Assembly (NCBI GenBank): GCA_947304155.1
Contig: CAMZAD010000002.1
Coordinates: forward strand, 1 to 64,000
Origin: an uncultured Candidatus Saccharibacteria bacterium
Lineage (GTDB): Bacteria > Patescibacteriota > Saccharimonadia > Saccharimonadales > Saccharimonadaceae
Direction: 5' to 3'
Length of the DNA stretch: 64,000 bases
How positions within the stretch are numbered: the first letter of the stretch is position 1; every line of letters starts with the position of its first letter. Under the pieces are notes generated by a model. It worked only from the letters and a program-made list of their open reading frames with translations, was not told where the DNA came from and did no database searches. Both the position numbers and the translations under genes were made by a program. Of the stretch, positions 1 through 64,000 are shown piece after piece.

Positions 1-94
1 GACCTACTGTCGCTTTGAATCCTACTAGCATCAAATTTGCGCAGATGCTTATAATACTGGTTTTAACTACTGTCTTTTCGCGATTGTTTTTCAT
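1..94 (-). CDS. CDF-family cation efflux transporter, N-terminal fragment
   Basis: An open frame starts with ATG at 94-92 and runs off the left edge of the window, giving about 31 residues. The visible protein starts MKNNREKTVVKTSIIS and continues with a hydrophobic stretch ending GFKATVG. A basic start followed by the VKTSI...GFKA pattern is typical of the first membrane segment of cation diffusion facilitators, which exchange Zn, Mn or Fe ions for protons across the membrane. No ribosome-binding site is visible; an extended -10 box lies 15 nt upstream. It is divergent from the glycopolymer operon. The family is inferred from the first 31 residues only, so the metal cannot be named. Confidence 0.6.
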   Translation of the reverse strand, partial: MKNNREKTVVKTSIISICANLMLVGFKATVG

Positions 95-109
95 ATGTGA
101 GCGTTTTCT

Positions 110-118
110 ATTATACCA
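110..118 (-). promoter_or_regulatory. Extended -10 promoter for the CDF gene
   Basis: Read on the minus strand, TGGTATAAT is a perfect extended -10 (TG-n-TATAAT). No convincing -35 is seen 17 bp upstream, as is usual for extended -10 promoters. The same TGGTATAAT form recurs at 10182, 13791 and 34016. Confidence 0.6.
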
Positions 119-191
119 TAAAGAACAAGCCCATCATTGGCATTGTTTAAAACCTGACTTCTTTTAAAAATAAAAATTCCTGTGCTAATAC

Positions 192-220
192 TAGACAAAA
201 CAGGTAAAAAATGATATAAT
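192..220 (+). promoter_or_regulatory. Promoter of the surface glycopolymer operon
   Basis: TAGACA (192-197), a 17-bp spacer and TATAAT (215-220) with an upstream TG (212-213) form a near-consensus sigma-70 promoter. Transcription should start near 227, leaving a leader of about 30 nt before the first gene. Bases 95-258 hold this promoter and the divergent one; nothing else was seen there. Confidence 0.7.
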
Positions 221-258
221 ATAGACATATATCATTAGCATTAAAAACAGAGGTCAAA

Positions 259-1026
259 TTGGCAAAAAACGTAAAAAATCCATTAGTTTCTGTTATTGTC
301 CCTATTTTTAATGCCGAAAAATTCTTAAAGAGAACAATAAGCTCCGTAAAATGTCAAACTTATGACAATTGGGAGTTAATTCTTGTTGACGATTGTTCAA
401 CCGATAATTCTCTAAAATTGATCAACGAATCTGCGAAACTTGACGAAAGAATTAAGGTTGTTGGACTAAAGGAAAACTCTGGTCCAGCAAAGACTAGGAA
501 TGCCGGGATTGAGGCTGCAAAAGGTGATTTTATTGCCTTCCTTGATGCCGATGACGTTTGGCTTCCAGAAAAACTTGAGAAACAACTTATCTTCATGAAA
601 AAACATGACTCAATCTTTTCATTCACAGGCTATGAATTTGCCGATTCAGAGGCAAAACCAAATGGCACGGTCGTGAATATTCCAAAATCAATTGATTATA
701 AGCATGCTTTGAAGAATACAACAATTTTCACTAGCACCGTTATGTTTGATATGTCAAAAATCAGCAAAGAAGGAATATTGATGCCTGATGTAAAAAGCGA
801 AGATACTGCAACTTGGTGGAAGGTCTTAAAGCAAATTGAAAAAGCAGACGGCCTTAATGAATCACTTTCCTTGTATTGTCGTAGCGAAAAGACCATGTCT
901 TCAAACAAGCTAGTCGCAATTAAAAGAATCTGGCATTTGTATCGTAACCAGGAAAAATTGAATCTCATAAGTAGCTCAATTAACTTTGTCGGATACGCAT
1001 TTAATGCAGTAAGGAGAAGGGTATAA
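259..1026 (+). CDS. Family 2 glycosyltransferase
   Basis: This 255-residue GT-A fold enzyme should transfer a sugar from a nucleotide donor to a growing surface glycan on the cytoplasmic face. The N-terminus has the family opening VSVIVPIFNAE (10-20), a VDDCSTD loop (43-49) and the metal-binding DAD (96-98) within FLDADD. There is no transmembrane segment. The start is TTG at 259, preceded by AGAGGT 4 nt upstream; no better ATG lies before the conserved N-terminus. It is the first gene of an operon whose members overlap or nearly touch through 7371. Donor and acceptor cannot be read from sequence. Confidence 0.88.
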   Translation: MAKNVKNPLVSVIVPIFNAEKFLKRTISSVKCQTYDNWELILVDDCSTDNSLKLINESAKLDERIKVVGLKENSGPAKTRNAGIEAAKGDFIAFLDADDVWLPEKLEKQLIFMKKHDSIFSFTGYEFADSEAKPNGTVVNIPKSIDYKHALKNTTIFTSTVMFDMSKISKEGILMPDVKSEDTATWWKVLKQIEKADGLNESLSLYCRSEKTMSSNKLVAIKRIWHLYRNQEKLNLISSSINFVGYAFNAVRRRV

Positions 1027-1127
1027 TGAGTACCGCAAATGAGAAGAAATTGGCTAAGAAATTACAAAAAATTGATATTGCCGGAAAAGCCGTAAATGAA
1101 AAAAGGAGTTTCGCATGGCAAGGTTAG
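1026..1127 (+). CDS. 33-residue ORF bridging two glycan genes
   Basis: An ATG overlaps the TAA stop of the upstream glycosyltransferase (TAATG) and opens a 33-residue, Lys-rich frame (starts MSTANEKKLAKKL) that ends 10 nt inside the next gene. It has no motif. It may be a small peptide, or simply the coupling device that carries ribosomes to the downstream start, whose ribosome-binding site lies within it. It is listed because it fills an otherwise empty 88-bp gap exactly; a functional product is not established. Confidence 0.3.
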   Translation: MSTANEKKLAKKLQKIDIAGKAVNEKRSFAWQG

Positions 1128-2302
1128 TTAGTGCAATGAAACAAATTAAACTTCGCGATATCCTCGCGCCAGTTATCTTTTTGATTCTCTTAATCCCGTC
1201 GTTAGCATTTAGGATGATTAACAAAATCAAAGGTCGTAAGCTCTGGCTTATTGCCGAGCAAGGTGAAGCACGCGATAACGGCTATCATTTTTATAAGTAT
1301 GTCCGCACAAATCATCCGCTTGATTATTGTTTCTATGCAATCAAAAAGGAATCTGCTGGCTATGAAAAAGTTTCTAAACTTGGCAATACAATTAAGTACG
1401 GGAGTCTAAAACACTGGCTTTATTACATGTCTGCAAACCTGAATATTAGCAGTCAAAAGAGCGGCAACCCATGTCCAATTTTCTGGTATGTTATGCATGT
1501 AATATTTGGCCTATATAAGAATCGTGTATTCTTGCAACATGGTATTACTAAAGATGACTCAAAATGGATTTATCAAGATAAGACTAAATTTAAATATTTT
1601 GTCTGTGGCGTAAAACGAGAATATGATTATATTTTGAAGAAGTTCGGATATAAGAAAGAAAATCTTCTCCTAACTGGTTTCCCAAGGTGGGATGACTTGA
1701 AAGACACTAGCAAGAATCAGAAAAACAAATCAATCCTAATTATGCCAACATGGAGAAACTGGCTTGGTGGTGATAGAAACAATATGTTTAAGGTGGCAGA
1801 CTTTAAAAATACTGAGTTCTATAAACACTGGAACGAGCTGATAAATGGCAAAGAATTTGTTGAATATGTTGAGAAGAATAATATCAAGGTATATTTCTAT
1901 CCGCATATTAACATGCTAGATTATATCAGCGCATTTAAATCTAAATCTAAGAATATAAAAGTAGTCTCAATTAATGAAGAGCTTCAAGAATACTTCAATA
2001 AATGTGACATGTTAATTACCGACTATTCAAGTGTTGCGTTTGATTTTGCATATCTCAGAAAACCAGTTATTTATTATCAATTTGACGTAAAAGAATACAG
2101 AAAAAAACAGCTTCAAGAAGGTTACTTCAAATATGAAAGAGACGGTTTCGGTCCAGTAGTAGAAGATGCGAACGCTGTAGTTGAATCAGTTAAAAAGGCT
2201 ATGTCTGGCAATGATTTTAAAGAACGCTGCGATAAGTTCTTTGATAAAAAGGATCAAAGTAATTGCGAGAGAATATATGAAAAAATAAAGGAGCAGATAT
2301 GA
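1115..2302 (+). CDS. CDP-glycerol:glycerophosphotransferase-like (TagB/TagF family)
   Basis: This 395-residue protein belongs to the Glyphos_transf family, which moves glycerol- or ribitol-phosphate from the CDP-activated form onto a teichoic-acid-like or capsular polymer. Family signatures are FLQHGITKDD (near residue 139), LTGFPRWDDL, the FYPH motif, and LITDYSSVAFDF (near 304), where the Ser-Ser and following Asp contact the CDP donor. An N-terminal hydrophobic stretch (about 14-31) would tether it to the membrane. AAAAAGGAG lies 7 nt before the ATG. It implies phosphodiester-linked substituents in the surface glycan; whether it is a primer, polymerase or side-chain enzyme is unknown. Confidence 0.85.
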   Translation: MARLVSAMKQIKLRDILAPVIFLILLIPSLAFRMINKIKGRKLWLIAEQGEARDNGYHFYKYVRTNHPLDYCFYAIKKESAGYEKVSKLGNTIKYGSLKHWLYYMSANLNISSQKSGNPCPIFWYVMHVIFGLYKNRVFLQHGITKDDSKWIYQDKTKFKYFVCGVKREYDYILKKFGYKKENLLLTGFPRWDDLKDTSKNQKNKSILIMPTWRNWLGGDRNNMFKVADFKNTEFYKHWNELINGKEFVEYVEKNNIKVYFYPHINMLDYISAFKSKSKNIKVVSINEELQEYFNKCDMLITDYSSVAFDFAYLRKPVIYYQFDVKEYRKKQLQEGYFKYERDGFGPVVEDANAVVESVKKAMSGNDFKERCDKFFDKKDQSNCERIYEKIKEQI

Positions 2303-2790
2303 GTATTAAGAAATTTGTAGCTGCCGACCAATCAATATATTTTGATAAAATTATCAAAGTATCTAAGAAGCAACGTGCGCTTAGAGACCTGAAGAAAAAG
2401 AATATTCTACAAAAAATAGAATATGTGCTTTTGACTAGAAAAAGAAATAAACTCGCTCCAAAAAGAAATGTATGGCTACAAGGAAAGATTGGTAAAAATC
2501 CAAAAATCTTCCATGCAAATGTGATAGTGAACCAATATGCTGAAGTTGGTGATAACGTAGTATTCCACGGAAATAACTGTATTGGCAACGACGGCAAGAA
2601 TGTTTATGCATGCCCTAAGATTGGAAATAATGTTGAAATTGGATATGGCGCAACGGTAATTGGCGATATTGTTATTGCTGATAATACAGTAATTGGAGCT
2701 GGTGCTGTTGTAACACATAGCTGCGAAGAAAGTGGATGCATTCTTGTTGGTGTTCCTGCAAGAATAAGAGGGGGGAATAATGGCTGCTAA
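2299..2790 (+). CDS. Left-handed beta-helix acetyltransferase (serine acetyltransferase-like)
   Basis: The 163-residue protein has an N-terminal basic helical part (1-55) and a hexapeptide-repeat domain (65-160) with repeats such as IGNNVEIGYGATVIGDIVI and a closing VGVPARI, the usual end of CysE/LacA-type trimers. It probably O- or N-acetylates a sugar of the glycan using acetyl-CoA. The start overlaps the upstream stop (ATGA), so the two genes are translationally coupled. Being inside a glycan operon argues against a role in cysteine synthesis, although automated annotation may well call it serine acetyltransferase. Confidence 0.82.
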   Translation: MSIKKFVAADQSIYFDKIIKVSKKQRALRDLKKKNILQKIEYVLLTRKRNKLAPKRNVWLQGKIGKNPKIFHANVIVNQYAEVGDNVVFHGNNCIGNDGKNVYACPKIGNNVEIGYGATVIGDIVIADNTVIGAGAVVTHSCEESGCILVGVPARIRGGNNGC

Positions 2791-3844
2791 TTCTAAAATC
2801 AAAAAAGGTGATATCAAGGTCAGTGTTATTGTCCCAGTTTTTAACGCGGAGAAATATCTAAAAAGATGTCTTGATAGTATTCTTGGTCAGACATATAAGA
2901 ATATTGAAGTACTAGTTGTTGATGATGGTTCAAATGATTCATCAAAAGAAATTCTTAAACAATACAAGAAAAATGATTCTCGTATTATTTATTCTTCGCA
3001 AAATCATTTAGGTCCAAATATTGCGCGCGCTAAAGCAATTAAGAAGGCAACTGGTGATTATGCAATCTTTGTAGATTCCGATGATTATATTGTAGAGAAT
3101 GCGATAGAGATTCTTGTTGATAAGGTAAAAAAGTATCATGTTGATGCAATTAGATATAATGCAAAATATAGTGCCAACAATAAAATTGTAGTTCCAATTC
3201 TTAAATCAGGAGAGTCTGACAAAATCCTAGGTAGCGATGAAGTATTGTCTATGCTTTTAACTACTTATAAATTGAATAGCCTCTGTATGCAACTCTATAG
3301 CATGAAGACGCTAAAGGGTATAAAGACATTTAGCCACGGTATAGCTTATGGTGAAGACTTTTTGGTCAATCTTGATATACATCAAAATACAAAAAGGATT
3401 CTAATTATTAATGATGCGCTTTATTATTATTACAGTAATCCAAACTCAACAACTAAAAGCGTGAAACGCGAACAGGTTATTAGAAATATTAAAGAGCGTA
3501 TTTATGTGAGTGCTAAGGCAATTGAGGCAGCACAAAAACTTGGACTTGATTTTAAAAATGAAGTAGCCTATAGCCAAATAAAAATGATTAGAGATATCAT
3601 ATTAAACGTCAATAAAATAAATGGTTACAAGAAGCAAGACTTTATTAATGACCTTAGCAAAATTTCCTTCAAAGACTTAACGAGGGGAATTAATACAGAA
3701 GAGTTCTATGAATATTTGAATAGACTTCCACTATTGCAAAAGGTTAAAAACCGCAGAATAGTAAAAGCCATAATGGTTTCAGATTTTGACTGTATATGGA
3801 AATATAATAATGTCATGAAAATGATAGCGAGGTTACCAAGATGA
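2780..3844 (+). CDS. Family 2 glycosyltransferase
   Basis: This 354-residue GT2 enzyme opens with KVSVIVPVFNAEKYL, has VDDGSNDSS near 48 and the metal-binding DSD at 99-101. The C-terminal 150 residues are helical and variable, probably the acceptor side, similar in layout to capsule transferases such as EpsJ. It overlaps the acetyltransferase by 11 bp; the GGGGGGAATA just before the start serves as ribosome-binding site. It differs clearly from the first GT2 in length and C-terminus and presumably adds another sugar. Confidence 0.87.
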   Translation: MAANSKIKKGDIKVSVIVPVFNAEKYLKRCLDSILGQTYKNIEVLVVDDGSNDSSKEILKQYKKNDSRIIYSSQNHLGPNIARAKAIKKATGDYAIFVDSDDYIVENAIEILVDKVKKYHVDAIRYNAKYSANNKIVVPILKSGESDKILGSDEVLSMLLTTYKLNSLCMQLYSMKTLKGIKTFSHGIAYGEDFLVNLDIHQNTKRILIINDALYYYYSNPNSTTKSVKREQVIRNIKERIYVSAKAIEAAQKLGLDFKNEVAYSQIKMIRDIILNVNKINGYKKQDFINDLSKISFKDLTRGINTEEFYEYLNRLPLLQKVKNRRIVKAIMVSDFDCIWKYNNVMKMIARLPR

Positions 3845-4914
3845 TAGAGTGTGCTATATATTTTCTTGTTTTTGTCATAGTCTTTGGCCTCAACAATGTT
3901 GCTATTAAACAAAAAAGTATTTTCAGAAAAAGGGTTTTGATAACGACAGGATTTTTGATCCTACTGAGCTTTGTTGGCTTGCGTTTTAATGTTGGAACGG
4001 ATTATCAAAACTACATAAGAGAATATAATACCATATCTCAAATTTCTTGGGAGGAGTTACCTACCCTTCGTATGGAGTTGCTAGTTGCAACATTGTTCAA
4101 AATACTTTCTTATGTTTTATGGGATGCTAGACTTATCTTTGTTGTACTAGGATTTCTTGCGCTATACCCAATATATAAAGCAAATAAACTTTATGAATAT
4201 AAGTATTTAGCGTATTCGGTGCTAATTTATTGCGTACTATTCCTTCCGTTCAGTCTAAATGGCATGAGACAGGGGGTAGCGATGAGTTTTATCTTGCTTT
4301 CTATGACATATTTAATGAAAGAGAAGAAGATACTTGGTATTGTTTGTCTAATTCTAGCGTGTCTATTCCATACGTCTGCGCTAATTGTTGCGCCGTATTT
4401 GCTGTTACTTCTAATTAAAAAATTCAAGAAAATAAAACTGTCAAAGATATATATTGCATTGACTGCAGTTATTTCATTTGCAGTATTATTCTTCCTTAAC
4501 GACTGGCTAATGAATAATGGGATTGATAAATATAGCTACATGCTAGGTAGTATTGAAACTGATAATATTGCGCTCAGTGGCAATGTTATACTTCATCTTG
4601 CTATTATTCCAATCATGTTATTGTCTGAGAAAAACGAAACAAACGATATTTATAAAAGCATGATTTTGTCAGGTATTATCTTTATGATAGTTGGTACTGC
4701 TGCGCAATACCTTTCGCGCTTTAGTCTGTACTATCTAATGCCATGTATTATATTGATTCCACGTTCAATACAATATATTAAAAAAGATAATCTTAGACTT
4801 CTCGTTAAGGGATTGTTGTTTGCTTATTTGATCATGTTCTTTTACTTGCAATATAGTAAATGGGGAGCACACGAAATTTTGCCATACCAAACATGGATTT
4901 TTGGAGATATGTAA
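3841..4914 (+). CDS. EpsG-family glycan polymerase, polytopic membrane protein
   Basis: The 357-residue protein has about ten hydrophobic segments spread over its length and the EpsG signature near the first loop (GLRFNVGTDYQNY, about 47-59). EpsG-like proteins are the Wzy counterparts of exopolysaccharide loci: they join lipid-linked repeat units outside the membrane. The second loop carries NGMRQGVAMS, another conserved patch of the family. The ATG overlaps the upstream stop by 4 nt. The coding is strongly AT-rich, more so than the housekeeping genes further right, as is common for horizontally exchanged capsule loci. Confidence 0.82.
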   Translation: MIECAIYFLVFVIVFGLNNVAIKQKSIFRKRVLITTGFLILLSFVGLRFNVGTDYQNYIREYNTISQISWEELPTLRMELLVATLFKILSYVLWDARLIFVVLGFLALYPIYKANKLYEYKYLAYSVLIYCVLFLPFSLNGMRQGVAMSFILLSMTYLMKEKKILGIVCLILACLFHTSALIVAPYLLLLLIKKFKKIKLSKIYIALTAVISFAVLFFLNDWLMNNGIDKYSYMLGSIETDNIALSGNVILHLAIIPIMLLSEKNETNDIYKSMILSGIIFMIVGTAAQYLSRFSLYYLMPCIILIPRSIQYIKKDNLRLLVKGLLFAYLIMFFYLQYSKWGAHEILPYQTWIFGDM

Positions 4915-4915
4915 T

Positions 4916-5965
4916 ATGAAAAAAATATTTCTAAACATGTATCTAAAAAAGAACCTGGGCGATGATTTATTTTTGAATGTAATTAGTAAAAGATATCCAA
5001 ATATTGGTTTCTACACTAATACTCCAGCAAAAGAAATAAAATGCTTCCATTTGAAAAATATTCATGGTAGAAGCTTTATTTCTCGTATAATTAACAAGAT
5101 TCTTCCATCTACAAAAAACATTAGAAAATACGATGCAAGCGTTGTGCTTGGCGGTTCAATGTTTATTGAAAACAATCTTACGAAGAATGAACTAAAAGAG
5201 AATATAGAGAAAAAATATAACACTTCTTCGCCACTATTTATTCTTGGCGCAAACTTTGGTCCATATAAGAATAATTACTACAATGATTTACATAAAGAAC
5301 TATTTTCTAATGCAAATGATGTTTGTTTCCGTGAAAAATATTCTGCTGAGTTATTCAAAGATTTAAAGAATGTCCGAGTTGCACCAGATATTATCTTTGG
5401 TTTGGACGCAAAGAAATATGAAATTAAAGCAGAGAAGAAAATCATTATTTCTGTCATAAATCTTGAGAATAGAAAAGAATTGTCTAAATATCAGAAGTCG
5501 TACGAAAGCAAAATATTAGAACTTGCAGGATACTATGCTGACCAAAATTACGAAGTAGTTCTAATGTCATTCTGTAAAGCTGAAGGCGACGAAATTGCAA
5601 TTAACAGAATTCTTGAAAAAGCAAAATCAGAGAATATCAAGCTATTCTATTATTGCGGCAATATTAACGAAGCGCTAAATGAAATTGCATCGTCAGAAAT
5701 AATTATCGGAACAAGATTCCATTCCGTCGTGCTTGGTCTAGTTTTTGGTAAAAAAGTTTTGCCAATCATCTATAGCAAGAAAACAACGAATATGTTAAAC
5801 GATATCAACTATAAAGGCAAAACAATTAGTATTGCAGACATGGAAAAACTAGACGTAAAGAATGTAGAAAATTATCTTTATAACTACGGGAAAACCGACA
5901 AACTAAGCGCTGGCTCAAAGCAACATTTCGCAAAACTAGATGAGTCTTTGAAGGAGGACAAGTAA
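4916..5965 (+). CDS. Polysaccharide pyruvyltransferase family protein (CsaB/WcaK-like)
   Basis: This 349-residue protein matches the PS_pyruv_trans family, which adds ketal-linked pyruvate to sugars of surface glycans using phosphoenolpyruvate. Visible motifs are GGSMFIE (glycine-rich, near 80), ILGANFGPY, FREKYS, and the late IIGTRFHSVVLGL with its conserved Arg-Phe-His. The ATG at 4916 is chosen over a TTG at 4901 because TTGGAGAT lies 8 nt upstream and the stop of epsG lies just before it. Pyruvylation would give the glycan negative charge and can serve as an anchor for S-layer-like proteins in other bacteria; whether that applies here is unknown. Confidence 0.8.
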   Translation: MKKIFLNMYLKKNLGDDLFLNVISKRYPNIGFYTNTPAKEIKCFHLKNIHGRSFISRIINKILPSTKNIRKYDASVVLGGSMFIENNLTKNELKENIEKKYNTSSPLFILGANFGPYKNNYYNDLHKELFSNANDVCFREKYSAELFKDLKNVRVAPDIIFGLDAKKYEIKAEKKIIISVINLENRKELSKYQKSYESKILELAGYYADQNYEVVLMSFCKAEGDEIAINRILEKAKSENIKLFYYCGNINEALNEIASSEIIIGTRFHSVVLGLVFGKKVLPIIYSKKTTNMLNDINYKGKTISIADMEKLDVKNVENYLYNYGKTDKLSAGSKQHFAKLDESLKEDK

Positions 5966-7371
5966 TGGCTTCTCGTCAAAAAACGCTAGTAAAAAACACT
6001 GCAATCCTAATGCTAGGCAAAATTTTTACGCAATTTTTGTCATTCTTTATGTTGCCGCTTTATACTCGCCTTCTCCCAACATCGGATTATGGCCTAGTTG
6101 ACCTTCTTCTAACTTACATTTCACTCCTCGCCCCAGTCGTCACAATCCAACAAGAAATGGCAACCTTCCGCTTCTTGATTGATGCTCGAAAAGACGAGAA
6201 GAAAAAAGCTGTCGTTATTAAAACGTCATTTAAAAACACCTTCTTGCGCCTGTCACTTTTTGTAATTCCATGTCTCATCGCTGCCTTCTTTATTAAATGG
6301 CACTACTTATATCTCATTTTAATTAGCGGCGTTGCTGTTTCTACTTCAAATCTTCTCCTCCAAATTGCCCGTGGCACAGGGAATAATGCGAAGTATAGCA
6401 TTGCTTCTGTGATTTCCGGTATTACTACTATCTCGTCAAACTTGCTACTGATTTGCGCATTCCATTTTGGCGCCGAAAGTATTCTTATTTCAATGGCGCT
6501 TGCAAACATCATTTGTAGCCTATTCTTGATTTTTGCACTCCGAATTCCACATTACTTTAAACTTGCAAAGACCGACAAGAAACTTAAAAAAGAAATGTTG
6601 AAGTATTCTTGGCCACTCGTTCCAAACGGCATTTCTTGGTGGATGATTAACGCATCAGACCGCACAATCGTTTCAACTATTCTTGGTACTGCCGCGAATG
6701 GTATTTATGCTGTAGCGCTCAAATTCCCATCAATCATCAGTAGCTTCCTCGGCATCTTTACGATGTCTTGGACTGAATCAGCTTCCGTTCATATTGACGA
6801 TGATGACCGCGACGAGTTCTTCTCAAGTGTTGCAAGCAATACATTAAAGATTTTCTCAAGCCTAGGCATTCTCGTAATTGCCGCCATGCCATTCGTCTTT
6901 AACATTATTATTGGCGAAAACTATCGTGCAGCTTACGAGTATATTCCAATCGCAATTCTTGGCGTCCTAATGAACTGCATGGTTTCAATTTACAGCGCAA
7001 TTTATGTTGCAAAGAAAATGACAAAACAAGTTGCAATGACCTCAGTTTTGTCTGCTGTAATTAATATCGTTGTGGACCTCGCACTCGTCTGGTTTATCGG
7101 ACTTTACGCAGCCGTTATCTCAACTGCCGTTGCCTATACTACAATGACGATTTATCGTCACTACGATCTCAAAAAATACGTTAAAATAAAGTATCGTATC
7201 TCCGATATTATTCTTGCTGTTTTAGGTTTTGTAACTGTAACGATTCTTTATTATATTGGCAACTTCGCCGGACTTGTTGCTGGCGCAATTCTCGCCATCT
7301 TCTATGCGTTTGTTGTGAACAGAAAAATAATTTCAAAAATTACCAAACGAATTTTAAGATTGTTTAAATAA
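5965..7371 (+). CDS. Wzx-type polysaccharide flippase (MOP superfamily)
   Basis: The 468-residue protein has 12-14 predicted membrane segments and begins with KTLVKNTAILMLGKIFTQ, the usual start of the Polysacc_synt family. It should flip the lipid-linked repeat unit made by the upstream enzymes to the outer face for polymerisation by the EpsG-like protein. The ATG overlaps the preceding stop (TAATG), with AAGGAGG 8 nt upstream. It is the last gene of the operon and overlaps the convergent pilB by 8 bp. No initiating phosphoglycosyltransferase is present in the window. Confidence 0.88.
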   Translation: MASRQKTLVKNTAILMLGKIFTQFLSFFMLPLYTRLLPTSDYGLVDLLLTYISLLAPVVTIQQEMATFRFLIDARKDEKKKAVVIKTSFKNTFLRLSLFVIPCLIAAFFIKWHYLYLILISGVAVSTSNLLLQIARGTGNNAKYSIASVISGITTISSNLLLICAFHFGAESILISMALANIICSLFLIFALRIPHYFKLAKTDKKLKKEMLKYSWPLVPNGISWWMINASDRTIVSTILGTAANGIYAVALKFPSIISSFLGIFTMSWTESASVHIDDDDRDEFFSSVASNTLKIFSSLGILVIAAMPFVFNIIIGENYRAAYEYIPIAILGVLMNCMVSIYSAIYVAKKMTKQVAMTSVLSAVINIVVDLALVWFIGLYAAVISTAVAYTTMTIYRHYDLKKYVKIKYRISDIILAVLGFVTVTILYYIGNFAGLVAGAILAIFYAFVVNRKIISKITKRILRLFK

Positions 7372-9004
7372 CCCTACCAATCTCTTCAATTGTAGTTTCG
7401 CCGCGAAGTGCTGCGAGAATGCCTTTTTGCTCTAACGTAATCATTCCTGCTCCGCGAGCAGTCTTTTCAATTAGTCCCGTATTAATATCTTCAATATCAC
7501 CGCGAATGAATTTCTGAATTTCTTCATTCACAATCATTTGTTCCATGATACATGCGCGGCCCTTATATCCAAATGGATCACCTTCGCCGCCAGGCACTGC
7601 CTTATAAAGTTTGAAGCTATCTGGATTAAATTCAAATCCAAGCTCCTTTGAAATTACCTCATGTGGCAATCCTTCAAGCACACGTAAAACGTATTTTTTC
7701 TCGGCCTCATCTGGCTCATATTCTTGTTTTGAATCAGACAATCTACGCACCAATCTCTGTGCAATCACCATGCGAATTGAAGTTGAGAAAATTGGGTTCG
7801 TGCCAATCAAATCAATCATTCTTGAAAATGCTGCTGCGGTTGTATTAGCGTGGAATGACGAAAGCACCAAGTGGCCGGTAATTGAAGCCTGAATTGCCGT
7901 CTTTGCTGTGTCAGCATCGCGAATCTCACCAATCATCACTACGTCTGGGTCAAGACGAAGCACTGAACGAAGTCCATCGCCAAACGAATCGCCCTTTGTC
8001 GTATCAATCGGAATCTGAGACACGCCCGTAATGCCATATTCAATTGGGTCCTCAAGCGTGATAATCTTCCTATCGGTCGTGTTAAGTGCATTAAGAAGTG
8101 AATAAAGCGTAGTAGATTTACCAGAACCCGTAGGACCAACCATCAAAACTAACCCACGTGGATGTGAAACTACTTCGCGAAGTGCACTAAGTTCAGAATT
8201 ACTAAGACCAAGCAAATCAAGATTTAATAAGCTCTCATCAAAGTTAAACAAACGAAGCACTGCATCCTGGCCATACATCGTTGGAATTGTCTCAACACGA
8301 ATATTTAAGGTGTGAGTCGTGCCGTCCGCATAAATATCTTTCTGCATGTGGCCAGATTGTGGCGTGGTTGCAGCGGTTGAAAGATTTGAACGAGATGAGA
8401 GCTCACCAAGCAAAATGCGATAACGGTCGCGCTCAATATTTGCCACTGGGTGTAAAATACCATCAACGCGCATACGAATCCTAATCGCATCGCGCAAATT
8501 TTCAATGTGAATATCAGACGCGCCGAGTTTGTCTGCCTGCTCAAGCAAGAAGTCAAAAACCTTGTCCGTTCCAACTGAATTCAAAGTTTTAGAAACTGCC
8601 ACTAAGGTCTCAGAATCGCCTTCGCCTGCAATTTTAATATCGTCATAATGAACCTCAACTGGTGGATCGTGCCTTAACATGAAGACGTTAAATGCCGATT
8701 GTGAAACCAGGAAGAAATCACATTTCTCACCAAAACTCTGATATTCCTCGGTCATCTTTTTAATGACAGAATGTGGAGTTTGGGAAGTTACTAGGAATTG
8801 GAAATGCGTTTCACCACCACCTTTTTGAACTGGGATGATGTGGTTTGTATGCATCTCTTGTTTATCAAGCACATCAGTTACGAGCGGAATCGTGTTTTCA
8901 AACGCGCGTGTATCAAGGTATGGAAAACCCAAAATCAGAGCCCTACTTCTAGTAGACTCTTCCTCATTTTCACGACGCTTGGCTTGTATATCTTGTTCGT
9001 CCAT
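7364..9004 (-). CDS. pilB: Type IV pilus assembly/retraction ATPase, PilB/GspE family
   Basis: This 546-residue secretion ATPase powers pilus extension. It has an N-terminal N1D/T2SSE_N-like region (20-120), the ADKLGASDIHIEN segment (157-169), Walker A GPTGSGKST (290-298), the Asp box, Walker B VVMIGEIRD and a His box. The zinc-binding tetracysteine motif found in most GspE/PilB proteins between RLVRRL and GYKGRA is missing: no CxxC pairs occur there. A proline-free, charged N-terminus starts MDEQDIQAKRR. It is transcribed alone, divergent from rnhB; a pilin-like gene lies at 35497. A retraction PilT is less likely given the N-terminal domain. Confidence 0.9.
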   Translation of the reverse strand: MDEQDIQAKRRENEEESTRSRALILGFPYLDTRAFENTIPLVTDVLDKQEMHTNHIIPVQKGGGETHFQFLVTSQTPHSVIKKMTEEYQSFGEKCDFFLVSQSAFNVFMLRHDPPVEVHYDDIKIAGEGDSETLVAVSKTLNSVGTDKVFDFLLEQADKLGASDIHIENLRDAIRIRMRVDGILHPVANIERDRYRILLGELSSRSNLSTAATTPQSGHMQKDIYADGTTHTLNIRVETIPTMYGQDAVLRLFNFDESLLNLDLLGLSNSELSALREVVSHPRGLVLMVGPTGSGKSTTLYSLLNALNTTDRKIITLEDPIEYGITGVSQIPIDTTKGDSFGDGLRSVLRLDPDVVMIGEIRDADTAKTAIQASITGHLVLSSFHANTTAAAFSRMIDLIGTNPIFSTSIRMVIAQRLVRRLSDSKQEYEPDEAEKKYVLRVLEGLPHEVISKELGFEFNPDSFKLYKAVPGGEGDPFGYKGRACIMEQMIVNEEIQKFIRGDIEDINTGLIEKTARGAGMITLEQKGILAALRGETTIEEIGRVI

Positions 9005-9028
9005 TTTCCACCCGAGTTATCTTCTTAA

Positions 9029-9037
9029 ATTATAGCA
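9029..9037 (-). promoter_or_regulatory. Extended -10 promoter of pilB
   Basis: On the minus strand TGCTATAAT (extended -10) precedes the pilB start by 24 nt. A GGGTGGAAA ribosome-binding site lies within the leader. Directly upstream is the GCTTATG sequence that also recurs near other surface-protein promoters. Confidence 0.6.
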
Positions 9038-9067
9038 TAAGCAATTAAGTTTTTCTATCAGATATTT

Positions 9068-9073
9068 TATAAT
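9068..9073 (+). promoter_or_regulatory. -10 box of rnhB, leaderless arrangement
   Basis: TATAAT ends 7 nt before the ATG at 9081, so transcription should begin at or one base from the start codon. No Shine-Dalgarno is possible. A weak TTAAGT -35 lies 17 bp upstream. Confidence 0.5.
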
Positions 9074-9080
9074 CAAACTA

Positions 9081-10076
9081 ATGAAACGTGTGATTCTTGG
9101 CATTGATGAAGTCGGGCGCGGGCCTTATGCTGGGCCTCTTGTAATTGGTGCCTGTATTTTACCGGAAGACCGCGAGAATAACCCTTGGATTTCTGAGCTT
9201 AACGATTCAAAAAAGTTGTCAGCCAAAAAACGTGAAGAACTTAATAAAATCATCCGCGAAAAAGCGCCAGCCTGTGCTACTGGTTGGGTCACCGCCAGCG
9301 AAATTGACGAGCTCGGAATTAGCGAAGCCTTAAAACTTGCTACTCGTCGCGCCATAAAGGAAATTCAATCCAAAAATGTTGCCTTCACTGAAATTATTAT
9401 TGATGGCATCAGCAATTTTCTTGCCGGCACTGCGCTTGAAAAATATGTCACGACCATGAAAAAAGCCGACTTCCTCGTTAAAGAAGTCTCGGCCGCTTCA
9501 ATTATCGCGAAAGTTGAACGTGATAATTACATGGTTGAACTTGCCAAAAAATATCCTGGCTACGGTTTTGAAAAACACGTTGGTTATGGCACCGCCGCTC
9601 ACCAAAAAGCCATGGAAGAACTTGGTATAACGCCCGAACATCGCAAATCCTTTGCGCCAGTCGCCAAAATTTTAGCGCAGGGCAAGGTTGCGCCAGCCGC
9701 ATCCGCCACGCCAGCCAGTGTGCCAACCGCCGTCACGTCTGCCGAAACCACAACCAAAAAGGGAACTAAAGGCGAGCAAAAAATCACCGAGTATCTTCTC
9801 GCAAATCGACATGACATCATTCTAAAAAATTACAAAACCAAGTTTTACGAAATTGATATTATTTCCAAAAAGGACGACAAATACTATTTTACGGAAGTGA
9901 AATATCGTAAAAGCAAAGATGTTGCTGCCGAGGCGATTGACCAGAAAAAACTTCAAAAAATGCGCCTCGGTGCCGACGATTTTATGCGCACAAAAAGCCA
10001 GGAATATACGCTCGCAGTTGGCATTGTTGAGGGTGAAAATTATGATTTTAAAGAGTGGTATGAACTAAATGAATAA
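9081..10076 (+). CDS. rnhB: Ribonuclease HII fused to a YraN-type nuclease domain
   Basis: Residues 1-200 are RNase HII, which removes RNA primers and single ribonucleotides from DNA: GIDEVGRG (7-14) supplies the first Asp-Glu, IIIDG the second acidic residue, and the SAASIIAKVERD helix the last. A Pro/Ala/Thr linker (about 205-233) follows. Residues 235-331 match UPF0102/YraN: GTKGEQ at the start, then EIDIISKKDD and FTEVKYRKS, a PD-(D/E)XK core. rnhB and yraN are often neighbours in other bacteria; here they form one 331-residue polypeptide. The YraN function is not settled; a link to repair or Holliday junctions is suggested by the fold only. Confidence 0.9.
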   Translation: MKRVILGIDEVGRGPYAGPLVIGACILPEDRENNPWISELNDSKKLSAKKREELNKIIREKAPACATGWVTASEIDELGISEALKLATRRAIKEIQSKNVAFTEIIIDGISNFLAGTALEKYVTTMKKADFLVKEVSAASIIAKVERDNYMVELAKKYPGYGFEKHVGYGTAAHQKAMEELGITPEHRKSFAPVAKILAQGKVAPAASATPASVPTAVTSAETTTKKGTKGEQKITEYLLANRHDIILKNYKTKFYEIDIISKKDDKYYFTEVKYRKSKDVAAEAIDQKKLQKMRLGADDFMRTKSQEYTLAVGIVEGENYDFKEWYELNE

Positions 10077-10181
10077 TAAAAAAATTTTAAGGTTCGTTTT
10101 ATAAAGCGTTGCAAAATGCGCCGACGAAGTGCATGAGCTGAAGCGCGGTAAGCTTAGCTAATCCACATTGCACCCTTGTTA

Positions 10182-10190
10182 TGGTATAAT
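10182..10190 (+). promoter_or_regulatory. Extended -10 promoter
   Basis: TGGTATAAT with transcription expected near 10197; AAGGGTG follows as ribosome-binding site for the ATG at 10224. Confidence 0.6.
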
Positions 10191-10223
10191 AAAATAAGCA
10201 TAACTATAAACAAGGGTGTAAAA

Positions 10224-10946
10224 ATGGATAAAACTAATCCAAAAGTTGAGGACGTTGAAGCTCCAAAAACTGAAAAAACCGAAGCCAAAGAAGCTCCAGC
10301 CGAGAAAACAGCTGAGGCTCCTGCCGAGGAACCAGCCGCAGCTCCAGTAGCCGCAAAATCAACCAACATGACTCCACTCGTTGTCGTCTTTGCAATTCTC
10401 GCAATTGCTGGTGTTGGTTTTGGTATTTATGGCATGACGCAATCTGGCAATAATTCTGGTGGCACAACCACAACTAGTGAAACTTCTACTGGTACTAAAA
10501 CTAATACCACAACTACAACCACCACTACTACAACAACTACTACTACAACCACGACCAACAATGGCTCAAGCTCTGATACATATCCAGAAAATGAGTACAT
10601 TGAACTCACTGCTTGGAAGATTAAAATTCACGCTGGCAAGGCCTTCTATACAGAAGCCTCACGCAGTGGCGACGGCTATGATATCGTAGCTTACTACAAA
10701 AAGGACGCTTCAGTTGCAAACAAGAAAAGAGTCACGAAAATCCATCTCGTTCGCTCAACTGAACAACCAAACGGTATGGTAGACTTCGCAAAATTCGGCG
10801 ACTACTATTACTATGACGATAATTACCAAAGCAGTGTTGGCACCTTTGATGACATCACAACTGAACAAGTTGAATCAATCATCGCCGCCACAAAAGAAAT
10901 GGGCTTAAGAATCGTCGACAGCAACAATTATGTAGAAATGGAATAA
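10224..10946 (+). CDS. Membrane-anchored protein with poly-Thr stalk
   Basis: This 240-residue protein of unknown function has a Pro/Ala/Glu-rich cytoplasmic N-terminus (about 1-45), one membrane segment (near 50-72, TPLVVVFAILAIAGVGFGIYG), a stalk with some 20 consecutive or near-consecutive threonines (about 85-112), and an extracellular domain of about 120 residues with Tyr/Asp-rich repeats (YYYYDDNY). The topology is type II-like with the domain outside. ATG 10224 is chosen over an upstream in-frame start at 10176 because AAGGGTG lies just before it and the promoter lies inside the longer version. The Thr stalk is a likely spacer and possible O-glycosylation site. Confidence 0.75.
   Translation: MDKTNPKVEDVEAPKTEKTEAKEAPAEKTAEAPAEEPAAAPVAAKSTNMTPLVVVFAILAIAGVGFGIYGMTQSGNNSGGTTTTSETSTGTKTNTTTTTTTTTTTTTTTTTNNGSSSDTYPENEYIELTAWKIKIHAGKAFYTEASRSGDGYDIVAYYKKDASVANKKRVTKIHLVRSTEQPNGMVDFAKFGDYYYYDDNYQSSVGTFDDITTEQVESIIAATKEMGLRIVDSNNYVEME
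10494..10560 (+). repeat. ACN microsatellite encoding poly-threonine
   Basis: A run of ACT/ACA/ACC/ACG codons gives an uninterrupted threonine tract. The mix of synonymous codons makes it less slippage-prone than a pure trinucleotide repeat, which suggests selection for the protein sequence rather than recent expansion. Confidence 0.8.
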
Positions 10947-10951
10947 AAACT

Positions 10952-10982
10952 AAAATACCCGCGCAGCCCGCGGGTATTTTTT
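10952..10982 (+). terminator. Rho-independent terminator
   Basis: A 12-bp perfect stem (AAAATACCCGCG with CGCGGGTATTTT), a 5-nt loop and a T-run follow the poly-Thr protein gene directly. Confidence 0.88.
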
Positions 10983-11002
10983 ATGCAAGAAAAAGCGCCC
11001 AA

Positions 11003-11518
11003 CTAATGGACGCTACGGCCAAACAGCCGTGCAAAGAAACCTTTTTTATTTGCGGGTTTCTTTGGCATTTCTGCCGGAAATTGAAAATTCAATTTTCCGT
11101 CGAGGTGGTCAGCCATGATGTGAAGAGACCAGATTTGGTGATCGAGCTTGCTTAGTTCCTCGCGCGCCTTCTGGTATTCTTCAGGTTTTCCCTTTAAAGC
11201 ATCTGCTCTTTTATGAAGCTCGGTTTCAAGCTTCCAGCAAATACTTAGAACAACTGGTGCGGACATCTCTTCATAATAGCTGTAATCAACTATCCAATCC
11301 TGTTCCATTAACCATTTAACCGATTCAGGTTTTTTGAAACAAACTGCAAATCTGTGTCCATCGTCTGCACCGTTAATTGAGAAATAACCATAGCTCGACC
11401 CGTCGTCGAGATGAAACATCTCCTCAAAGATCGAGGCCGGCACCAATTCAAGTTCATGATCAATATATGCCACCTCATATTTTTGAAGGTAAACTTTGTC
11501 GCCGATCTTCAGCTTCAC
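11003..11518 (-). CDS. Hypothetical protein, 171 aa
   Basis: I do not recognise this soluble, acidic protein. It starts with GTG, supported by a strong GGGAGG 7 nt upstream. The first 90 residues look like a small beta domain (MKLKIGDKVYLQKYEVAYI), the region 100-150 is a charged helix, and the C-terminus is basic with KKPANKKGFFARLFGRSVH, a short amphipathic tail that could touch a membrane. It stands alone between a convergent terminator and the YfiH gene. Confidence 0.7.
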   Translation of the reverse strand: MKLKIGDKVYLQKYEVAYIDHELELVPASIFEEMFHLDDGSSYGYFSINGADDGHRFAVCFKKPESVKWLMEQDWIVDYSYYEEMSAPVVLSICWKLETELHKRADALKGKPEEYQKAREELSKLDHQIWSLHIMADHLDGKLNFQFPAEMPKKPANKKGFFARLFGRSVH

Positions 11519-11604
11519 GTTACCACCTCCCTAAAATGTTCTAGTGCGCCCCAAAAACTGCGCCTACTTATATTCTACAATATTTTCCCAAAAAGTAAAG
11601 AAAT

Positions 11605-12288
11605 CTATTTTTGCTTTACTACGATGCCGAAGCGGTAGAAAGTATCGCCATTTGAGCGAGACGGGTACTTCTCATTTGTCACCGTATCAATTTCAGAATT
11701 CGTGATGTTTTCCGCTAAAACTCCCGTCGAAACTAGTTGTTCAAAAACGGCATCTGGCAACTTTTTGTTATCAAGCGCATAGATCTGGTAGCTCTGTGCG
11801 CATGGCGAAAACCAAGCCTTTAAATCCTTCGGCTCGCTCTTAAAATCTGAAATAAAATATTTAACAAATTTCTTTGCGCCCATCTGCTCAACCGTGTGCC
11901 TACCGGCATGAAGCAAACCTAAAATCTTTTGCTTGGTATCATAAATCACTAGTCCTAAACAATCTGCGAGTGGCAGCAAAATCCCGACTTCTTTTTCGTA
12001 TGTGATAAGTCCGTCCGCCGCCGAAATTTTCCATTCAGAATTTTTGACACTATATTCCGCTAATTTTTCGCTGCTAAGCGCACTAAACTTAACAAACATA
12101 TCTTCCGTATAGACTACGTTTAGTCGCGCAACTTTTTCGCCTGCGAGCCCAATCGCCTCACTTAGTTTTTCCTGAGCTGAAATCACGTCTACTTCTTCAT
12201 TCACGCCAGCAAAATAGCGCATATTTCCGTCATCAAAATCCGAAATTCCAACTTCAACCGCCCCATCAAATAAACTCAGTGTTTTCAT
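11605..12288 (-). CDS. YfiH/PgeF (Cu-oxidase_4) family protein
   Basis: The 227-residue protein fits the YfiH family, formerly called polyphenol oxidase or laccase and now linked to purine nucleoside phosphorolysis or removal of faulty peptidoglycan precursors in characterised members. Visible signatures are LPLADCLGLVIYD, with the metal-binding Cys, and LGLLHAGRHTVEQ, where the His matches the AHAGWRG motif (here Arg-His replaces Trp-Arg). The third ligand, a His near residue 70 in the family, is not obvious: the region reads ARLNVVYTEDM instead of the usual QVHG. The family call is therefore moderate and activity may differ. It diverges from the HD gene with 22 bp between starts. Confidence 0.7.
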   Translation of the reverse strand: MKTLSLFDGAVEVGISDFDDGNMRYFAGVNEEVDVISAQEKLSEAIGLAGEKVARLNVVYTEDMFVKFSALSSEKLAEYSVKNSEWKISAADGLITYEKEVGILLPLADCLGLVIYDTKQKILGLLHAGRHTVEQMGAKKFVKYFISDFKSEPKDLKAWFSPCAQSYQIYALDNKKLPDAVFEQLVSTGVLAENITNSEIDTVTNEKYPSRSNGDTFYRFGIVVKQK

Positions 12289-12294
12289 ACCTAT

Positions 12295-12304
12295 ATTGTA
12301 TAAT
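12295..12304. promoter_or_regulatory. Overlapping divergent -10 boxes
   Basis: ATTGTATAAT/ATTATACAAT: TATAAT (12299-12304) lies 6 nt before the plus-strand ATG at 12311, and TACAAT (12300-12295 on the minus strand) lies 6 nt before the minus-strand ATG at 12288. Both genes would be leaderless and the two RNA polymerases would compete for the same bases. Confidence 0.6.
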
Positions 12305-12310
12305 ATAACT

Positions 12311-13321
12311 ATGAAAATTGCAGATACGACCGACTATTTCAGAACTCTTTGCGCGGACTTCCCGGATTGGCTCACTCCATATATCAATACTCGCGAACTC
12401 CAAACCCAAAAGCATATCAGCGTTTCTTGTGGCACAATTTATTCCGACCTTTTTAAGAACGACACTTTTTATTCTAGCCTCGATCATTCAATCGCCGTCA
12501 CGCTGATTATTTGGCATTTTACCCATGACAAAAAGCAGACTCTCGCTGGGCTTTTTCATGACATTTCTACGCCTGCATTTAAACATTGTGTAGACTTCTT
12601 AAATGGCGACTATATCAACCAAGAATCAACCGAAAATCTGACTTCCGAATTTATTAAAAAATCTGGTGATGTAATGAATTTGCTTAAAAAAGAGGGAATT
12701 AATTTGTCTGAAATTGACAACTATCACATCTACCCGATTGCCGACAACGACCTGCCAAAACTTTCCGCGGACCGTTTGGAGTATTCGCTTTCAAACGCGT
12801 TGTTTGATTATAAATTGTTGACACTAGACGAAGTAAAGGAAATTTATGACGATATTGAAATCCAGAAGAACGAGTTTGGTGAGCCAGAACTTGGATTTAA
12901 AACCAAAGCCATCGCCCGTAAATTCACGAGGGTAACTAGTAAAATGGCGGTCTTTTATCGCTGTGACGCGGACCGTTTTTCAATGCAATTCATTGCTGAC
13001 GTGCTTAAGAAAATGAAGGACGACGGCCTCATTACGATTAACATGCTTTATGACTTAAAAGAATCGGAAATTATTGAAATCATTGAAAAATCAAAATATA
13101 AGGACGTCTTCAATGCCTGGCGCAAAGCTAAGAAAGTCAACGTTTCGTTGACCAAGCCAAAAGGTGTATACTACGTTCATCAAAAAGTTAAAATCCGAAA
13201 CATCGACCCGCTCTATGACGGTCAACGTATCTCCAAAGTTTGCAAACTCGCCAAGGCCGCCATTGACAAAAGCCTGGCATATAAAATGGATAATTACGTC
13301 TTTTTGAATTTTGATTTTTAG
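12311..13321 (+). CDS. HD-domain phosphohydrolase
   Basis: The 336-residue protein carries an HD metal-dependent phosphohydrolase core: SLDHSIAVTLIIWHF (first His near 58), then LAGLFHDISTPAF (His-Asp pair near 80) and a later LSADRLEYSLSNALF with an Asp. This layout resembles dNTP triphosphohydrolases and HD proteins of the YedJ/COG1078 type. The substrate is unknown; nucleotide control is plausible given the many nucleotide-handling genes around. ATG 12311 is used because it lies exactly where a leaderless transcript would begin; the frame is open slightly further upstream but overlaps the -10 box. Confidence 0.8.
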   Translation: MKIADTTDYFRTLCADFPDWLTPYINTRELQTQKHISVSCGTIYSDLFKNDTFYSSLDHSIAVTLIIWHFTHDKKQTLAGLFHDISTPAFKHCVDFLNGDYINQESTENLTSEFIKKSGDVMNLLKKEGINLSEIDNYHIYPIADNDLPKLSADRLEYSLSNALFDYKLLTLDEVKEIYDDIEIQKNEFGEPELGFKTKAIARKFTRVTSKMAVFYRCDADRFSMQFIADVLKKMKDDGLITINMLYDLKESEIIEIIEKSKYKDVFNAWRKAKKVNVSLTKPKGVYYVHQKVKIRNIDPLYDGQRISKVCKLAKAAIDKSLAYKMDNYVFLNFDF

Positions 13322-13348
13322 CTATCTTTTGAAAAAATTTGGGCAGGG

Positions 13349-13376
13349 AAAAGGCCCAGCATTTTTTGCTGAGCCC
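13349..13376 (-). terminator. Terminator of the 13401-13739 gene
   Basis: On the minus strand GGGCTCAGCA, an A-rich loop and TGCTGGGCC form a stem with one mismatch, followed by TTTTCCC. Confidence 0.6.
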
Positions 13377-13400
13377 TAGTAACATTATTCAGTTTTTTGC

Positions 13401-13739
13401 TTAGAGGCAAGAGTTTATCGGCTTCCACCGATTAAATTCTCTTGCGTATTCTTGTCGGAGGTCGCTTTCGCTCATATTGCGAGCTCGTTCGGACTTTGCA
13501 ACGCACTTTTCGTACGCGACGTCCGGCTCCTCTTGCGTAAGTTTGTTGATGATTGCATCATCGACCGACTTTCCGCCAGACATTGCCTCCGCAAAGAATG
13601 TTGCGAGATCTTCGAAGTCCTTCTCGCATGCCGCAAAGTACTCTTGCGAATATTTTGCCAGCAGCTCTCCGCGCATCGTTTCTATTTCCACCTGATGCCG
13701 AGCTTCGTCCAGATCAATCTCTTTCTTAACCCCAAACAT
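13401..13739 (-). CDS. Hypothetical helical protein, 112 aa
   Basis: Unrecognised. The protein is acidic and almost entirely helical by composition (starts MFGVKKEIDLDEARHQVEIE), without membrane segments, and has three cysteines. A very strong AGGGAGGAAAAG precedes the ATG, and an own promoter and terminator frame the gene, so it is a monocistronic, probably well translated unit. Codons are noticeably richer in G and C than in the neighbouring genes (many GCG, CGC, CTC on the coding strand), which may point to separate origin. Confidence 0.65.
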   Translation of the reverse strand: MFGVKKEIDLDEARHQVEIETMRGELLAKYSQEYFAACEKDFEDLATFFAEAMSGGKSVDDAIINKLTQEEPDVAYEKCVAKSERARNMSESDLRQEYAREFNRWKPINSCL

Positions 13740-13790
13740 CTTTTCCTCCCTTCCTAAAAAGAACTACAAACGAATTGTTACTATTCTTAT

Positions 13791-13819
13791 ATTATACCAC
13801 AAAACGCTCAAAAAATCAA
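13791..13819 (-). promoter_or_regulatory. Promoter of the 13401-13739 gene
   Basis: On the minus strand TTGATT, a 17-bp spacer and TATAAT with upstream TGG form a complete extended promoter. Its -35 overlaps the terminator stem of the upstream nudix gene. Confidence 0.65.
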
Positions 13820-13852
13820 GGTTACGCTTATCCGGGCAGCCTAACCTTGATA
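13813..13852 (-). terminator. Terminator of the nudix gene
   Basis: A perfect 10-bp stem (ATCAAGGTTA with TAACCTTGAT) with a long loop, then TTTTTTG on the minus strand. The 5' arm includes the last codons and stop of the nudix gene. Confidence 0.7.
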
Positions 13853-14245
13853 TCTTTCTAAAAACTCGCCCCAAACCCCGCTATAATACTCATCAAAATA
13901 GCCTTCGGCTTCGCTAACTTTCACCCACTTCGCTACCTCAACTTCACCTTCCTGAGGAATAACTTTATCACTCGTCGCCTCGGAAATAAAAAGCACAACT
14001 TCCTTATTCACGGTTCCATTGTGAACTAAATGCCAAGTCCTAAGCGGCTCGTCGTCAACGATTCTTACGTCTAGCCCAACCTCTTCTTTTGTCTCACGAA
14101 GCGCAGTCTCAATGTCGGTCTCACCTGGCTCCTTGTGCCCCTTTGGAAACGACCAATACAAAACGCCGTTCTGGTCGTGTGCGCCAATAACCAGCACGTT
14201 TCCATCCTTCAAAATAATGCATCCACAACTTTTTTCTTGCTTCAT
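13841..14245 (-). CDS. Nudix hydrolase (MutT/Ap4A-type)
   Basis: The 134-residue protein contains a complete Nudix box, GHKEPGETDIETALRETKEE followed by VGL (about 36-58), that is GX5EX7REXXEEXG. Small Nudix enzymes of this length hydrolyse nucleoside polyphosphates such as Ap4A, 8-oxo-dGTP or capped RNA 5' ends. The SFPKGHKEPGE approach is closest to the Ap4A-hydrolase branch. The ATG follows AGGTTGG, a weak ribosome-binding site. It lies just downstream of the deoxyribosyltransferase-like gene on the same strand and may be cotranscribed with it. Confidence 0.88.
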   Translation of the reverse strand: MKQEKSCGCIILKDGNVLVIGAHDQNGVLYWSFPKGHKEPGETDIETALRETKEEVGLDVRIVDDEPLRTWHLVHNGTVNKEVVLFISEATSDKVIPQEGEVEVAKWVKVSEAEGYFDEYYSGVWGEFLERYQG

Positions 14246-14264
14246 TTAAAACCAACCTATTTTT

Positions 14265-14678
14265 TTATTTTATTTTACTCAAATCGCCATGCACAAAAAC
14301 TGGGCCAAAACCCATTATTTCGTCATACATTGGTCCAGGAAAAACATCATTTTCAATAAAAATCTTCTTCCGTTCACGATGTGCAATATATAATTCTATC
14401 AAAGCTGCACCACCAACGTAACCCGAAATATTATGTTTATCATAATTCAATAAATAAAAAGCATCGCACCATTTACCAACTCTTTCCTCACTATCCTGAA
14501 AAAGTTTTCGAATCAATTTTACGTGCGCCTCATCACTTTCTTGCCAAGTTTTTTCTTCCAATTCTGGGTCATCAATGGTAGAAGGAAGCATTACCTCATG
14601 GCCAAGATTCTCCAGTTTCTTCTTCACTTCCGGCAGTCTATCCCAGAAACTACTCGATGCCGCTAAAAATATCTTCAT
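14265..14678 (-). CDS. Nucleoside 2-deoxyribosyltransferase-like protein
   Basis: The 137-residue protein begins MKIFLAASSSFWDRLPEV, a beta-strand with the FLA(A/G) start common to the nucleoside deoxyribosyltransferase fold, and later has ISGYVGGAALIELYIAH, where the Gly-Gly and Glu match the nucleophile region of the family. These enzymes exchange bases on deoxynucleosides in salvage. The start is taken at 14678, not further upstream, because TATAAT ends exactly 6 nt before it. Assignment to a family with several activities (including nucleotide N-glycosidases) is moderate. Confidence 0.65.
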   Translation of the reverse strand: MKIFLAASSSFWDRLPEVKKKLENLGHEVMLPSTIDDPELEEKTWQESDEAHVKLIRKLFQDSEERVGKWCDAFYLLNYDKHNISGYVGGAALIELYIAHRERKKIFIENDVFPGPMYDEIMGFGPVFVHGDLSKIK

Positions 14679-14684
14679 ACCTTT

Positions 14685-14690
14685 ATTATA
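14685..14690 (-). promoter_or_regulatory. -10 box, leaderless arrangement
   Basis: TATAAT on the minus strand ends 6 nt before the ATG at 14678. Confidence 0.5.
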
Positions 14691-14700
14691 CACCAAAATA

Positions 14701-14709
14701 TGTTATAAT
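14701..14709 (+). promoter_or_regulatory. Extended -10 promoter of ychF
   Basis: TGTTATAAT; the expected leader is about 27 nt and contains AGGTTGG ahead of the ATG at 14743. It is back-to-back with the divergent -10 at 14685. Confidence 0.6.
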
Positions 14710-14742
14710 AATACCAACAATAATAGATATCACAGGTTGGTT

Positions 14743-15738
14743 ATGAATTTAAAGATCGGAATTGTTGGCCTTCCAAATGTCGGAAAGTCAACCTTATTTA
14801 ATGCTCTTACGAACGCTGGCGCTCTTGCCGCGAACTATCCTTTTGCTACCATCGAACCAAACGTTGGCATTGTTCCAGTTCCAGATGAACGTCTCGACGT
14901 CCTCGCAAAAATGTATGAAACCGAAAAAGTTGTTCCTGCTACAGTCGAATTTGTAGATATTGCAGGCCTCGTTGCGGGTGCTTCAAAGGGTGAAGGTCTT
15001 GGCAATAAATTCCTCGCCCACATCCGCGAATGTCAAGCTATCTGTCATGTTGTTCGCGCCTTCGTGAATGACGACATCGTCCGTGCAGACCAAAAAGTTG
15101 AAACCGACATTTTAGCCCAAGCAAAAGACGACATTGATATTATCGACCTCGAGCTCCAACTTGCCGATGAAGAAACTAAAGCCAAAGTTGATGCTAAACG
15201 CAAAAAAGACCCAGCCGACGAAAATATCCCGTATCTCACCGAAAAACCAGTCATCTACATGTTTAATGTCGATGAGAACGGTCTCACCGATTCCGATCTT
15301 CAAGCAAAACTTCGCGATATGGTCGCGCCAAGCTCTGCAATTTTCGTTAACGCAAAGCTTGAAGAAGAAATGTCTGGCATGGATCGCAGTGAACGCAAAG
15401 AATTTCTCGAAAGCTATGGAGTAAAAGATGATGCTTTAGGCGAGCTAATTAAAGCCGCTTATAAAACTCTCGGCCTCCAATCCTTCCTCACTGCAGGCAA
15501 AAAAGAATGCCGCGCTTGGACAATTAAGCAAGGCGCTACCGCTCCAGAAGCTGCCGGCACCATTCATACCGATTTTGAACGTGGTTTCATCGCTGCAAAC
15601 ATTTGTAACTACAACGATCTTAAAGAGCTCGGCTCCGAACAAGCCGTCAAAGCCGCTGGCAAACTCCGCACTGAAGGCAAGACTTACATTATGCAAGACG
15701 GCGACGTGGTTGAATTCAAATTCAACGTTTCAAAATAG
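14743..15738 (+). CDS. ychF: Ribosome-binding ATPase YchF (Obg family)
   Basis: The 331-residue protein is a P-loop ATPase of the Obg family that binds the ribosome and takes part in stress control. The start MNLKIGIVGLPNVGKST holds Walker A (GLPNVGKST, 9-17); the switch region is FVDIAGLV; the family-specific NVDE replaces NKxD, the basis of its preference for ATP. The C-terminal TGS domain is present (TAGKKECRAWTIKQGATAPEAA...), with the final DVVEFKFNVSK typical of YchF. A longer in-frame start exists upstream but would include the promoter. Length is slightly short of the usual 363 because of small deletions in the helical middle. Confidence 0.95.
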   Translation: MNLKIGIVGLPNVGKSTLFNALTNAGALAANYPFATIEPNVGIVPVPDERLDVLAKMYETEKVVPATVEFVDIAGLVAGASKGEGLGNKFLAHIRECQAICHVVRAFVNDDIVRADQKVETDILAQAKDDIDIIDLELQLADEETKAKVDAKRKKDPADENIPYLTEKPVIYMFNVDENGLTDSDLQAKLRDMVAPSSAIFVNAKLEEEMSGMDRSERKEFLESYGVKDDALGELIKAAYKTLGLQSFLTAGKKECRAWTIKQGATAPEAAGTIHTDFERGFIAANICNYNDLKELGSEQAVKAAGKLRTEGKTYIMQDGDVVEFKFNVSK

Positions 15739-15773
15739 TCGCTAATACCCTTTAAAATATTGGGGAAATATGT

Positions 15774-15779
15774 TAGAAT
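15774..15779 (+). promoter_or_regulatory. -10 box of the tiny basic gene
   Basis: TAGAAT with upstream TGT (extended form); AAAGGA follows as ribosome-binding site 6 nt before the ATG at 15800. Confidence 0.45.
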
Positions 15780-15799
15780 ATAGCAAATAAAGGAATAAT

Positions 15800-15898
15800 A
15801 TGTCTAAATCAAAGAATTTGAAAGCTAAAGTTGTCGTTGCAAAACTTGGTCGCAATAACAACCACAAGCACAGCGCAAAACGCAAACACAACGGTTAA
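15800..15898 (+). CDS. Tiny basic protein, 32 aa
   Basis: This short ORF encodes MSKSKNLKAKVVVAKLG followed by an Asn/His/Lys/Arg-rich tail, with 13 Lys, Arg or His in the first and last thirds. It has its own -10 box, an AAAGGA ribosome-binding site and a perfect terminator 2 bp after the stop, so it is a complete monocistronic unit and very probably real. The size and charge are those of small ribosome- or nucleic-acid-binding proteins such as bTHX or Sra; no sequence match to those is visible. Confidence 0.65.
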   Translation: MSKSKNLKAKVVVAKLGRNNNHKHSAKRKHNG

Positions 15899-15900
15899 TA

Positions 15901-15927
15901 AAATCCCGCATTAAAGCGGGATTTTTT
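15901..15927 (+). terminator. Rho-independent terminator
   Basis: AAATCCCGC / GCGGGATTT stem, 6-nt loop, T6 run. Confidence 0.9.
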
Positions 15928-15942
15928 ATTGGGGCACTTCTG

Positions 15943-15951
15943 TGGTACAAT
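15943..15951 (+). promoter_or_regulatory. Extended -10 promoter
   Basis: TGGTACAAT ahead of the 642-residue membrane protein, leaving a leader of about 95 nt. No ORF with a start codon or clear secondary structure was found in that leader. Confidence 0.5.
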
Positions 15952-16051
15952 AAAGATAAGGAAAAGCATAACCCTGATACGAAAGAAGGATTCTTTACAC
16001 AGTTCGCGCTAAAATTGAAAAAGAAATGCAAGAAAAGAACAAGGAATAAAA

Positions 16052-17980
16052 ATGAACGGTGAATCTCTAAAAAGCCAAGAAAACAATCAAGAAGGCTCGT
16101 CAAAATGGGACATGTCTGATGCTCCAGAATTTTCTGAAAAACCATTAGACGTTTCAGTAATTGAAGAATCGCCAAAGGTTGAATTAACCAACTACAATAT
16201 ACGTGATAACGCAAATAACCAAGCCATAAAACCCGAGGTTACAATCGACGGCGAAACTAGGCGTTCTACAAATTTCTTACTTGGCAAGAATAAGAATGGT
16301 TTAAAGATTGAAAATGGAGAATATGTTGAAAAAGAATCTGTCGTTGATGCAATTAAAAGTTATATAGATGCGCAACCAGAGGGAACTCAAGTTGTTAGAA
16401 TCTCTCCAGAAAAAACCTTCGAAACCTCAGAAGAGTTCATGGACGAGCTTATGGAGGCTACTGAACGAGCAAATATTATAAAGACTTCTGAACAAATAAA
16501 ACAGAGAAACGGCGCAGTCTATAGCCACACTAGAATTACATCTCCAGAAACAACGAAAGAAGCTAAAGGTATTTTCTTATTCTCTGGTAAGTCAGAATTT
16601 AAACTCCCAAGCGGCGAATATGTTTCAGCCCGTGTGATTTATGATGCGGCAAAGAATTACATACTTCGCACGCCAATCGAAAAACCAGAACTTCCGCCAG
16701 AAGAACCGACCGAGGAGCCTATTGAAGAACCGATTGACAAACCAACCGAAGAACCGAGGCAACCAATTGAAAAACCAGAAAAACACGAACGTGACACTCA
16801 AAAGGAAAAGTATTTTAAGGTTATTAGGCGCATTAGAAATGCAGCTCCAGCTGTCATCGTTGGTACGGCTCTTGCTACTGCCGCAGTCACCGCGTTAGTT
16901 CTGTTTCCAACTCCAGGCCAAGAAGTTTACGCCTCATCTCGTGAAACAGTCCGCACTGTAGATTACAGTGAATCAGAAAACGCCGACTTTGAATTGTCTC
17001 AAGAACACCAAACCACCGTTTCAGACGAGGAATTAACGGAAGAATCGCTTGAAAGGATGCAAGATACTTTCTTTACGATTGAAACTGGTGATAAGATTAA
17101 TATTCCAGAAGGTGTCGATTATTATCGCTCATCGGATAGTATGTGGCATGACGGCATTAAAGGCACGGTCGGTGAAGGTCTTCGCCAAGCTGGTGAATAT
17201 ACAGCAAATTATTTCAGTGCCGTTACTAAAGATGGTAGAATCGTCGATGTAGCCTTTAAAGAAGGTATGTCTCTTGGCGACTTCCTTGAGGAAGCCTCAA
17301 CTAAAGCTAATGTTCCAAAAGAAGAGCTCCACTTGTTTATGCATATTGATGGACCAACTGCTGGCTGGATGTTAGCAGATGACATTATACATAAGACCGC
17401 AGAAGATGAAGTCTCTAAGATGGACTTAGAAGATAAAATCAGAGTAGACGGCAAAGACCGCTTTGATGGTGCAGTTCGTGACTTTACTGGGGAGGTTAGC
17501 TTCCAGAATAAAAACGGCGAGACTGTTACTGTCCGACTCGTGGACGATAACGGAAATCTTCTCGCAAAAGGCTCAACTGTAGTCGGCTCAGATGGTAAAG
17601 AATATTATATTGAAAATCTCTCTTCTGAAAAAGTTACAACCGCAAACGTGAATATTGGTGAACAAGTTACTAACTATACAGAAACTAAGTTCTCATTGTC
17701 AGACGCTTTAGCGCGTGCAGCGATGGTAGCCGGTGCCGGTCTTCTTGCTGGTGCTCTTGCAGCATTATATAAGAAGAAAGAGAATGTAAAGATGACAATT
17801 CCTGGTATGTATGGTCTCATCGATAGAATAAAAGGCGACTCGGAAGAAAGTTTCTATGCTAAAGCAGAAAAATTATTAGAGGAAAAAGGTCTTGATCACG
17901 CCGGGGTATCTACGGACGATGCTATCGTTAGTGCATGGATTGGCCGCAACCTCACAATTGAAGAAGTTCAACAAATGTAA
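16052..17980 (+). CDS. Large bitopic membrane protein with duplicated N-terminal unit
   Basis: This 642-residue protein is of unknown function. Residues 74-106 and 173-206 are a degenerate tandem unit (FLLGKN...NGEYVEKESVVDAIKSYI and FLFSGK...SGEYVSARVIYDAAKNYI). A Pro/Glu repeat (EEPTEEPIEEPIDKPTEEP, about 216-235) leads to a basic stretch and membrane segment 1 (265-286). The following 270 residues, probably outside, include Asp/Glu-rich beta segments. Membrane segment 2 (ALARAAMVAGAGLLAGALAALY) sits near 550, and the last 60 residues return to the cytoplasm. AAGGA precedes the ATG. It is cotranscribed with the DUF1292-like gene. Confidence 0.75.
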   Translation: MNGESLKSQENNQEGSSKWDMSDAPEFSEKPLDVSVIEESPKVELTNYNIRDNANNQAIKPEVTIDGETRRSTNFLLGKNKNGLKIENGEYVEKESVVDAIKSYIDAQPEGTQVVRISPEKTFETSEEFMDELMEATERANIIKTSEQIKQRNGAVYSHTRITSPETTKEAKGIFLFSGKSEFKLPSGEYVSARVIYDAAKNYILRTPIEKPELPPEEPTEEPIEEPIDKPTEEPRQPIEKPEKHERDTQKEKYFKVIRRIRNAAPAVIVGTALATAAVTALVLFPTPGQEVYASSRETVRTVDYSESENADFELSQEHQTTVSDEELTEESLERMQDTFFTIETGDKINIPEGVDYYRSSDSMWHDGIKGTVGEGLRQAGEYTANYFSAVTKDGRIVDVAFKEGMSLGDFLEEASTKANVPKEELHLFMHIDGPTAGWMLADDIIHKTAEDEVSKMDLEDKIRVDGKDRFDGAVRDFTGEVSFQNKNGETVTVRLVDDNGNLLAKGSTVVGSDGKEYYIENLSSEKVTTANVNIGEQVTNYTETKFSLSDALARAAMVAGAGLLAGALAALYKKKENVKMTIPGMYGLIDRIKGDSEESFYAKAEKLLEEKGLDHAGVSTDDAIVSAWIGRNLTIEEVQQM

Positions 17981-17992
17981 AGAAAGGGAATT

Positions 17993-18235
17993 ATGGAAGG
18001 ATTAATTAATCAAGGTGAATCAGTGACATTAAGTAACGGCAAGGAGTATTTTGCCTTCTCAACTTTAGAGCAAGGTGAAAAAACCTATGTCTTCTTAATG
18101 ACGACAACTCAACCAGTTGAAGTATGCTTTGCGGAACAAAAACTAATCGATGGCCAGCCAAACGTTCGTATCATCGAAGACCGAGATGAAAAAATTGCAG
18201 TCTTGCAACTATTCCAAGCTGCTCATAAAAAATAG
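17993..18235 (+). CDS. DUF1292-like small protein, 80 aa
   Basis: The protein SVTLSNGKEYFAFSTLEQGEKTY... followed by a second beta hairpin and a final ELFQ-like helix (AVLQLFQAAHKK) has the size and strand pattern of DUF1292/YrzB proteins, whose role is unknown. It starts 12 bp after the large membrane protein with AAAGGGA upstream. Its stop codon directly abuts the stop of the convergent nuclease gene, with no base between. The family call rests on pattern only. Confidence 0.6.
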   Translation: MEGLINQGESVTLSNGKEYFAFSTLEQGEKTYVFLMTTTQPVEVCFAEQKLIDGQPNVRIIEDRDEKIAVLQLFQAAHKK

Positions 18236-19051
18236 TTAGATTTCAACCCCAACTGCCCGCTCATCCGGGCAGTTTTTTAAGATATTAACCATCGCATCCT
18301 TCTCGGCCTGCGTCACCCAGAGCGTATATTTGTATTTCACTGAAATTTGTCTCGCTACATATTGGCAACGGAAGCTCTTATTTTTTGGTAGCCAAGTTGC
18401 CGCATCGCCATCAGATTTTTGCTGGTTTGCACTCGAATCTACCGCAATCAAATTCAGTGGGTCTGTCGCCATCGCGAAACGTTCGTCTTTTGTCTTATAT
18501 TGTGCACCTTTTTGCCAAGCATCCGAAAGCGCTACCACATGGTCAATTTGCACACCCTTTGAAATTTGTGTGCGCTCCGTAAATGTTATGAATTGCCCAG
18601 TGTATGGCTCATAAAAACTACCAGAAATCACAGTGCAATTATTTTTCTCATCCAAAACTGCCGTGTCGCCGAAGTCACGCTTCAAAATCCTCTGCCTTAA
18701 ATTACAGCCGTTCTCAATCGGCCAAGAATCATAAAACTCACTGCGCGCATACCCAGTTTTTGGCGCACGACCTTTTACTTCAAGCTTGCCAAGAACGTCT
18801 GTTGCTAGCGGTCTCTTGTCGTTCGGGTCGGAGACTGTCGCGCTGCCACTCTCGCCGCCGCTCTCGCCCGACTCGCCACCATTTTCGGAGCCACCATCAT
18901 CCGACTCGCCCGAATTGCTTGTCTCAGCCTTCGTGTCGTCCGGCTGAAAAATCATCGTATAAGATGCTGGATTTAAGAAAACCAGCGCCAAAGTGGACAA
19001 AATCGCCACCAGACTTGCTATAATTCTACGTTTCTTAAATTTTGTAATCAT
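18236..19051 (-). CDS. Secreted/anchored HNH nuclease (DUF1524, GmrSD-type)
   Basis: This 271-residue protein has an N-terminal signal anchor (RRIIASLVAILSTLALVFLN, 8-27), a Gly/Ser/Glu linker (about 45-72) and a DUF1524-type HNH nuclease domain. The catalytic region is VQIDHVVALSDAWQKGA (His in IDH), then NLIAVDSSANQQKSDGDA with the Asn, and four cysteines that could form outer disulfides. Such exported nucleases are common in Actinobacteria. Outside the cell it would cut environmental or host DNA, feeding uptake by a cell with few nucleotide synthesis genes; that role is inferred. A DsbA-like thiol oxidoreductase is encoded nearby. Confidence 0.85.
   Translation of the reverse strand: MITKFKKRRIIASLVAILSTLALVFLNPASYTMIFQPDDTKAETSNSGESDDGGSENGGESGESGGESGSATVSDPNDKRPLATDVLGKLEVKGRAPKTGYARSEFYDSWPIENGCNLRQRILKRDFGDTAVLDEKNNCTVISGSFYEPYTGQFITFTERTQISKGVQIDHVVALSDAWQKGAQYKTKDERFAMATDPLNLIAVDSSANQQKSDGDAATWLPKNKSFRCQYVARQISVKYKYTLWVTQAEKDAMVNILKNCPDERAVGVEI
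18251..18278 (+). terminator. Terminator nested in the convergent nuclease gene
   Basis: AACTGCCCG / CGGGCAGTT with a 6-nt loop and T6. It serves the plus-strand operon but lies entirely inside the last codons of the minus-strand nuclease. Confidence 0.82.
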
Positions 19052-19069
19052 CCCAACCCTCTAAAAATC

Positions 19070-19717
19070 TTATCTTTTAGCAACTGCCAACATGTCTTTG
19101 TCGGCTGAAAAATCGTCTTCGTCTACGGTACTTAGTAATTTCTCAATCAACATTTTTACAGTTAAAATCCCTACAATCTGCGAGTTGCTGTTTACGACGA
19201 TGAAATAAAATGACTTCGTTCTAAAGAATGCCGCCAGTGCCTCATTCAAAGTGTAATTGTCGCGTAAATAGTAAACCTCTTTATCGACATACGATGCCGC
19301 GCGGTCGGTCTCTTTAATCTCAAGCGAATTCAAAGACGCTGTATGAATAATCCCAGCAATACTGCCATTTACGTCAAGCACAGGGAAATAATCAAACCCA
19401 GATTGATATAATTTATCGAGCGTAATTGGCCCCATAAAATCATTCACATGCACGAAATTCACCTTCTCACGCGGAAGCATAATATCGCGCACTTTTTTAT
19501 CTGGAAAACTCATCGCCGACATTAACCTGTCGCGGTCCGCCTTGGAAAGTACATTTTCTGGCAACTTTTTCAGCGCCCAAACCAAATCCTCTGTCGTTTC
19601 TGGCAGATAGATTTCTGGAATCTCATTTTCATCCTTACGATATTTATCAAATTTCGGTCCGAGCTTTTTTGCGAGCCAAGTCATGAAGCCGCGCCAAATC
19701 TGCTTGAGTTTTTTCAT
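19070..19717 (-). CDS. CBS-pair protein, CorC/CNNM C-terminal type without membrane domain
   Basis: The 215-residue protein has a basic amphipathic N-terminus (KKLKQIWRGFMTWLAKKLG) and two CBS motifs from about residue 72: VRDIMLPREKVNFVHVND, then the GFDYFPVLDVNGSIAGII and SFYFIVVNSNSQIVGILT cores. VRDIM(L/V)PR is the hallmark of the CBS pair that follows the DUF21/CNNM transmembrane domain in magnesium-related proteins, but that domain is absent here. It may bind adenine nucleotides and regulate a partner. GGAGGTAAG lies before the ATG. Confidence 0.82.
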   Translation of the reverse strand: MKKLKQIWRGFMTWLAKKLGPKFDKYRKDENEIPEIYLPETTEDLVWALKKLPENVLSKADRDRLMSAMSFPDKKVRDIMLPREKVNFVHVNDFMGPITLDKLYQSGFDYFPVLDVNGSIAGIIHTASLNSLEIKETDRAASYVDKEVYYLRDNYTLNEALAAFFRTKSFYFIVVNSNSQIVGILTVKMLIEKLLSTVDEDDFSADKDMLAVAKR

Positions 19718-19755
19718 CTTACCTCCGATTTTTCGCCCACTCGCATAAAATGTTG

Positions 19756-19761
19756 TATAAT
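19756..19761 (+). promoter_or_regulatory. -10 box of the DsbA-like gene
   Basis: TATAAT with a leader of about 20 nt ending in AGGAGG. Confidence 0.5.
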
Positions 19762-19788
19762 AAACATTATAACAAAACTAGGAGGAAA

Positions 19789-20490
19789 ATGAAAAAAACT
19801 GCCGGTATTATTATTACGGTTCTTGTCCTTGCCATTTGTGGCCTCGCTGGGTATGCTTATTTCTCGAAAAAAGGCGATTCAGATTCAATAACAAATGAAA
19901 TTGAGCGAAATTTCGTCGCAGCTAGCGATAAAAATGGCCAAATTGAAGACCACTTAATTGGTAATAAAGACGCCAAAGTTAAAATTATTGAATACGCTGA
20001 TTATCAATGTCCAGCTTGCGCTGTCGCATATCCATATATGCACGACGTAATCTTGGAATATGGCGACCAAGTTAGCTTCATTTTCCGTCCCTTTGTCTTG
20101 AGCTATCACGCAAACGGCACCGCCGCTGCTTCTGCTGCTGAGGCTGCTGGTCTCCAGGGCTACTGGGATGAATATTCAATGATTCTCTTTAAGAACCAAA
20201 GCGAATGGGAAGATACTACGGGAACAGAGCGTGATGATTTGCTGGATAAATATTTCAATCAAGCTTCAGATGGTAAGGGTGACCTCGCTAAATTCCGTAG
20301 CGATCTTTCATCTCAAGCTATCAAAGATAAGATTAACTATGACCGCAAACTCGCTAAGAAAGCTGGTCTAACCGCTACTCCATTCATCCGCATCAATGGT
20401 GAAGAATTTGAGTTCACAACCGTCAATGAATCCGAATTTAAGGCCTCATTCCGCGCCCGCATTAACGCTGCTTTGAGAGCTGCAAAATAA
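19789..20490 (+). CDS. Membrane-anchored DsbA-like thiol:disulfide oxidoreductase
   Basis: The 233-residue protein has an N-terminal membrane anchor (about 5-25) and a thioredoxin fold with helical insertion: EYADYQCPACAVAYPY holds the CPAC active site (74-77), and LTATPFIRING carries the cis-proline loop. The CPxC dithiol suggests oxidation or isomerisation of disulfides in exported proteins; cysteine-paired substrates nearby include the HNH nuclease, the HELLH protease and the cutinase. ATG 19789 has AGGAGG just upstream; a longer frame starting at 19750 would span the promoter. The usual partner VKOR or DsbB is not in the window. Confidence 0.9.
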   Translation: MKKTAGIIITVLVLAICGLAGYAYFSKKGDSDSITNEIERNFVAASDKNGQIEDHLIGNKDAKVKIIEYADYQCPACAVAYPYMHDVILEYGDQVSFIFRPFVLSYHANGTAAASAAEAAGLQGYWDEYSMILFKNQSEWEDTTGTERDDLLDKYFNQASDGKGDLAKFRSDLSSQAIKDKINYDRKLAKKAGLTATPFIRINGEEFEFTTVNESEFKASFRARINAALRAAK

Positions 20491-20532
20491 TTTTGCTAAC
20501 AGGGGTGAAAACGCTTCAAAACCGCCCAAGAC

Positions 20533-20561
20533 TTGAATTTTTGGTCAAAATTTGATATAAT
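20533..20561 (+). promoter_or_regulatory. Strong promoter of the structured RNA
   Basis: TTGAAT, 17-bp spacer, TATAAT with TGA upstream. Transcription should start near 20568, at the first base of the closing stem of the RNA. Confidence 0.75.
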
Positions 20562-20567
20562 GAAGAA

Positions 20568-20690
20568 ACGTTGTTCATTTCCCAGAGTAAACTTTTGTCT
20601 AGGTCGATTGGTTCTAATGGATAAAAAGAAAACTACTCAACATGTGGTGGGCTTGAGCGTATGTCTGAAATGACAGTCGCGAACAACGAG
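20568..20690 (+). ncRNA. Unrecognised structured RNA element (candidate riboswitch or ncRNA)
   Basis: An 8-bp closing stem pairs CGTTGTTC (20569-20576) with GAACAACG (20681-20688). Inside lie a CTCAA/TTGAG hairpin (20636-20657) with a G-rich loop, and an adjacent stem GCG..TGTC / GACA..CGC (20657-20680) with a TGAAAT loop; a weaker pairing involves 20582-20603. The element begins at the predicted transcription start and is followed by AGGAG and a 26-codon ORF, then a terminator. No known riboswitch core (TPP, SAM, cobalamin, c-di-GMP, glycine, preQ1), tmRNA, SRP or RNase P feature is seen. It fills most of the 381-bp gap 20491-20871. Confidence 0.6.
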
Positions 20691-20714
20691 ATTAAATAGG
20701 AGTTTAACTTTAAT

Positions 20715-20795
20715 ATGCGTAGACTTAAACGTGATTCATCACGCAAGAAGTCGACACTTCCTCCTGCCCCATGGCAAGAGTTCATCGAATACTAA
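20715..20795 (+). CDS. 26-residue ORF downstream of the structured RNA
   Basis: The ORF encodes MRRLKRDSSRKKSTLPPAPW followed by QEFIEY. The N-terminal half is strongly basic and the C-terminus aromatic/acidic. AGGAG lies 12 nt before the ATG, a long but usable spacing. It is the only reading frame between the RNA element and the terminator 10 bp after its stop, so it is either a leader or effector peptide controlled by the RNA, or part of a longer noncoding RNA. I know no homologue. Confidence 0.45.
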   Translation: MRRLKRDSSRKKSTLPPAPWQEFIEY

Positions 20796-20804
20796 TTCGA
20801 GCTT

Positions 20805-20833
20805 AAATCCCCCCTTTATAAGAGGGGATTTTT
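20805..20833 (+). terminator. Rho-independent terminator
   Basis: AAATCCCC / GGGGATTT stem, about 11-nt loop, T5 run. It separates the RNA/peptide unit from aspS. Confidence 0.85.
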
Positions 20834-20837
20834 GTAG

Positions 20838-20843
20838 TATAAT
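20838..20843 (+). promoter_or_regulatory. -10 box of aspS
   Basis: TATAAT directly after the terminator; expected leader about 22 nt with GAGAG as weak ribosome-binding site. Confidence 0.5.
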
Positions 20844-20871
20844 ATAGTGGTTATAAATTGAGAGAAAAAAT

Positions 20872-22677
20872 ATGAGAGAACTATCACTAGACTTAAAATC
20901 AAAAGTTGGCCAATCAGTCGAGGTAAAAGGCTGGGTCAACTCACGTCGTGACCATGGTGGTTTGATTTTTATCGACCTTCGTGATGAAAAAGGCGTAATC
21001 CAGCTCGTAGTCACTCCAGATACAGCTGAGGCATTTAAACTTGCAGAAACCGTCCGTGACGAATATGTGCTTGCCGCAACCGGTAGCATTCGCGAACGTG
21101 CTCCTGAACTCAAAAATCCAAACATTGAAACCGGCGAAATCGAACTCGTCGTTGACTCTCTCAATCTTTTGAACCGCTCTGAAGCTCTCCCAATCAATAC
21201 TCATGACGATGGTCCAGAATCAAACGAGGACCTTCGCCTTAAGTATCGTTATCTTGATTTGCGTCGCCCATACATGCAAAAAATGATGCGCCGTCGCTCA
21301 GATTTTTATCGTTTCCTTAGAAACTACATGTACGAAAAAGACTTCATTGAAGTCACTACTCCAATTCTCGCAAACAGCTCACCAGAAGGTGCACGCGACT
21401 TCCTTATTCCAAGCCGCCTTCACCCAGGTCAGTTCTACGCACTCCCACAAGCTCCACAACAATTCAAGCAGCTTTTGATGGTTGGTGGCATCCCACGTTA
21501 TTTCCAACTCGCACCATGTTTCCGTGATGAAGACCCTCGTGCAGACCGTCTTTACGGTGACTTCTATCAACTTGATATGGAAATGGCCTTTGTTGAAGAT
21601 GGTGAAACTATCCGCAAAACCATGGAGCCATTAATCAAGAAACTTGCAACCGAGTTCTCAAACAAGAAACTCGTTCTAAAATCAGAACTTGCAAAGAAAT
21701 ATCTCACTGAATCTGACGAACTAATCCCACGCATTCCATACGAAGTTGCTATGAACTCTTATGGTGTAGATAAGCCAGATCTTCGCTATGGTATGGAACT
21801 TATCGACCTTACCGAAGCTTTGAAAGATACCGACTTTAAGGTCTTCCAAAGCCCATGCGTCAAGGCAATCTGTGTTAAGAATGGTTCATCACTCACTCGT
21901 TCACAAATTGATAACTTTACTGAACAAGCTAGAAAACTTGGCGCTGGCGGTCTCGCTTACATCATTTACGAGAATGGCGAAGAAAAAAGCCCAATCGCTA
22001 AATTCTTGAAACCAGAAGAACTCGCAAAAATCAAAGAGTTAACTGGTGCAGAAGACGGTGATGCTGTCTTCTTCGGCGCTGACGACCGTGACAAAGTTAA
22101 CAAAGTCCTAGGTCAACTCCGTATCGCCTTCGCAGACCACTTTGATATTAAGGACGACAACGAAGTTGCGCTCTGTTGGATTGTTGATTTTCCATTCTAT
22201 GAATGGGACGATAAGAACAAGAAACTTGACTTCGGCCACAACCCATTCTCAATGCCAAAAGGCGGCATGGCTGCACTTGAATCTGCTAAAACCAACGAAG
22301 AAAAATTGGCTATCGTTGCAGATCAATATGACATGGTCATGAACGGCTATGAAATCTGTTCTGGCGCCGTCCGCAATCACAACCCAGAAATCATGTATAA
22401 AGTCTTCGATATCCTCGGCTTTGATAAAGAATACGTTGAAGCTCGCTTCAGCGGCATGCTTAATGCTTTCAAATTTGGTGCTCCACCACACGCTGGTTGC
22501 GCCTTCGGTATTGAGCGTATCTTCATGGTCTTAACTGATGCTAAAAACATTCGTGATATCGTCGCCTTCCCTAAGAACGGTTCTGGCGTAGATCTCATGA
22601 TGGGCTCACCAACCCCAGTTGATGGTTATCAACTTGACGAAGCTCACATCGCTGTTGTAAAAGACGACGAAGAATAA
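20872..22677 (+). CDS. aspS: Aspartyl-tRNA synthetase
   Basis: The 601-residue bacterial-type class II synthetase charges tRNA-Asp (and possibly tRNA-Asn). It has the N-terminal OB fold (VKGWVNSRRDHGGLIFIDLRD, 17-37), class II motif 2 (FRDEDPRADR), the GAD insertion domain in the middle, and motif 3 (GFGIER-type, here AFGIERIFMVL) near the end. Length is normal. Whether it is discriminating cannot be decided here, since no asnS or gatCAB is present in the window. Confidence 0.97.
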   Translation: MRELSLDLKSKVGQSVEVKGWVNSRRDHGGLIFIDLRDEKGVIQLVVTPDTAEAFKLAETVRDEYVLAATGSIRERAPELKNPNIETGEIELVVDSLNLLNRSEALPINTHDDGPESNEDLRLKYRYLDLRRPYMQKMMRRRSDFYRFLRNYMYEKDFIEVTTPILANSSPEGARDFLIPSRLHPGQFYALPQAPQQFKQLLMVGGIPRYFQLAPCFRDEDPRADRLYGDFYQLDMEMAFVEDGETIRKTMEPLIKKLATEFSNKKLVLKSELAKKYLTESDELIPRIPYEVAMNSYGVDKPDLRYGMELIDLTEALKDTDFKVFQSPCVKAICVKNGSSLTRSQIDNFTEQARKLGAGGLAYIIYENGEEKSPIAKFLKPEELAKIKELTGAEDGDAVFFGADDRDKVNKVLGQLRIAFADHFDIKDDNEVALCWIVDFPFYEWDDKNKKLDFGHNPFSMPKGGMAALESAKTNEEKLAIVADQYDMVMNGYEICSGAVRNHNPEIMYKVFDILGFDKEYVEARFSGMLNAFKFGAPPHAGCAFGIERIFMVLTDAKNIRDIVAFPKNGSGVDLMMGSPTPVDGYQLDEAHIAVVKDDEE

Positions 22678-22702
22678 TCAAAATCTGGTCAAAAAAGAAA
22701 AA

Positions 22703-22729
22703 TTAGCACTCTACATTGTCAAGTGCTAA
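22703..22729 (+). promoter_or_regulatory. CIRCE operator of clpC (HrcA binding site)
   Basis: TTAGCACTC - 9 bp - AAGTGCTAA matches the CIRCE consensus TTAGCACTC-N9-GAGTGCTAA at 17 of 18 arm positions. It overlaps the clpC promoter, so HrcA bound here should block transcription. hrcA itself is at 61312 under a second CIRCE. Confidence 0.93.
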
Positions 22730-22744
22730 TTTTTGTGCTAATAT
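22716..22744 (+). promoter_or_regulatory. Promoter of the clpC operon, leaderless arrangement
   Basis: TTGTCA, 17-bp spacer, TAATAT with TGC upstream. The -10 ends 6 nt before the ATG at 22751. The -35 lies inside CIRCE. Confidence 0.7.
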
Positions 22745-22750
22745 AGATAT

Positions 22751-25234
22751 ATGCAAGACGACTGGACTGAAATTATGAATAATTTAACGGAGAATGCTCG
22801 TATTGCCCTCCAAAAATCCGATTATTATGCTAAACGCTATAATAAAGGATATGTCAGCACAGAGCATCTTCTTCTTGGCATCCTTGCGCAAGACGTAAGC
22901 ACGGGTGCCCACTTACTTTTGGATGAAGGAATCACTTTAGACCAAGTTGAAAAAGCCCTTGGCGGCGAAGCAACTGACGTTAATGGCAGCGCGATGGCGA
23001 TGATGTCACTTTCTGAAGCTGCAGTTTTGACTTTGCGCATGGCAAACAAAATCGTGCGTGAGCAGGGAATGAAACTGATTGGCACCGAGCATATTTTATA
23101 CTCGCTCATTTCTCAACCGAATTCACGTGCTAGCTTGATTCTTGAAAAACTTGGCGTAGATCTTGATGGTCTCGCTCATAATATTGAAGACCTAATCGAT
23201 CATCAAGCTGAAGACTCAAAAATTGAAGAGAGAAAAGCCGAATTTAAGCGTAAAAATCCATTAAAGTGGCTCAAACGCTATGGCCAAGATTTGACTCAAA
23301 TGGCTCAGGACGGCAAACTCGATACTGTGATTGGTCGCGACCGCGAAATTGAACGCGTCGTAACGGTCCTTTGTCGCCGCACCAAATCAAACCCAGTTTT
23401 GATTGGTGAAGCCGGTGTTGGTAAAACTGCCATTGTTGAAGGTCTCGCCACTCGCATTGCTAAAGATGAAGTTCCAGGCAGCCTAATTGGTAAACGCATT
23501 TATCAAGTTGACCTTAGCTCAGTCGTGGCCGGCACTAAATTCCGTGGTGAATTTGAGGAGAGAATTAAAGGTATTATTGACGAAGCAATGAGCGACAAAA
23601 ATCTCATTCTCTTCATCGATGAGATTCATTTACTTACTGGCGCAGGTTCTGGTGAAGGCTCAATGGATGCCGCAAATATTCTAAAACCAGCTCTCGCGCG
23701 TGGTCAAATCCGCCTTATTGGCGCAACCACCATGGATGAATACCGCAAGTCAATTGAAAAAGACAAAGCTCTTTCTCGTCGTTTCCAAATTGTCCAAGTT
23801 GATGAACCAAGCCCAGCTGTTGCTCTGAAAATCTTAAAAGGCGTAAAGGCTCATTACGAAAAACATCACGGCGTAATTATCCCAGATTCAATTCTTGAAA
23901 CCGCAATCAACATGGCTGGCCGTTACATTAATGACCGCTTCATGCCAGACAAAGTCATCGACGTGATTGACGAAGCTTGTGCAATTGCCAAAGTTTCATC
24001 AGATAAAAAAGGTGGCGGAAAATACAAGAAATTGAAAGTTGAAATTAAGACGCTTGAAGACAAAGTTGAGGAGGCAGCCGACGCTGAAGACTTTGAAAAA
24101 GCTGCAATGTATAAAACTCGCATCGCTCAGCTTGAAAAAGAAGTTCAAAAACTTGAAAAGGCCGGCGCTAAAAATCTTGAAAATCCAAAGCTCAAAGAAG
24201 ATGACCTTGCTACTGCAATTTCACTTAAAACTGGCATTCCAGTTTCAAAAGTTCATGGTTCCGAAAAGACTTTGCTTATGAATCTCGAAGACCGTTTGAA
24301 AGAGGAAATCATCGGTCAAGACGAAGCTGTGGCGGCTGTCTCGAAAGCAATTCGCCGCGGACGTTCAGGCATTTCTGATCCACATCGTCCAATCGGTTCA
24401 TTCCTCTTTATGGGTCCAACCGGCGTTGGTAAAACCGAGCTTGCTCGCGTGATTGCGCGTGAAGTTTTTGGCGGCGACAATGCGCTTATTAAAATCGATA
24501 TGTCCGAATTTGGCGAAAAACACAACGTTTCTCGTCTCGTCGGTGCGCCAGCTGGATATGTTGGTTATGATGATGGTGGAAAACTCACTGAAGCAGTTCG
24601 TCGTCACCCATATTCTGTCGTGCTCTTTGATGAAATTGAAAAGGCACACCCGGACGTCTTTAATATGCTCCTTCAAATTCTTGAAGACGGCATTTTGACT
24701 GATGGCCAGGGCAACAAAGTAAAGTTTAATAACACAGTTGTGATTCTTACTTCAAACCTCGGCGCTTCTGAAATGTATGACGACCAGGAACTAGGTTTCG
24801 CGGTTCGCAACAAAAATGATGAGAAAAAACTAGACGAAGAATATGAAGCCAGTAAAAATGCTGCAATGCATGCTCTAAAAAATACAATGCGTCCAGAACT
24901 AATTAACCGTCTCGACGCAATTGAAGTCTTCCATGCTTTGACTAGAAAACAAGTTGAAAGAATCTTTGATAATTTGATTGAAAATCTTAAAAAGCGCTTG
25001 GCTGAAAAATCAATTGGCTTGAAGCTCACGCCAGAATTAAAAGCATTCTTAATCGAAAAAGGCTACGATCCAAAGAATGGTGCTCGTCCACTTCGCCGCG
25101 CAATTGAAGATAATCTCGAATCAGTTTTGTCTGATGCAATCATCACCGAAGAAGTGAAAAAAGGCGAGATTATTGAGGCATATCTTGGCAAAGATAAAAG
25201 TGTTAAAATCAAGGTTGAAAAGAAAGAAAAATAA
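22751..25234 (+). CDS. clpC: ClpC-type AAA+ unfoldase of the ClpCP protease
   Basis: The 827-residue Hsp100 protein has two Clp_N repeats (about 10-150), AAA+ domain 1 with Walker A GEAGVGKT (219-226), a UVR-type coiled segment ([20 protein letters not shown], near 435) that marks ClpC rather than ClpA/B, AAA+ domain 2 with Walker [10 protein letters not shown], and the small C-terminal D2 domain. The loop DQELGFAV carries the LGF tripeptide used to dock on ClpP. It unfolds damaged or tagged proteins for ClpP, which is encoded two genes downstream. The CIRCE site predicts heat-shock induction through HrcA. Confidence 0.95.
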
Positions 25235-26223
25235 TGGCAAAAACTAAGTCACCATTCCCAAAAAGTGCTGTGATTGGCGCCGTTCTAACGCTCTCGGCCT
25301 TCGCGATTTTTAATTGCGTTGGTGGCTATGACATTATTAAATCTAGCTTATATACGCCAAGTTCCGAAATGAGCATAATTATCGGAGACTTGGATTTAAC
25401 CGACCTTGGAAAACGCACGCTCTATGCCTCCGCGCCAACGCTTGAAGAAAAAACCAACTTCAACGAAAAATGTAATTCGCACGATAAAGAACTTTACGTG
25501 CTTGGTTGTTACAACAAAGGCGAAGACCACATTTATCTTTATGATATTGAAGATAAAGAACTCGCCGGTGTTAAAGAATCAACCACAGCGCACGAACTTT
25601 TACATTCAGTCTATGCACGTTTGCCGTTCTGGGAACAGGGCTCCTTGAAGGATGAGCTAAAAAGTTTTTATGACACACTTCCGGAAGACAACGAACTTAG
25701 AAAAGCGATGAGTTTGTATGATGAAAAAGAATTCTACGACGAGCTTCATTCGCGCCTTGGTACTGAAATAAAAGAGCTTTCCGAAAAGCTTGAAAAACAT
25801 TACGAAAAGTATTTTAAGAATCAGGATAAAATCGTTGAGTTCTACGAAAAATACAACAAGAAATTTAAAGAACTTGAAGAAGAATTAAAAACGCTCACAA
25901 AAAAGATGGAAGAATTAAAAACTTACATCACGAGCGAATCGGACAACTTAGCAAAAAAGACTGAAAACTTGAATGCGAAAATCTTGAATTATAATAGTCG
26001 CGTTAATAGTGGAAATTACAGTTCATATCAAGCGGCGTTAAATGAAGGCAAGCAGCTTCAAAACGAAGCCAATGAAATCGATAAAAGCTACAAAAATTTG
26101 AACGCAAAAATTTCGGAATATAACAATTTGGTTAATAAATATAATGCAAATATTATCCAAACCAATCGCATGATGGATTCAATGAATAGTAATAGTGAAA
26201 AGATTGAAACGGTAAATAAGTAG
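25234..26223 (+). CDS. Membrane-anchored putative HELLH zinc metallopeptidase with coiled coil
   Basis: This 329-residue protein has one N-terminal membrane segment (about 11-31), an outer domain with a Cys pair (C80, C92; [18 protein letters not shown]), the zinc-binding motif [14 protein letters not shown] (HELLH at 120-124), and [10 protein letters not shown] (169-178), whose Glu or His could be the third ligand. Residues 180-325 form a long charged coiled coil. HExxH with a downstream Glu is the gluzincin pattern; catalysis is inferred, not shown. Its ATG overlaps the clpC stop (TAATG) and clpP follows 10 bp later, so it is made together with the ClpCP protease under CIRCE control. Confidence 0.75.
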
Positions 26224-26233
26224 AAAGGAAAAT

Positions 26234-26827
26234 ATGGAAAAAACTACCAACGATTATCTCGTTCCAAACGTAATCGAAGAGACAAATAAAGGCGAGCGCG
26301 CCTACGACATTTATTCGCGTCTTTTGAAAGATCGCATCATCTTTCTTGGCGAAGATGTGAATTCACACACTGCAAATCTCGTAGTTGCACAGCTTCTCTT
26401 TCTCGCGCATGAAGACCCAAAGAAAGATATTAAACTTTACATTAATTCTCCTGGCGGTTCAGTTTATGATGGCCTCGCAATTATCGATACGATGAACTTT
26501 ATTGAACCAGATGTTCAAACGATTGGCATTGGTCTTCAAGCTTCAATGGGTGCAATGTTGCTTTCATGTGGCGCCAAAGGCAAACGCTTCGTCCTTCCAA
26601 ATTCTCGTATCATGATTCACCAACCATCTTCTGGTACTGAAGGCAAAATCACCGACCAGGAAATCGCATTAAAAGAAGGCATTTTCTTGAAGAAACGCCT
26701 TGCTGAGATTTTTGCCAAGAATACCGGCAAATCACTCGCCCAAGTCGAAAAAGACATGGATCGCGACAACTGGATGTCTGCTGAAGAAGCTAAGGCATAC
26801 GGCATCGTTGATGAAATCGTAAAATAA
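26234..26827 (+). CDS. clpP: ATP-dependent Clp protease proteolytic subunit
   Basis: The 197-residue serine peptidase forms the tetradecameric chamber that degrades substrates fed by ClpC. The catalytic serine is in [12 protein letters not shown] (near 98), the histidine in [10 protein letters not shown] (near 123), and the aspartate in the [16 protein letters not shown] segment. The N-terminus starts directly with the mature-like region [10 protein letters not shown], with almost no propeptide. AAAGGAAA lies before the ATG. It is the last gene of the clpC operon, followed by a hairpin. Confidence 0.97.
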
Positions 26828-26856
26828 ACCTTCAAAACTATAATTTTGAAAGCATT

Positions 26857-26887
26857 GAAACAGTCCGCTCCTCGGGCTGTTTCTTGC
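26857..26887 (+). terminator. Terminator after clpP
   Basis: GAAACAGTCCG / CGGGCTGTTTC, 5-bp loop, then a short T-rich tail. A second weak hairpin (TTCAAAA/TTTTGAA) lies at 26831-26850. The tail already holds the -35 of the following FISUMP promoter. Confidence 0.65.
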
Positions 26888-26912
26888 GTTTTATACCGTT
26901 TATGATTATAAT
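26884..26912 (+). promoter_or_regulatory. FISUMP promoter 1 (shared motif)
   Basis: TTGCGT, 17-bp spacer, TATAAT (26907-26912). The spacer and -10 carry the pattern TTATA-N2-GYTTA-N-G-N2-TATAAT found also at 39665 and 52867. Confidence 0.65.
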
Positions 26913-26963
26913 AAAACTGTATTAGGCCATAAAATTTTTTTGAAGTAGCAGGAGATAAAAGCG

Positions 26964-28418
26964 ATGAAGAATAAACAACGAAAAACTATAGTCTCGGCAA
27001 CCGTTTTTGCTTCATTTTTAATTCTCGGCCTCATTTCTACTTTAACTTTCGCACCAGCTATAAAATCCAACGCCGCCGAATCCAGCGCCGAAGTTGAAAC
27101 AATTGTAAGACCAGTTCTTGCTATCACCACAGACGAATCTCTTCTAAACTTCACTCTCTCCCCACTTTCCGGCGGTAGCTCAGAATCAAAACCAGTAATC
27201 GCTACTGTAGACACAAATAGTACTGGTGGTTACGAGCTATACTTCTCATCTGAAGATAACGCTACTGCCATGACCAGTACTACTGCTTCAGATACTATCG
27301 TCTCAGACTTTAACTCAGCCGTAACTCTTGCAAACATGGGCGTTAACAAATGGGGATACTCTCTAGACAATACCAATTTCAATAAAATTCCAACCCTAGC
27401 TAACCAAACTAAAATCAAAGATCTAGACCACTATCCAACTTCAAATGAAAGAAACACTACGGTTAATATTGGTATCAAAATTGACGACACGATTGATTCT
27501 GGCGTCTATAGCAAGGTTGTGAAATTCTCGGCAATTGCTCATGCAAGCCCAACTCCAAACCTTAATAGACTTGTAGATTTAACAAGCATGCAAGATCCAA
27601 ACCTTGCGCAATATTGTGCTGACACTTATACACCAACGAAGGATGCTACGGAAATAGACTGGGATAGGACCTTCTTTGGTGATCTTGTTCCTCGCGCCTC
27701 GGTTCAAGATAGTCGCGACGGAAAATATTATCTTATTTCAAAACTTGCAGACGGTCACTGCTGGATGAGTCAAAACCTTGAGCTCGCACTAGATTCAACT
27801 ACCCCTCTCACAAATGAGAAGACGGACCTTAATAGTAAAGCATCCTGGACCCCAGAAAACTCAACTTTAACCGAAGTACCAACCTCCACTACCTGGCCAA
27901 AATCTAATTCTACAGCATCTTCTGCCGCCTATTCATACTACCCAATCGCTTCGGATAGATATTACCAAGGTGGCATTACAAAGTCCAGTACTCCAACCGC
28001 CTCAACTACCGAATATAATTGGGAAAAAGCTGGCACTTATTACAACTGGTACGCCGCAACCGCGGGAAGTGGTACTTATGTCATGACTTCGGGTAGTGCA
28101 ACCGACTCTATTTGCCCTAAGGGCTGGATGCTTCCACTTGGTACAACAGATAATAAGAGTTTTTACTATCTCCTAACTACAAAATACGGTGCCAGTGCCG
28201 CTAACATGATAACCTCACCACTCAATTTTCTCCGCGCCGGCCTCTACGGTTACGGCAGTAGCGCCATGAACGTTCAGGGTTCCAGCGGGTCCTTCTGGTC
28301 CTCTACTGCAGATTCCCAGGTCCGCGCATACAATCTCATGTTCAACTCTTCATATGTCAATCCGCAAGACTACTACGGTAAGGGCGCCGGCTTTCCAGTT
28401 CGTTGTGTAGCGCGTTAA
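26964..28418 (+). CDS. FISUMP-domain surface protein (module type c-A), 484 aa
   Basis: An exported protein with a signal segment (about 10-35, ending IKSNAAE), a beta-rich N-terminal module (40-190) containing the family core TVDTNSTGGYELYFSSED, and a C-terminal FISUMP domain (TIGR02145; from about 225) with LADGHCWMSQNLEL, YYNWYAATAGSG, DSICPKGWMLP and the closing VRCVAR. FISUMP domains are predicted lectin-like folds first seen as a large paralogous family in Fibrobacter. Its N module is unlike the other copies (LAITTDESLLNFTLSP) while its C module is of the long 'A' type shared with 43710, 52917 and 55667. CAGGAG precedes the ATG. Function unknown; adhesion is a reasonable guess. Confidence 0.85.
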   Translation: MKNKQRKTIVSATVFASFLILGLISTLTFAPAIKSNAAESSAEVETIVRPVLAITTDESLLNFTLSPLSGGSSESKPVIATVDTNSTGGYELYFSSEDNATAMTSTTASDTIVSDFNSAVTLANMGVNKWGYSLDNTNFNKIPTLANQTKIKDLDHYPTSNERNTTVNIGIKIDDTIDSGVYSKVVKFSAIAHASPTPNLNRLVDLTSMQDPNLAQYCADTYTPTKDATEIDWDRTFFGDLVPRASVQDSRDGKYYLISKLADGHCWMSQNLELALDSTTPLTNEKTDLNSKASWTPENSTLTEVPTSTTWPKSNSTASSAAYSYYPIASDRYYQGGITKSSTPTASTTEYNWEKAGTYYNWYAATAGSGTYVMTSGSATDSICPKGWMLPLGTTDNKSFYYLLTTKYGASAANMITSPLNFLRAGLYGYGSSAMNVQGSSGSFWSSTADSQVRAYNLMFNSSYVNPQDYYGKGAGFPVRCVAR

Positions 28419-28429
28419 TTAGGATAAGA

Positions 28430-29707
28430 ATGACAGAACTAAACAAGAAGCTAAATAAAACCTCAAACCTCGCCATCTTCTCAGGCTCGCTTCTTGTTGC
28501 TGCTTCAGCGATCCTTCTTTTTGCTCCAGTCATAAAATCCAATGCTGCCGAAAAAACACTTAATGTTACAGCTATCATTGACCCAGTTATTTCTCTTTCT
28601 CTTGATAAAAGTGCTCTAGATTTTAGTATTACTCCAACCTCTGCTGGCGTTTTTGATTCCGGTTCCATTGTTGCTACTGTAGACACGAATAGCACTGGTG
28701 GCTATGAGCTCTATTTTTCATCAGAAGACAGTTCCACTTCCATGACTAGCCTTGTTTCTGAATCTACTATCGCATCAGACTTCAGCTCAACTGTAACTAG
28801 CTCAACCATGGCCGCAAACAAATGGGGCTACTCAACCGATGCTACAAACTTCAGTGCCGTTCCAGCTCTCGCAAATCACGCAAAGATTAAAGACATCAGT
28901 CTCACCCCAACTGCAGCTGAGAAAGTTACTACAATAACTATTGGTACTAAAATTGATAGCTCTCTTCCTTCAGGTGCCTACTCGAAAACTGTTGTAGTTA
29001 CCGCCGTTGCTCACCCTTCTAGAACTCCAACCCTTAGCGACCTTACAATCATGCAACAAATGACGCATAAGATTTGTAGTGACTCCGCTGTACACGAAAG
29101 CAACACTCTCGCCGACCCACGCGATAATAGTACGTATACTGTAGTAAAACTCGCAGGTGGTGACTGTTGGATGACTCAAAACCTCCGAATCGCTGGAACC
29201 ACTCTCCATCCTTCAGACTCGGATGTCGCGGCAGACTTTGAACTCCCAGCTAGCGTTGCCAGCACCTCAGCCTTCCAAACTGAGAATAATAGTATTATGC
29301 TCTATATTGATACCGCAAATCTAACCACTTATGGCGGCTACTATACCTTCCGAGCTGCAACCGCCGGCGCTAATGCTTCAAGCATCGGTACTGGAGACGC
29401 GCCATACTCAATCTGTCCAAAAGGTTGGAGATTGCCAAGTACATCCCATCTCGGACCACTTGACACGTATTATGATAATGCGGCCACGTACGGGTTAGAT
29501 AAATATGAACCAAACCATGCCCTTGGTGGGAGTCTTATTTATAATGGTAGTGGTTTTTCTAGTAGGGGTAGGGATGCGTATTATCATTCGTCACGTGTAA
29601 ACTCAGGCGCCCCACATTATTATGGCTTGATGGAAGGTATGGGTTACGCTGGTGGCACTGGTCTTGGTACCCGTGGTGGGTTGACTGTTCGTTGTGTAGC
29701 TCGCTAA
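28430..29707 (+). CDS. FISUMP-domain surface protein (module type b-B), 425 aa
   Basis: Second gene of the first FISUMP operon, 11 bp after the first, with AGGATAAG before the ATG at 28430. The signal segment ends APVIKSNAAE; the N module is of type b (SLSLDKSALDF, VDTNSTGGYELYFSSEDS) and the C module of the short B type (GGDCWMTQNLRIAG, PSDSDVAADFELP, YSICPKGWRLPS, VRCVAR). It is most similar over its full length to the gene at 54387, which occupies the same position in the third operon, so the two-gene block was duplicated. The end region from about 29450 is more diverged. Confidence 0.85.
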   Translation: MTELNKKLNKTSNLAIFSGSLLVAASAILLFAPVIKSNAAEKTLNVTAIIDPVISLSLDKSALDFSITPTSAGVFDSGSIVATVDTNSTGGYELYFSSEDSSTSMTSLVSESTIASDFSSTVTSSTMAANKWGYSTDATNFSAVPALANHAKIKDISLTPTAAEKVTTITIGTKIDSSLPSGAYSKTVVVTAVAHPSRTPTLSDLTIMQQMTHKICSDSAVHESNTLADPRDNSTYTVVKLAGGDCWMTQNLRIAGTTLHPSDSDVAADFELPASVASTSAFQTENNSIMLYIDTANLTTYGGYYTFRAATAGANASSIGTGDAPYSICPKGWRLPSTSHLGPLDTYYDNAATYGLDKYEPNHALGGSLIYNGSGFSSRGRDAYYHSSRVNSGAPHYYGLMEGMGYAGGTGLGTRGGLTVRCVAR

Positions 29708-29745
29708 CGCGTCCTTCCGCGTCCCAAGGGGCGGTAGCTCGCTAA
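29696..29745 (+). repeat. Repeated FISUMP tail sequence after the operon
   Basis: GTAGCTCGCTAA, coding for Val-Ala-Arg-stop at the end of the gene (29696-29707), is repeated at 29734-29745 in noncoding DNA. It may be the last trace of a further FISUMP gene lost downstream, as at 39712. Confidence 0.4.
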
Positions 29746-29800
29746 ATAAAATGCAAATCTGTACGCCACTATATCTGTAAAACATGTCCAAAATTGCAGA

Positions 29801-29836
29801 AATGACACTTTTATAATATGAAGTGTCATTTTTTTC
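29801..29836 (+). terminator. Terminator of FISUMP operon 1
   Basis: A perfect 10-bp stem AATGACACTT / AAGTGTCATT with a 10-nt loop and T7. The 228-bp gap 29708-29935 holds this, the repeated tail, and the leader of the next gene. Confidence 0.82.
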
Positions 29837-29935
29837 TAGCGTAAGGATCTTCTTCTTATCTGTTATTTTTCGTTTATGCTTGTAAAAATCTCTTTCTTTG
29901 ATTTAATGCTCGTCGAAAACTAATAAGGAACTACT

Positions 29936-30406
29936 ATGCCGAGAAATTTCAAAAACCTGAATCGAAGGGAATTGCATAAACTTATAAAATACGATATCTC
30001 AGAATTTGTCTTTAATGAACACGAAAAACCGAGTAACCAAGAAAGCTCATCTGCAGAAAGAATAGAAAGTGTATTAAATATAAAACTTCGTCATTTTCCG
30101 AGGATTGTGAGCCCACAAAATCGGAGGACTCCAGATTTTGCGACGGCAAAGGAGATGGTGGCTATTGAAATAAAGGCAACGACAAGTCTAAAGAATGGTT
30201 TTGGTAATGCATTTGAAAAAGCGAATAAGCAACTTAAAATTCTGAAAGACAGTGTGGCAACCATAATTCTAATTAACGTAGATGGAATATCCAAGGCTTA
30301 TGAGATGTCCGAAATAATTGAGAAATCTAGACGAGAAGCAACGTTTAGAAATATTAGTCTATACGCTATAGAGTTAGATAATAGAATTATCTTCTGCAAA
30401 ACATAA
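29936..30406 (+). CDS. Small PD-(D/E)XK nuclease-like protein, 156 aa
   Basis: The protein has an N-terminal helical part (1-45), then RTPDFATAKEMVAIEIKATT (about 63-82), where TPDF followed by ExK fits a PD-(D/E)XK active site, and a helix-strand end (KILKDSVATIILINVDGIS). This arrangement is the same as in the 60805 gene (TPDF...WELK) and in CdiA-CT-type toxin nucleases, but the two proteins share little else. AAGGAAC lies before the ATG. It is monocistronic between two terminators. Whether it is a stand-alone toxin, an orphan immunity-linked gene or a repair enzyme is open. Confidence 0.55.
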   Translation: MPRNFKNLNRRELHKLIKYDISEFVFNEHEKPSNQESSSAERIESVLNIKLRHFPRIVSPQNRRTPDFATAKEMVAIEIKATTSLKNGFGNAFEKANKQLKILKDSVATIILINVDGISKAYEMSEIIEKSRREATFRNISLYAIELDNRIIFCKT

Positions 30407-30407
30407 A

Positions 30408-30455
30408 AAAATAGGGCTAACCGTTAATCATCCGATACGCGGTTGCACCTATTTA
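30408..30455 (+). terminator. Terminator with symmetric internal loop
   Basis: AATAGG-3 nt-AACCG ... CGGTT-3 nt-CCTATTT: two stem blocks separated by GCT/GCA, then T/A-rich sequence. It ends the nuclease-like gene. Confidence 0.6.
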
Positions 30456-30500
30456 TACTTACATTATATCAAAAAATCGTGAAAAAGTCAATCTAACATC

Positions 30501-30509
30501 TGTTATAAT
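30501..30509 (+). promoter_or_regulatory. Extended -10 promoter of radA
   Basis: TGTTATAAT ends 9 nt before the ATG at 30519; GAGGT in the gap may be only partly transcribed. Confidence 0.55.
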
Positions 30510-30518
30510 AGAGGTAAT

Positions 30519-31874
30519 ATGAAGAATAAAACGAGGTTTGTCTGTCAAAATTGTGGTGCGTCCTATCCGAAGTGGACTGGAAAGTGTACTAATTGTGATG
30601 AGTGGAATACGCTGGTTGAGCAAATTGTTGAGCCAGAGTCTGAAGCAAAGTCAGCGATTAAAAAAGCCGAAAAATCCGGCAAAACGTTGGATTATAAAAA
30701 CATCAAAACCATCGAGGCTTCCGACGTTAAAGAACGCCTGAAAACCGATTTCAAAGATTTGAATACAGTGCTTGGTGGCGGGATTTTAATGGGCTCAGTG
30801 AACTTACTTGCTGGCCAGCCTGGCATTGGTAAATCAACGATTTTGATGCAAATTTGTGCGACAATTTCCAAAACTAAAAACGTGCTTTATGTTTCCGGTG
30901 AGGAATCTGCCGGCCAAGTTAAAATGCGCGCTAGTCGCCTTGGCGCCGAATCGGACAAACTAAATTTTGCTAGCAGTACTTCCGCCAATGACATCGCCAA
31001 AACGATTGAAACTGGTGATTTTGACCTCGTGATTATTGATTCAATCCAAACTCTCGCCATGGACGAAATCTCCTCCGCTCCAGGCACAGTATCCCAGGTT
31101 ACAAACTGTGGCAACCTCATTATTCGCGCTGCAAAATCAACCGACACTGCCGTAATTATTGTTGGCCACGTCACAAAAGAGGGAACCTTGGCTGGTCCAA
31201 AAGTTCTTGAACATTTAGTTGACGTCGTGATTAATTTTGAAGGCGATCGCTACGGTGGCTTTAAAACTATCCGCGCCGTTAAAAACCGTTTTGGCTCAAC
31301 CAATGAAGTTGCAATTTTTGAAATGAACGAAAAAGGACTTAAGGAAGTTGAAAACCCAAGCGCCGCACTTCTCGCCGAGCGTCAAAATACGGACGGCTCA
31401 ATTATTCTTGCTACGCTTGAAGGCACGCGCCCAATTTTAGTAGAAATCCAAGCCCTTGTTTCGCCATCAAATTTTGGCTATCCAAAGCGTACTGCTTCCG
31501 GCTTTGACTTAAATCGTCTCCAACTTTTAATCGCTGTAATTGAGCGTCGCACTAAACTAAAACTTGACGACAAAGATATTTTTATTAACGTTGTTGGTGG
31601 CTTGAAACTTAATGATTCCGCTGCCGACCTTGCAGTTTGTATGGCAATCGCCAGCGCTGCGGCCGAGCGAAAACTCAGCGAAGATTATGTAGTCTTTGGT
31701 GAAGTTGGCCTTGGTGGCGAAATCCGCTCTGCCTTCCGTTCAGACCAACGTATCGCTGAAGCAAAAAAGCTCGGCTTCAAACACGCCATCGCTCCAGCTA
31801 CTATCAAAGACAATTTTGTTATTCCAGCTAAAGACCTTCGCGAAACCTTAATTAAATATGTGAACGAAAAATGA
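30519..31874 (+). CDS. radA: DNA repair protein RadA/Sms
   Basis: The 451-residue branch-migration helicase that assists RecA recombination. It has the N-terminal C4 zinc finger (FVCQNCGASYPKWTGKCTNC, 8-27), a RecA-like ATPase with Walker A GQPGIGKST (near 96), the RadA-specific KNRFGSTNE motif (near 254), and the C-terminal Lon-protease-like domain (FINVVGGLKLNDSAADLAV). Length is normal. ruvC overlaps its stop by 4 nt, and the RecA pathway genes recA, recX, ruvA and ruvB lie elsewhere in the window. Confidence 0.97.
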   Translation: MKNKTRFVCQNCGASYPKWTGKCTNCDEWNTLVEQIVEPESEAKSAIKKAEKSGKTLDYKNIKTIEASDVKERLKTDFKDLNTVLGGGILMGSVNLLAGQPGIGKSTILMQICATISKTKNVLYVSGEESAGQVKMRASRLGAESDKLNFASSTSANDIAKTIETGDFDLVIIDSIQTLAMDEISSAPGTVSQVTNCGNLIIRAAKSTDTAVIIVGHVTKEGTLAGPKVLEHLVDVVINFEGDRYGGFKTIRAVKNRFGSTNEVAIFEMNEKGLKEVENPSAALLAERQNTDGSIILATLEGTRPILVEIQALVSPSNFGYPKRTASGFDLNRLQLLIAVIERRTKLKLDDKDIFINVVGGLKLNDSAADLAVCMAIASAAAERKLSEDYVVFGEVGLGGEIRSAFRSDQRIAEAKKLGFKHAIAPATIKDNFVIPAKDLRETLIKYVNEK

Positions 31875-32365
31875 GAATTCTAGGAATTGACCCAGGTACC
31901 GGCATTTGTGGTTTTGGTGTGATTGAATTAAAAAAGACCGCCAAAAACCCAACCGGCAAGATGCAAATGCTCGATACTGGCGTAATTACCACGCCAGCAA
32001 ACACGCCACTCCCAGAGCGCCTTGAAGATATTTATAATTCGCTCCATGAGATAATTGAGCTAAATAAGCCTGACTGCGTCTCAATTGAAAAACTTTTCTT
32101 CACGAAAAATATCACCACGGGTATATCTGTAGCAGAGGCCCGCGGCGTCGTGATTCTAGTTTGTAAACAACACAAACTTCCGATTTTTGAATACACACCA
32201 AACGAAATTAAAAAGACTATCACTGGTTTTGGTGGCGCCAAAAAGAAACAAATGCAGGAGATGGTAAAAATGCGTCTTGGGCTTCAAGAGGTTCCAAAAC
32301 CTGATGATGCCGCCGACGCACTTGCTGCTGCAATTACCCACTCGCTTTATTCGCGATTTATTTAA
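31871..32365 (+). CDS. ruvC: Holliday junction endonuclease RuvC
   Basis: The 164-residue resolvase nicks four-way junctions symmetrically. The acidic residues are visible: Asp7 in RILGIDPGTGICGFGV, Glu in CVSIEKLFF (near 69), and the final DDAADALAAAITH cluster. The start overlaps the radA stop (ATGA), indicating coupling. Its stop codon directly abuts that of the convergent rubrerythrin gene. Confidence 0.96.
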   Translation: MRILGIDPGTGICGFGVIELKKTAKNPTGKMQMLDTGVITTPANTPLPERLEDIYNSLHEIIELNKPDCVSIEKLFFTKNITTGISVAEARGVVILVCKQHKLPIFEYTPNEIKKTITGFGGAKKKQMQEMVKMRLGLQEVPKPDDAADALAAAITHSLYSRFI

Positions 32366-32905
32366 TTACCAATTAATTACACGTTTCTCAAAGAAGCTTT
32401 GTGGATGTTCACAAACTGGACAAACTTCTGGAGCTGTATCGCCAACTGTAATATAGCCACAGTTGCGGCATTTCCAAACCGTTACAGTATCGCCTTTGAA
32501 AACTACGTCTTCATCAATATTTTTAAGCAACTTCAAATAGCGGTCTTCGTGTTCTTTTTCAATTGCGCCAACTTGTTCAAACTTGGTAGCGATTTCTTCA
32601 AAGCCTTCTTCGCGAGCGATGCGTGCGAATTCCTTATACATTGAAGTATATTCATAGTCTTCGCCTTCAGCTGCGAGCTTCAAATTAGTTTTTGTGTCAG
32701 CTACGCCGTCATTGATGAGCTTGTACCAAATTTTTGCATGCTCTTTTTCGTTGTCAGAAGTCTCATTGAAGATTTCTGCAATTTGTTCGTATCCGTCCTT
32801 TTTAGCGCGAGAAGCGTAGAACTGATATTTTACACGAGCTTGTGATTCGCCAGCAAAAGCAGTTTTTAGGTTCTCATAAGTTTTGCTACTCTTAAAATCT
32901 GTCAT
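32366..32905 (-). CDS. Rubrerythrin
   Basis: The 179-residue peroxide-reducing iron protein has the ferritin-like four-helix domain with the di-iron ligands (FAGESQAR, NEKEHA, IAREE, IEKEHEDRY) and a C-terminal rubredoxin knuckle WKCRNCGYITVGDTAPEVCP with two CxxC pairs (near 144-160). It protects anaerobes from hydrogen peroxide, consistent with the oxygen-sensitive NrdD encoded later. AAGGGAG lies before the ATG. Confidence 0.96.
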   Translation of the reverse strand: MTDFKSSKTYENLKTAFAGESQARVKYQFYASRAKKDGYEQIAEIFNETSDNEKEHAKIWYKLINDGVADTKTNLKLAAEGEDYEYTSMYKEFARIAREEGFEEIATKFEQVGAIEKEHEDRYLKLLKNIDEDVVFKGDTVTVWKCRNCGYITVGDTAPEVCPVCEHPQSFFEKRVINW

Positions 32906-32967
32906 GATTACTCCCTTATATGTTATACTGATTATAGCATAATAAATTCAGCATTTCGGAGGTACCA

Positions 32968-33978
32968 GTGGGAATTGAAAGAGTTATCGACACGACGCCG
33001 CACGAGGAAGATTCAGAAGAACAGATTATTGAACAAAGCCTTCGTCCGACAAATTTTTCTGAGTATATCGGGCAGGAAAGACTAAAGAAAAACCTCAAGC
33101 TTGCTATTGATGCCGTTAAGAAACGTAATGACGGCACGACTTTGGACCACGTTCTGCTTTATGGCCCTCCAGGTCTTGGTAAAACCACTATGGCAAATGT
33201 GATTGCGCACGAACTTGGCGCAAATATCAAGGTTACCACTGGCCCAGCAATTGAAAGAGCTGGCGATCTCGCCTCAATTTTGACCAACCTCCAAGAAGGC
33301 GACGTATTGTTCATTGATGAAATTCACCGACTTCGCCGTGCAGTTGAAGAGATTTTATATTCCGCAATGGAAGACTATAAACTCGATATCGTAGTTGGCA
33401 AAGGCCCTGCCGCAAACTCAATTCGTCTCGATTTGCCACGCTTTACTGTAATTGGTGCCACCACTCGCACTGGCTCACTCGCCGCTCCACTCCGCGACCG
33501 CTTCGGTATTTCTCATCGTTTGGAATATTACAACGAATCTGAAATTAAGAAAATTATTGAACGTACCGCTGGCCTACTTAATACACCAATCAAAGACGAC
33601 GCTGCCGAAATGCTTGCAACCCGTTCACGTCTCACCCCACGTATCGCGAACCGTATCACAAAGCGTGTCCGTGACTACGCCGATGTAAATGGCGACGGAA
33701 TTATTGATACAAAAATCGCTTCCGAAGCTTTGAGCTTGATGGAAATTGACTCGCTCGGTCTTGATCCAGCAGACCGCAACATGCTAAGACTCATGCTTGA
33801 TAACTACGCAGACCGCCCGGTCGGCCTCGCTACTATTGCCGCCCTAACTGGTGATGAAGTCTCTACGATTGAAGATTACTACGAGCCATATCTGATTCAA
33901 CTTGGCTTTATTGAGAAGACTCCTCGCGGTCGTAAAGTCACTCCAAAAGCCATTGAACATCTTAAAAAGAACAATTAG
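32968..33978 (+). CDS. ruvB: Holliday junction DNA helicase RuvB
   Basis: The 336-residue AAA+ motor drives branch migration with RuvA. Walker A is GPPGLGKTT (near 66), Walker [10 protein letters not shown], the arginine-finger/sensor region [18 protein letters not shown], and the C-terminal winged helix includes [12 protein letters not shown]. The start is GTG at 32968, preceded by GGAGGT 4 nt upstream. The gene stands apart from ruvA (35892) and ruvC (31871). Confidence 0.97.
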
Positions 33979-33995
33979 AAAACAATTCAGATAAT

Positions 33996-34024
33996 TTGCA
34001 AATTTCTCCCATCTGTGGTATAAT
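33996..34024 (+). promoter_or_regulatory. Promoter of the PH-domain gene
   Basis: TTGCAA, 17-bp spacer, TATAAT with TGG upstream; GGGAG follows as ribosome-binding site. Confidence 0.7.
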
Positions 34025-34054
34025 TAGATTAATTTAGACAGGGAGAATCACGAT

Positions 34055-34651
34055 ATGAAAAGTGATTTAGCAAAATTACGCCACGCGCGTTCCAAAAAAG
34101 ACTTCCCAGGCATCTCGCTTGAGGAAAATGAGTATGTTGTCCTCAAAATTAAGCGCTCCGGCGTTATTCCAATCTTGGTTTGGACTGGTGTAATCCTCGC
34201 CGCCATCTTCTTTATTGTCCTTAATGTTATCATTGCAACCACCACTAACGGCACTATGTTTGCAATGGATAGCGCATCTCGCGGATTCTTCAGTATCATC
34301 ATTGATATCGTCTTCGGCGTCATCCTTATTGCCGCTCTAATTTCAATGAACATTTACAGCAACAACCGCCTCTTTGTTACTAATAAACGTATTATTCAAC
34401 AAGCCCAAGCATCACTCTTCGCTAGCTCAACTAATGTTATCGACTTGGTTTCTATTGAAGACGTTTCATTTAAACAAGCTGGTATTCTTGAACACTTATT
34501 TAGAATCGGCACACTCAGAATGTCTACTATCGGTGAAGAAACAACCTACACTTTCAAATACGTAGATACACCAATTGACGAACTTGAAACAATCACTCAC
34601 CTCGTTCACATTGAGAAACAGGAAAGAGACGAAAGAGTTAATCGCCACTAA
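34055..34651 (+). CDS. Membrane protein with bacterial PH domain (bPH2/YdbS-like)
   Basis: The 198-residue protein has two membrane segments (about 44-66 and 83-105) and then a bPH2 domain, visible as NRLFVTNKRIIQQAQASLF, VIDLVSIEDVSFKQAG and FRIGTLRMST. This order is that of YdbS/YdbT proteins, whose function is uncertain; in Bacillus they affect sensitivity to bacteriocins. It is a single-gene unit with its own promoter and terminator. Confidence 0.88.
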   Translation: MKSDLAKLRHARSKKDFPGISLEENEYVVLKIKRSGVIPILVWTGVILAAIFFIVLNVIIATTTNGTMFAMDSASRGFFSIIIDIVFGVILIAALISMNIYSNNRLFVTNKRIIQQAQASLFASSTNVIDLVSIEDVSFKQAGILEHLFRIGTLRMSTIGEETTYTFKYVDTPIDELETITHLVHIEKQERDERVNRH

Positions 34652-34678
34652 AAAAATAGCCCTGAGGGGCTATTTTTT
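34651..34678 (+). terminator. Rho-independent terminator
   Basis: AAAAAATAGCCC / GGGCTATTTTTT perfect 12-bp stem, TGAG loop. Confidence 0.92.
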
Positions 34679-34777
34679 ATATTGGTAATCCACTTGCTCT
34701 AACATCGCTTCGCGATGTATCGCTGGCGTGGCTTTCCAGAAAATTGGCGAGCTCTGCTCGCTTTTTGTTCTAAAGAA

Positions 34778-34801
34778 CAAAAAACTTGCCTTTAGGCAAG
34801 T
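34778..34801 (-). terminator. Terminator of the tRNA pair
   Basis: On the minus strand ACTTGCC-TAAA-GGCAAGT followed by T5-6. A second hairpin (TTTTTGTTC/GAACAAAAA) lies at 34762-34783. Bases 34680-34760 show nothing further. Confidence 0.75.
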
Positions 34802-34811
34802 ATCAATTTTC

Positions 34812-34888
34812 TGGTAGCACCAACTGGGATCGAACCAGTGACCTTAGGCTTATGAGTCCTACGCTCTAACCAGCTGAGCTATGGTGCC
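34812..34888 (-). tRNA. tRNA with CAU anticodon (Met elongator or Ile2)
   Basis: A 77-nt cloverleaf with encoded CCA. The acceptor is GGCACCA paired to TGGTGCT (G1:U72 wobble), the D arm has TAGCTCAGCTGG, the anticodon loop is CTCATAA, and the T arm has GGTTCGATCC. The anticodon stem has an A31:G39 mismatch. CAU with a regular 5' end excludes the initiator; it could be elongator Met or the lysidine-modified Ile tRNA. tilS, the enzyme for the latter, is at 57118. Confidence 0.93.
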
Positions 34889-34896
34889 AATAAAAA

Positions 34897-34982
34897 TGGC
34901 GGAAGGGACAGGATTCGAACCTGCGAAGCGTTAACTTGCTGGTTTTCAAGACCAGTGCCATCAACCACTCGGCCACCCTTCC
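34897..34982 (-). tRNA. tRNA-Ser (UGA)
   Basis: An 86-nt class II tRNA with a long variable arm, anticodon loop CTTGAAA giving UGA, acceptor GGAAGGG/CCCTTCC, discriminator G and encoded CCA. It lies 8 bp upstream of the CAU tRNA on the same strand. Confidence 0.95.
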
Positions 34983-34989
34983 ACGAAAT

Positions 34990-35018
34990 ATTATAACAAA
35001 ATCTATCTTTATTGTAAA
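34990..35018 (-). promoter_or_regulatory. Promoter of the tRNA pair
   Basis: On the minus strand TTTACA, 17-bp spacer, TATAAT with TGT upstream, 7 nt before the mature 5' end of tRNA-Ser. Confidence 0.75.
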
Positions 35019-35020
35019 GA

Positions 35021-35452
35021 CTAGGACTTGCGAAATAAAGAGATAAATAATGCAATCGCAATAATTGTAAGAATACCACCTAAGCCATAGAAGACAATTG
35101 TTAAGAAAAACGATACATCATCATCATAGGATGTTCGACATTCTTTAATATTGTCTGGATTATATTTGACTTCGGTCGTGGTATTAGGCTCAGTAGAAGA
35201 AGCACCGCTTGCGTGGCATTCAAAAGTTTGGTGTTTTACAACAAAAGAATAAGTCGGGCTATACATTTTGTCACCGTCTTCGTTAAAATAGCTGCCATCG
35301 TCAACCAATTCACCGACCGCTATATCAGTCAATCTTGATTTTATGTTATTTTCTGAAGTTTGCATAAAAGTTGCGATACCAATAAATGCTACGCCAACTA
35401 ATGCAAAAATTATAGATGCTATTCTTACAACGTTTGGATCATTTGTTCTCAT
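35021..35452 (-). CDS. DUF3592-like membrane protein
   Basis: The 143-residue protein has a membrane segment near each end (about 11-28 and 114-138) and a beta-rich domain between them facing outward (MYSPTYSFVVKHQTFEC, then TTTEVKYNPDNIKEC). The xxPTYSF...VKYNP layout is that of DUF3592, unknown function. Two or three cysteines in the outer part could form a disulfide. It is transcribed alone. Confidence 0.72.
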   Translation of the reverse strand: MRTNDPNVVRIASIIFALVGVAFIGIATFMQTSENNIKSRLTDIAVGELVDDGSYFNEDGDKMYSPTYSFVVKHQTFECHASGASSTEPNTTTEVKYNPDNIKECRTSYDDDVSFFLTIVFYGLGGILTIIAIALFISLFRKS

Positions 35453-35481
35453 ATCTTGAGTATAACATAAGAACTTCGGTG

Positions 35482-35490
35482 TGATATAAT
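35482..35490 (+). promoter_or_regulatory. Extended -10 of the pilin gene, leaderless arrangement
   Basis: TGATATAAT ends 6 nt before the ATG at 35497. Confidence 0.6.
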
Positions 35491-35496
35491 GAAATT

Positions 35497-35892
35497 ATGA
35501 AAAAGAAATCTGGTTTTACTATTATTGAATTAGCAGTCGTAATTGTTTTTGCAACTTTACTCTTAATTTTATTCTTTGTCCAAAAAATGAATTCTGATGC
35601 AATGCACCGTGATGAGCAACGCAAGGAAGCGATCAACGCAATGTATTACGCACTTGAAGAAGGTTTTTATAAAGAAAACGGCTATTATCCAGAAACAATT
35701 TCCGAAGATAATCTCAAGGTAATGGACCCACAACTCTTCACTGATCCATTTGGCGCAAACCTTGGCCTTGAAGGTAGCTCATATACTTACGAGCCAGCTA
35801 ACTGTGAAGACGGCAAATGTAAAGAATATACTTTGCGCGCCGAGCTTGAAAAAGAAGACGACTATATCAAGAGAAATCGCGAGAATAAATAA
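35497..35892 (+). CDS. Type IV pilin-like protein (prepilin)
   Basis: The 131-residue protein has a class III signal: MKKKSG followed by FTIIELAVVIVFATLLLI, with the prepilin peptidase cut expected after Gly6 and Glu5 of the mature chain present. After the hydrophobic helix comes a small globular domain with YYPETISEDNLKVMDPQLF, like major or minor pilins/pseudopilins of CPR bacteria, and a Cys pair (ANCEDGKCKEY). It would be assembled by PilB (7364). ruvA starts at its stop codon, an unusual partner. Confidence 0.88.
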   Translation: MKKKSGFTIIELAVVIVFATLLLILFFVQKMNSDAMHRDEQRKEAINAMYYALEEGFYKENGYYPETISEDNLKVMDPQLFTDPFGANLGLEGSSYTYEPANCEDGKCKEYTLRAELEKEDDYIKRNRENK

Positions 35893-36473
35893 TGATTGCT
35901 CATATTAAAGGTGAAATTGCTGAGAAATTTGAAAACTCAGTTATTGTCGACGTCAATGGTGTTGGTTATGAAATTGCCATCACTGCGCTCGACTATGATT
36001 CTGTTGTAGTTGGTGAAACTCAAAAATTCTACACCCATCACGCAGTCCGCGAAAATGGAGAAGATTTGTATGGCTTTTCCAGTCTCGCTGCTAAAAAACT
36101 TTTCGAACTTTTGATTTCCGTAAATGGAGTTGGCCCAAAAGCGGGCATGGCAATTCTGTCACTCGCCGCTCCAGAAGATGTTCGCAATGCCATTGCAAAT
36201 GCTGATGTAAAATTCATTTCAAAAGCCTCTGGTGTTGGTAAGAAATCTGCCGAACGTGTGATTGTTGATTTACGCGATAAAGTTGGTTTGCCATCTCACG
36301 TTGGCGCAACTGAAATCTTTGTTCCAAGTGGCACAAAAATTGAAAACGACGAAGCTCTTGATGCACTTATCGCTCTTGGCTTCCCACTCAAAGAAGCAAC
36401 TGAAGCACTTGAAAAAGTTGATAAAAACCTAAGTACTGAAGAACGCATTCGCGAAGCTTTGAAGCAGAAATAA
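35892..36473 (+). CDS. ruvA: Holliday junction protein RuvA
   Basis: The 193-residue junction-binding partner of RuvB. It has the N-terminal OB domain (MIAHIKGEIAEKFENSVIV, YGFSS), two helix-hairpin-helix motifs (LISVNGVGPKAGMAILS and SKASGVGKKSAERVIVDLRDK) and the C-terminal RuvB-binding domain (EALDALIALGFPLKEATEAL). ATG overlaps the pilin stop (TAATG), so it is cotranscribed with the pilin gene. Confidence 0.96.
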   Translation: MIAHIKGEIAEKFENSVIVDVNGVGYEIAITALDYDSVVVGETQKFYTHHAVRENGEDLYGFSSLAAKKLFELLISVNGVGPKAGMAILSLAAPEDVRNAIANADVKFISKASGVGKKSAERVIVDLRDKVGLPSHVGATEIFVPSGTKIENDEALDALIALGFPLKEATEALEKVDKNLSTEERIREALKQK

Positions 36474-36507
36474 AAAAGTCCCCCAGCCAGAAGCTGAGGG
36501 ATTTTTT
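36472..36507 (+). terminator. Rho-independent terminator
   Basis: A GTCCCCCAGC / GCTGAGGGA stem with one mismatch and T6. Confidence 0.8.
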
Positions 36508-36520
36508 GGGGAGATAAGAA

Positions 36521-38731
36521 CTAAATAATGTGGATTGACGCAAATAAGGGCGCCAACGTATTTGCTACTGTGGACATTGTCTTAATAAAAATATCAAGCG
36601 CAACGCCAACTACGTCTTTTCTAGTGTCGCCAGTGGTGTCGCCAACAACGGTAGCCTTGTGAGCTGCGCTACCTTTGCCGTGACCTTTGAGTTTGCCGGA
36701 TTCAACGTACTTCTTAGCGTTATCCCAAGCACCTCCAGAGTTACCCATGAAGATTGCACGAGGGATTGCAACAATCGTTGCGCCGACCAAAAGGCCTCCG
36801 ACAAATTCAACGCCACAAATTAGGCCACCAACTACTGGAATGAACAACGCCAAAAGCGACGGTGCCAGCATCTTCTTTAGAGCCTGCTTTGCTGCCATCT
36901 CGATGATGGAGTTGTAATCGGGCTTCTTCGTACCAGCCAAAACTTCCGGCGTCAACTGTGCGTCACCGGCATCCGCCATCAAGTGTGCGGATTCAACGGT
37001 GTTATCAGTCAACATCGCGCTGAAGTATTCAACTAATGCGCCACCGATAATTGCACCCACAATTACGAGTGGTGAAGCAATATTAAGTACAGCTTCACCG
37101 GTTGAATAAGAACCAACATATGCAAATATCAACGAAACCGTTGCATAAGCTGCAGAGCCAATGGCAAATCCTTTACCGATTGCTGCGGTCGTGTTGCCAA
37201 CTGCATCAAGCTTATCAGTAATAGCACGTACGCCTTCCGGCAAATGACAACCTTCAGCGATACCGCCGGCATTGTCGGCGATAGGTCCGAACGCGTCGAT
37301 CGAAACCGTTGTTGCTACGAATGACAACATCCCAAGCGCTGCTACGGCAATGCCATAAATTCCACAAAGCCACCAGCTTGCGAGTAGGGAAATGCCAATT
37401 ACAAGCACCGGCAAAATTACCGAACGCGAGCCGATTGCGTCACCCTTCGTAATAACAAAGGCTTCACCCTCAACCGAGATTTCGGCCAAGGATTTTACGG
37501 GCGTATAATCCGTGCTCGTATAATACTCGGTAATTCTACCGACTAATACGCCGGATACGATTCCGAGAATTGCTGCCACCCAAGGCGACATCCAACCCAA
37601 AACAAAAGAATCGTACAGATTGAGCGAAGCAAACATGTAGTTTGCTACAAACGCACTGCCGATAATGGTGATGGCGGCCGAAATATAGGTCGCCATGTTT
37701 AGCTCGAGTGACGGATTGTCGCTGTTCTTGTGATAAAGCGAATACGTCAGTCCGATAATACAGCTCAAAAGTCCGATTCCAGCCAGTGCAATCGGAAACG
37801 TACAAGTGGCGTTGTAAAGAGCCGGATTGGTCTCGCCAGAACTCTTGAAAATCGTACCAGCAATTAGCAGACATGCTACCATCGTTGCTACGAAGCTTTC
37901 GAGCAGGTCAGAACAGTTACCAGCAATGTCGTTAACGTTGTCGCCGATAAAGTCGGCAATCGTGTTCGGCATTCTGGAGTCGTCTTCCGGCATGTCGTGG
38001 CGAATCTTTGCTACAATATCCGCGCTAATGTCAGCTGCCTTGGTATAGTTACCACCAGCCACACGGTTGAACATTGCAACAAGCGAGCATCCTAACGAAT
38101 AAGTCGTTAAGCGCATGATCGTCGGGTTACAAGTAAAGTTGCTAAGAAGTCCATGAGAAGTGCTCTTTTCAACCCCTTCGAAGGCAGATAGGATAACAGG
38201 GTTAAAAAAGAGACTTGCTAGAAGCCCATGAGAACTTGCATTCATGTCAATTCCTCCGGAAACAAACAGGATAATAACCAATCCTAAAATTCCGAAAGCC
38301 TCAACAGAAAGGCCAGAAATAGTCCCGCCCTTAAGCGCTGTTCTTACGGTCCGTCCAACGGAATTAGAGCGCATCGCCCTACGTGCTACCCTGAAGTTAG
38401 CGTAAGTTGCGCCAGCCATACCAAGAATGCAAGCCGCGCTGCTCATACATGCTCCGAGTAGGAACGTTAGTCCAGCAGAAGCCTCAATGAAGAGCGTGAA
38501 AAGAATCGCAATCATGATTACCACTGCTACAATAATCTTGTACTCGGTAACCATGAAGGTCTTTGCTCCCTTCCTGATGGTCTCCGCTAGCTCGTACATT
38601 TCCTTAACTTTTTCGTTATCCAATTTCTTGGGTTTCTTAATGTTAAGGTAATTCTTTGTCGCCATTGAAATGGCTGCAACTACAACTAGTAATACGATAA
38701 ACAGTACTGTGTAATCTAACATAAGCTTCAC
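36521..38731 (-). CDS. hppA: Membrane-bound ion-pumping pyrophosphatase
   Basis: The 736-residue protein with about 16 membrane helices hydrolyses pyrophosphate to pump H+ or Na+. Substrate-site motifs are AADISADIVAKIRHDMPEDD (near 232), FIGDNVNDIAGNCSDLLESF and the late DTTGDTRKDVVG. The sequence GNTTAAIGKGF has Ala-Ala where potassium-independent forms carry Lys, indicating the potassium-dependent class. It would let the cell recover energy from pyrophosphate released in polymer synthesis. GGGAGGTG precedes the ATG. Codon use is richer in G and C than in the neighbours. Confidence 0.95.
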   Translation of the reverse strand: MKLMLDYTVLFIVLLVVVAAISMATKNYLNIKKPKKLDNEKVKEMYELAETIRKGAKTFMVTEYKIIVAVVIMIAILFTLFIEASAGLTFLLGACMSSAACILGMAGATYANFRVARRAMRSNSVGRTVRTALKGGTISGLSVEAFGILGLVIILFVSGGIDMNASSHGLLASLFFNPVILSAFEGVEKSTSHGLLSNFTCNPTIMRLTTYSLGCSLVAMFNRVAGGNYTKAADISADIVAKIRHDMPEDDSRMPNTIADFIGDNVNDIAGNCSDLLESFVATMVACLLIAGTIFKSSGETNPALYNATCTFPIALAGIGLLSCIIGLTYSLYHKNSDNPSLELNMATYISAAITIIGSAFVANYMFASLNLYDSFVLGWMSPWVAAILGIVSGVLVGRITEYYTSTDYTPVKSLAEISVEGEAFVITKGDAIGSRSVILPVLVIGISLLASWWLCGIYGIAVAALGMLSFVATTVSIDAFGPIADNAGGIAEGCHLPEGVRAITDKLDAVGNTTAAIGKGFAIGSAAYATVSLIFAYVGSYSTGEAVLNIASPLVIVGAIIGGALVEYFSAMLTDNTVESAHLMADAGDAQLTPEVLAGTKKPDYNSIIEMAAKQALKKMLAPSLLALFIPVVGGLICGVEFVGGLLVGATIVAIPRAIFMGNSGGAWDNAKKYVESGKLKGHGKGSAAHKATVVGDTTGDTRKDVVGVALDIFIKTMSTVANTLAPLFASIHII

Positions 38732-38852
38732 CTCCCAAAAATTTTAAAGAACTATAGTAAATCTATAAAATTAGGCCGCGCTCTCCCCAACGCGTGCCCA
38801 CTAGCCATATTTTACCATATTTTAAGAAAATTTCAATTATACCCTATAAATA

Positions 38853-38861
38853 TGATATAAT
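38853..38861 (+). promoter_or_regulatory. Extended -10 promoter of the YebC gene
   Basis: TGATATAAT; leader about 38 nt ending in AAGGAAC. Confidence 0.55.
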
Positions 38862-38905
38862 ATATAGCAAATATTGAATAATATTAATTTTTTAAGGAAC
38901 AATTT

Positions 38906-39607
38906 ATGTCAGGACACAGTAAATGGGAAACCACCAAGCGTCAAAAAGCAGTAGTTGACGCAAAACGCGGCGCTTTGTTCACAAAGATTGGTAACCAAAT
39001 TGCCATCGCTGCCCGCGCAGGTCAAGACCCAGCTATGAACCCATCACTCGCCATGGTGCTTGAAAAAGCTCGCCATGCTAACATGCCAAAAGCAAACATT
39101 GAACGCGCTATCGCTCGCGCAGCTGATAAAAACGCTGCAGCTATGCTCGAAGAAACCTACGAAGCCTACGGCCCAGCCGGCGTTGGTATTATCATTGAAG
39201 TCGCAACCGACAATAAAAACCGCACCATGCCAGAAGTTCGCCATACTCTTGATAAGAATGGTGGTCGCATGGCTGATCCAGGTTCTGTTATGTTCCAATT
39301 TGCCCACAAAGGCGTGATTTTCATTTCTGATAAAGGCGAAGAAGCTCTTATGACCGCACTTGAAGCTGGCGCTGAAGATGCATCTGAAGAAGAGGATGGT
39401 ATTGAAATTATCACTGCTCAAACCGACCTCATGAAAGTTCGCCAAGCTTTGATTGATGCTGGCATGACTGTCACTTCTGCTGAGCTTAAATATGTTCCAA
39501 ACGCAACCGTTCCAGTTGAAGGCGAAGATGAAGAAAAAGTTACAAAACTTCTCGACGCAATCGACGATCTTGATGATGTTGTAAACGTCTTCACAAACGC
39601 TGCTTAA
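38906..39607 (+). CDS. yebC: YebC/PmpR-family protein
   Basis: The 233-residue protein starts MSGHSKWETTKRQKAVVDAKRG, the family signature (usually MSGHSKWxxIKxxK), and has the three-domain YebC fold with EAYGPAGVGIIIEVATDN and MFQFAHKGVI. Family members bind DNA as transcription factors or, by more recent work, act in translation of proline-rich stretches. Length is normal. It is monocistronic with its own promoter and terminator. Confidence 0.94.
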   Translation: MSGHSKWETTKRQKAVVDAKRGALFTKIGNQIAIAARAGQDPAMNPSLAMVLEKARHANMPKANIERAIARAADKNAAAMLEETYEAYGPAGVGIIIEVATDNKNRTMPEVRHTLDKNGGRMADPGSVMFQFAHKGVIFISDKGEEALMTALEAGAEDASEEEDGIEIITAQTDLMKVRQALIDAGMTVTSAELKYVPNATVPVEGEDEEKVTKLLDAIDDLDDVVNVFTNAA

Positions 39608-39630
39608 AACTAAAAATATAATGAAAATCG

Positions 39631-39655
39631 AAAACTCCCCACTGCGGGAGTTTTT
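39631..39655 (+). terminator. Rho-independent terminator
   Basis: AAAACTCCC / GGGAGTTTT, 6-nt loop, T-run. The next promoter begins immediately behind. Confidence 0.85.
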
Positions 39656-39657
39656 AT

Positions 39658-39686
39658 TTGCTTTTTATAATGCTTAAGTTTATAAT
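39658..39686 (+). promoter_or_regulatory. FISUMP promoter 2 (shared motif)
   Basis: TTGCTT, 17-bp spacer, TATAAT (39681-39686), with the same extended spacer pattern as at 26891 and 52867. Confidence 0.65.
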
Positions 39687-39711
39687 AGATATGTATCAGG
39701 TTGTAAAAAAC

Positions 39712-39809
39712 ATGAAAACAAATAAGAGTAAGAAAATGGGATTGCGGCAGATGGTCATCTGTCTAAATACTATGGTTTTGCGGTCCGTTGTGTCGCCCGT
39801 AGCGAGTAG
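39712..39809 (+). pseudogene. Deletion scar of a FISUMP gene
   Basis: The segment starts like a FISUMP gene (ATG at 39712, MKTNKSKKMG) behind a FISUMP-type promoter, then joins in another frame to a FISUMP C-terminus: from 39741 the frame reads IAADGHLSKYYGFAVRCVAR followed by SE and stop at 39809. Everything between, about 400 codons in a complete copy, is missing. The junction lies near 39735-39741. The next FISUMP gene starts 9 bp later, so the original arrangement was a two-gene operon as at 26964 and 52917. Confidence 0.75.
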
Positions 39810-39818
39810 ATAGAAAAA

Positions 39819-41099
39819 ATGAGAAAACAACAAAGTAAAATTAAAAGTAATGTAAAAACTATTTCAAGCCTCGCCGTCTTCTCGGGCTCGCTTCTTGCTG
39901 CGACTTCCGCGTTTATGTTTTTTGCTCCAGTTATTAAAACCAACGCAGATAGCAATGCTAGCACTAAAGTAAAAGCTACTGTTAGTCCTGTAATTTCTCT
40001 CGCTCTAGATTCTAACACTATGGAGTTTAATATCACTCCAACTGCAGCTGGTGCCTTTAACTCCCAAGCTGTCGTAGCTACAGTAAACACCAATAGTACT
40101 GGTGGTTACGAACTCTTCTTTTCGTCTGAAGATAATACTACAACAATGACAAGTCTCACTTCAGAATCCACAATCGCTTCAGATTTTTCAGGAACCGTCA
40201 CGAGCTCAACAATGGCAGCCAACAAATGGGGCTACTCCTTGGATAACACGAACTTTTCAATTATCCCAACTCTCGCAACCCCTACTAAAATCAAAGACCT
40301 AGATCATTTCCCAGCTTCAAATGAAAAGACTACAACAGTTAATATTGCGGTAAAAGCTGATACTAGCCTCCCGTCCGGTACTTATACTAAAAATGTTGTC
40401 TTCTCAGCTATCGCACATCCAACCCCGAGTTCGTCAAATGACATGCAAAGCTTTGAGTGTTCGTCGCTTTCTAATATTGGTGATACGGTAACGCTTGTTG
40501 ACTCTCGTGATGGCAATGAATATGACGTCAGGAAACTTGCTGATGGCAAATGTTGGATGGTTGAAAACCTTAGAATTGCAGATACACCTATAACAAGCGC
40601 AGACTCTGATGTTACGGAAGATTATACTATCCCGACAAGCGCCCCTACTGGATTTGATTCTTTTGATACAACGAGTAGAGTCTATGTAGATGAAACCTAT
40701 GGCGGATATTATAACTGGTATGCTGCAACTGCTGGTACTGGTGTTGATATATCGGAGACATATCAAGATGCTCCAAGCTCAATTTGCCCTAAAGGCTGGA
40801 GACTTCCGACAGCATATCATTATGAAAATGACACATTAATAGATGGCGATGCGTCAACATTAACCTCTATATATAATTCACCAGAGAGCCTTGCTGGAGC
40901 TCCAAATATCACCGGTCTTGGTGGATTTTACTACGGCGATACGCTTGATGATGGCTACGCAAGTTACCACACCTCTACAAACGCCGGAGGTCCAACGGCA
41001 TATAGCATATTTGTATACAAGACAGCGGACTGGACCTATGATCTTATTAACTATAATGATACTGCATGTGGCTTCTTTATCCGCTGTGTAGCAGACTAA
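39819..41099 (+). CDS. FISUMP-domain surface protein (module type a-B), 426 aa
   Basis: Signal segment about 17-38 ending APVIKTNADS. The N module (type a: SLALDSNTMEFNITPTAAG, VNTNSTGGYELFFSSEDN) is nearly identical to that of 52917, including a 58-bp exact DNA match, whereas the C-terminal FISUMP domain is of the short B type (KCWMVENLRIADTP, SDVTEDYTIP, SSICPKGWRLPT, IRCVAD) as in 28430 and 54387. It therefore looks like a recombinant. Expression probably comes from the promoter of the deleted gene in front. The stop overlaps that of convergent recX by 4 nt. Confidence 0.85.
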   Translation: MRKQQSKIKSNVKTISSLAVFSGSLLAATSAFMFFAPVIKTNADSNASTKVKATVSPVISLALDSNTMEFNITPTAAGAFNSQAVVATVNTNSTGGYELFFSSEDNTTTMTSLTSESTIASDFSGTVTSSTMAANKWGYSLDNTNFSIIPTLATPTKIKDLDHFPASNEKTTTVNIAVKADTSLPSGTYTKNVVFSAIAHPTPSSSNDMQSFECSSLSNIGDTVTLVDSRDGNEYDVRKLADGKCWMVENLRIADTPITSADSDVTEDYTIPTSAPTGFDSFDTTSRVYVDETYGGYYNWYAATAGTGVDISETYQDAPSSICPKGWRLPTAYHYENDTLIDGDASTLTSIYNSPESLAGAPNITGLGGFYYGDTLDDGYASYHTSTNAGGPTAYSIFVYKTADWTYDLINYNDTACGFFIRCVAD

Positions 41100-41908
41100 T
41101 TATCTAGTGATTCACGAATTAAATCGTAAGAAAAACCTTGTCTAGCTAGATATTGTGTTAACTTTGCGTCGTCGTATCCACGGCGACGCTTTTTCTCAAT
41201 CATCTTCATGATTTCAACTTTATCGTCGCGAATTTTTTCGCCAAATTCATCACCGGCAAATATTTCAGAAATAATTGAATCCGCCACACCCTTATTTTTA
41301 AGCTCTAAGCGCAACTTTTTTTCGGATGCACCTTTGATTTGATTTCTATTTGCAACAAAATACCTGGCAAAATTTTCATCATCAATGATGCGCATATCAA
41401 TGAGTTTACTAACTACAGCCTCAATATCTTCGTCAGAAATTGCAGCGCCAGGTTTTGTTGGTAAGCCGGTTTTTGCGCGGCCAATATATTCAAAACGATT
41501 GTCTTCCGTAAAATCTTTTTCGGCTAGTTTCTTATTTTTCTCGCGCACATTTGAACGGATTTCCTTAATTTTTTCGCGATATTCTGGGTCGGTCTCAAGT
41601 CTCAAAATAAATGAGTCGTATTTTTTCTGTTCAATCTCACGTTTCATTTTTTTACGCTTCAAATAATCACGAATTTCTTTTTCAGAATGTGGTCGTGATA
41701 ATGCGTATTCCAGACTTCGCTGAAAAAGTTTGCCAAAAGATGAGGCTGATTCAATTTCTTTTACATCGTCCTCAGAAAGTTTTTTCCCGACTTTTAGTCC
41801 AAAATCAGAGACTTGCGCGAGCGTTAAAGAAAAAGCAAATTTTCCATCCAAAAATACGTTAATCCGATTTGAATCTTTTACGCCAATTTTAAGATTTGTT
41901 ATCTCCAT
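41096..41908 (-). CDS. recX: RecX-family regulator of RecA
   Basis: The 270-residue protein, longer than typical RecX (about 150-220), has three-helix repeats typical of the family: SLEYALSRPHSEKEIRDYL, KLIDMRIIDDENFARYFVANR and GYDDAKLTQYLARQGFSYDLI. An N-terminal 55-residue beta domain (MEITNLKIGVKDSNRINVFL) precedes them, as in Bacillus-type RecX, and a charged insert of about 50 residues sits after the first repeat. RecX modulates RecA filaments. It is third in the operon recA-nudix-recX and overlaps the nudix gene by 20 bp. Confidence 0.88.
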   Translation of the reverse strand: MEITNLKIGVKDSNRINVFLDGKFAFSLTLAQVSDFGLKVGKKLSEDDVKEIESASSFGKLFQRSLEYALSRPHSEKEIRDYLKRKKMKREIEQKKYDSFILRLETDPEYREKIKEIRSNVREKNKKLAEKDFTEDNRFEYIGRAKTGLPTKPGAAISDEDIEAVVSKLIDMRIIDDENFARYFVANRNQIKGASEKKLRLELKNKGVADSIISEIFAGDEFGEKIRDDKVEIMKMIEKKRRRGYDDAKLTQYLARQGFSYDLIRESLDN

Positions 41909-42455
41909 TTTTAGCCCTGAAGAAACGTGCTACTAGGTTTAATATTTCACGATCAGATTTAAGTGGAAGCTTTGCATACTCGTCAATAAAGCTGATAAAA
42001 TCAGCAGATGGCACCCACTTTACTTCGTCAACTTCACCATCATCAAAATGGAACGCTTCTTTTTTTCCTGTATAATCATAGGCATAAAAATTGCGAATCA
42101 TATTCTTATAGACGTTGCAAGTATCACTAACTATGAATTCGATGTTATTCTTGTCGATTTCTGCGCCGATTTCTTCTTTACATTCTCGCACTGCAGCATC
42201 TATCGCTGTTTCGCCAAGATTTATATGCCCACCAGCCGATACGTCCCAAAAACCAGAATATCGCCCAACATTATTACTGCGTTTTTGGAATAGAATTTCA
42301 ATACTATTTCCAACTCTGCGATAAATCCAAACAATTGCAACTCCAACAAAATACCCAGAGCCTAAATCTGGATTATCCAACACGGCTGGACGCCCAGCAG
42401 TTTTTGCTGGGACGCCAGAATGAGTAAATTCCTGCCAAATCTCGTCAGAATGCAT
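41889..42455 (-). CDS. Nudix hydrolase, IPP-isomerase/YfcD-like
   Basis: The 188-residue protein has a full Nudix box GGHINLGETAIDAAVRECKE followed by EIG (about 93-115). The preceding SNNVGRYSGFWDVSAGGHI and the EILFQKRS segment resemble the YfcD/isopentenyl-diphosphate-isomerase-like Nudix branch, in which members act on nucleotide or lipid diphosphates. Its start overlaps the recA stop and its end overlaps recX, so it is fully embedded in the recA operon, which may point to sanitising damaged nucleotides; this is a contextual inference. Confidence 0.85.
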   Translation of the reverse strand: MHSDEIWQEFTHSGVPAKTAGRPAVLDNPDLGSGYFVGVAIVWIYRRVGNSIEILFQKRSNNVGRYSGFWDVSAGGHINLGETAIDAAVRECKEEIGAEIDKNNIEFIVSDTCNVYKNMIRNFYAYDYTGKKEAFHFDDGEVDEVKWVPSADFISFIDEYAKLPLKSDREILNLVARFFRAKNGDNKS

Positions 42456-43486
42456 TATTCAGCCTCAGCTGCTTTTTCGCGAACTTTTGCTTCAATCTCA
42501 GCCATGAGTTCTGGCTTTTCTGCGAAGATTTTCTTTACAGCTTCACGACCTTGGCCAATGGTTTCACCATTGTATTTAAGGAACGCGCCAGCTTTGTCAA
42601 TCACGCCATATTGAACAGCGAGGTCGAGAATATCACCAGTCTTTGAAATACCTTCGTTATACATAATATCGAATTCTGCAGTCTTAAATGGTGCAGCAAT
42701 TTTGTTCTTAACAACCTTAATTTTTGTGCGGTTGCCAGAAATATTTTCACCATCCTTGATTTGGCCAATGCGACGAATATCAATGCGAACTGATGCGTAG
42801 AACTTAAGAGCGTTACCACCAGTAGTTGTTTCTGGATTGCCAAACATCACGCCAATCTTCATACGAATTTGGTTGATGAAGATAACGGTAGCTTTTGATT
42901 TTGCGATGATACCAGTAAGTTTACGCATAGCTTGAGACATCAAGCGAGCCTGGAGACCCATTTGTGCGTCACCCATATCACCATCAATTTCAGCTTGTGG
43001 AACGAGAGCTGCGACAGAGTCAACTACAATCAAATCAACTGCGCCAGAACGGACGAGTGTTTCACAAATTTCGAGTGCGGATTCACCGTTGTCTGGTTGT
43101 GAAATAAGTAAGTTGTCGATATCTACGCCGATTCTTTTTGCGTATGCTGGATCGAGTGCATGCTCAGCATCGATGAATGCTGCTTGTCCGCCAGTTTTTT
43201 GAATTTCAGAAATTGCGTGGAGCGCCAAAGTGGTTTTACCAGATGATTCAGGCCCATAGATTTCAATAATGCGGCCTTTTGGATAACCGCCACCAAGTGC
43301 TAAATCGAGTGAAAGGGAACCAGAATGAATGAGCTCGACATTGATTTTATGATTGTCGCCGAGTTTCATAATTGAACCATCACCAAATTGTTTTGTGATT
43401 TGCGCAATAGCGAGTTTTAGTGCCTCTGACTTTCCGTCGTTATTTTCTGTTTTTGCAGACTTGTCAGCTGAAGTGGACTTTGCCAT
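42455..43486 (-). CDS. recA: Recombinase RecA
   Basis: The 343-residue recombinase has Walker [10 protein letters not shown] (near 73), the make-ATP-work region, Walker [11 protein letters not shown], and L2 loop [18 protein letters not shown]. The C-terminus is short and acidic/basic mixed. The N-terminal extension up to about residue 22 is rich in Ser, Lys and Asp. AAGGAGGT lies before the ATG. It is first in a three-gene operon with nudix and recX; no LexA-type operator was recognised upstream. Confidence 0.97.
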
Positions 43487-43637
43487 GTTTTACCTCCTTA
43501 GAATTATATATAGTATAACATTCTTCACTCTAAAAATGAAGAAATGGCTATCCTGATTCAGTTCCTAAGATGTTGGCGTTAAACTTTTTTTTGCAGTGTA
43601 GCTAGTTCTAAAATAACAGACCAAAAAATGCGTTGCA

Positions 43638-43680
43638 AGCATAAGTAATATTTGACTATTTTTTGGGCTTATGCTAAATT
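43638..43680 (+). promoter_or_regulatory. Promoter of the 43710 FISUMP gene with flanking inverted repeat
   Basis: TTGACT (43652-43657), 17 bp, TAAATT with TGC upstream (43672-43680). An exact 8-bp inverted repeat AGCATAAG (43638-43645) / CTTATGCT (43668-43675) brackets the -35 and overlaps the -10, the geometry of an operator. Bases 43487-43637 hold the recA leader and nothing else that I recognise. Confidence 0.55.
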
Positions 43681-43709
43681 TAATATAAATGGCAGGAAGT
43701 ATATAAGAT

Positions 43710-45464
43710 ATGTTGACTAAGAAAAACAAAAAGGCTTTTAACTATTTTAACGTCCTCGCGATTTTTTCTGCCTTTTTCTTATTCGGTTTCCTCGCAATCC
43801 CTACTTGTTCGCCAATTATTGGGACAAATGCAATTAGTCCTGATTCGCCTGTCTATGACACTGACGTCAATCCAGACCATAAAATTAGTTTCAATATTAA
43901 GACCCTTCCACTCCTTGCTATGAGTGTTGATACTAATGACCTTAATATCACGGGAAGCTTTGGTAGCTTTGTTAATGGCGATATTAATATTACAGTTGAT
44001 ACAAACAATGCATGGGGCTATACTCTTCAGGTTGAAGATAAGGATAGTAACACGGCACTGACTTCAAACGAGTCAGAGCTACAATTTACTTCCAACTTTG
44101 AAGGTACAAAAACCGCTGAACAGATGGCTGATAATACCTGGGGATATTCTCTAGCTGATACAGAATATGAGTTGTTCAATAGTATTCCAGCACTAAATAA
44201 TCCTGTCACTATTCGTACAACCGACTCAAACTCCTTTGATTCAACTTCAGTTACTACATTTAAGGTTGGTATTAATGTTGGAAATGACATCGATCCAGGC
44301 GTATATGCCGATGTAATTATGTTCACAACATTTGTTAATCCTGCCGATATCTGTATCGGCGAGGGCTTCTATTGTATTACAACAATGCAAGAGATGACTA
44401 ATGCAATCTGTAAGGAGACTACAACGCCAACTGTGTCGGCTACTGAATTTACATATATATATTCGGAAGATACGAGTAAAGTTCCACGTACTATCTTGAG
44501 AGATACTCGTGACGACAAGACTTATGTCGTATCAAAGCTTGCTGACGGAAACTGTTGGATGAGCCAAAATCTAGACCTTGAGCTAAGTACAGAAACCGCG
44601 CTGAATGATGGAAACACAGACCTTAATTCAAAAGAATCCTGGACTCCAACTAATAGCACGGACACTGAGCTAGTTAAATGGGCGGATAGCTATTATGACC
44701 TCGCATATAAAGATTACTACTATTATGATGGATTTACTGTTCCACGTATTCCAGAAAGAAGCTATAAGCCTGGAGCGGAAAAAGCATATCTTCAAAATGG
44801 TAAGACTGTAGCTAGTACTCCTTCATCGAGTGACCCATATCAAGCTTGGGAAAAAGTAGGCACATATTATAACTACTTTGCCGCAACCGCCGGTAGTGGT
44901 CCAGATACTATATATACAATGGTAAAAAATGAAGAAAGAAGCGGTCGCGCAAGAGATTCAATTTGTCCAAAAGGCTGGAGACTTCCTGATGGATGGACGA
45001 TGACGCCGGGCACTTATGCAATACCAACATATGATACGTATGATCTATTGAATATCTATAATGCTAATGATAATGTTATAACTGCCGCTAATAGTCCGAT
45101 TAATATGGTTTATGCTGGATATGTAAATAGCCATTATGAAGATACCAGATATGAAGAACAGTCGGTAGAAAGAAATCCAATTTCGCTAGATGGAATAGGT
45201 GTGGCAGGTCTATATGGTGAAAACTCGATAATTAACGGTAATACTCCATCTGTGAGCTTTGCCTACGTTAGAGATGGTATGACCAATTATACTGGTGGTA
45301 ACTATAGTCGCTGGGATTTCTACGGCGGAGATAGGATTATTGTAAATACATACTATTCAGGCAGTTACGACGATCTTTATTATAACATCTTTGGCTCATA
45401 CGATGATAGCTTTTATGGCCCAACAGCCTTCCACGGTTTCTCAGTTCGCTGTATGGCTCGCTAA
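43710..45464 (+). CDS. FISUMP-domain surface protein (module type d-A), 584 aa
   Basis: The largest and most diverged copy. Signal segment about 14-38. The N module is of its own type (MSVDTNDLNITGSFG, ITVDTNNAWGYTLQVEDKD), yet it keeps the VDTN..GY core. The FISUMP domain is of the long A type (LADGNCWMSQNLDLELS, YYNYFAATAGSG, DSICPKGWRLPD, VRCMAR), with a Tyr-rich insertion (DLAYKDYYYYDG). It has its own promoter and AGGAAG ribosome-binding site. The DNA around its stop (GCTCGCTAACGCGT) is the same as at the end of the 28430 gene. Confidence 0.83.
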   Translation: MLTKKNKKAFNYFNVLAIFSAFFLFGFLAIPTCSPIIGTNAISPDSPVYDTDVNPDHKISFNIKTLPLLAMSVDTNDLNITGSFGSFVNGDINITVDTNNAWGYTLQVEDKDSNTALTSNESELQFTSNFEGTKTAEQMADNTWGYSLADTEYELFNSIPALNNPVTIRTTDSNSFDSTSVTTFKVGINVGNDIDPGVYADVIMFTTFVNPADICIGEGFYCITTMQEMTNAICKETTTPTVSATEFTYIYSEDTSKVPRTILRDTRDDKTYVVSKLADGNCWMSQNLDLELSTETALNDGNTDLNSKESWTPTNSTDTELVKWADSYYDLAYKDYYYYDGFTVPRIPERSYKPGAEKAYLQNGKTVASTPSSSDPYQAWEKVGTYYNYFAATAGSGPDTIYTMVKNEERSGRARDSICPKGWRLPDGWTMTPGTYAIPTYDTYDLLNIYNANDNVITAANSPINMVYAGYVNSHYEDTRYEEQSVERNPISLDGIGVAGLYGENSIINGNTPSVSFAYVRDGMTNYTGGNYSRWDFYGGDRIIVNTYYSGSYDDLYYNIFGSYDDSFYGPTAFHGFSVRCMAR

Positions 45465-45468
45465 CGCG

Positions 45469-45477
45469 TGATATAAT
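45469..45477 (+). promoter_or_regulatory. Extended -10 of the glutaredoxin gene, leaderless arrangement
   Basis: TGATATAAT, starting 5 bp after the FISUMP stop codon, ends 6 nt before the ATG at 45484. Confidence 0.6.
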
Positions 45478-45483
45478 ATAATT

Positions 45484-45702
45484 ATGATAAAAATCTACAC
45501 AACTAATACTTGCGTTTATTGCCATGCCTTGATGGAATGGTTTGATGAACAGGGAATTGAATTTGAAGAGCATGATGCAAATGAGGACCCGGAGATTCTT
45601 GGTGTGCCTCTAACCCGTATCGACCAAAAAGATGGCTCAGTGAAGGAAATTATGGGGTTTGACCGTCCAGCAATCAAGGCGGCCCTAAAAAATATGGCAT
45701 AA
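45484..45702 (+). CDS. Glutaredoxin/NrdH-like thiol reductant
   Basis: The 72-residue protein has the thioredoxin-fold start MIKIYTTNTCVYCHALMEWF with a CVYC active site (10-13), the VPLTRI segment with the cis-proline, and GFDRPAIKAAL at the end. Small size and CVxC favour the NrdH/mycoredoxin side of the family. It reduces disulfides in the cytoplasm; a ribonucleotide reductase partner is possible but the one present here (class III) normally uses formate. The next gene overlaps its stop (TAATG). Confidence 0.88.
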   Translation: MIKIYTTNTCVYCHALMEWFDEQGIEFEEHDANEDPEILGVPLTRIDQKDGSVKEIMGFDRPAIKAALKNMA

Positions 45703-46439
45703 TGGAAAAACCACAATTACTTTTTATTCACGGATTTCGCGGAAATCACCTCGGCTTAAAAGATACAATTAAGGTCCTTGAGAAAGCGGGCTACAAGTGT
45801 TTTTCGCCAGATATTCCGCCGGCTTTTAATACTCAAAGAGAAAAGAATATCGAGCTCACAGGCTTTACTGCGGATGGATATGCGAAGTGGGTTGCTGATT
45901 ATATTCTTGAACATAAACTAGATCGCCCAATTCTGGTTGGCCATTCAATGGGTTCAATTATTTGTGCCGCCACTGCCGATAGATACCCAGAACTTATCAA
46001 TGAGAAGATGGTTTTAGCTAGCCCTATCTGTGTTACGCCACCAAAATTCATCTGCAACCTCGCGCCACTCACGGCAATTATGCCAAACAAGTTTATTGGT
46101 TATGTAACTACGAAATATCTGATTATTCCAAAAGATAAAAAGACCTTGAAAAATGTTTTGGCTCAGACTTATGAATGTGCTAAAAAGTTCACCAGTAAGC
46201 GTGACACCGCTAAAGCCGCAAAATTCAGTATCTCCTTTGCGATTTCAGATTTTAATTTTGATAAAGACACTTTATTCATCGCTGGCAAAAAAGATAAATT
46301 AAACTCAAATAAGCAAGTAAAAGATACTGCCAAGAAATTCAAAGGCGAGACTATCTTTATTGAGGATGCGGGACATCTGATTAACTACGAATGCCCAGAA
46401 ATTTTAGCAGATAAAATTAAGACCTGGCTTGAAGAATAA
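45702..46439 (+). CDS. Alpha/beta-hydrolase
   Basis: The 245-residue protein has the fold's opening LLFIHGFRGNHLG with the oxyanion HG, the nucleophile elbow VGHSMGSI (Ser near 83), an acidic residue in FIAGKKDKLN and the catalytic His in EDAGHLINYE. There is no signal peptide. Substrate unknown; the lid region (about 110-175) is Lys-rich. It is coupled to the glutaredoxin gene. Confidence 0.85.
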   Translation: MEKPQLLFIHGFRGNHLGLKDTIKVLEKAGYKCFSPDIPPAFNTQREKNIELTGFTADGYAKWVADYILEHKLDRPILVGHSMGSIICAATADRYPELINEKMVLASPICVTPPKFICNLAPLTAIMPNKFIGYVTTKYLIIPKDKKTLKNVLAQTYECAKKFTSKRDTAKAAKFSISFAISDFNFDKDTLFIAGKKDKLNSNKQVKDTAKKFKGETIFIEDAGHLINYECPEILADKIKTWLEE

Positions 46440-46442
46440 GTT

Positions 46443-46982
46443 TTAAATCCATTTAGCGAGGCGCTCGTATTCAGGGGTGCCTTTTTCGTATGAATCCAAA
46501 ATGTCTTCCTGGTAAGTTTTGCCGTTTGTGATATTTAAAGTTTCAACATCTGGGCAGGCAGCGAGCAAACGAATAATTGCCTCATCGGTATCAATGTTTG
46601 TCATTGATTTTTTATCTTTACCATAAGAGTGAACACGGAGCTCACGATAAACGAAGCGCTTGATTCCAGCTTGGAGGCAGTATTTAAGACAGTTTTCGCA
46701 AGTCGCCAAGTTGTTATAAACTGTGCATCCAGTCAAATCACGTCCAGCGAAAAGCAATGCGTTCATCTCTGAATGGATTGAAAAATAGTATTTCATTGGG
46801 CGCTCAGAAAGAGTCATTTTTGATTCGTCTGCACCTTGGATTGTGCCGTTGTAGCCAAAAGATACTGGCCTTCTTCTATTATCAACAATGACACAGCCGT
46901 TCTGTGAAGAAGGGTCTTTTGACTTTTTTGCGACCTCAGCCGCGATATTCATGAAGTATTCGTCCCAGGATAATTTACTCAT
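46443..46982 (-). CDS. dCMP deaminase-like zinc enzyme
   Basis: The 179-residue protein has the cytidine/deoxycytidylate deaminase motifs: IHSEMNALLFAG (usually HAE; here His-Ser-Glu, near 73) and the zinc cysteines in LATCENCLKYC (near 97-100). A second metal-like set at the N-terminus (SSQNGCVIV) fits the dCMP branch. It would make dUMP for thymidylate synthesis, or salvage deoxycytidine nucleotides. It ends 3 bp from the convergent hydrolase gene. Confidence 0.85.
   Translation of the reverse strand: MSKLSWDEYFMNIAAEVAKKSKDPSSQNGCVIVDNRRRPVSFGYNGTIQGADESKMTLSERPMKYYFSIHSEMNALLFAGRDLTGCTVYNNLATCENCLKYCLQAGIKRFVYRELRVHSYGKDKKSMTNIDTDEAIIRLLAACPDVETLNITNGKTYQEDILDSYEKGTPEYERLAKWI
46459..46486 (+). 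terminator. Possible terminator nested in the convergent gene
   Basis: AGGCGC / GTGCCT (one G:T pair), 12-nt loop and T5, inside the 3' codons of the deaminase gene. It could end the glutaredoxin-hydrolase transcript. Confidence 0.45.
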
Positions 46983-47142
46983 TTTTGCCTCTCTTATTTT
47001 CTCAAAGTATACCTTATATAATCTGATTTTTCAAATTTTTTATAGAGAAATGCTTATGCTTGTATTTTTGTTTTGAGCTTGTTAATATGAAGGTGTTTGA
47101 ACTTGTGAGAGATTAATAAAAACCTTTAAACGGAGACTTTTT

Positions 47143-48795
47143 ATGAAATTTCTCGCATTTTTTGTTACGTTTTTATTAGTGCTCGCGGCCGTCTTTAGTA
47201 GTGAAGTAAAGTCGGCAGACTTCTACTGCTCGGATTACGGTTTTATCTTTGCGCGCGGCTCCGGCCAACATCTTAATGATTCGGATTTTACAAATTTTGA
47301 GAATGCAATTTTAAATGAAATCAAGGATTTTGATTATGAATTCTATGAGCTTGGCACAAAAGAAGGTGGATATGATGCGGTCTCGGTTGCGAATTTTAGC
47401 ACCGCTCTTGGCGCATATATCAGCGCCGGCGAGTCGTATCGTTTTGGTGAGAGCGTCGAACGCGGCAAGACCGAGTTAATAGAATATATCAGGGAAGATT
47501 CAAGGCGCTGCAAGAATAAGAAATACGTCCTTGTTGGATATTCACAGGGTGCACTCGTTTTGGATAAGGCAATCCCGAGTCTAGATGCAAAGAAGATTTT
47601 ATATGTCGCGACTTTTGGTGATCCGAGGCTTTATCTTCCAGAGGGGCGAACTGCTACTAAGACTGCTTGCAAACGCAGAGGTCTATCTCCGTATCGTGTC
47701 TACGTCCCAGATTGCCATGTTATAGAGGGTGTACTTTCGGCGATTGACCCGTATCAGCCGAACGGATACTATCATAAACTTGGCACTTGGTGTAATAGGA
47801 AAGATTTTATGTGTGGTTCTGGTCTGGATTTATCTAATCCGCTTGGCGGGCACACCTCGTATTCTTCCGATGACGGCTACGCGAAATTAGCCAAGATTGT
47901 GCTCGAAAAGATACAAGAAGACCAGGGAAAAACTAAAAAGGAAGAGTACGAGACTATCTATTCTGATACGCCGCCAAAAGACGTGGTCTTTCTTTATGAT
48001 TTGAAAGAGCTATTCTCTGAGAAGCGTCGCCTGACTAAAAAGTCTATCCCGGACGGGATTAAAGAGCGGCTACTTGAACTAGTGAGGAATAATGCTAGGG
48101 TTGCGGTTTATAACGTCAACGGCTACATTGATGGAGTGCTCCTAGAAGAGAAAATCCCGTTTACGATGGAAGATTTGGACTTAAAAATTGACCAGTTTAA
48201 TGAGACAAACCGCAGCTTCATAGGTAGTGTCTACGCCAACCCCGATAACAATATTTATTATGCAATTAAGGAAATCTCAAATAATACTGCGTGGCGAAAT
48301 GGCGCAGAGCGTCAGATTTACGTCTATACTAATCACATTTCAGATAGGGATGCGAGCAGAGATTGGACGAATTATCAGGACGCGATAAGTGCGGCACTAA
48401 AAAACAATGTTAAAGTGTCGTTTATTAGTGACGACGGAACAGATCAAAACCTTATGTATCAGGAAATAATGGATGTTACTGGCGGAACTCACGTCGGCGA
48501 CAATTATGAATTGATTAGATCGGAGAAGAAAAACGAGAACAATTTAAAGCCAGAAATTATGAATCAAACCTTCCTAATTAATAAGAATTCCGACCAGACT
48601 CTAGTGGTAGTAAATGACGTTGTTTATGGAGTAACTAATCAGAAAAAACTCACGATTCTAAATCTAGACCAATCTAAAGAGAATAAAATAATCCTGGTTC
48701 CATATGACAACCAGGGAAATAAGAGACTAAACGAAGAATATACCCTGATACCAAAAATAACAGGGGCGCCGGACTGTGGATTAGGCGGTCTTTGA
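47143..48795 (+). CDS. Secreted cutinase-family esterase with C-terminal extension
   Basis: The 550-residue protein has a signal peptide (1-24, ending VKSA). Residues 26-250 match cutinases: FARGSGQ near 36, nucleophile in VLVGYSQGALV (Ser134), catalytic Asp between two cysteines in WCNRKDFMC (Asp221; C217, C224) and His237 in GGHTSYSSDDGY. Residues 265-470 are a Rossmann-like alpha/beta domain resembling a von Willebrand A fold without a clear metal site, and the last 60 residues are beta-rich. Cutinases attack ester lipids and, in mycobacteria, act on cell-envelope lipids; here a host-envelope target is an inference. CGGAGA lies before the ATG. Confidence 0.85.
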   Translation: MKFLAFFVTFLLVLAAVFSSEVKSADFYCSDYGFIFARGSGQHLNDSDFTNFENAILNEIKDFDYEFYELGTKEGGYDAVSVANFSTALGAYISAGESYRFGESVERGKTELIEYIREDSRRCKNKKYVLVGYSQGALVLDKAIPSLDAKKILYVATFGDPRLYLPEGRTATKTACKRRGLSPYRVYVPDCHVIEGVLSAIDPYQPNGYYHKLGTWCNRKDFMCGSGLDLSNPLGGHTSYSSDDGYAKLAKIVLEKIQEDQGKTKKEEYETIYSDTPPKDVVFLYDLKELFSEKRRLTKKSIPDGIKERLLELVRNNARVAVYNVNGYIDGVLLEEKIPFTMEDLDLKIDQFNETNRSFIGSVYANPDNNIYYAIKEISNNTAWRNGAERQIYVYTNHISDRDASRDWTNYQDAISAALKNNVKVSFISDDGTDQNLMYQEIMDVTGGTHVGDNYELIRSEKKNENNLKPEIMNQTFLINKNSDQTLVVVNDVVYGVTNQKKLTILNLDQSKENKIILVPYDNQGNKRLNEEYTLIPKITGAPDCGLGGL

Positions 48796-48981
48796 TGATA
48801 AATGCCAGTGGTCGCCGTATTCACACTTATAGACGGTTAGCTCTGGAGCGCCGTGGTCGTATTGTGCAACCTTAGCTGCTACCTCAGCCTCTTCGCGGGT
48901 GTCGTAGCAAATCTTCTGCGTCTCTCCGACCCAGCAAAGTTTTGGCGTAAACTGTGTATTATAGTGATTATACTTGACCAT
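48781..48981 (-). CDS. Hypothetical small protein, 66 aa
   Basis: Unrecognised small protein starting MVKYNHYNTQFTPKLCWVG, with a second Cys in QKICYDTREEAE and an end CEYGDHWHLS that could bind a metal through Cys and two His. ATG 48981 is preferred to an upstream in-frame start that would read across the divergent TetR promoter. It overlaps the end of the cutinase gene by 15 bp on the opposite strand. Confidence 0.6.
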   Translation of the reverse strand: MVKYNHYNTQFTPKLCWVGETQKICYDTREEAEVAAKVAQYDHGAPELTVYKCEYGDHWHLSSKTA

Positions 48982-48993
48982 TTTGATATTTTG

Positions 48994-49002
48994 TGATATA
49001 AT
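48994..49002 (+). promoter_or_regulatory. Extended -10 promoter of the TetR gene
   Basis: TGATATAAT with a leader of about 25 nt. Confidence 0.5.
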
Positions 49003-49034
49003 ATTAACAATAACAATTAATTTTTTGTGGGAAA

Positions 49035-49610
49035 ATGAGGAAAGCACAAGATAACGCTGCCTATCGCAAAACCGAGCTTAGAATCATTAAAGCTTTAACT
49101 CATAGTTTTTCAAAAAATGATCCCGTCTTTACGAAAGTTAGGAAAGTCCTAACCGAAAATAACATTTCACCGGCTGCATTCTATGTGCACTATGAAAGTT
49201 TACCAGATTTAATTACCAAAAGTCAACAGAGGCTCCTAAGAGGAATAAATATCGAAGTTAGAAAAGCTTCAAATGATAAAACAATTACACTAGAACGTTT
49301 CTACCGAAACGTTCTTTTATTTTTCTTCAAGAACAAAGAGTATGTGGCTCTCGTGGTTGAATCTAGGAATACTAGGATAGAGACAGAGGCTATGAGATAT
49401 ATGCGACCGTATCTCACGAGCTATTGGAATAATTATAGTCCAGAGACTAACGACTATATCTACCAGCAGCTCACGCTTAACTTTATCGCCGAGGTCGGAT
49501 TCTGGCATAACGAAAGATATGATTTTGACGCCATAAATCGCCACGCAAAGAACCTCGCATCTCTTACAGTGATGGCGCCAAGAATCTATAGTCAGATGCT
49601 CATAAAATAA
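49035..49610 (+). CDS. TetR/AcrR-family transcriptional regulator
   Basis: The 191-residue protein has an N-terminal helix-turn-helix region ending in the typical ISPAAFYVHYESLPDLI (about 52-68; compare the common GTFYRHFxSKxxL), followed by an all-helical ligand domain without recognisable signature. The HTH start is unusual in that the first helix is degenerate. The ligand and targets are unknown; it is divergent from the 66-residue gene and precedes nrdD on the same strand. Confidence 0.8.
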   Translation: MRKAQDNAAYRKTELRIIKALTHSFSKNDPVFTKVRKVLTENNISPAAFYVHYESLPDLITKSQQRLLRGINIEVRKASNDKTITLERFYRNVLLFFFKNKEYVALVVESRNTRIETEAMRYMRPYLTSYWNNYSPETNDYIYQQLTLNFIAEVGFWHNERYDFDAINRHAKNLASLTVMAPRIYSQMLIK

Positions 49611-49638
49611 TAAAATAGTGTCTGGAAATGTCAAGTAA

Positions 49639-49654
49639 ACACTATATATGGGGG
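49639..49654 (+). promoter_or_regulatory. Weak NrdR-box-like site
   Basis: ACACTATATATGGGGG matches 13 of 16 positions of ACACTATATATAGTGT. A half-site (AATAGTGT, 49614-49621) lies about three helical turns upstream, at the end of the tetR-like gene. Confidence 0.45.
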
Positions 49655-49749
49655 TTGAAAATGTTGAATTTTATGGTCTTCCACCGCTGAAAAATACCTA
49701 TAAAATCCGTAGTAAAAAATACAACAAAAATAAGCGTTTTCTTATTGAC

Positions 49750-49765
49750 TCACTACATATAGTGT
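49750..49765 (+). promoter_or_regulatory. NrdR box 1 of nrdD
   Basis: TCACTACATATAGTGT matches 14 of 16 positions of the NrdR consensus ACACTATATATAGTGT. The second box begins exactly 32 bp downstream, the spacing expected for tandem NrdR boxes. Confidence 0.85.
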
Positions 49766-49781
49766 CCTAAAATAGAACCAG

Positions 49782-49797
49782 ACACTAAATATAGCGT
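49782..49797 (+). promoter_or_regulatory. NrdR box 2 of nrdD
   Basis: ACACTAAATATAGCGT matches 14 of 16 positions. NrdR is an ATP/dATP-sensing repressor of ribonucleotide reductase genes; its own gene is not in the window. The rest of the 269-bp gap 49611-49879 is AT-rich promoter sequence. Confidence 0.85.
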
Positions 49798-49879
49798 CAG
49801 CAAGTATACGGAAATAGCCGAAATAATATAAAAAATAATTAAAATCAGTTTTGAACAACGTGCTTAGGAGGTATTTTTT

Positions 49880-52237
49880 ATGTTCAAAAAAATTCAGAAG
49901 CGAGACGGAAAAATCGTAAACTTCAACCCAGAAAAAATCGTTGATGCGATCGCTGCCGCCGGTGCTGCAACCGAGGAATTCAAGTATGATCGCGCAAAGC
50001 AACTTGCCGATAAGGTAGTAAAGAAAGCAGAGGAGACGATTACAAAACGTACTCCATCTGTTGAGCAAATCCAAGATATCGTAGAACAGGTCTTGATGGA
50101 TTCTTCATTCAAGCGCACTGCAAAAGCCTATATCACTTATCGCCTTGAGCGTAACCGCACCCGCGAAGCAAAATCAAACCTCATGGAAGGTTACAAGAAA
50201 ATTGCTCTCGCTGATGCTTCAGAAGATTCAGATATTAAGCGTTCAAACGCAAACGTTGATGGCAACTCAGCAATGGGCAAGATGCTCCAATTCGGCGCTG
50301 AAGGTTCAAAGGAATTCGCAAAAACCGTTCTTATGGATCCACGTTTTGCTGCTGCTCATGACAATGGCGACATTCATATCCACGACCTTGATTTCTATGC
50401 CACTGGAACTTTGACTTGCTGCCAAACCGACCCACTCAAACTCTTTGCTGACGGCGGCTTCAATACTGGCCATGGCCATCTCCGCACTCCTAACTCAATC
50501 GGTTCATACGCTGCACTTGCTGCAATCATCCTTCAAGCAAACCAGAATGAGCAACACGGTGGCCAATCAATTCCAAACTTCGACTATGCAATGGCTCCAG
50601 GCGTTGACAAAACTTTCCGTAAATCCTTGAAACGCAATCTTGAAAAATACAACGAATTCGCAGAGAAAAACCTTAAAATTGATATTCCAGACGACATCGT
50701 GTTTGGTGACGACGAGAGACTCAAGAAAATGAAAGTCCCAGCTTCAGTTATCAAGATGTCAACTGAAGATACCGAAAAACAAACTTTCCAAGCTATGGAA
50801 GGCTTCATCCACAACCTTAACACAATGCACTCACGCGCTGGCGCACAGGTTCCATTTACTTCAATTAACTTCGGTACCGACACTAGCGCTTCTGGTCGCC
50901 TCGTCAGCAAGTACTTGCTTGAAGCAACCATGAACGGCCTCGGTAAAGGTGAAACCCCAATCTTCCCAATCAGCATTTTCAAGGTCAAGGAAGGTGTCAA
51001 CTATAACCCAGAAGACCCAAACTACGACCTCTTCAAACGCAGTATGGAAGTCTCCGCAAAGCGCCTCTTCCCGAACTTCTGTTTCATCGATGCTCCATTC
51101 AATCTTCAATACTACAAGAAGGGTGACTACCGCACTGAAATCGCAACCATGGGCTGCCGCACTCGCGTCTTCGGCTCAATCTTCCCAGAATCAGATGGCA
51201 TCGTTACTGGCCGCGGTAACTGTTCATTCACCACAATCAACCTTGTCCGCCTCGGTATCAAACACGGCATCTGTCTCAAAGAGCGCAAAGAAGCAGACTG
51301 GTCTGGCTTCTACAAGAACCTTGATGAAATGATGGACCTTGTAAAAGACCAACTCCTCGAACGCTACGAATTCCAAGCTAACCAACACGTTCGTAACTTC
51401 CCATTCCTCATGGGTCAAGGCAACTGGTTCGGTTCAGAAAAACTTGGTTGGAATGACAAGCTCCGCGATGTCATTAAACACGGTACTCTTTCAATCGGCT
51501 TCATTGGCCTTGCTGAATGTCTCGTCGCTATGACCGGCAAGCACCACGGTGAATCTGAAGAATGCCAAGAGCTCGGTCTCGATATCATCACCCACATGCG
51601 CGAACGCTGCGACGAGTATTCAAAGAAGTATAAACTCAACTTCTCACTCCTCGCAACCCCAGCTGAAGGTCTCTCTGGTCGCTTTACCAAGATAGATCGC
51701 AAAGAATACGGCAAAATCAAAGGCGTCACCGACAGAGACTTCTACACTAACTCATTCCACGTCCCAGTTTACTATCCAATCTCAGCCTTTGGAAAAATTG
51801 ACAAGGAAGCTCCATATCACGCTCTCTGTAATGCTGGACACATTAGCTACATTGAGCTTGATGGTGACCCATCAGACAACATTGAAGCCTTTGAAGCAGT
51901 TATCCGTCACATGCACGACACTGGTATTGGTTACGGCTCAGTCAACCACCCAGTAGACCGCGACCCAGTCTGTGGCTTCGCTGGTATCATCAAAGGGAAC
52001 CGCTGCCCAAGCTGTGGCCGCATTGAAGACGACGTCCTCTTTGAAAGACTTCGCCGCATCACCGGCTACCTTGTAGGCTCACTTGAACGCTGGAACGATG
52101 GCAAGAAAGCTGAGGAAGCAGCTCGCGTCAAACACGATGTCTGCCTCTGCGACAAGAACGGTGTTTACACTAAGGCTCAAAAAGCCGCTCGTGAAAAAGC
52201 CAAGAAAACTGCTGAAAAAGCGCTCGGCACAGAGTAA
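49880..52237 (+). CDS. nrdD: Anaerobic (class III) ribonucleoside-triphosphate reductase
   Basis: The 785-residue glycyl-radical enzyme makes deoxyribonucleotides without oxygen. It has an N-terminal ATP cone for allosteric control (IQKRDGKIVNFNPEKIVDAI, 4-23), the NRDD catalytic barrel, the C-terminal zinc site (PVCGFAGIIKGNRCPSCGR) and the glycyl-radical motif RRITGYLVGS near 735. The 40 residues after the radical site are charged and helical, longer than usual. AGGAGG lies before the ATG. It is followed by its activase nrdG and preceded by NrdR boxes. Confidence 0.96.
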   Translation: MFKKIQKRDGKIVNFNPEKIVDAIAAAGAATEEFKYDRAKQLADKVVKKAEETITKRTPSVEQIQDIVEQVLMDSSFKRTAKAYITYRLERNRTREAKSNLMEGYKKIALADASEDSDIKRSNANVDGNSAMGKMLQFGAEGSKEFAKTVLMDPRFAAAHDNGDIHIHDLDFYATGTLTCCQTDPLKLFADGGFNTGHGHLRTPNSIGSYAALAAIILQANQNEQHGGQSIPNFDYAMAPGVDKTFRKSLKRNLEKYNEFAEKNLKIDIPDDIVFGDDERLKKMKVPASVIKMSTEDTEKQTFQAMEGFIHNLNTMHSRAGAQVPFTSINFGTDTSASGRLVSKYLLEATMNGLGKGETPIFPISIFKVKEGVNYNPEDPNYDLFKRSMEVSAKRLFPNFCFIDAPFNLQYYKKGDYRTEIATMGCRTRVFGSIFPESDGIVTGRGNCSFTTINLVRLGIKHGICLKERKEADWSGFYKNLDEMMDLVKDQLLERYEFQANQHVRNFPFLMGQGNWFGSEKLGWNDKLRDVIKHGTLSIGFIGLAECLVAMTGKHHGESEECQELGLDIITHMRERCDEYSKKYKLNFSLLATPAEGLSGRFTKIDRKEYGKIKGVTDRDFYTNSFHVPVYYPISAFGKIDKEAPYHALCNAGHISYIELDGDPSDNIEAFEAVIRHMHDTGIGYGSVNHPVDRDPVCGFAGIIKGNRCPSCGRIEDDVLFERLRRITGYLVGSLERWNDGKKAEEAARVKHDVCLCDKNGVYTKAQKAAREKAKKTAEKALGTE

Positions 52238-52252
52238 AATACAAAAAGCTTA

Positions 52253-52285
52253 AAGTTTACCCCGCGTCAAAAACGGGGTAAACTT
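52253..52285 (+). other. 12-bp hairpin between nrdD and nrdG
   Basis: AAGTTTACCCCG / CGGGGTAAACTT is a perfect stem with a 9-nt loop but no T-run. It ends 6 nt before the AAGGAGG of nrdG. It may stabilise the nrdD message, attenuate, or be an RNase processing site that sets nrdD and nrdG levels. Confidence 0.75.
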
Positions 52286-52301
52286 ATCTAAAGGAGGCAA
52301 A

Positions 52302-52826
52302 ATGTCAGAATGGAAAAGTCCGGTCGTAGGCTCTGACCAAAATCACATTAGACTTAGTGGCCCGATTGAGCATGATTCAATCGTGAATGGCTACGGTCTT
52401 CGCGCTGTCGTCTGGACTCAAGGCTGTTTTATTCACTGCAAAGGCTGCCAAAACCCAGAAACCTGGGACCCGGAAGCCGGCGTCTTGGTTGACGTTGAAG
52501 ATGTGAAAGAGGAACTTCGCAGCCTGAAAGGTCAATCCGGCCTAACCTTCTGTGGTGGTGAGCCATCAATCCAAGCCGAAGCCTGCATTGAAATTGCAAG
52601 ATTCGTTAAGAAAGAGCTCGGCTGGAACGTCTGGAGTTTTTCAGGCTACACTTATGAAGATTTGAAAAAGCGTGGTGGTAAACAATGGGAGTTTGTTAAA
52701 GAACTTGATGCCTTAATAGACGGCCCATTCGTCCTTGCCGAACGCGACTTAACTTTGAAATTTCGCGGCAGTAGGAATCAACGCCTACTTCATTTGAAAA
52801 ATGGCGAAATTACCAAAGTTGAATAG
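52302..52826 (+). CDS. nrdG: Anaerobic ribonucleotide reductase activating protein
   Basis: The 174-residue radical-SAM enzyme installs the glycyl radical on NrdD. The iron-sulfur motif is CFIHCKGCQNP (CxxxCxxC, near 42-49), and TFCGGEPSIQ is the SAM-binding GGE loop. Length is normal for NrdG. AAGGAGG precedes the ATG. Confidence 0.96.
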   Translation: MSEWKSPVVGSDQNHIRLSGPIEHDSIVNGYGLRAVVWTQGCFIHCKGCQNPETWDPEAGVLVDVEDVKEELRSLKGQSGLTFCGGEPSIQAEACIEIARFVKKELGWNVWSFSGYTYEDLKKRGGKQWEFVKELDALIDGPFVLAERDLTLKFRGSRNQRLLHLKNGEITKVE

Positions 52827-52828
52827 AG

Positions 52829-52860
52829 AAAAATAGCCTTTAAAACAGGCTATTTTTCTT
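52829..52860 (+). terminator. Terminator of the nrdDG operon
   Basis: AAAAATAGCCT / AGGCTATTTTT, 7-nt loop. The last T bases are shared with the -35 of the next promoter. Confidence 0.88.
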
Positions 52861-52888
52861 GACGATTTATAGTGCTTACGTCTATAAT
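52859..52888 (+). promoter_or_regulatory. FISUMP promoter 3 (shared motif)
   Basis: TTGACG, 18-bp spacer, TATAAT (52883-52888), with the same spacer pattern as at 26891 and 39665. Confidence 0.7.
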
Positions 52889-52916
52889 ATAGATAGCACT
52901 ATTAGGGGAAAAAGGG

Positions 52917-54374
52917 ATGAAAAAACAAAAAATCAGAAAAGTTGCAGCCGCTTCGGCAATTTTTGGTTCTTTTTTGCTTCTTGGTTTTGTCTCTGCTTTA
53001 TTCTTCGCACCGATCATTAAAACTAACGCAGATAGCAATGCTAACACTAAGATAAAAGCAACCGTTAGTCCAGTAATTTCACTTGCTCTCGATTCTAATA
53101 CTATGGAGTTCAACATTACCCCAACTGCCACTGGCTCCTTCAATTCACAATCCGTCGTAGCTACGGTAAATACTAATAGTACTGGTGGCTATGAGCTTTT
53201 CTTCTCAGCTGAAGATAACACTACAACTATGACCAGTCTCACTTCCGAATCCACTATCGCTTCCGATTTCTCTGGAACTGTCACTTCTTCAACTATGGCA
53301 GCCAACAAATGGGGCTATTCCTTGGATAACACGAACTTCTCAATCATCCCAACTCTCGCAACCCCTACTAAAATCAAAGACCTTGATCATTTTCCGTCAA
53401 GCGCAGAAAAGACTACAACGGTTAATATTGCAGTAAAAGCTGATACTAGCCTCCCGTCCGGTACTTATACTAAAAATGTTGTCTTCTCAGTAATCGCTCA
53501 CCCAACTCCAGAAACCATTCATACTATTGCCACTATGCAAGATATGACTCCTGACGTCTGTAATGAAACCACTACGCCAGCTACCAACGCCACTGCATTT
53601 GACTGGGATGGCTCTTATCACAACGATACTTCACGAGTTCCAAGAAATAGCTTACAAGATACCCGCGACGGAAAGTTCTATCTCGTCTCAAAACTCGCAG
53701 ACGGCAACTGTTGGATGAGCCAGAATCTTGAATTGATGCTTGACTCAACTAAATCTCTTTCAAACCTCACTACCGACCTTAATACCAAAACCAGTTGGAC
53801 TCCAGAAAACTCAACCCTAACAGTAGTCCCAACTTCGAGTACTTGGCCGGCTAATAACGAAACTGCTTCCTCTGCCGCCTATTCATATTATCCAATCACA
53901 ACAGACCGATACTATCAAGGTGGCACATCAAAATCTAGCACCCCAACAAACTCAGGGGTTGAGTATGACTGGGAAAAAGCTGGCATCTACTACAACTGGT
54001 ACTCTGCTACAGCTGGAAGTGGCACCTATGCTATGACAAGTGGAAATGCAGAAGATTCAATCTGCCCTAAAGGCTGGATGCTTCCGCTTGGTACAACAGA
54101 AAACAAGAGTTTTCACTATCTCATTACTACAAAATATGGTCTAGACAATGGAACTGCTTTTAAGCTTGTTGATGCTCCATTTAATATTCTCCGTGCCGGC
54201 ATCTATGTCTGGACTGGTACTATGCTCGATCAGGGCTCGACCGGATATCTTTCGTCTTCGTCTGCCTACTCACAGGATAATATCTACGACCTGTCCTTCG
54301 TCTCTTTAGGCCTCGACCCGCGCTACAGTGGATCTAAGGGTGAAGGTTTCTCCGTGCGTTGCGTAGCCCGTTAA
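52917..54374 (+). CDS. FISUMP-domain surface protein (module type a-A), 485 aa
   Basis: First gene of the third FISUMP operon. Signal segment about 8-35 ending IIKTNADS. The N module (type a) is nearly identical to that of 39819; the C-terminal FISUMP domain is of the long A type, closest to 26964 and 55667 (DWDGSYHNDTSRVPR, LADGNCWMSQNLELML, YYNWYSATAGSG, DSICPKGWMLPLG, VRCVAR). AAAGGG lies before the ATG. Position and partner gene match the first operon, so both derive from a two-gene block, but the N module has since been exchanged. Confidence 0.85.
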   Translation: MKKQKIRKVAAASAIFGSFLLLGFVSALFFAPIIKTNADSNANTKIKATVSPVISLALDSNTMEFNITPTATGSFNSQSVVATVNTNSTGGYELFFSAEDNTTTMTSLTSESTIASDFSGTVTSSTMAANKWGYSLDNTNFSIIPTLATPTKIKDLDHFPSSAEKTTTVNIAVKADTSLPSGTYTKNVVFSVIAHPTPETIHTIATMQDMTPDVCNETTTPATNATAFDWDGSYHNDTSRVPRNSLQDTRDGKFYLVSKLADGNCWMSQNLELMLDSTKSLSNLTTDLNTKTSWTPENSTLTVVPTSSTWPANNETASSAAYSYYPITTDRYYQGGTSKSSTPTNSGVEYDWEKAGIYYNWYSATAGSGTYAMTSGNAEDSICPKGWMLPLGTTENKSFHYLITTKYGLDNGTAFKLVDAPFNILRAGIYVWTGTMLDQGSTGYLSSSSAYSQDNIYDLSFVSLGLDPRYSGSKGEGFSVRCVAR

Positions 54375-54386
54375 TTAGGATAAGAA

Positions 54387-55661
54387 ATGAAGAGTTTAAA
54401 TAAGAAACAAAATAAAATCTCAAAACTCGCCATATTCTCTGGCTCGCTTCTTGTTGCTGCTTCGGCAATCCTCCTTTTTGCTCCAGTCATAAAATCCAAT
54501 GCTGCCGAAAAAACGCTCAATGTTACAGCTATCATTGATCCAGTAATCTCACTCTCACTAGATAAAAGTGCTCTAGATTTCAATATCATTCCAACCTCTA
54601 CTGGCGTTTTTGATTCCGGCTCAATCATTGCAACTGTAGATACAAACAGCACTGGTGGTTATGAACTCTACTTCTCTTCAGAAGATAGCTCCACTGCTAT
54701 GACTAGCCTCGTCTCTGAATCCACTATCGCCTCAGATTTCAGTTCAACCGTAACTAGTTCAACCATGGCTGCAAACAAATGGGGTTACTCACTAGATGCC
54801 ACTAACTTCAGCACAGTCCCTACCCTTGCAAATCAAGCAAAAATTAAAGATATCAGTCTTACTCCAACCGCAGCCGAAAAAGTTACAACAATAACTATCG
54901 GCACCAAAATAGATAGCTCCCTTCCATCAGGTGCTTACTCTAAAAAAGTTGTAATCACTGCCGTTGCCCATCCATCTAGAACCCCAACCTTAAGTGACCT
55001 TACAACCATGCAACAAATGACACACGCTATTTGTAGTGCATCTGCTGTGCATGAAACTAACACTCTAACGGATCCACGAGATGGTAGCACCTACACCGTA
55101 GCTAAACTTGCAGGCGGTGATTGTTGGATGACTCAGAACCTCCGAATTGCCGGAGTTACCCTTCATCCTTCGGATTCTGATGTAGCGGTGGACTTTGAGC
55201 TCCCAGCCAGTGTTGCTAGCACTTCCGCCTTCCAAACCACAGATGAAAGCATTGCTCTTTACATTGACGAGACCAATCCAACCACTTATGGTGGGTATTA
55301 TACTTTCCCAGCTGCAGCCGTTGGCTCTGTGGCCCCGGTCATTAACTATGGTGAGACGTCGTACTCCATTTGTCCAAAAGGTTGGAAATTACCAAGTATG
55401 TCTAATGTTAATACGCTTAACGAGCAGTATTATAATGCAGCTACATATGGGCTAGATAAATATGAACCAAATCATGTCCTTGGTGGAACACTCGCGAGTA
55501 ATGGAGTAGGTTTTAGCCTTAAGAATATGTATGCATATTACTGGACATCATATGTAAATTCAAAGTATCCAAGTTTCTATGGTTTGCAGAATAATTCATA
55601 TGTCAGTGGTGTTGGTAGTAAAGGTCAAAACGGCTATAGTGTTCGTTGTGTCGCAAGGTAG
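54387..55661 (+). CDS. FISUMP-domain surface protein (module type b-B), 424 aa
   Basis: Full-length counterpart of 28430. The same intergenic sequence TTAATTAGGATAAGAA precedes both genes. N module type b (SLSLDKSALDFNI, VDTNSTGGYELYFSSEDS); short B-type FISUMP domain (GGDCWMTQNLRIAG, PSDSDVAVDFELP, YSICPKGWKLPS, VRCVAR). The two proteins agree closely to about residue 290 and then diverge in the presumed variable face (TYGLDKYEPNHVLGG is still shared). Confidence 0.85.
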   Translation: MKSLNKKQNKISKLAIFSGSLLVAASAILLFAPVIKSNAAEKTLNVTAIIDPVISLSLDKSALDFNIIPTSTGVFDSGSIIATVDTNSTGGYELYFSSEDSSTAMTSLVSESTIASDFSSTVTSSTMAANKWGYSLDATNFSTVPTLANQAKIKDISLTPTAAEKVTTITIGTKIDSSLPSGAYSKKVVITAVAHPSRTPTLSDLTTMQQMTHAICSASAVHETNTLTDPRDGSTYTVAKLAGGDCWMTQNLRIAGVTLHPSDSDVAVDFELPASVASTSAFQTTDESIALYIDETNPTTYGGYYTFPAAAVGSVAPVINYGETSYSICPKGWKLPSMSNVNTLNEQYYNAATYGLDKYEPNHVLGGTLASNGVGFSLKNMYAYYWTSYVNSKYPSFYGLQNNSYVSGVGSKGQNGYSVRCVAR

Positions 55662-55666
55662 GGGGC

Positions 55667-57121
55667 ATGAAGAATACAAATAACAAAACCAACAGAATCG
55701 CAACCCTCGCCATCTTCTCAAGCTCACTGTTTGTTGCAGCCTCTGCTGCCATGCTTTTTGCTCCAGTCATCCGAACCAATGCTACTGAAGAGTCTGTTGA
55801 CGTTACAGTAAATGTAAATCCAATCATCTCACTCTCTTTGGATAAAAGCGCTCTAGATTTTAATATCACTCCAACCTCTGCTGGTGTTTTCGATTCCGGT
55901 TCCATTGTTGCTACAGTAGACACTAATAGCACGGGTGGCTATGAGCTTTATTTTTCTTCGGAAGATAGCGGTACCGCACTAACTAGTCTAGTTTCAGAAT
56001 CCACGATTGCTTCAGATTTTAGTTCAGCTGTTACTTCAACAACTATGTCTGCAAACAATTGGGGTTATTCACTGGACGCCACTAACTTTAATAAAATTCC
56101 AGCCCTTGCAAATCAAGCAAAAATCAAAGATCTAGACCATGTTCCAGCTACTGCAGAAAAAACCATAACTATAACTATTGGCACTAAGATTGATAGCGCA
56201 CTTCCATCTGGTACATATTCTAAAAAAGTTGTTTTCTCAGCTATTGCGCACCCAAGTTTAGTTCCAACTCTCCATTCAATCGCAACTATGCAACAAATTA
56301 CTCCTGAAATTTGTACTAATACTACAACTCCAGATGCCACCGCAACTGCTCTAGACTGGGATGGCTCATATCATAACGACACCTCTCGTGTCCCAAGGAA
56401 AAGTCTACAAGATACCCGCGACGGCAAATATTACCTCGTTTCGAAACTTGCAGACGGGAACTGTTGGATGAGCCAGAATCTTGAGCTCATGCTAGACAAA
56501 AACACTACACTTACAGATAAAACGACTGATTTAAACACTAAAACCAGCTGGACCCCAGAAAACTCTACTCTAACAACAGTTCCGACTTCTAGCACTTGGC
56601 CAACTGATGATGTTGCTGCCTCTGCTTCTGCGCGTTCATATTATCCAATCGCTTCGGATAGATACTATCAAGGTGGCACGGTAAAATCTAGTAACCCGAC
56701 CGCTTCAGGTGCCGAGTATGACTGGGAAAAAGCCGGCACATATTACAACTGGTATGCCGCCACTGCTGGGAGTGGTATATACACGCTAACCTCGATGAAT
56801 GCAAGTGATTCAATCTGCCCAAAGGGATGGATGCTTCCATATGGTGAGGCTAGCGATAATGATAAGGGATGGGCTAGACTTTTTAATCGATATAATAGTG
56901 GTATTGCTTCAACAATTATAGCTCCACTCAACTTTTCATATGCCGGAAGCTATAATCATCTCGTAAGTCAAATACAAGGCCAAGAAATATTCGCGAACAT
57001 TTGGTCATCTACGGCCAGTGGAAGTTATTCTGTATATATGCTTAAAATTGATAATATTGTTAATCCACATAATGGAGTAATGAGGGGTTCCGGCGTTTCA
57101 GTTCGTTGTGTAGCTCGCTAA
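55667..57121 (+). CDS. FISUMP-domain surface protein (module type b-A), 484 aa
   Basis: Third gene of the operon, 5 bp after the second; ATG 55667 is chosen, with AAGG and a G-run just upstream. The N module is of type b, like its upstream neighbour (SLSLDKSALDFNITPTSAG), but the C-terminal domain is of the long A type, like 52917 (LDWDGSYHNDTSRVPR, NCWMSQNLELML, DSICPKGWMLPYG, VRCVAR). It is thus a chimera of the two genes before it. The stop overlaps that of convergent tilS by 4 nt. Confidence 0.85.
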   Translation: MKNTNNKTNRIATLAIFSSSLFVAASAAMLFAPVIRTNATEESVDVTVNVNPIISLSLDKSALDFNITPTSAGVFDSGSIVATVDTNSTGGYELYFSSEDSGTALTSLVSESTIASDFSSAVTSTTMSANNWGYSLDATNFNKIPALANQAKIKDLDHVPATAEKTITITIGTKIDSALPSGTYSKKVVFSAIAHPSLVPTLHSIATMQQITPEICTNTTTPDATATALDWDGSYHNDTSRVPRKSLQDTRDGKYYLVSKLADGNCWMSQNLELMLDKNTTLTDKTTDLNTKTSWTPENSTLTTVPTSSTWPTDDVAASASARSYYPIASDRYYQGGTVKSSNPTASGAEYDWEKAGTYYNWYAATAGSGIYTLTSMNASDSICPKGWMLPYGEASDNDKGWARLFNRYNSGIASTIIAPLNFSYAGSYNHLVSQIQGQEIFANIWSSTASGSYSVYMLKIDNIVNPHNGVMRGSGVSVRCVAR

Positions 57122-57993
57122 ATCTTAAAATGATTCTTATGAATCGTAATCAACCTGTCGCCTGGCAGGTTGAATTTTTTCTCTGGCGCGTAAGTTCTAA
57201 TTGCCTTAAGAAAATCCAAAAGCTGTGGCCCAGTTAACTTAATATCCTTTTTCTCAAGTGCAAAACGCAAAATCTCAATTGCAACCTTGTCATCTAAATC
57301 AGAGAACCACGCTCGTTTAAAAACGCCATCTTCCGACATTAACGAACCCAAAATCTCCTCAACTTCATCCCTTATCTTCTGTTGTGAAAAATACAACACT
57401 TTCATCTTTTGATTTAGCTCAAAATGCTCTTCCGGGTTCAAAGTTTTAATCTTCTCGCGAATTCGGTTGCGCATGTATTTATCGGAAGAATTAGTCGGGT
57501 CCTCGCGAAAACTAATTTTATTTCTCGCCGCATAGGTCAAAATATCGCCCTTACTTTCCGGAAGCAAAACGTCATCGCTTAAAAATGGGCGAAAAGTCCC
57601 GGGCATATTAAATGGTGTTAAGCCACGCCATGAAGTCCCACGCATTAAATTAATAAAAACGCTTTCAACTAAATCATCTAAATGATGTGCTGTAAAAATC
57701 AAAACTTCTTCGCCCGGCACCCGCGCAAGAACCGAATCCCTGAGTTCAAACAAAAACTTATATCTCGCCTCGCGCGCAGCCTCTTCCGAAGCTCCGTCCC
57801 CAAGCTCCGCATGTCCAGCTACAAAGTCAACGCCAAGCTCCTCGCAGCGACGCTTCACAAAAGCCTCATCATCGTCCGCTGATTTTCTGGTTCCGTGGTT
57901 AAAATGCGCCACTAAAATATTCGGGTCGTTCTTGAAAATATCAAGAAGCACCATTGAATCCACCCCGCCAGAAACCGCCAAGATTTTTTTCAT
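57118..57993 (-). CDS. tilS: tRNA(Ile)-lysidine synthase
   Basis: The 291-residue PP-loop ATPase converts C34 of the CAU tRNA-Ile to lysidine so that AUA is read as Ile. PP-loop SGGVDSMVLLD (8-18), VAHFNHGTRKSADDDEAFV, and the family pattern FTAHHLDDLVESVFINLMRG followed by the FREDPTNSSDKYMRNRIR tail are clear. It is a short TilS, lacking the C-terminal domains of the E. coli protein. The start is leaderless (-10 7 nt upstream). A candidate substrate tRNA is at 34812. Confidence 0.95.
   Translation of the reverse strand: MKKILAVSGGVDSMVLLDIFKNDPNILVAHFNHGTRKSADDDEAFVKRRCEELGVDFVAGHAELGDGASEEAAREARYKFLFELRDSVLARVPGEEVLIFTAHHLDDLVESVFINLMRGTSWRGLTPFNMPGTFRPFLSDDVLLPESKGDILTYAARNKISFREDPTNSSDKYMRNRIREKIKTLNPEEHFELNQKMKVLYFSQQKIRDEVEEILGSLMSEDGVFKRAWFSDLDDKVAIEILRFALEKKDIKLTGPQLLDFLKAIRTYAPEKKFNLPGDRLITIHKNHFKI
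57150..57181 (+). terminator. Terminator of FISUMP operon 3, nested in tilS
   Basis: TCAACCTG / CAGGTTGA, 8-nt loop, T6-7, located wholly within the 3' codons of the minus-strand tilS gene. Confidence 0.82.
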
Positions 57994-58000
57994 TAGAATA

Positions 58001-58006
58001 ATTATA
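58001..58006 (-). promoter_or_regulatory. -10 box of tilS, leaderless arrangement
   Basis: TATAAT on the minus strand ends 7 nt before the ATG at 57993. Confidence 0.5.
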
Positions 58007-58045
58007 TAATCATCCCGCCCAAAAATCGACCATAACCGTTATCTG

Positions 58046-58054
58046 TGCTATACT
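58046..58054 (+). promoter_or_regulatory. Extended -10 of the PRC-barrel gene, leaderless arrangement
   Basis: TGCTATACT ends 6 nt before the ATG at 58061; TCGACC lies 17 bp upstream as a -35. Confidence 0.6.
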
Positions 58055-58060
58055 GAAAAT

Positions 58061-58657
58061 ATGATTATCGATCGTTCTAGACTTTTGAATTGCCCAGTTC
58101 TAAGCTTGCATATTGGTGGTCCAATTGGCCGCACTGTAAATGAAGTGATTGACCCAAACGATTTAAAAATTATTGCCTTCACTGTTGATGGTCCACAGAC
58201 TGGCGATGGTGAGCATGGCGATATTCTTGACACCCGTTCAATCCGTGAATTCTCTAGCATTGGCATGATTGTCGACAGTATCGACGATTTAATCGTTCGT
58301 GAAGACGTCATTAAAATTGACGAAACCATGAAGCTAAATTTCTCACTTTTGGGCCTAACGGTTAAAACTAAAAAAGGCACTAAACTTGGCAAAGTCTTAA
58401 GCTATACCGTAGATTCTGAAACGATGACAATTATGCAGATTGTTGTAAAGCGCCCGGCTCTTAAGGCGATTATTGATCCAGAACTTATAGTTGGCCGCTC
58501 TGAAATCAAAGAAATTAACGACTACGAAATTATTGTGAAAGACGAAGAACAAAAGATTCGCCAAGACGCGAAGAAACAGGATTTTGTGCCAAACTTCGTC
58601 AATCCATTTAGAGAACAAAAATTCGCTCCAATTGAAGCGAAAGAAAACGAAGAATAA
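58061..58657 (+). CDS. PRC-barrel domain protein
   Basis: The 198-residue protein has two PRC-barrel-like beta domains: MIIDRSRLLNCPVLSLHIGG with IGRTVNEVIDPND (1-33 onward), and LLGLTVKTKKGTKLGKVLSY (near 96-115), followed by a charged helical tail. PRC barrels occur in RimM, photosynthetic reaction-centre H subunits and stand-alone envelope or RNA-related proteins; the function here is unknown. It stands alone between tilS and a tRNA. Confidence 0.8.
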   Translation: MIIDRSRLLNCPVLSLHIGGPIGRTVNEVIDPNDLKIIAFTVDGPQTGDGEHGDILDTRSIREFSSIGMIVDSIDDLIVREDVIKIDETMKLNFSLLGLTVKTKKGTKLGKVLSYTVDSETMTIMQIVVKRPALKAIIDPELIVGRSEIKEINDYEIIVKDEEQKIRQDAKKQDFVPNFVNPFREQKFAPIEAKENEE

Positions 58658-58667
58658 TCTAGTTTTG

Positions 58668-58743
58668 TGGTCTGGGTGACCTGACTTGAACAGGCGACCT
58701 CAGCGTCCCGAACGCTGCGCGCTACCAACTGCGCCACACCCAG
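58668..58743 (-). tRNA. tRNA-Pro (CGG)
   Basis: A 76-nt cloverleaf: acceptor CTGGGTG/CACCCAG with the C1:G72 pair typical of tRNA-Pro, D arm GCGCAGTTGGTAGCGC, anticodon stem CAGCG/CGCTG around TTCGGGA (anticodon CGG), T arm GTTCAAGTC, and encoded CCA. Confidence 0.96.
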
Positions 58744-58814
58744 ATATGCTAATTTTATAACAGGGGAGATGTTTTTTCAACCCGCCATTTCTCTCTGGAA
58801 AAATCCCAAAAAAA

Positions 58815-58823
58815 TGCTATAAT
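58815..58823 (+). promoter_or_regulatory. Extended -10 of lepA, near-leaderless arrangement
   Basis: TGCTATAAT ends 8 nt before the ATG at 58832; no ribosome-binding site. Confidence 0.6.
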
Positions 58824-58831
58824 ATATAGCA

Positions 58832-60721
58832 ATGAATCCTGAAAAAATCCGAAATTTCTGCATTATTGCGCATATTGACCACGGCAAGTCCACCCTTGCC
58901 GATCGCATGATGGAAATTACCGGAACGGTTGAGAAGCGCGAAATGAAGTCTCAGCTTCTTGACTCAATGGAACTTGAACGCGAAAAGGGAATTACGATTA
59001 AACTTACGCCAGTTCAGATGCACTATAAAGGATATGAACTGAATTTGATTGACACTCCAGGTCACGTTGACTTTTCTTATGAGGTTTCACGCAGTCTTCA
59101 AGCAGTTGAATCTGCGATTTTGGTGGTTGATGCAACGCAGGGCATTCAGGCTCAAACTCTTGCCAACGTTTATCTCGCAATTGAACAAGATTTGAAAATT
59201 ATTCCAGTAATTAACAAAATTGATTTGCCAGCTGCCAACGTTGAAAAAGTTACGAATGAAATTGTGAATTTACTCGGCTGCGAGCCTGACGAAATTATTG
59301 CCGTTTCCGCTAAGACCGGCTTGAACGTCGAAAAAGTCCTTGACGCTGTTATTGAAAGAGGTCTAGAACCAGTCCATAGGGTTGAAGAATTATCTTCTCA
59401 CGAGGGACATCCCGGAGGTTACGACCGAGGAATAGCGGCCGAGCCCCGTAACGACGGGAGCGAGGAACGCGTGTCCCGAGGAGAAGGTGATTCTCCAACC
59501 CGTGCACTGATTTTCGATTCATACTTTGATGACTACCGTGGTGTTGTGCTCTATGTCCGTATTTTCGATGGCAAAATTCCAAAGAACGCCAACATCCACA
59601 TGATGGAAAACAAGACCAATGGTATCGCACTTGAAGTTGGAACTTTGAAGCCAAAAATGGACCCGAAGAACGAACTTGAAGAAGGTGAAATTGGTTACAT
59701 CGTCACGAACTTGAAATCAACTCGCGAAGCAAAAGTTGGTGATACTGTCACGCTCCAAAAAGCTCCAGCAACCACTCCGCTTCCAGGTTACAAGAACGTT
59801 CTTCCGTTTGTTTATGCCGGCTTTTTCCCAGTTTCAAATGACCAATATAAAGACTTGAAAGAGGCAGTAGAAAAGCTCGCACTCTCCGATTCTGCTTTGA
59901 GATATGAACCAGAAAATTCACCGGTCTTAGGCTTTGGTCTTCGCATTGGCTTCCTCGGTTTGCTCCACATGGATATTATTCGCGAGCGTCTTGAACGTGA
60001 GTTTGATCTTGACCTTGTTGTGACAAACCCAAGCACGAACTACGAAGTTGTTTTGAATAATGACAGCGAAATTGAAATCAAATCTGCTGCCGACCTTCCT
60101 GATATGTCCGAAGTTAAAGCGATTCGCGAACCATGGGTGAAAGGCGAAATTATTTTGCCAGTAAACATGATTGGTAACGTCCTAAATTTGATTGTCGAAA
60201 AACGCGGCCTTCATAAAAACATTTCATATATGGAAGATCGCGCATTGATTAATTTTGAAGCGCCAATGGCAAACCTTTTGACTGACTTTTATGACCAGCT
60301 AAAATCTCTAACGTCCGGCTATGCTTCATTTAACTATGAAATTTCAGATTATCGCGTTGAAGATTTGGTTCGCGTAGATTTTCTTGTTGGCGGCAATAAA
60401 ATCGATGCACTTGCAATCATGTGTCACCGTTCTGAATCCGACGCAATTGGTCGCGAAGTAACCAAAAAATTGAAGCAAGTTATTCCTCGTCAAAACTATG
60501 AAGTTGCGCTCCAGGCTGCAATCGGCGCACGTATTATTGCGCGCGAAACAATTGGTGCCTATCGTAAGGATGTGACTGTAAAAATCCACACTGGTGACCG
60601 CGACCGTAAGGCAAAACTTCTTGAAAAACAGAAGCGTGGTAAAGCTCGTATGAAACGCTTTGGTAAAATTGACATTCCATCTGAAGCCTTCACTGTCATG
60701 TTGAAACGGGACGACAACTAA
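58832..60721 (+). CDS. lepA: Elongation factor 4 (LepA) with in-frame insertion
   Basis: The 629-residue ribosomal back-translocase GTPase has G1 AHIDHGKST (13-21), G3 DTPGH (74-78), NKID (128-131), the two EF-G-like domains and the LepA-specific C-terminal domain (GDRDRKAKLLEKQKRGKARMK). Between residues 181 and 221 the usual short IPPPxGD linker is replaced by a Gly/Arg/Glu-rich segment (HEGHPGGYDRGIAAEPR...) of about 30 extra residues, encoded by GC-rich, palindromic DNA. The catalytic core is intact on both sides, with ALIFDSYFDDYRGVV following directly, so the protein is probably functional. Confidence 0.95.
   Translation: MNPEKIRNFCIIAHIDHGKSTLADRMMEITGTVEKREMKSQLLDSMELEREKGITIKLTPVQMHYKGYELNLIDTPGHVDFSYEVSRSLQAVESAILVVDATQGIQAQTLANVYLAIEQDLKIIPVINKIDLPAANVEKVTNEIVNLLGCEPDEIIAVSAKTGLNVEKVLDAVIERGLEPVHRVEELSSHEGHPGGYDRGIAAEPRNDGSEERVSRGEGDSPTRALIFDSYFDDYRGVVLYVRIFDGKIPKNANIHMMENKTNGIALEVGTLKPKMDPKNELEEGEIGYIVTNLKSTREAKVGDTVTLQKAPATTPLPGYKNVLPFVYAGFFPVSNDQYKDLKEAVEKLALSDSALRYEPENSPVLGFGLRIGFLGLLHMDIIRERLEREFDLDLVVTNPSTNYEVVLNNDSEIEIKSAADLPDMSEVKAIREPWVKGEIILPVNMIGNVLNLIVEKRGLHKNISYMEDRALINFEAPMANLLTDFYDQLKSLTSGYASFNYEISDYRVEDLVRVDFLVGGNKIDALAIMCHRSESDAIGREVTKKLKQVIPRQNYEVALQAAIGARIIARETIGAYRKDVTVKIHTGDRDRKAKLLEKQKRGKARMKRFGKIDIPSEAFTVMLKRDDN
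59387..59491 (+). repeat. In-frame palindromic element inside lepA
   Basis: A GC-rich segment with nested inverted repeats: CTTCTC (59394-59399) with GAGAAG (59481-59486), GGGAC (59404-59408) with GTCCC (59473-59477), and GTTACG (59418-59423) with CGTAAC (59447-59452). It also repeats CGAGGA several times. Its composition contrasts with the AT-rich flanks and its length keeps the frame. It resembles the way Rickettsia palindromic elements sit inside ORFs; sequence relation is not claimed. Confidence 0.7.
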
Positions 60722-60727
60722 AAGCTT

Positions 60728-60755
60728 TTGCTTGTAATAAATCGTGAACTAATAT
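60728..60755 (+). promoter_or_regulatory. Promoter of the 60805 nuclease gene
   Basis: TTGCTT, 16-bp spacer, TAATAT, starting 7 bp after the lepA stop. Confidence 0.55.
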
Positions 60756-60772
60756 AAGCTAAAAACAGGATT

Positions 60773-60798
60773 AAGGGATAGAAAAACTATCCCTTTTT
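60773..60798 (+). terminator. Terminator/attenuator before the nuclease gene
   Basis: AAGGGATAG / CTATCCCTT perfect 9-bp stem, A5 loop, T5. It ends lepA transcripts but also lies downstream of the promoter at 60728, hence in the nuclease leader, only 6 nt before its ATG. Confidence 0.8.
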
Positions 60799-60804
60799 GT
60801 TTGT

Positions 60805-61167
60805 ATGAATAGATATCAGAAAAGTAAACTTGAACCGCATGAACAAGAGGCTGTGAAAATCTTGTCTCAATATTTTTGTGTGAAAGTTGAAGTTATTCCA
60901 CGTGTGCAGGATTTAAAAACGCCAGATTTTAAAATCAAAGGAATGATTTGGGAACTTAAAAGCCCCACGGGAAGTGGCAAAAGGACAATACAAAACAATC
61001 TTAGGGATGGAGATAAACAATCACAAAATATAATTCTAGACTTATCAAGGTGTAAACTATATGAACTAAAAGCTATACAAAACGCTAAACATGAATTAAA
61101 CAAAGCCACGAAAATCAAAAGGTTAATAATTATTACCAAAGGTAAACAAATCCTTGAAATAAAATAG
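60805..61167 (+). CDS. CdiA-CT/tRNA-nuclease-like protein, stand-alone
   Basis: The 120-residue basic protein fits the PD-(D/E)XK toxin-nuclease type found at CdiA C-termini: TPDFKIKGMIWELKSPTGSG (43-62) gives the Asp and the Glu-x-Lys, followed by GKRTIQNNLRDGDKQSQNII with the conserved Lys-Arg and Gln, and a last strand RLIIITKGKQIL. Such domains usually cleave tRNA and are delivered by larger proteins; here the domain is free, without signal or delivery module, and no immunity gene is evident. No ribosome-binding site is visible. Related stand-alone genes occur on mobile elements of other bacteria. Confidence 0.68.
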   Translation: MNRYQKSKLEPHEQEAVKILSQYFCVKVEVIPRVQDLKTPDFKIKGMIWELKSPTGSGKRTIQNNLRDGDKQSQNIILDLSRCKLYELKAIQNAKHELNKATKIKRLIIITKGKQILEIK

Positions 61168-61182
61168 AATGTATCATATAAT
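61154..61182 (+). promoter_or_regulatory. Promoter of a putative small RNA
   Basis: TTGAAA, 17-bp spacer, TATAAT: a near-consensus promoter overlapping the 3' end of the nuclease gene. Transcription is expected near 61189. Confidence 0.7.
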
Positions 61183-61188
61183 ACAACT

Positions 61189-61255
61189 AAGGTACGAGAG
61201 ACACTGGATTGAGTCCGACGTGCCACAAAGATATCCCCGAAAGGGGCTATTTTTA
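61189..61255 (+). ncRNA. Putative small RNA of about 67 nt
   Basis: Between a strong promoter and a terminator, with no ORF. GGTACG (61191-61196) pairs with CGTGCC (61219-61224), enclosing a GGA/TCC hairpin with the loop TTGAG. A CCCC-GAAA-GGGG tetraloop hairpin with flanking ATA/TAT and T5 (61231-61255) ends it. No known RNA family was recognised. Confidence 0.55.
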
Positions 61256-61267
61256 TGCTTCAATGAA

Positions 61268-61294
61268 TTAGCAATCTTGACCACAGAGTGCCAA
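61268..61294 (+). promoter_or_regulatory. CIRCE operator of hrcA-grpE
   Basis: TTAGCAATC - 9 bp - GAGTGCCAA differs from CIRCE at two of 18 arm positions. The 9-bp centre contains the -35 box, so HrcA should repress its own gene. Confidence 0.87.
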
Positions 61295-61305
61295 CGCGGT
61301 ATAAT
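61277..61305 (+). promoter_or_regulatory. Promoter of hrcA, leaderless arrangement
   Basis: TTGACC, 17-bp spacer, TATAAT, ending 6 nt before the ATG at 61312. The -35 lies in the CIRCE centre. Confidence 0.75.
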
Positions 61306-61311
61306 GTAGGC

Positions 61312-62064
61312 ATGGAAATAACTGAGCGTCAAAAACAAATTCTTTTCGCAATTATAGAGGAATACGCCGAGATGGCGGCTCCTGTTGGCTCGGTCACGCT
61401 TGCTAAACTTTTTGACGTTTCTAGCGCTACAATTCGTGCTGAAATGGCTCGTCTTGAAGTGCTCGGATTAATTGCTCAGCCACACACTTCTGCCGGTCGC
61501 ATTCCAACTGACGCCGGCTACCGTTTTTACGTCAACTCTCTTACTGAACAACAAGAAAATCCAACCGATTTTTCTTCAATGCGCGAAATGAAAATGCTAG
61601 GTCGCGGCGAATCGCCAAAACGCAACGTCCACGCGCTTGAAGTTCGCATTTCTTCTCAAGAACGCACTGACTATGCCATTCGCACTGCAGTCGATATGCT
61701 TGCTGAACTCACTGGAAACCTCGGTCTCGGCACTATCGGTGATCAACTTTATCTATCTGGCATTTCAAGACTCTTTGCGCAACCAGAATTTTTGGATAAT
61801 TCACGCATCCAAAGTGTTGCAAAACTTCTCGATAACCTCGAGCCATGGCTTCGTGAAGCTCGTCCAGGTGAACCGCTTAATATCTTTATTGGCCACGAAA
61901 ATCCAATCGGTAAAGCATCAGGTGTGAGCCTAATTATTTCAAAATTCAGAAGCCCATTTTCAGACAATTCCTATATCGGCGTTCTTGGCCCAACTCGCCA
62001 AAACTACGCCGAAACAATGCGCCTCGTCCGCCATGCTGGAAATATTCTTGAAAACACACTTTAA
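61312..62064 (+). CDS. hrcA: Heat-inducible repressor HrcA
   Basis: The 250-residue protein has an N-terminal winged helix (ERQKQILFAIIEEYAEMAAP, VSSATIRAEMARLEVLGLI) and the motif PHTSAGRIPTDAGYRFYV (near 60-77), unique to HrcA. The C-terminal GAF-like part is shorter than in Bacillus (about 340 residues), lacking much of the insertion domain; the end SVIGVLGPTR-type sequence is present as SYIGVLGPTRQNYAETM. ATG 61312 is chosen because an upstream GTG frame start at 61288 would lie within CIRCE and before the transcription start. Confidence 0.95.
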   Translation: MEITERQKQILFAIIEEYAEMAAPVGSVTLAKLFDVSSATIRAEMARLEVLGLIAQPHTSAGRIPTDAGYRFYVNSLTEQQENPTDFSSMREMKMLGRGESPKRNVHALEVRISSQERTDYAIRTAVDMLAELTGNLGLGTIGDQLYLSGISRLFAQPEFLDNSRIQSVAKLLDNLEPWLREARPGEPLNIFIGHENPIGKASGVSLIISKFRSPFSDNSYIGVLGPTRQNYAETMRLVRHAGNILENTL

Positions 62065-62075
62065 AAGGAGAAAAA

Positions 62076-62537
62076 ATGGAACTAAAACCAAAAAAATCTG
62101 TCAAAGAATCTGCTGAAATCGCCAAACTCGAGCTTGAAAAACAAGAATTAGTAAACGATCTTCAACGCACGCGTGCTGATTTTGAAAATTTCAGAAAACA
62201 AGTTGATATTCAAAAAGAGCAAGCCAAAAAACTCGCTGCCGATTCTACGATTTTGAAAATTCTCCCGCTAATTGACGATATGTCTCGCGCAATCAACGCC
62301 AATAAAGAAGCACTCGACCCAGTCGCAAAAACTCTTGAAAAAACCATGAACGAACTTGGCCTTTCTAAAATTGAAACTGCCGAGGGAACTGAGTTTAATC
62401 CAGATTTACACGATGCAATTTCAATGGATGAATCAACTGAAGGCGAAAAAGAAGTTGTTGCCGAAGAACTTCGTCCAGGCTATCTCTATAATAATGAAGT
62501 TTTGCGCGCCGCTATGGTCCGCGTCAAACGCGTTTAG
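62076..62537 (+). CDS. grpE: Nucleotide exchange factor GrpE
   Basis: The 153-residue protein has the long N-terminal coiled coil (KLELEKQELVNDLQRTRADF), the family signature RADFENFRKQ, and the C-terminal beta domain ending VLRAAMVRVKRV. It releases ADP from DnaK. AAAAGGAG precedes the ATG, 11 bp after hrcA. dnaK and dnaJ do not follow, so the heat-shock operon is split. Confidence 0.95.
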   Translation: MELKPKKSVKESAEIAKLELEKQELVNDLQRTRADFENFRKQVDIQKEQAKKLAADSTILKILPLIDDMSRAINANKEALDPVAKTLEKTMNELGLSKIETAEGTEFNPDLHDAISMDESTEGEKEVVAEELRPGYLYNNEVLRAAMVRVKRV

Positions 62538-62552
62538 AAACTATATCTAGAA

Positions 62553-62583
62553 AAAATACGGTTATTGCAAAAACCGTATTTTT
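62553..62583 (+). terminator. Terminator of hrcA-grpE
   Basis: AAAATACGGTT / AACCGTATTTT, 8-nt loop, T-run. Confidence 0.9.
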
Positions 62584-62653
62584 GTGTTATTATAGACAAA
62601 TCTTCTTACGGCAGAATCCGTGAGAGAAAATTTTATAAAGGAGGGAGCACTTT

Positions 62654-62896
62654 ATGCAGCAAACAACAACACTTAAGAGCCCATGGAGGATCACTACGAT
62701 TGATCGGAATAACCCGAAGCCGGGTGAACCCACCAAAAAACTCGCAATTTATTATGGCAACAACCTGGTTGCAAAATATAATGGCGAGTTGAAGCAATGT
62801 CTTCAGGTGGAAATTCCAGATGATATCAAGGAAAAGATCGACAAAAAGTGGGCGCGTCTTCAAAAAGGATGCTGCAACAAAGTAGCAGTGGGGTAA
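62654..62896 (+). CDS. Hypothetical protein, 80 aa
   Basis: Unrecognised basic protein starting MQQTTTLKSPWRITTIDRNN, with a beta-like centre (KLAIYYGNNLVAKYNG) and a Lys-rich helix ending KGCCNKVAVG. AAGGAGGG lies 8 nt before the ATG, and a 7-bp hairpin (CTTACGG/CCGTGAG) lies in the leader near 62606-62625. It has its own terminator, so it is an independent, probably well expressed gene. Confidence 0.65.
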   Translation: MQQTTTLKSPWRITTIDRNNPKPGEPTKKLAIYYGNNLVAKYNGELKQCLQVEIPDDIKEKIDKKWARLQKGCCNKVAVG

Positions 62897-62923
62897 AGCT
62901 AAAAAAGACCCTAAAGTTCTACC

Positions 62924-62955
62924 GCCCTTGGTCGTTATGACCAGGGGCATTTTTA
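62924..62955 (+). terminator. Rho-independent terminator
   Basis: GCCCTTGGTC / GACCAGGGGC (one T:G pair), 5-nt loop, T5. Confidence 0.85.
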
Positions 62956-62964
62956 TGCTATAAT
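62956..62964 (+). promoter_or_regulatory. Extended -10 promoter of the kinase gene
   Basis: TGCTATAAT overlapping the end of the previous terminator; AAGGAG begins at about the expected transcription start. Confidence 0.6.
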
Positions 62965-62980
62965 CACAAAAAGGAGAAAT

Positions 62981-63595
62981 ATGGAAGAAAAAATTGCTGC
63001 AATTAAAGCATGGCTCGGTACTGGTTCAATTAATATTTTTGGTTTGCCAATGAGTGGCAAAGATACTGTTGGCGTGAAACTTGCCAATTTAATTGGTGCA
63101 AAATTCTTGTCGTCTGGCGATATTATTCGCGAATATGAAAGCAAACAAAATGACCACATGTCAGACAATGGCCAACTCATTCCAACTAACAAATTCTATG
63201 ATATTGTCTTGCCATATTTCAGTTCAGAAGAAGTAAAAGACACTGCACTCGTTTTAAGTTCAATTGGCCGCTGGAGCGGTGAAGAAGACGAGGTGATGAA
63301 ATCTGCTAAAAATGGTGGTCACGAAATTAAAGCCGTGGTCCATCTGAATCTTTCTGAAGACGACGTGCGCGAGCGTTGGGCAGTTGCAAAAACTCTTGGC
63401 GACCGCGGTTTACGTGGCGATGATGCAGACCCAGTGGTTTTTGAAACTCGCATTGAAGAATTTCATGAAAAAACCATGCCAGTTTTGAAGCATTATGAAG
63501 AGCTTGGAAAACTTATTAATGTTGATGCAAATGGCACGAGGGAAGAAGTTTTTGAGCGCGTAATCGACGGGCTCGCTGGACAAATTGTGCTATAA
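62981..63595 (+). CDS. Adenylate-kinase-like nucleotide kinase
   Basis: The 204-residue P-loop kinase has Walker A FGLPMSGKDTVG (near 20-31, with Gly-Lys-Asp-Thr as in adenylate kinases), SSGDIIREY at the NMP site, DNGQLIPTNKFYDIV, and a lid-like ERWAVAKTLGDRGLRGDDAD with DxxxxxRxxEF (ETRIEEFHEKTMPVL). The lid is short and lacks zinc cysteines. It may be a variant adenylate kinase or another nucleoside-monophosphate kinase. Confidence 0.82.
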   Translation: MEEKIAAIKAWLGTGSINIFGLPMSGKDTVGVKLANLIGAKFLSSGDIIREYESKQNDHMSDNGQLIPTNKFYDIVLPYFSSEEVKDTALVLSSIGRWSGEEDEVMKSAKNGGHEIKAVVHLNLSEDDVRERWAVAKTLGDRGLRGDDADPVVFETRIEEFHEKTMPVLKHYEELGKLINVDANGTREEVFERVIDGLAGQIVL

Positions 63596-63596
63596 T
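63588..63596 (+). promoter_or_regulatory. Extended -10 of the phosphoketolase gene, leaderless arrangement
   Basis: TGCTATAAT overlaps the end of the kinase gene and ends 6 nt before the ATG at 63603. Confidence 0.65.
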
Positions 63597-63602
63597 ATTA
63601 GC

Positions 63603-64000
63603 ATGACCGGGTTGGGCTTCTCAAAAGATAGAGTTAAGAAAAAAATTGCCGCCGCAAATTACTTAACAGTTGCGCAACTCTTTTTGAAACAAAATTTCTT
63701 ACTTGAAAAACCACTCGAATTTGAAGATATTAAACCTCGTTTGCTTGGACACTGGGGCACTTGTCCTGGTATCAATATCGCCTACGCCTGCTTGAAAGAA
63801 TACTATAGCGACAGTGATTTTACCTTTGTGCTTGGTCCAGGTCACGGCTTCCCAGCTTTGCAGGCTAACTTATTCCTAGATGGCGATTTATTTAGGGTTG
63901 ACCAAAACGCCACCAAAGACGAAAATGGCATCGCCTATCTATGTAAAAATTTCTCATGGCCAGGCGGCTTCCCATCTCATGCTAGCCCAGTTACGCCGGG
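63603..64000 (+). CDS. xfp: Phosphoketolase, N-terminal part
   Basis: The frame starts MTGLGFSKDRVKKKIAAANY and runs off the window after about 132 residues. RPRLLGHWGTCPGIN-type sequence is present as KPRLLGHWGTCPGINIAYA, followed by FVLGPGHGFPALQANLFLDG and FSWPGGFPSHASP, all hallmarks of thiamine-diphosphate-dependent xylulose-5-P/fructose-6-P phosphoketolase. The enzyme cleaves sugar phosphates with phosphate to acetyl phosphate, giving ATP without complete glycolysis. Confidence 0.93.
   Translation, partial: MTGLGFSKDRVKKKIAAANYLTVAQLFLKQNFLLEKPLEFEDIKPRLLGHWGTCPGINIAYACLKEYYSDSDFTFVLGPGHGFPALQANLFLDGDLFRVDQNATKDENGIAYLCKNFSWPGGFPSHASPVTP

Follow-up and report, generated by a model that had tools for sequence, protein, structure and literature searches.

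What does a secreted cutinase do in a Saccharibacterium, and how did its gene get there? The question arises from the window, that is, the whole 64,000-nucleotide stretch of DNA from an uncultured Saccharibacterium analysed here, in which an open reading frame of 550 codons runs uninterrupted from 47143 to 48795 on the forward strand. A preliminary description saw in its product a cutinase-like esterase, perhaps acquired from a host among the mycolic-acid-bearing Actinobacteria and acting on the envelope esters of that host.

Active site and domain architecture

The gene is present as a single copy in its 770-kb genome, and reading of the sequence revealed a GGAG directly 5' of its ATG. The idea of a pseudogene was dropped because the frame is of full length and the catalytic triad intact. 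The following features were assigned:

47143..48795, forward strand: exported cutinase-vWA protein, 550 amino acids (open reading frame, Pfam, structure)
47143..47217, forward strand: putative signal peptide, residues 1-25, MKFLAFFVTFLLVLAAVFSSEVKSA (sequence reading, model)
47227..47928, forward strand: cutinase domain, residues 29-262 (PF01083; VIA-align Z 17-21 over residues 27-263)
47260..47262, forward strand: Ser40 of RGSG, oxyanion-hole position (109-row alignment)
47542..47544, forward strand: Ser134, nucleophile in GYSQG (kept in 109 of 109 relatives)
47626..47784, forward strand: subfamily insertion, residues 162-214, LYLPEG...PYQP (alignments)
47803..47805, forward strand: Asp221 of the triad, within C217-x3-D-x2-C224 (kept in 109 of 109 relatives)
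47851..47853, forward strand: His237 of the triad (kept across alignments)
47965..48537, forward strand: vWA/I-domain fold, residues about 275-465, metal site (MIDAS) lost (structure matches)
48550..48753, forward strand: small beta domain, residues about 470-537 (model, alignments)
48766..48780, forward strand: diverged C-terminal tag APDCG, residues 542-546 (alignment, comparison of C-termini)

In agreement with the preliminary description, the first 25 residues resemble a signal peptide of type I, which would export the protein; this call combines sequence reading with a modelled helix at residues 2-18. The domain that follows matched the Pfam cutinase family over residues 29-250 (E 6.9e-15, 55.8 bits versus a cut-off of 25.9), and its model has a minimal alpha/beta-hydrolase fold with pLDDT mostly above 90. 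Comparison with known structures gave Z scores of about 17-21 over about 180 residues for the cutinase/acetyl-xylan esterase fold, the top matches being yeast cutinase-like enzymes, acetyl-xylan esterases, fungal cutinases and Rv3802c, with the leading ones tied. The triad proposed earlier (Ser134/Asp221/His237) proved complete, with Asp221 between C217 and C224, and all three residues are invariant in an alignment of 40 sequences. His237 is found in 108 of the 109 relatives, the lone exception being a one-residue alignment shift, and the cysteines flanking Asp221 are kept in 108 and 109 of them. The Ser40 column holds serine in 98 of 109 rows, threonine in three, alanine in three and a gap in five. 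With Ser134, His237, Asp221 and a preformed oxyanion hole, the protein would cleave carboxylic esters by the standard two-step mechanism of alpha/beta-hydrolases. From the export-type sequence, the conserved residues and the fold we infer ester hydrolysis outside the cell.

The domain resembles CE5/PF01083 enzymes (fungal cutinases, acetyl-xylan esterase II) in its fold, GYSQG motif, C-x3-D-x2-C acid and histidine, as well as in the RGS oxyanion motif and an N-terminal cysteine pair. It differs from them in sequence (about 20-25% identity), in the fused vWA and beta domains and in an insertion of about 50 residues between nucleophile and acid, which bears an invariant extra cysteine pair (C176 and C191). 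As far as the alignments go, this insertion and its cysteine pair mark the subfamily.

The long C-terminal extension, which the preliminary description had set apart from ordinary cutinases, is real; it comprises a vWA fold and, after it, a small beta domain, and is typical of this subfamily. Pfam detected nothing convincing in the extension of the window protein. Modelled alone (mean pLDDT 73), it matched integrin I domains, VWF A1 and TFIIH p34 with Z scores of 12-13 over about 160 residues, and a Rossmann-type vWA fold is present. In relatives, Pfam found a clear vWA domain at this position, often followed by PKD, and the small beta domain aligns with their LVILND.LG... stretch. The MIDAS residues (DxSxS...T...D) are absent from the window copy, which has DLK and N instead; in the 109-row alignment they are present in most relatives and missing in several. 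Some members from the sister genus g11 have lost the vWA domain altogether and retained the triad. Since the triad is kept while the vWA site or domain is repeatedly lost, the catalytic domain is the constant part of the protein and the adhesion-type domain the variable one.

A conserved locus and its relatives in Actinobacteria

Within the family, 52 of 199 genomes (about a quarter) gave a match to the cutinase gene. It is present in 15 of the 16 other sampled genomes of the window's genus and nearly absent from the rest of the phylum outside the family. The named relatives belong to Saccharibacteria from the ruminant small intestine (genus-mates among them), termite guts and groundwater. Three neighbours of the gene are conserved:

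46443..46982, reverse strand: dCMP/cytidine deaminase (PF00383; synteny)
48781..49047, reverse strand: convergent gene for an 88-amino-acid protein with a Cys/His pattern (synteny)
49880..52237, forward strand: NrdD, anaerobic ribonucleotide reductase (PF13597; synteny)

The gene order of the ruminant clade (dCMP deaminase, cutinase, 88-amino-acid gene, NrdD) is that of the window, with some loci showing fewer than all three neighbours, and the 88-amino-acid gene adjoins the cutinase in 50 of the 113 loci that have a cutinase match. Because of this conserved locus and the presence throughout the genus, we conclude that the window gene is an old single-copy orthologue, inherited vertically within the genus. 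A recent, isolated acquisition by this lineage is ruled out by the same two observations, and the proposed acquisition from a host did not hold as a recent event. Absence from host-associated relatives, which the preliminary description would have counted against itself, was not found: the gene is widespread in Saccharibacteria of ruminant and termite guts.

Between the 88-amino-acid gene and NrdD lies a gene (49035-49610) for a 191-amino-acid protein without Pfam match that by eye looks like a TetR-type regulator; it is apparently missing in most syntenic relatives, where the gap is short. A FISUMP-like secreted protein is encoded near the cutinase (43710-45464), and similar proteins at 52917-54374 and 54387-55661 perhaps form with it a small paralogous family of surface proteins. 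Four database records titled Chloroflexi or Nomurabacteria (L094, L100, L107 and L109) match genomes of the window's family in sequence and are probably naming errors in the public record.

Outside the phylum, the closest related proteins come from Actinobacteria and have the architecture cutinase-vWA-PKD, often with an LPxTG anchor. Our scan found carriers in Virgisporangium, Arthrobacter, Pseudoclavibacter, Microbacterium, Actinomycetaceae, Bifidobacteriaceae, Nocardioides and Ilumatobacter; to our knowledge, none of these taxa makes mycolic acids. The source named in the preliminary description, mycolate-bearing Actinobacteria, was thus not borne out, since the relatives form a rare cutinase-vWA-PKD subfamily of mycolate-free ones. 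How rare it is in Actinomycetota was seen in a sample of 396 genomes, where only the centre genome held a close member and 26 others gave more distant cutinase-family matches. An Arthrobacter plasmid from marmot gut encodes a signal peptide, cutinase, vWA, PKD and Fn3-like domains and an LPxTG-type anchor; its annotated CDS begins too far downstream to include the cutinase. The plasmid protein N2K99_RS18365 of Arthrobacter sp. zg-Y1110, whose frame is open further upstream, has the same subfamily and domain order, with 28% identity to the window protein and 46% to that of a groundwater Saccharibacterium (L005); it retains the vWA metal site, PKD, Fn3-like domain and LPxTG-type anchor, whereas the window copy has neither anchor nor metal site. 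Rhodococcus plasmid proteins (L075) also fuse vWA and cutinase, but in reversed order (vWA first) and with a distant cutinase, apparently as an independent fusion. The RefSeq CDS 'PKD domain-containing protein' in L074:3803-6310 starts late, at base 4880; the frame is open upstream of the annotated start, and signal peptide and cutinase domain are encoded there. The Virgisporangium member L079 ends in RTX-type calcium-binding repeats in place of the LPxTG anchor.

In trees rooted on distant actinobacterial cutinases, the subfamily forms one family with both phyla intermixed. With cutinase and vWA combined (450 columns), the groundwater members L078 and L090 group with Virgisporangium (support 98/98), and a single Saccharibacterial clade was rejected at p 0.029 for a group chosen once a first tree had been seen; for the cutinase domain alone, the AU test did not reject such a clade (p 0.145). 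Since both phyla are mixed, the trees clearly indicate gene transfer between Saccharibacteria and Actinobacteria, likely in two or more events. The outgroup suggests Actinobacteria to Saccharibacteria as the main direction, with inner nodes weakly supported. The connection between the two phyla drawn in the preliminary description is therefore real in that the cutinase family does cross between them; the comparison that it called for placed ordinary actinobacterial cutinases outside, as outgroup.

A scan of genome contigs for close relatives with the window protein alone as query gave no match because this copy is divergent; with an alignment as query, the scan succeeded and reported 189 loci. 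Scanned viral contigs held no relatives, so there was no sign of phage carriage, and the sole match among phages was lysin B of Mycobacterium phage Reindeer (E 5e-3). In a full-text search with little coverage of subscription literature, titles and abstracts pointed to no relevant paper joining cutinases with Saccharibacteria, Patescibacteria or CPR, and to cutinase-vWA proteins through incidental co-mentions only. The cutinase-vWA subfamily that Saccharibacteria and mycolate-free Actinobacteria have in common through transfer has drawn little notice.

Proposed function of the cutinase

None of 40 genomes of the genus yielded a ketoacyl synthase, which was found in 14 of 14 controls. Fatty acids must therefore come from outside, and a secreted lipolytic esterase fits this need. 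Some genus-mates export a second secreted lipase, of class 3 (PF01764), for which the window genome gave no match. We consider the cutinase-vWA protein most likely to be a secreted lipolytic esterase that feeds a cell without fatty-acid synthesis. Its likeliest substrates would be acyl esters in extracellular lipids, such as membrane or lipoglycan lipids of a host bacterium or dietary and gut glycerolipids, from which it may release the fatty acids that the lineage, judged by its missing ketoacyl synthase, is unable to make. In its ancestral form, the enzyme was probably fixed to the cell surface by sortase and carried a vWA adhesion domain together with PKD/Fn3-like spacers; it would have passed between mycolate-free Actinobacteria and Saccharibacteria. 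Vertical inheritance in the window's genus would have gone along with loss of the membrane anchor and retention of a PNTG-like C-terminal tag; in the window copy the vWA metal site would have decayed as well, so that the conserved function resides in the catalytic domain. In this entire proposal, from the secreted cutinase-fold esterase and lipid scavenging to the transferred ancestral surface enzyme, we place about even confidence. As a counterpoint, cutinase folds include acetyl-xylan esterases, which tie with cutinases in the comparisons of our model.

Actinobacteria are the hosts of cultured Saccharibacteria, and the enzyme may act on host-envelope esters. An outright attack would have the esterase harm or reshape the envelope (membrane lipids, lipoglycans or acylated wall polymers) of an actinobacterial host that lacks mycolate, with the vWA domain keeping the parasite attached. 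It would agree with the purely actinobacterial close relatives found outside Saccharibacteria and with the vWA/PKD adhesion-type modules and sortase anchors of relatives. However, the gene is missing in about three quarters of the family's genomes, the window copy is without the vWA metal site and the vWA-less g11 members without the domain, and Actinobacteria carry the gene themselves, which fits a nutritional role too. We regard such an attack as conceivable but unlikely.

Lipid scavenging has also to be weighed against an esterase for plant polymers, that is, for the cutin, suberin or acetylated hemicellulose in the diets of herbivores such as ruminants and termites. Most members indeed come from herbivore guts and acetyl-xylan esterase is among the best structural matches, but members occur in groundwater Saccharibacteria and in soil or food Actinobacteria too, and Pfam found no carbohydrate-binding module in the scanned proteins; we consider this reading improbable.

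That the protein serves chiefly in adhesion and uses its hydrolase fold to bind is suggested by the vWA, PKD and anchor modules of relatives and is very hard to maintain when their triad is effectively always intact while the adhesion modules decay.

Hydrolysis of host mycolate esters by an enzyme from mycolic-acid-bearing Actinobacteria is the least likely of the rival functions and is not supported. Its fold is common to Rv3802c (Z 19.8) and phage lysin B (Z 17.6), and Mycosynbacter, a cultured Saccharibacterium, sets a precedent with mycolate-bearing hosts (PMC12592800). But neither the mycobacterial Culp/Rv3802c proteins nor lysin B have the vWA domain of the window protein, which reached 18.6 bits against a cut-off of 570 with the NCBIfam Culp6 equivalog model; ordinary actinobacterial cutinases are outgroups in the trees, close relatives were found solely in mycolate-free taxa, and phage matches are limited to the one lysin B. 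Given this kinship with mycolate-free Actinobacteria, lipid scavenging is probable rather than an attack on mycolic acids. A conserved exported enzyme can thereby be named for uncultured, fatty-acid-auxotrophic Saccharibacteria and tied to gene flow with non-mycolate Actinobacteria, and lipid acquisition by epibionts becomes testable through one protein.

The C-terminal tag and in-frame UGA codons

Two further oddities of the same gene are open to testing, an anchorless tag and the UGA codons of g11. The window protein ends in GAPDCGLGGL, with no helix, and lacks the combination of LPxTG-like motif, membrane helix and basic tail. Its APDCG is the counterpart of the APNTG(K/R)2 of genus-mates, P543 and G546 being nearly invariant. 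A sortase-type signal with motif, helix and basic tail occurs in several actinobacterial and some termite members (e.g. L115 and P0002). The motif P-x-[TSAC]-G, at most 12 residues from the C-terminus and with no helix after it, is shared by 62 of the 70 non-redundant gut-clade proteins; the commonest ending is PNTG, typically as PKAPNTG(K/R)2.

Scanning 60 genomes of the genus for the PKxPNTG pattern returned mostly cutinases, five class-3 lipases with short tails and three helix-bearing proteins. That two unrelated secreted esterases have this ending in common speaks for a tag that is in use. The anchorless PKxPNTG(K/R)2 may be a working address tag by which a sortase captures both soluble esterases on the cell's own or the host's surface, a tentative idea to which we give a rather small chance. 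If true, gut Saccharibacteria would release cutinase and class-3 lipase for sortase capture as soluble substrates. The window genome encodes four sortases. No other plausible product of this genome ends in the tag, the two longer-tailed proteins carrying helices, and we rejected the tag as a general signal there.

Secreted class-3 lipases with the anchorless PKxPNTG ending were seen in the same genus (L262-L265, L268, L272, L277, L281 and L295). In a third exported family (L296, L297 and L298), a membrane helix and a basic tail come after PKxPNTG, as in an ordinary sortase-type signal; the function of this family is unassigned.

In six g11 genomes (L065, L058, L057, L062, L060 and L064), the cutinase gene contains in-frame TGA at columns that are TGG (Trp) in relatives. 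E[TGA]RQF recurs in five of them, and single cases fall on four other Trp columns. The base after the in-frame TGA is A in 11 of 11 cases, versus 22 of 62 for TGG, and these genes terminate naturally at TAA or TAG. A general UGA-as-Trp code in g11 was judged unlikely because the synthetases are free of internal stops and an RF2 with the SPF motif is present (seen in G152). With two release factors in each of these genomes and stop-free synthetases, gene-specific readthrough of UGA as Trp in the g11 cutinases is possible.
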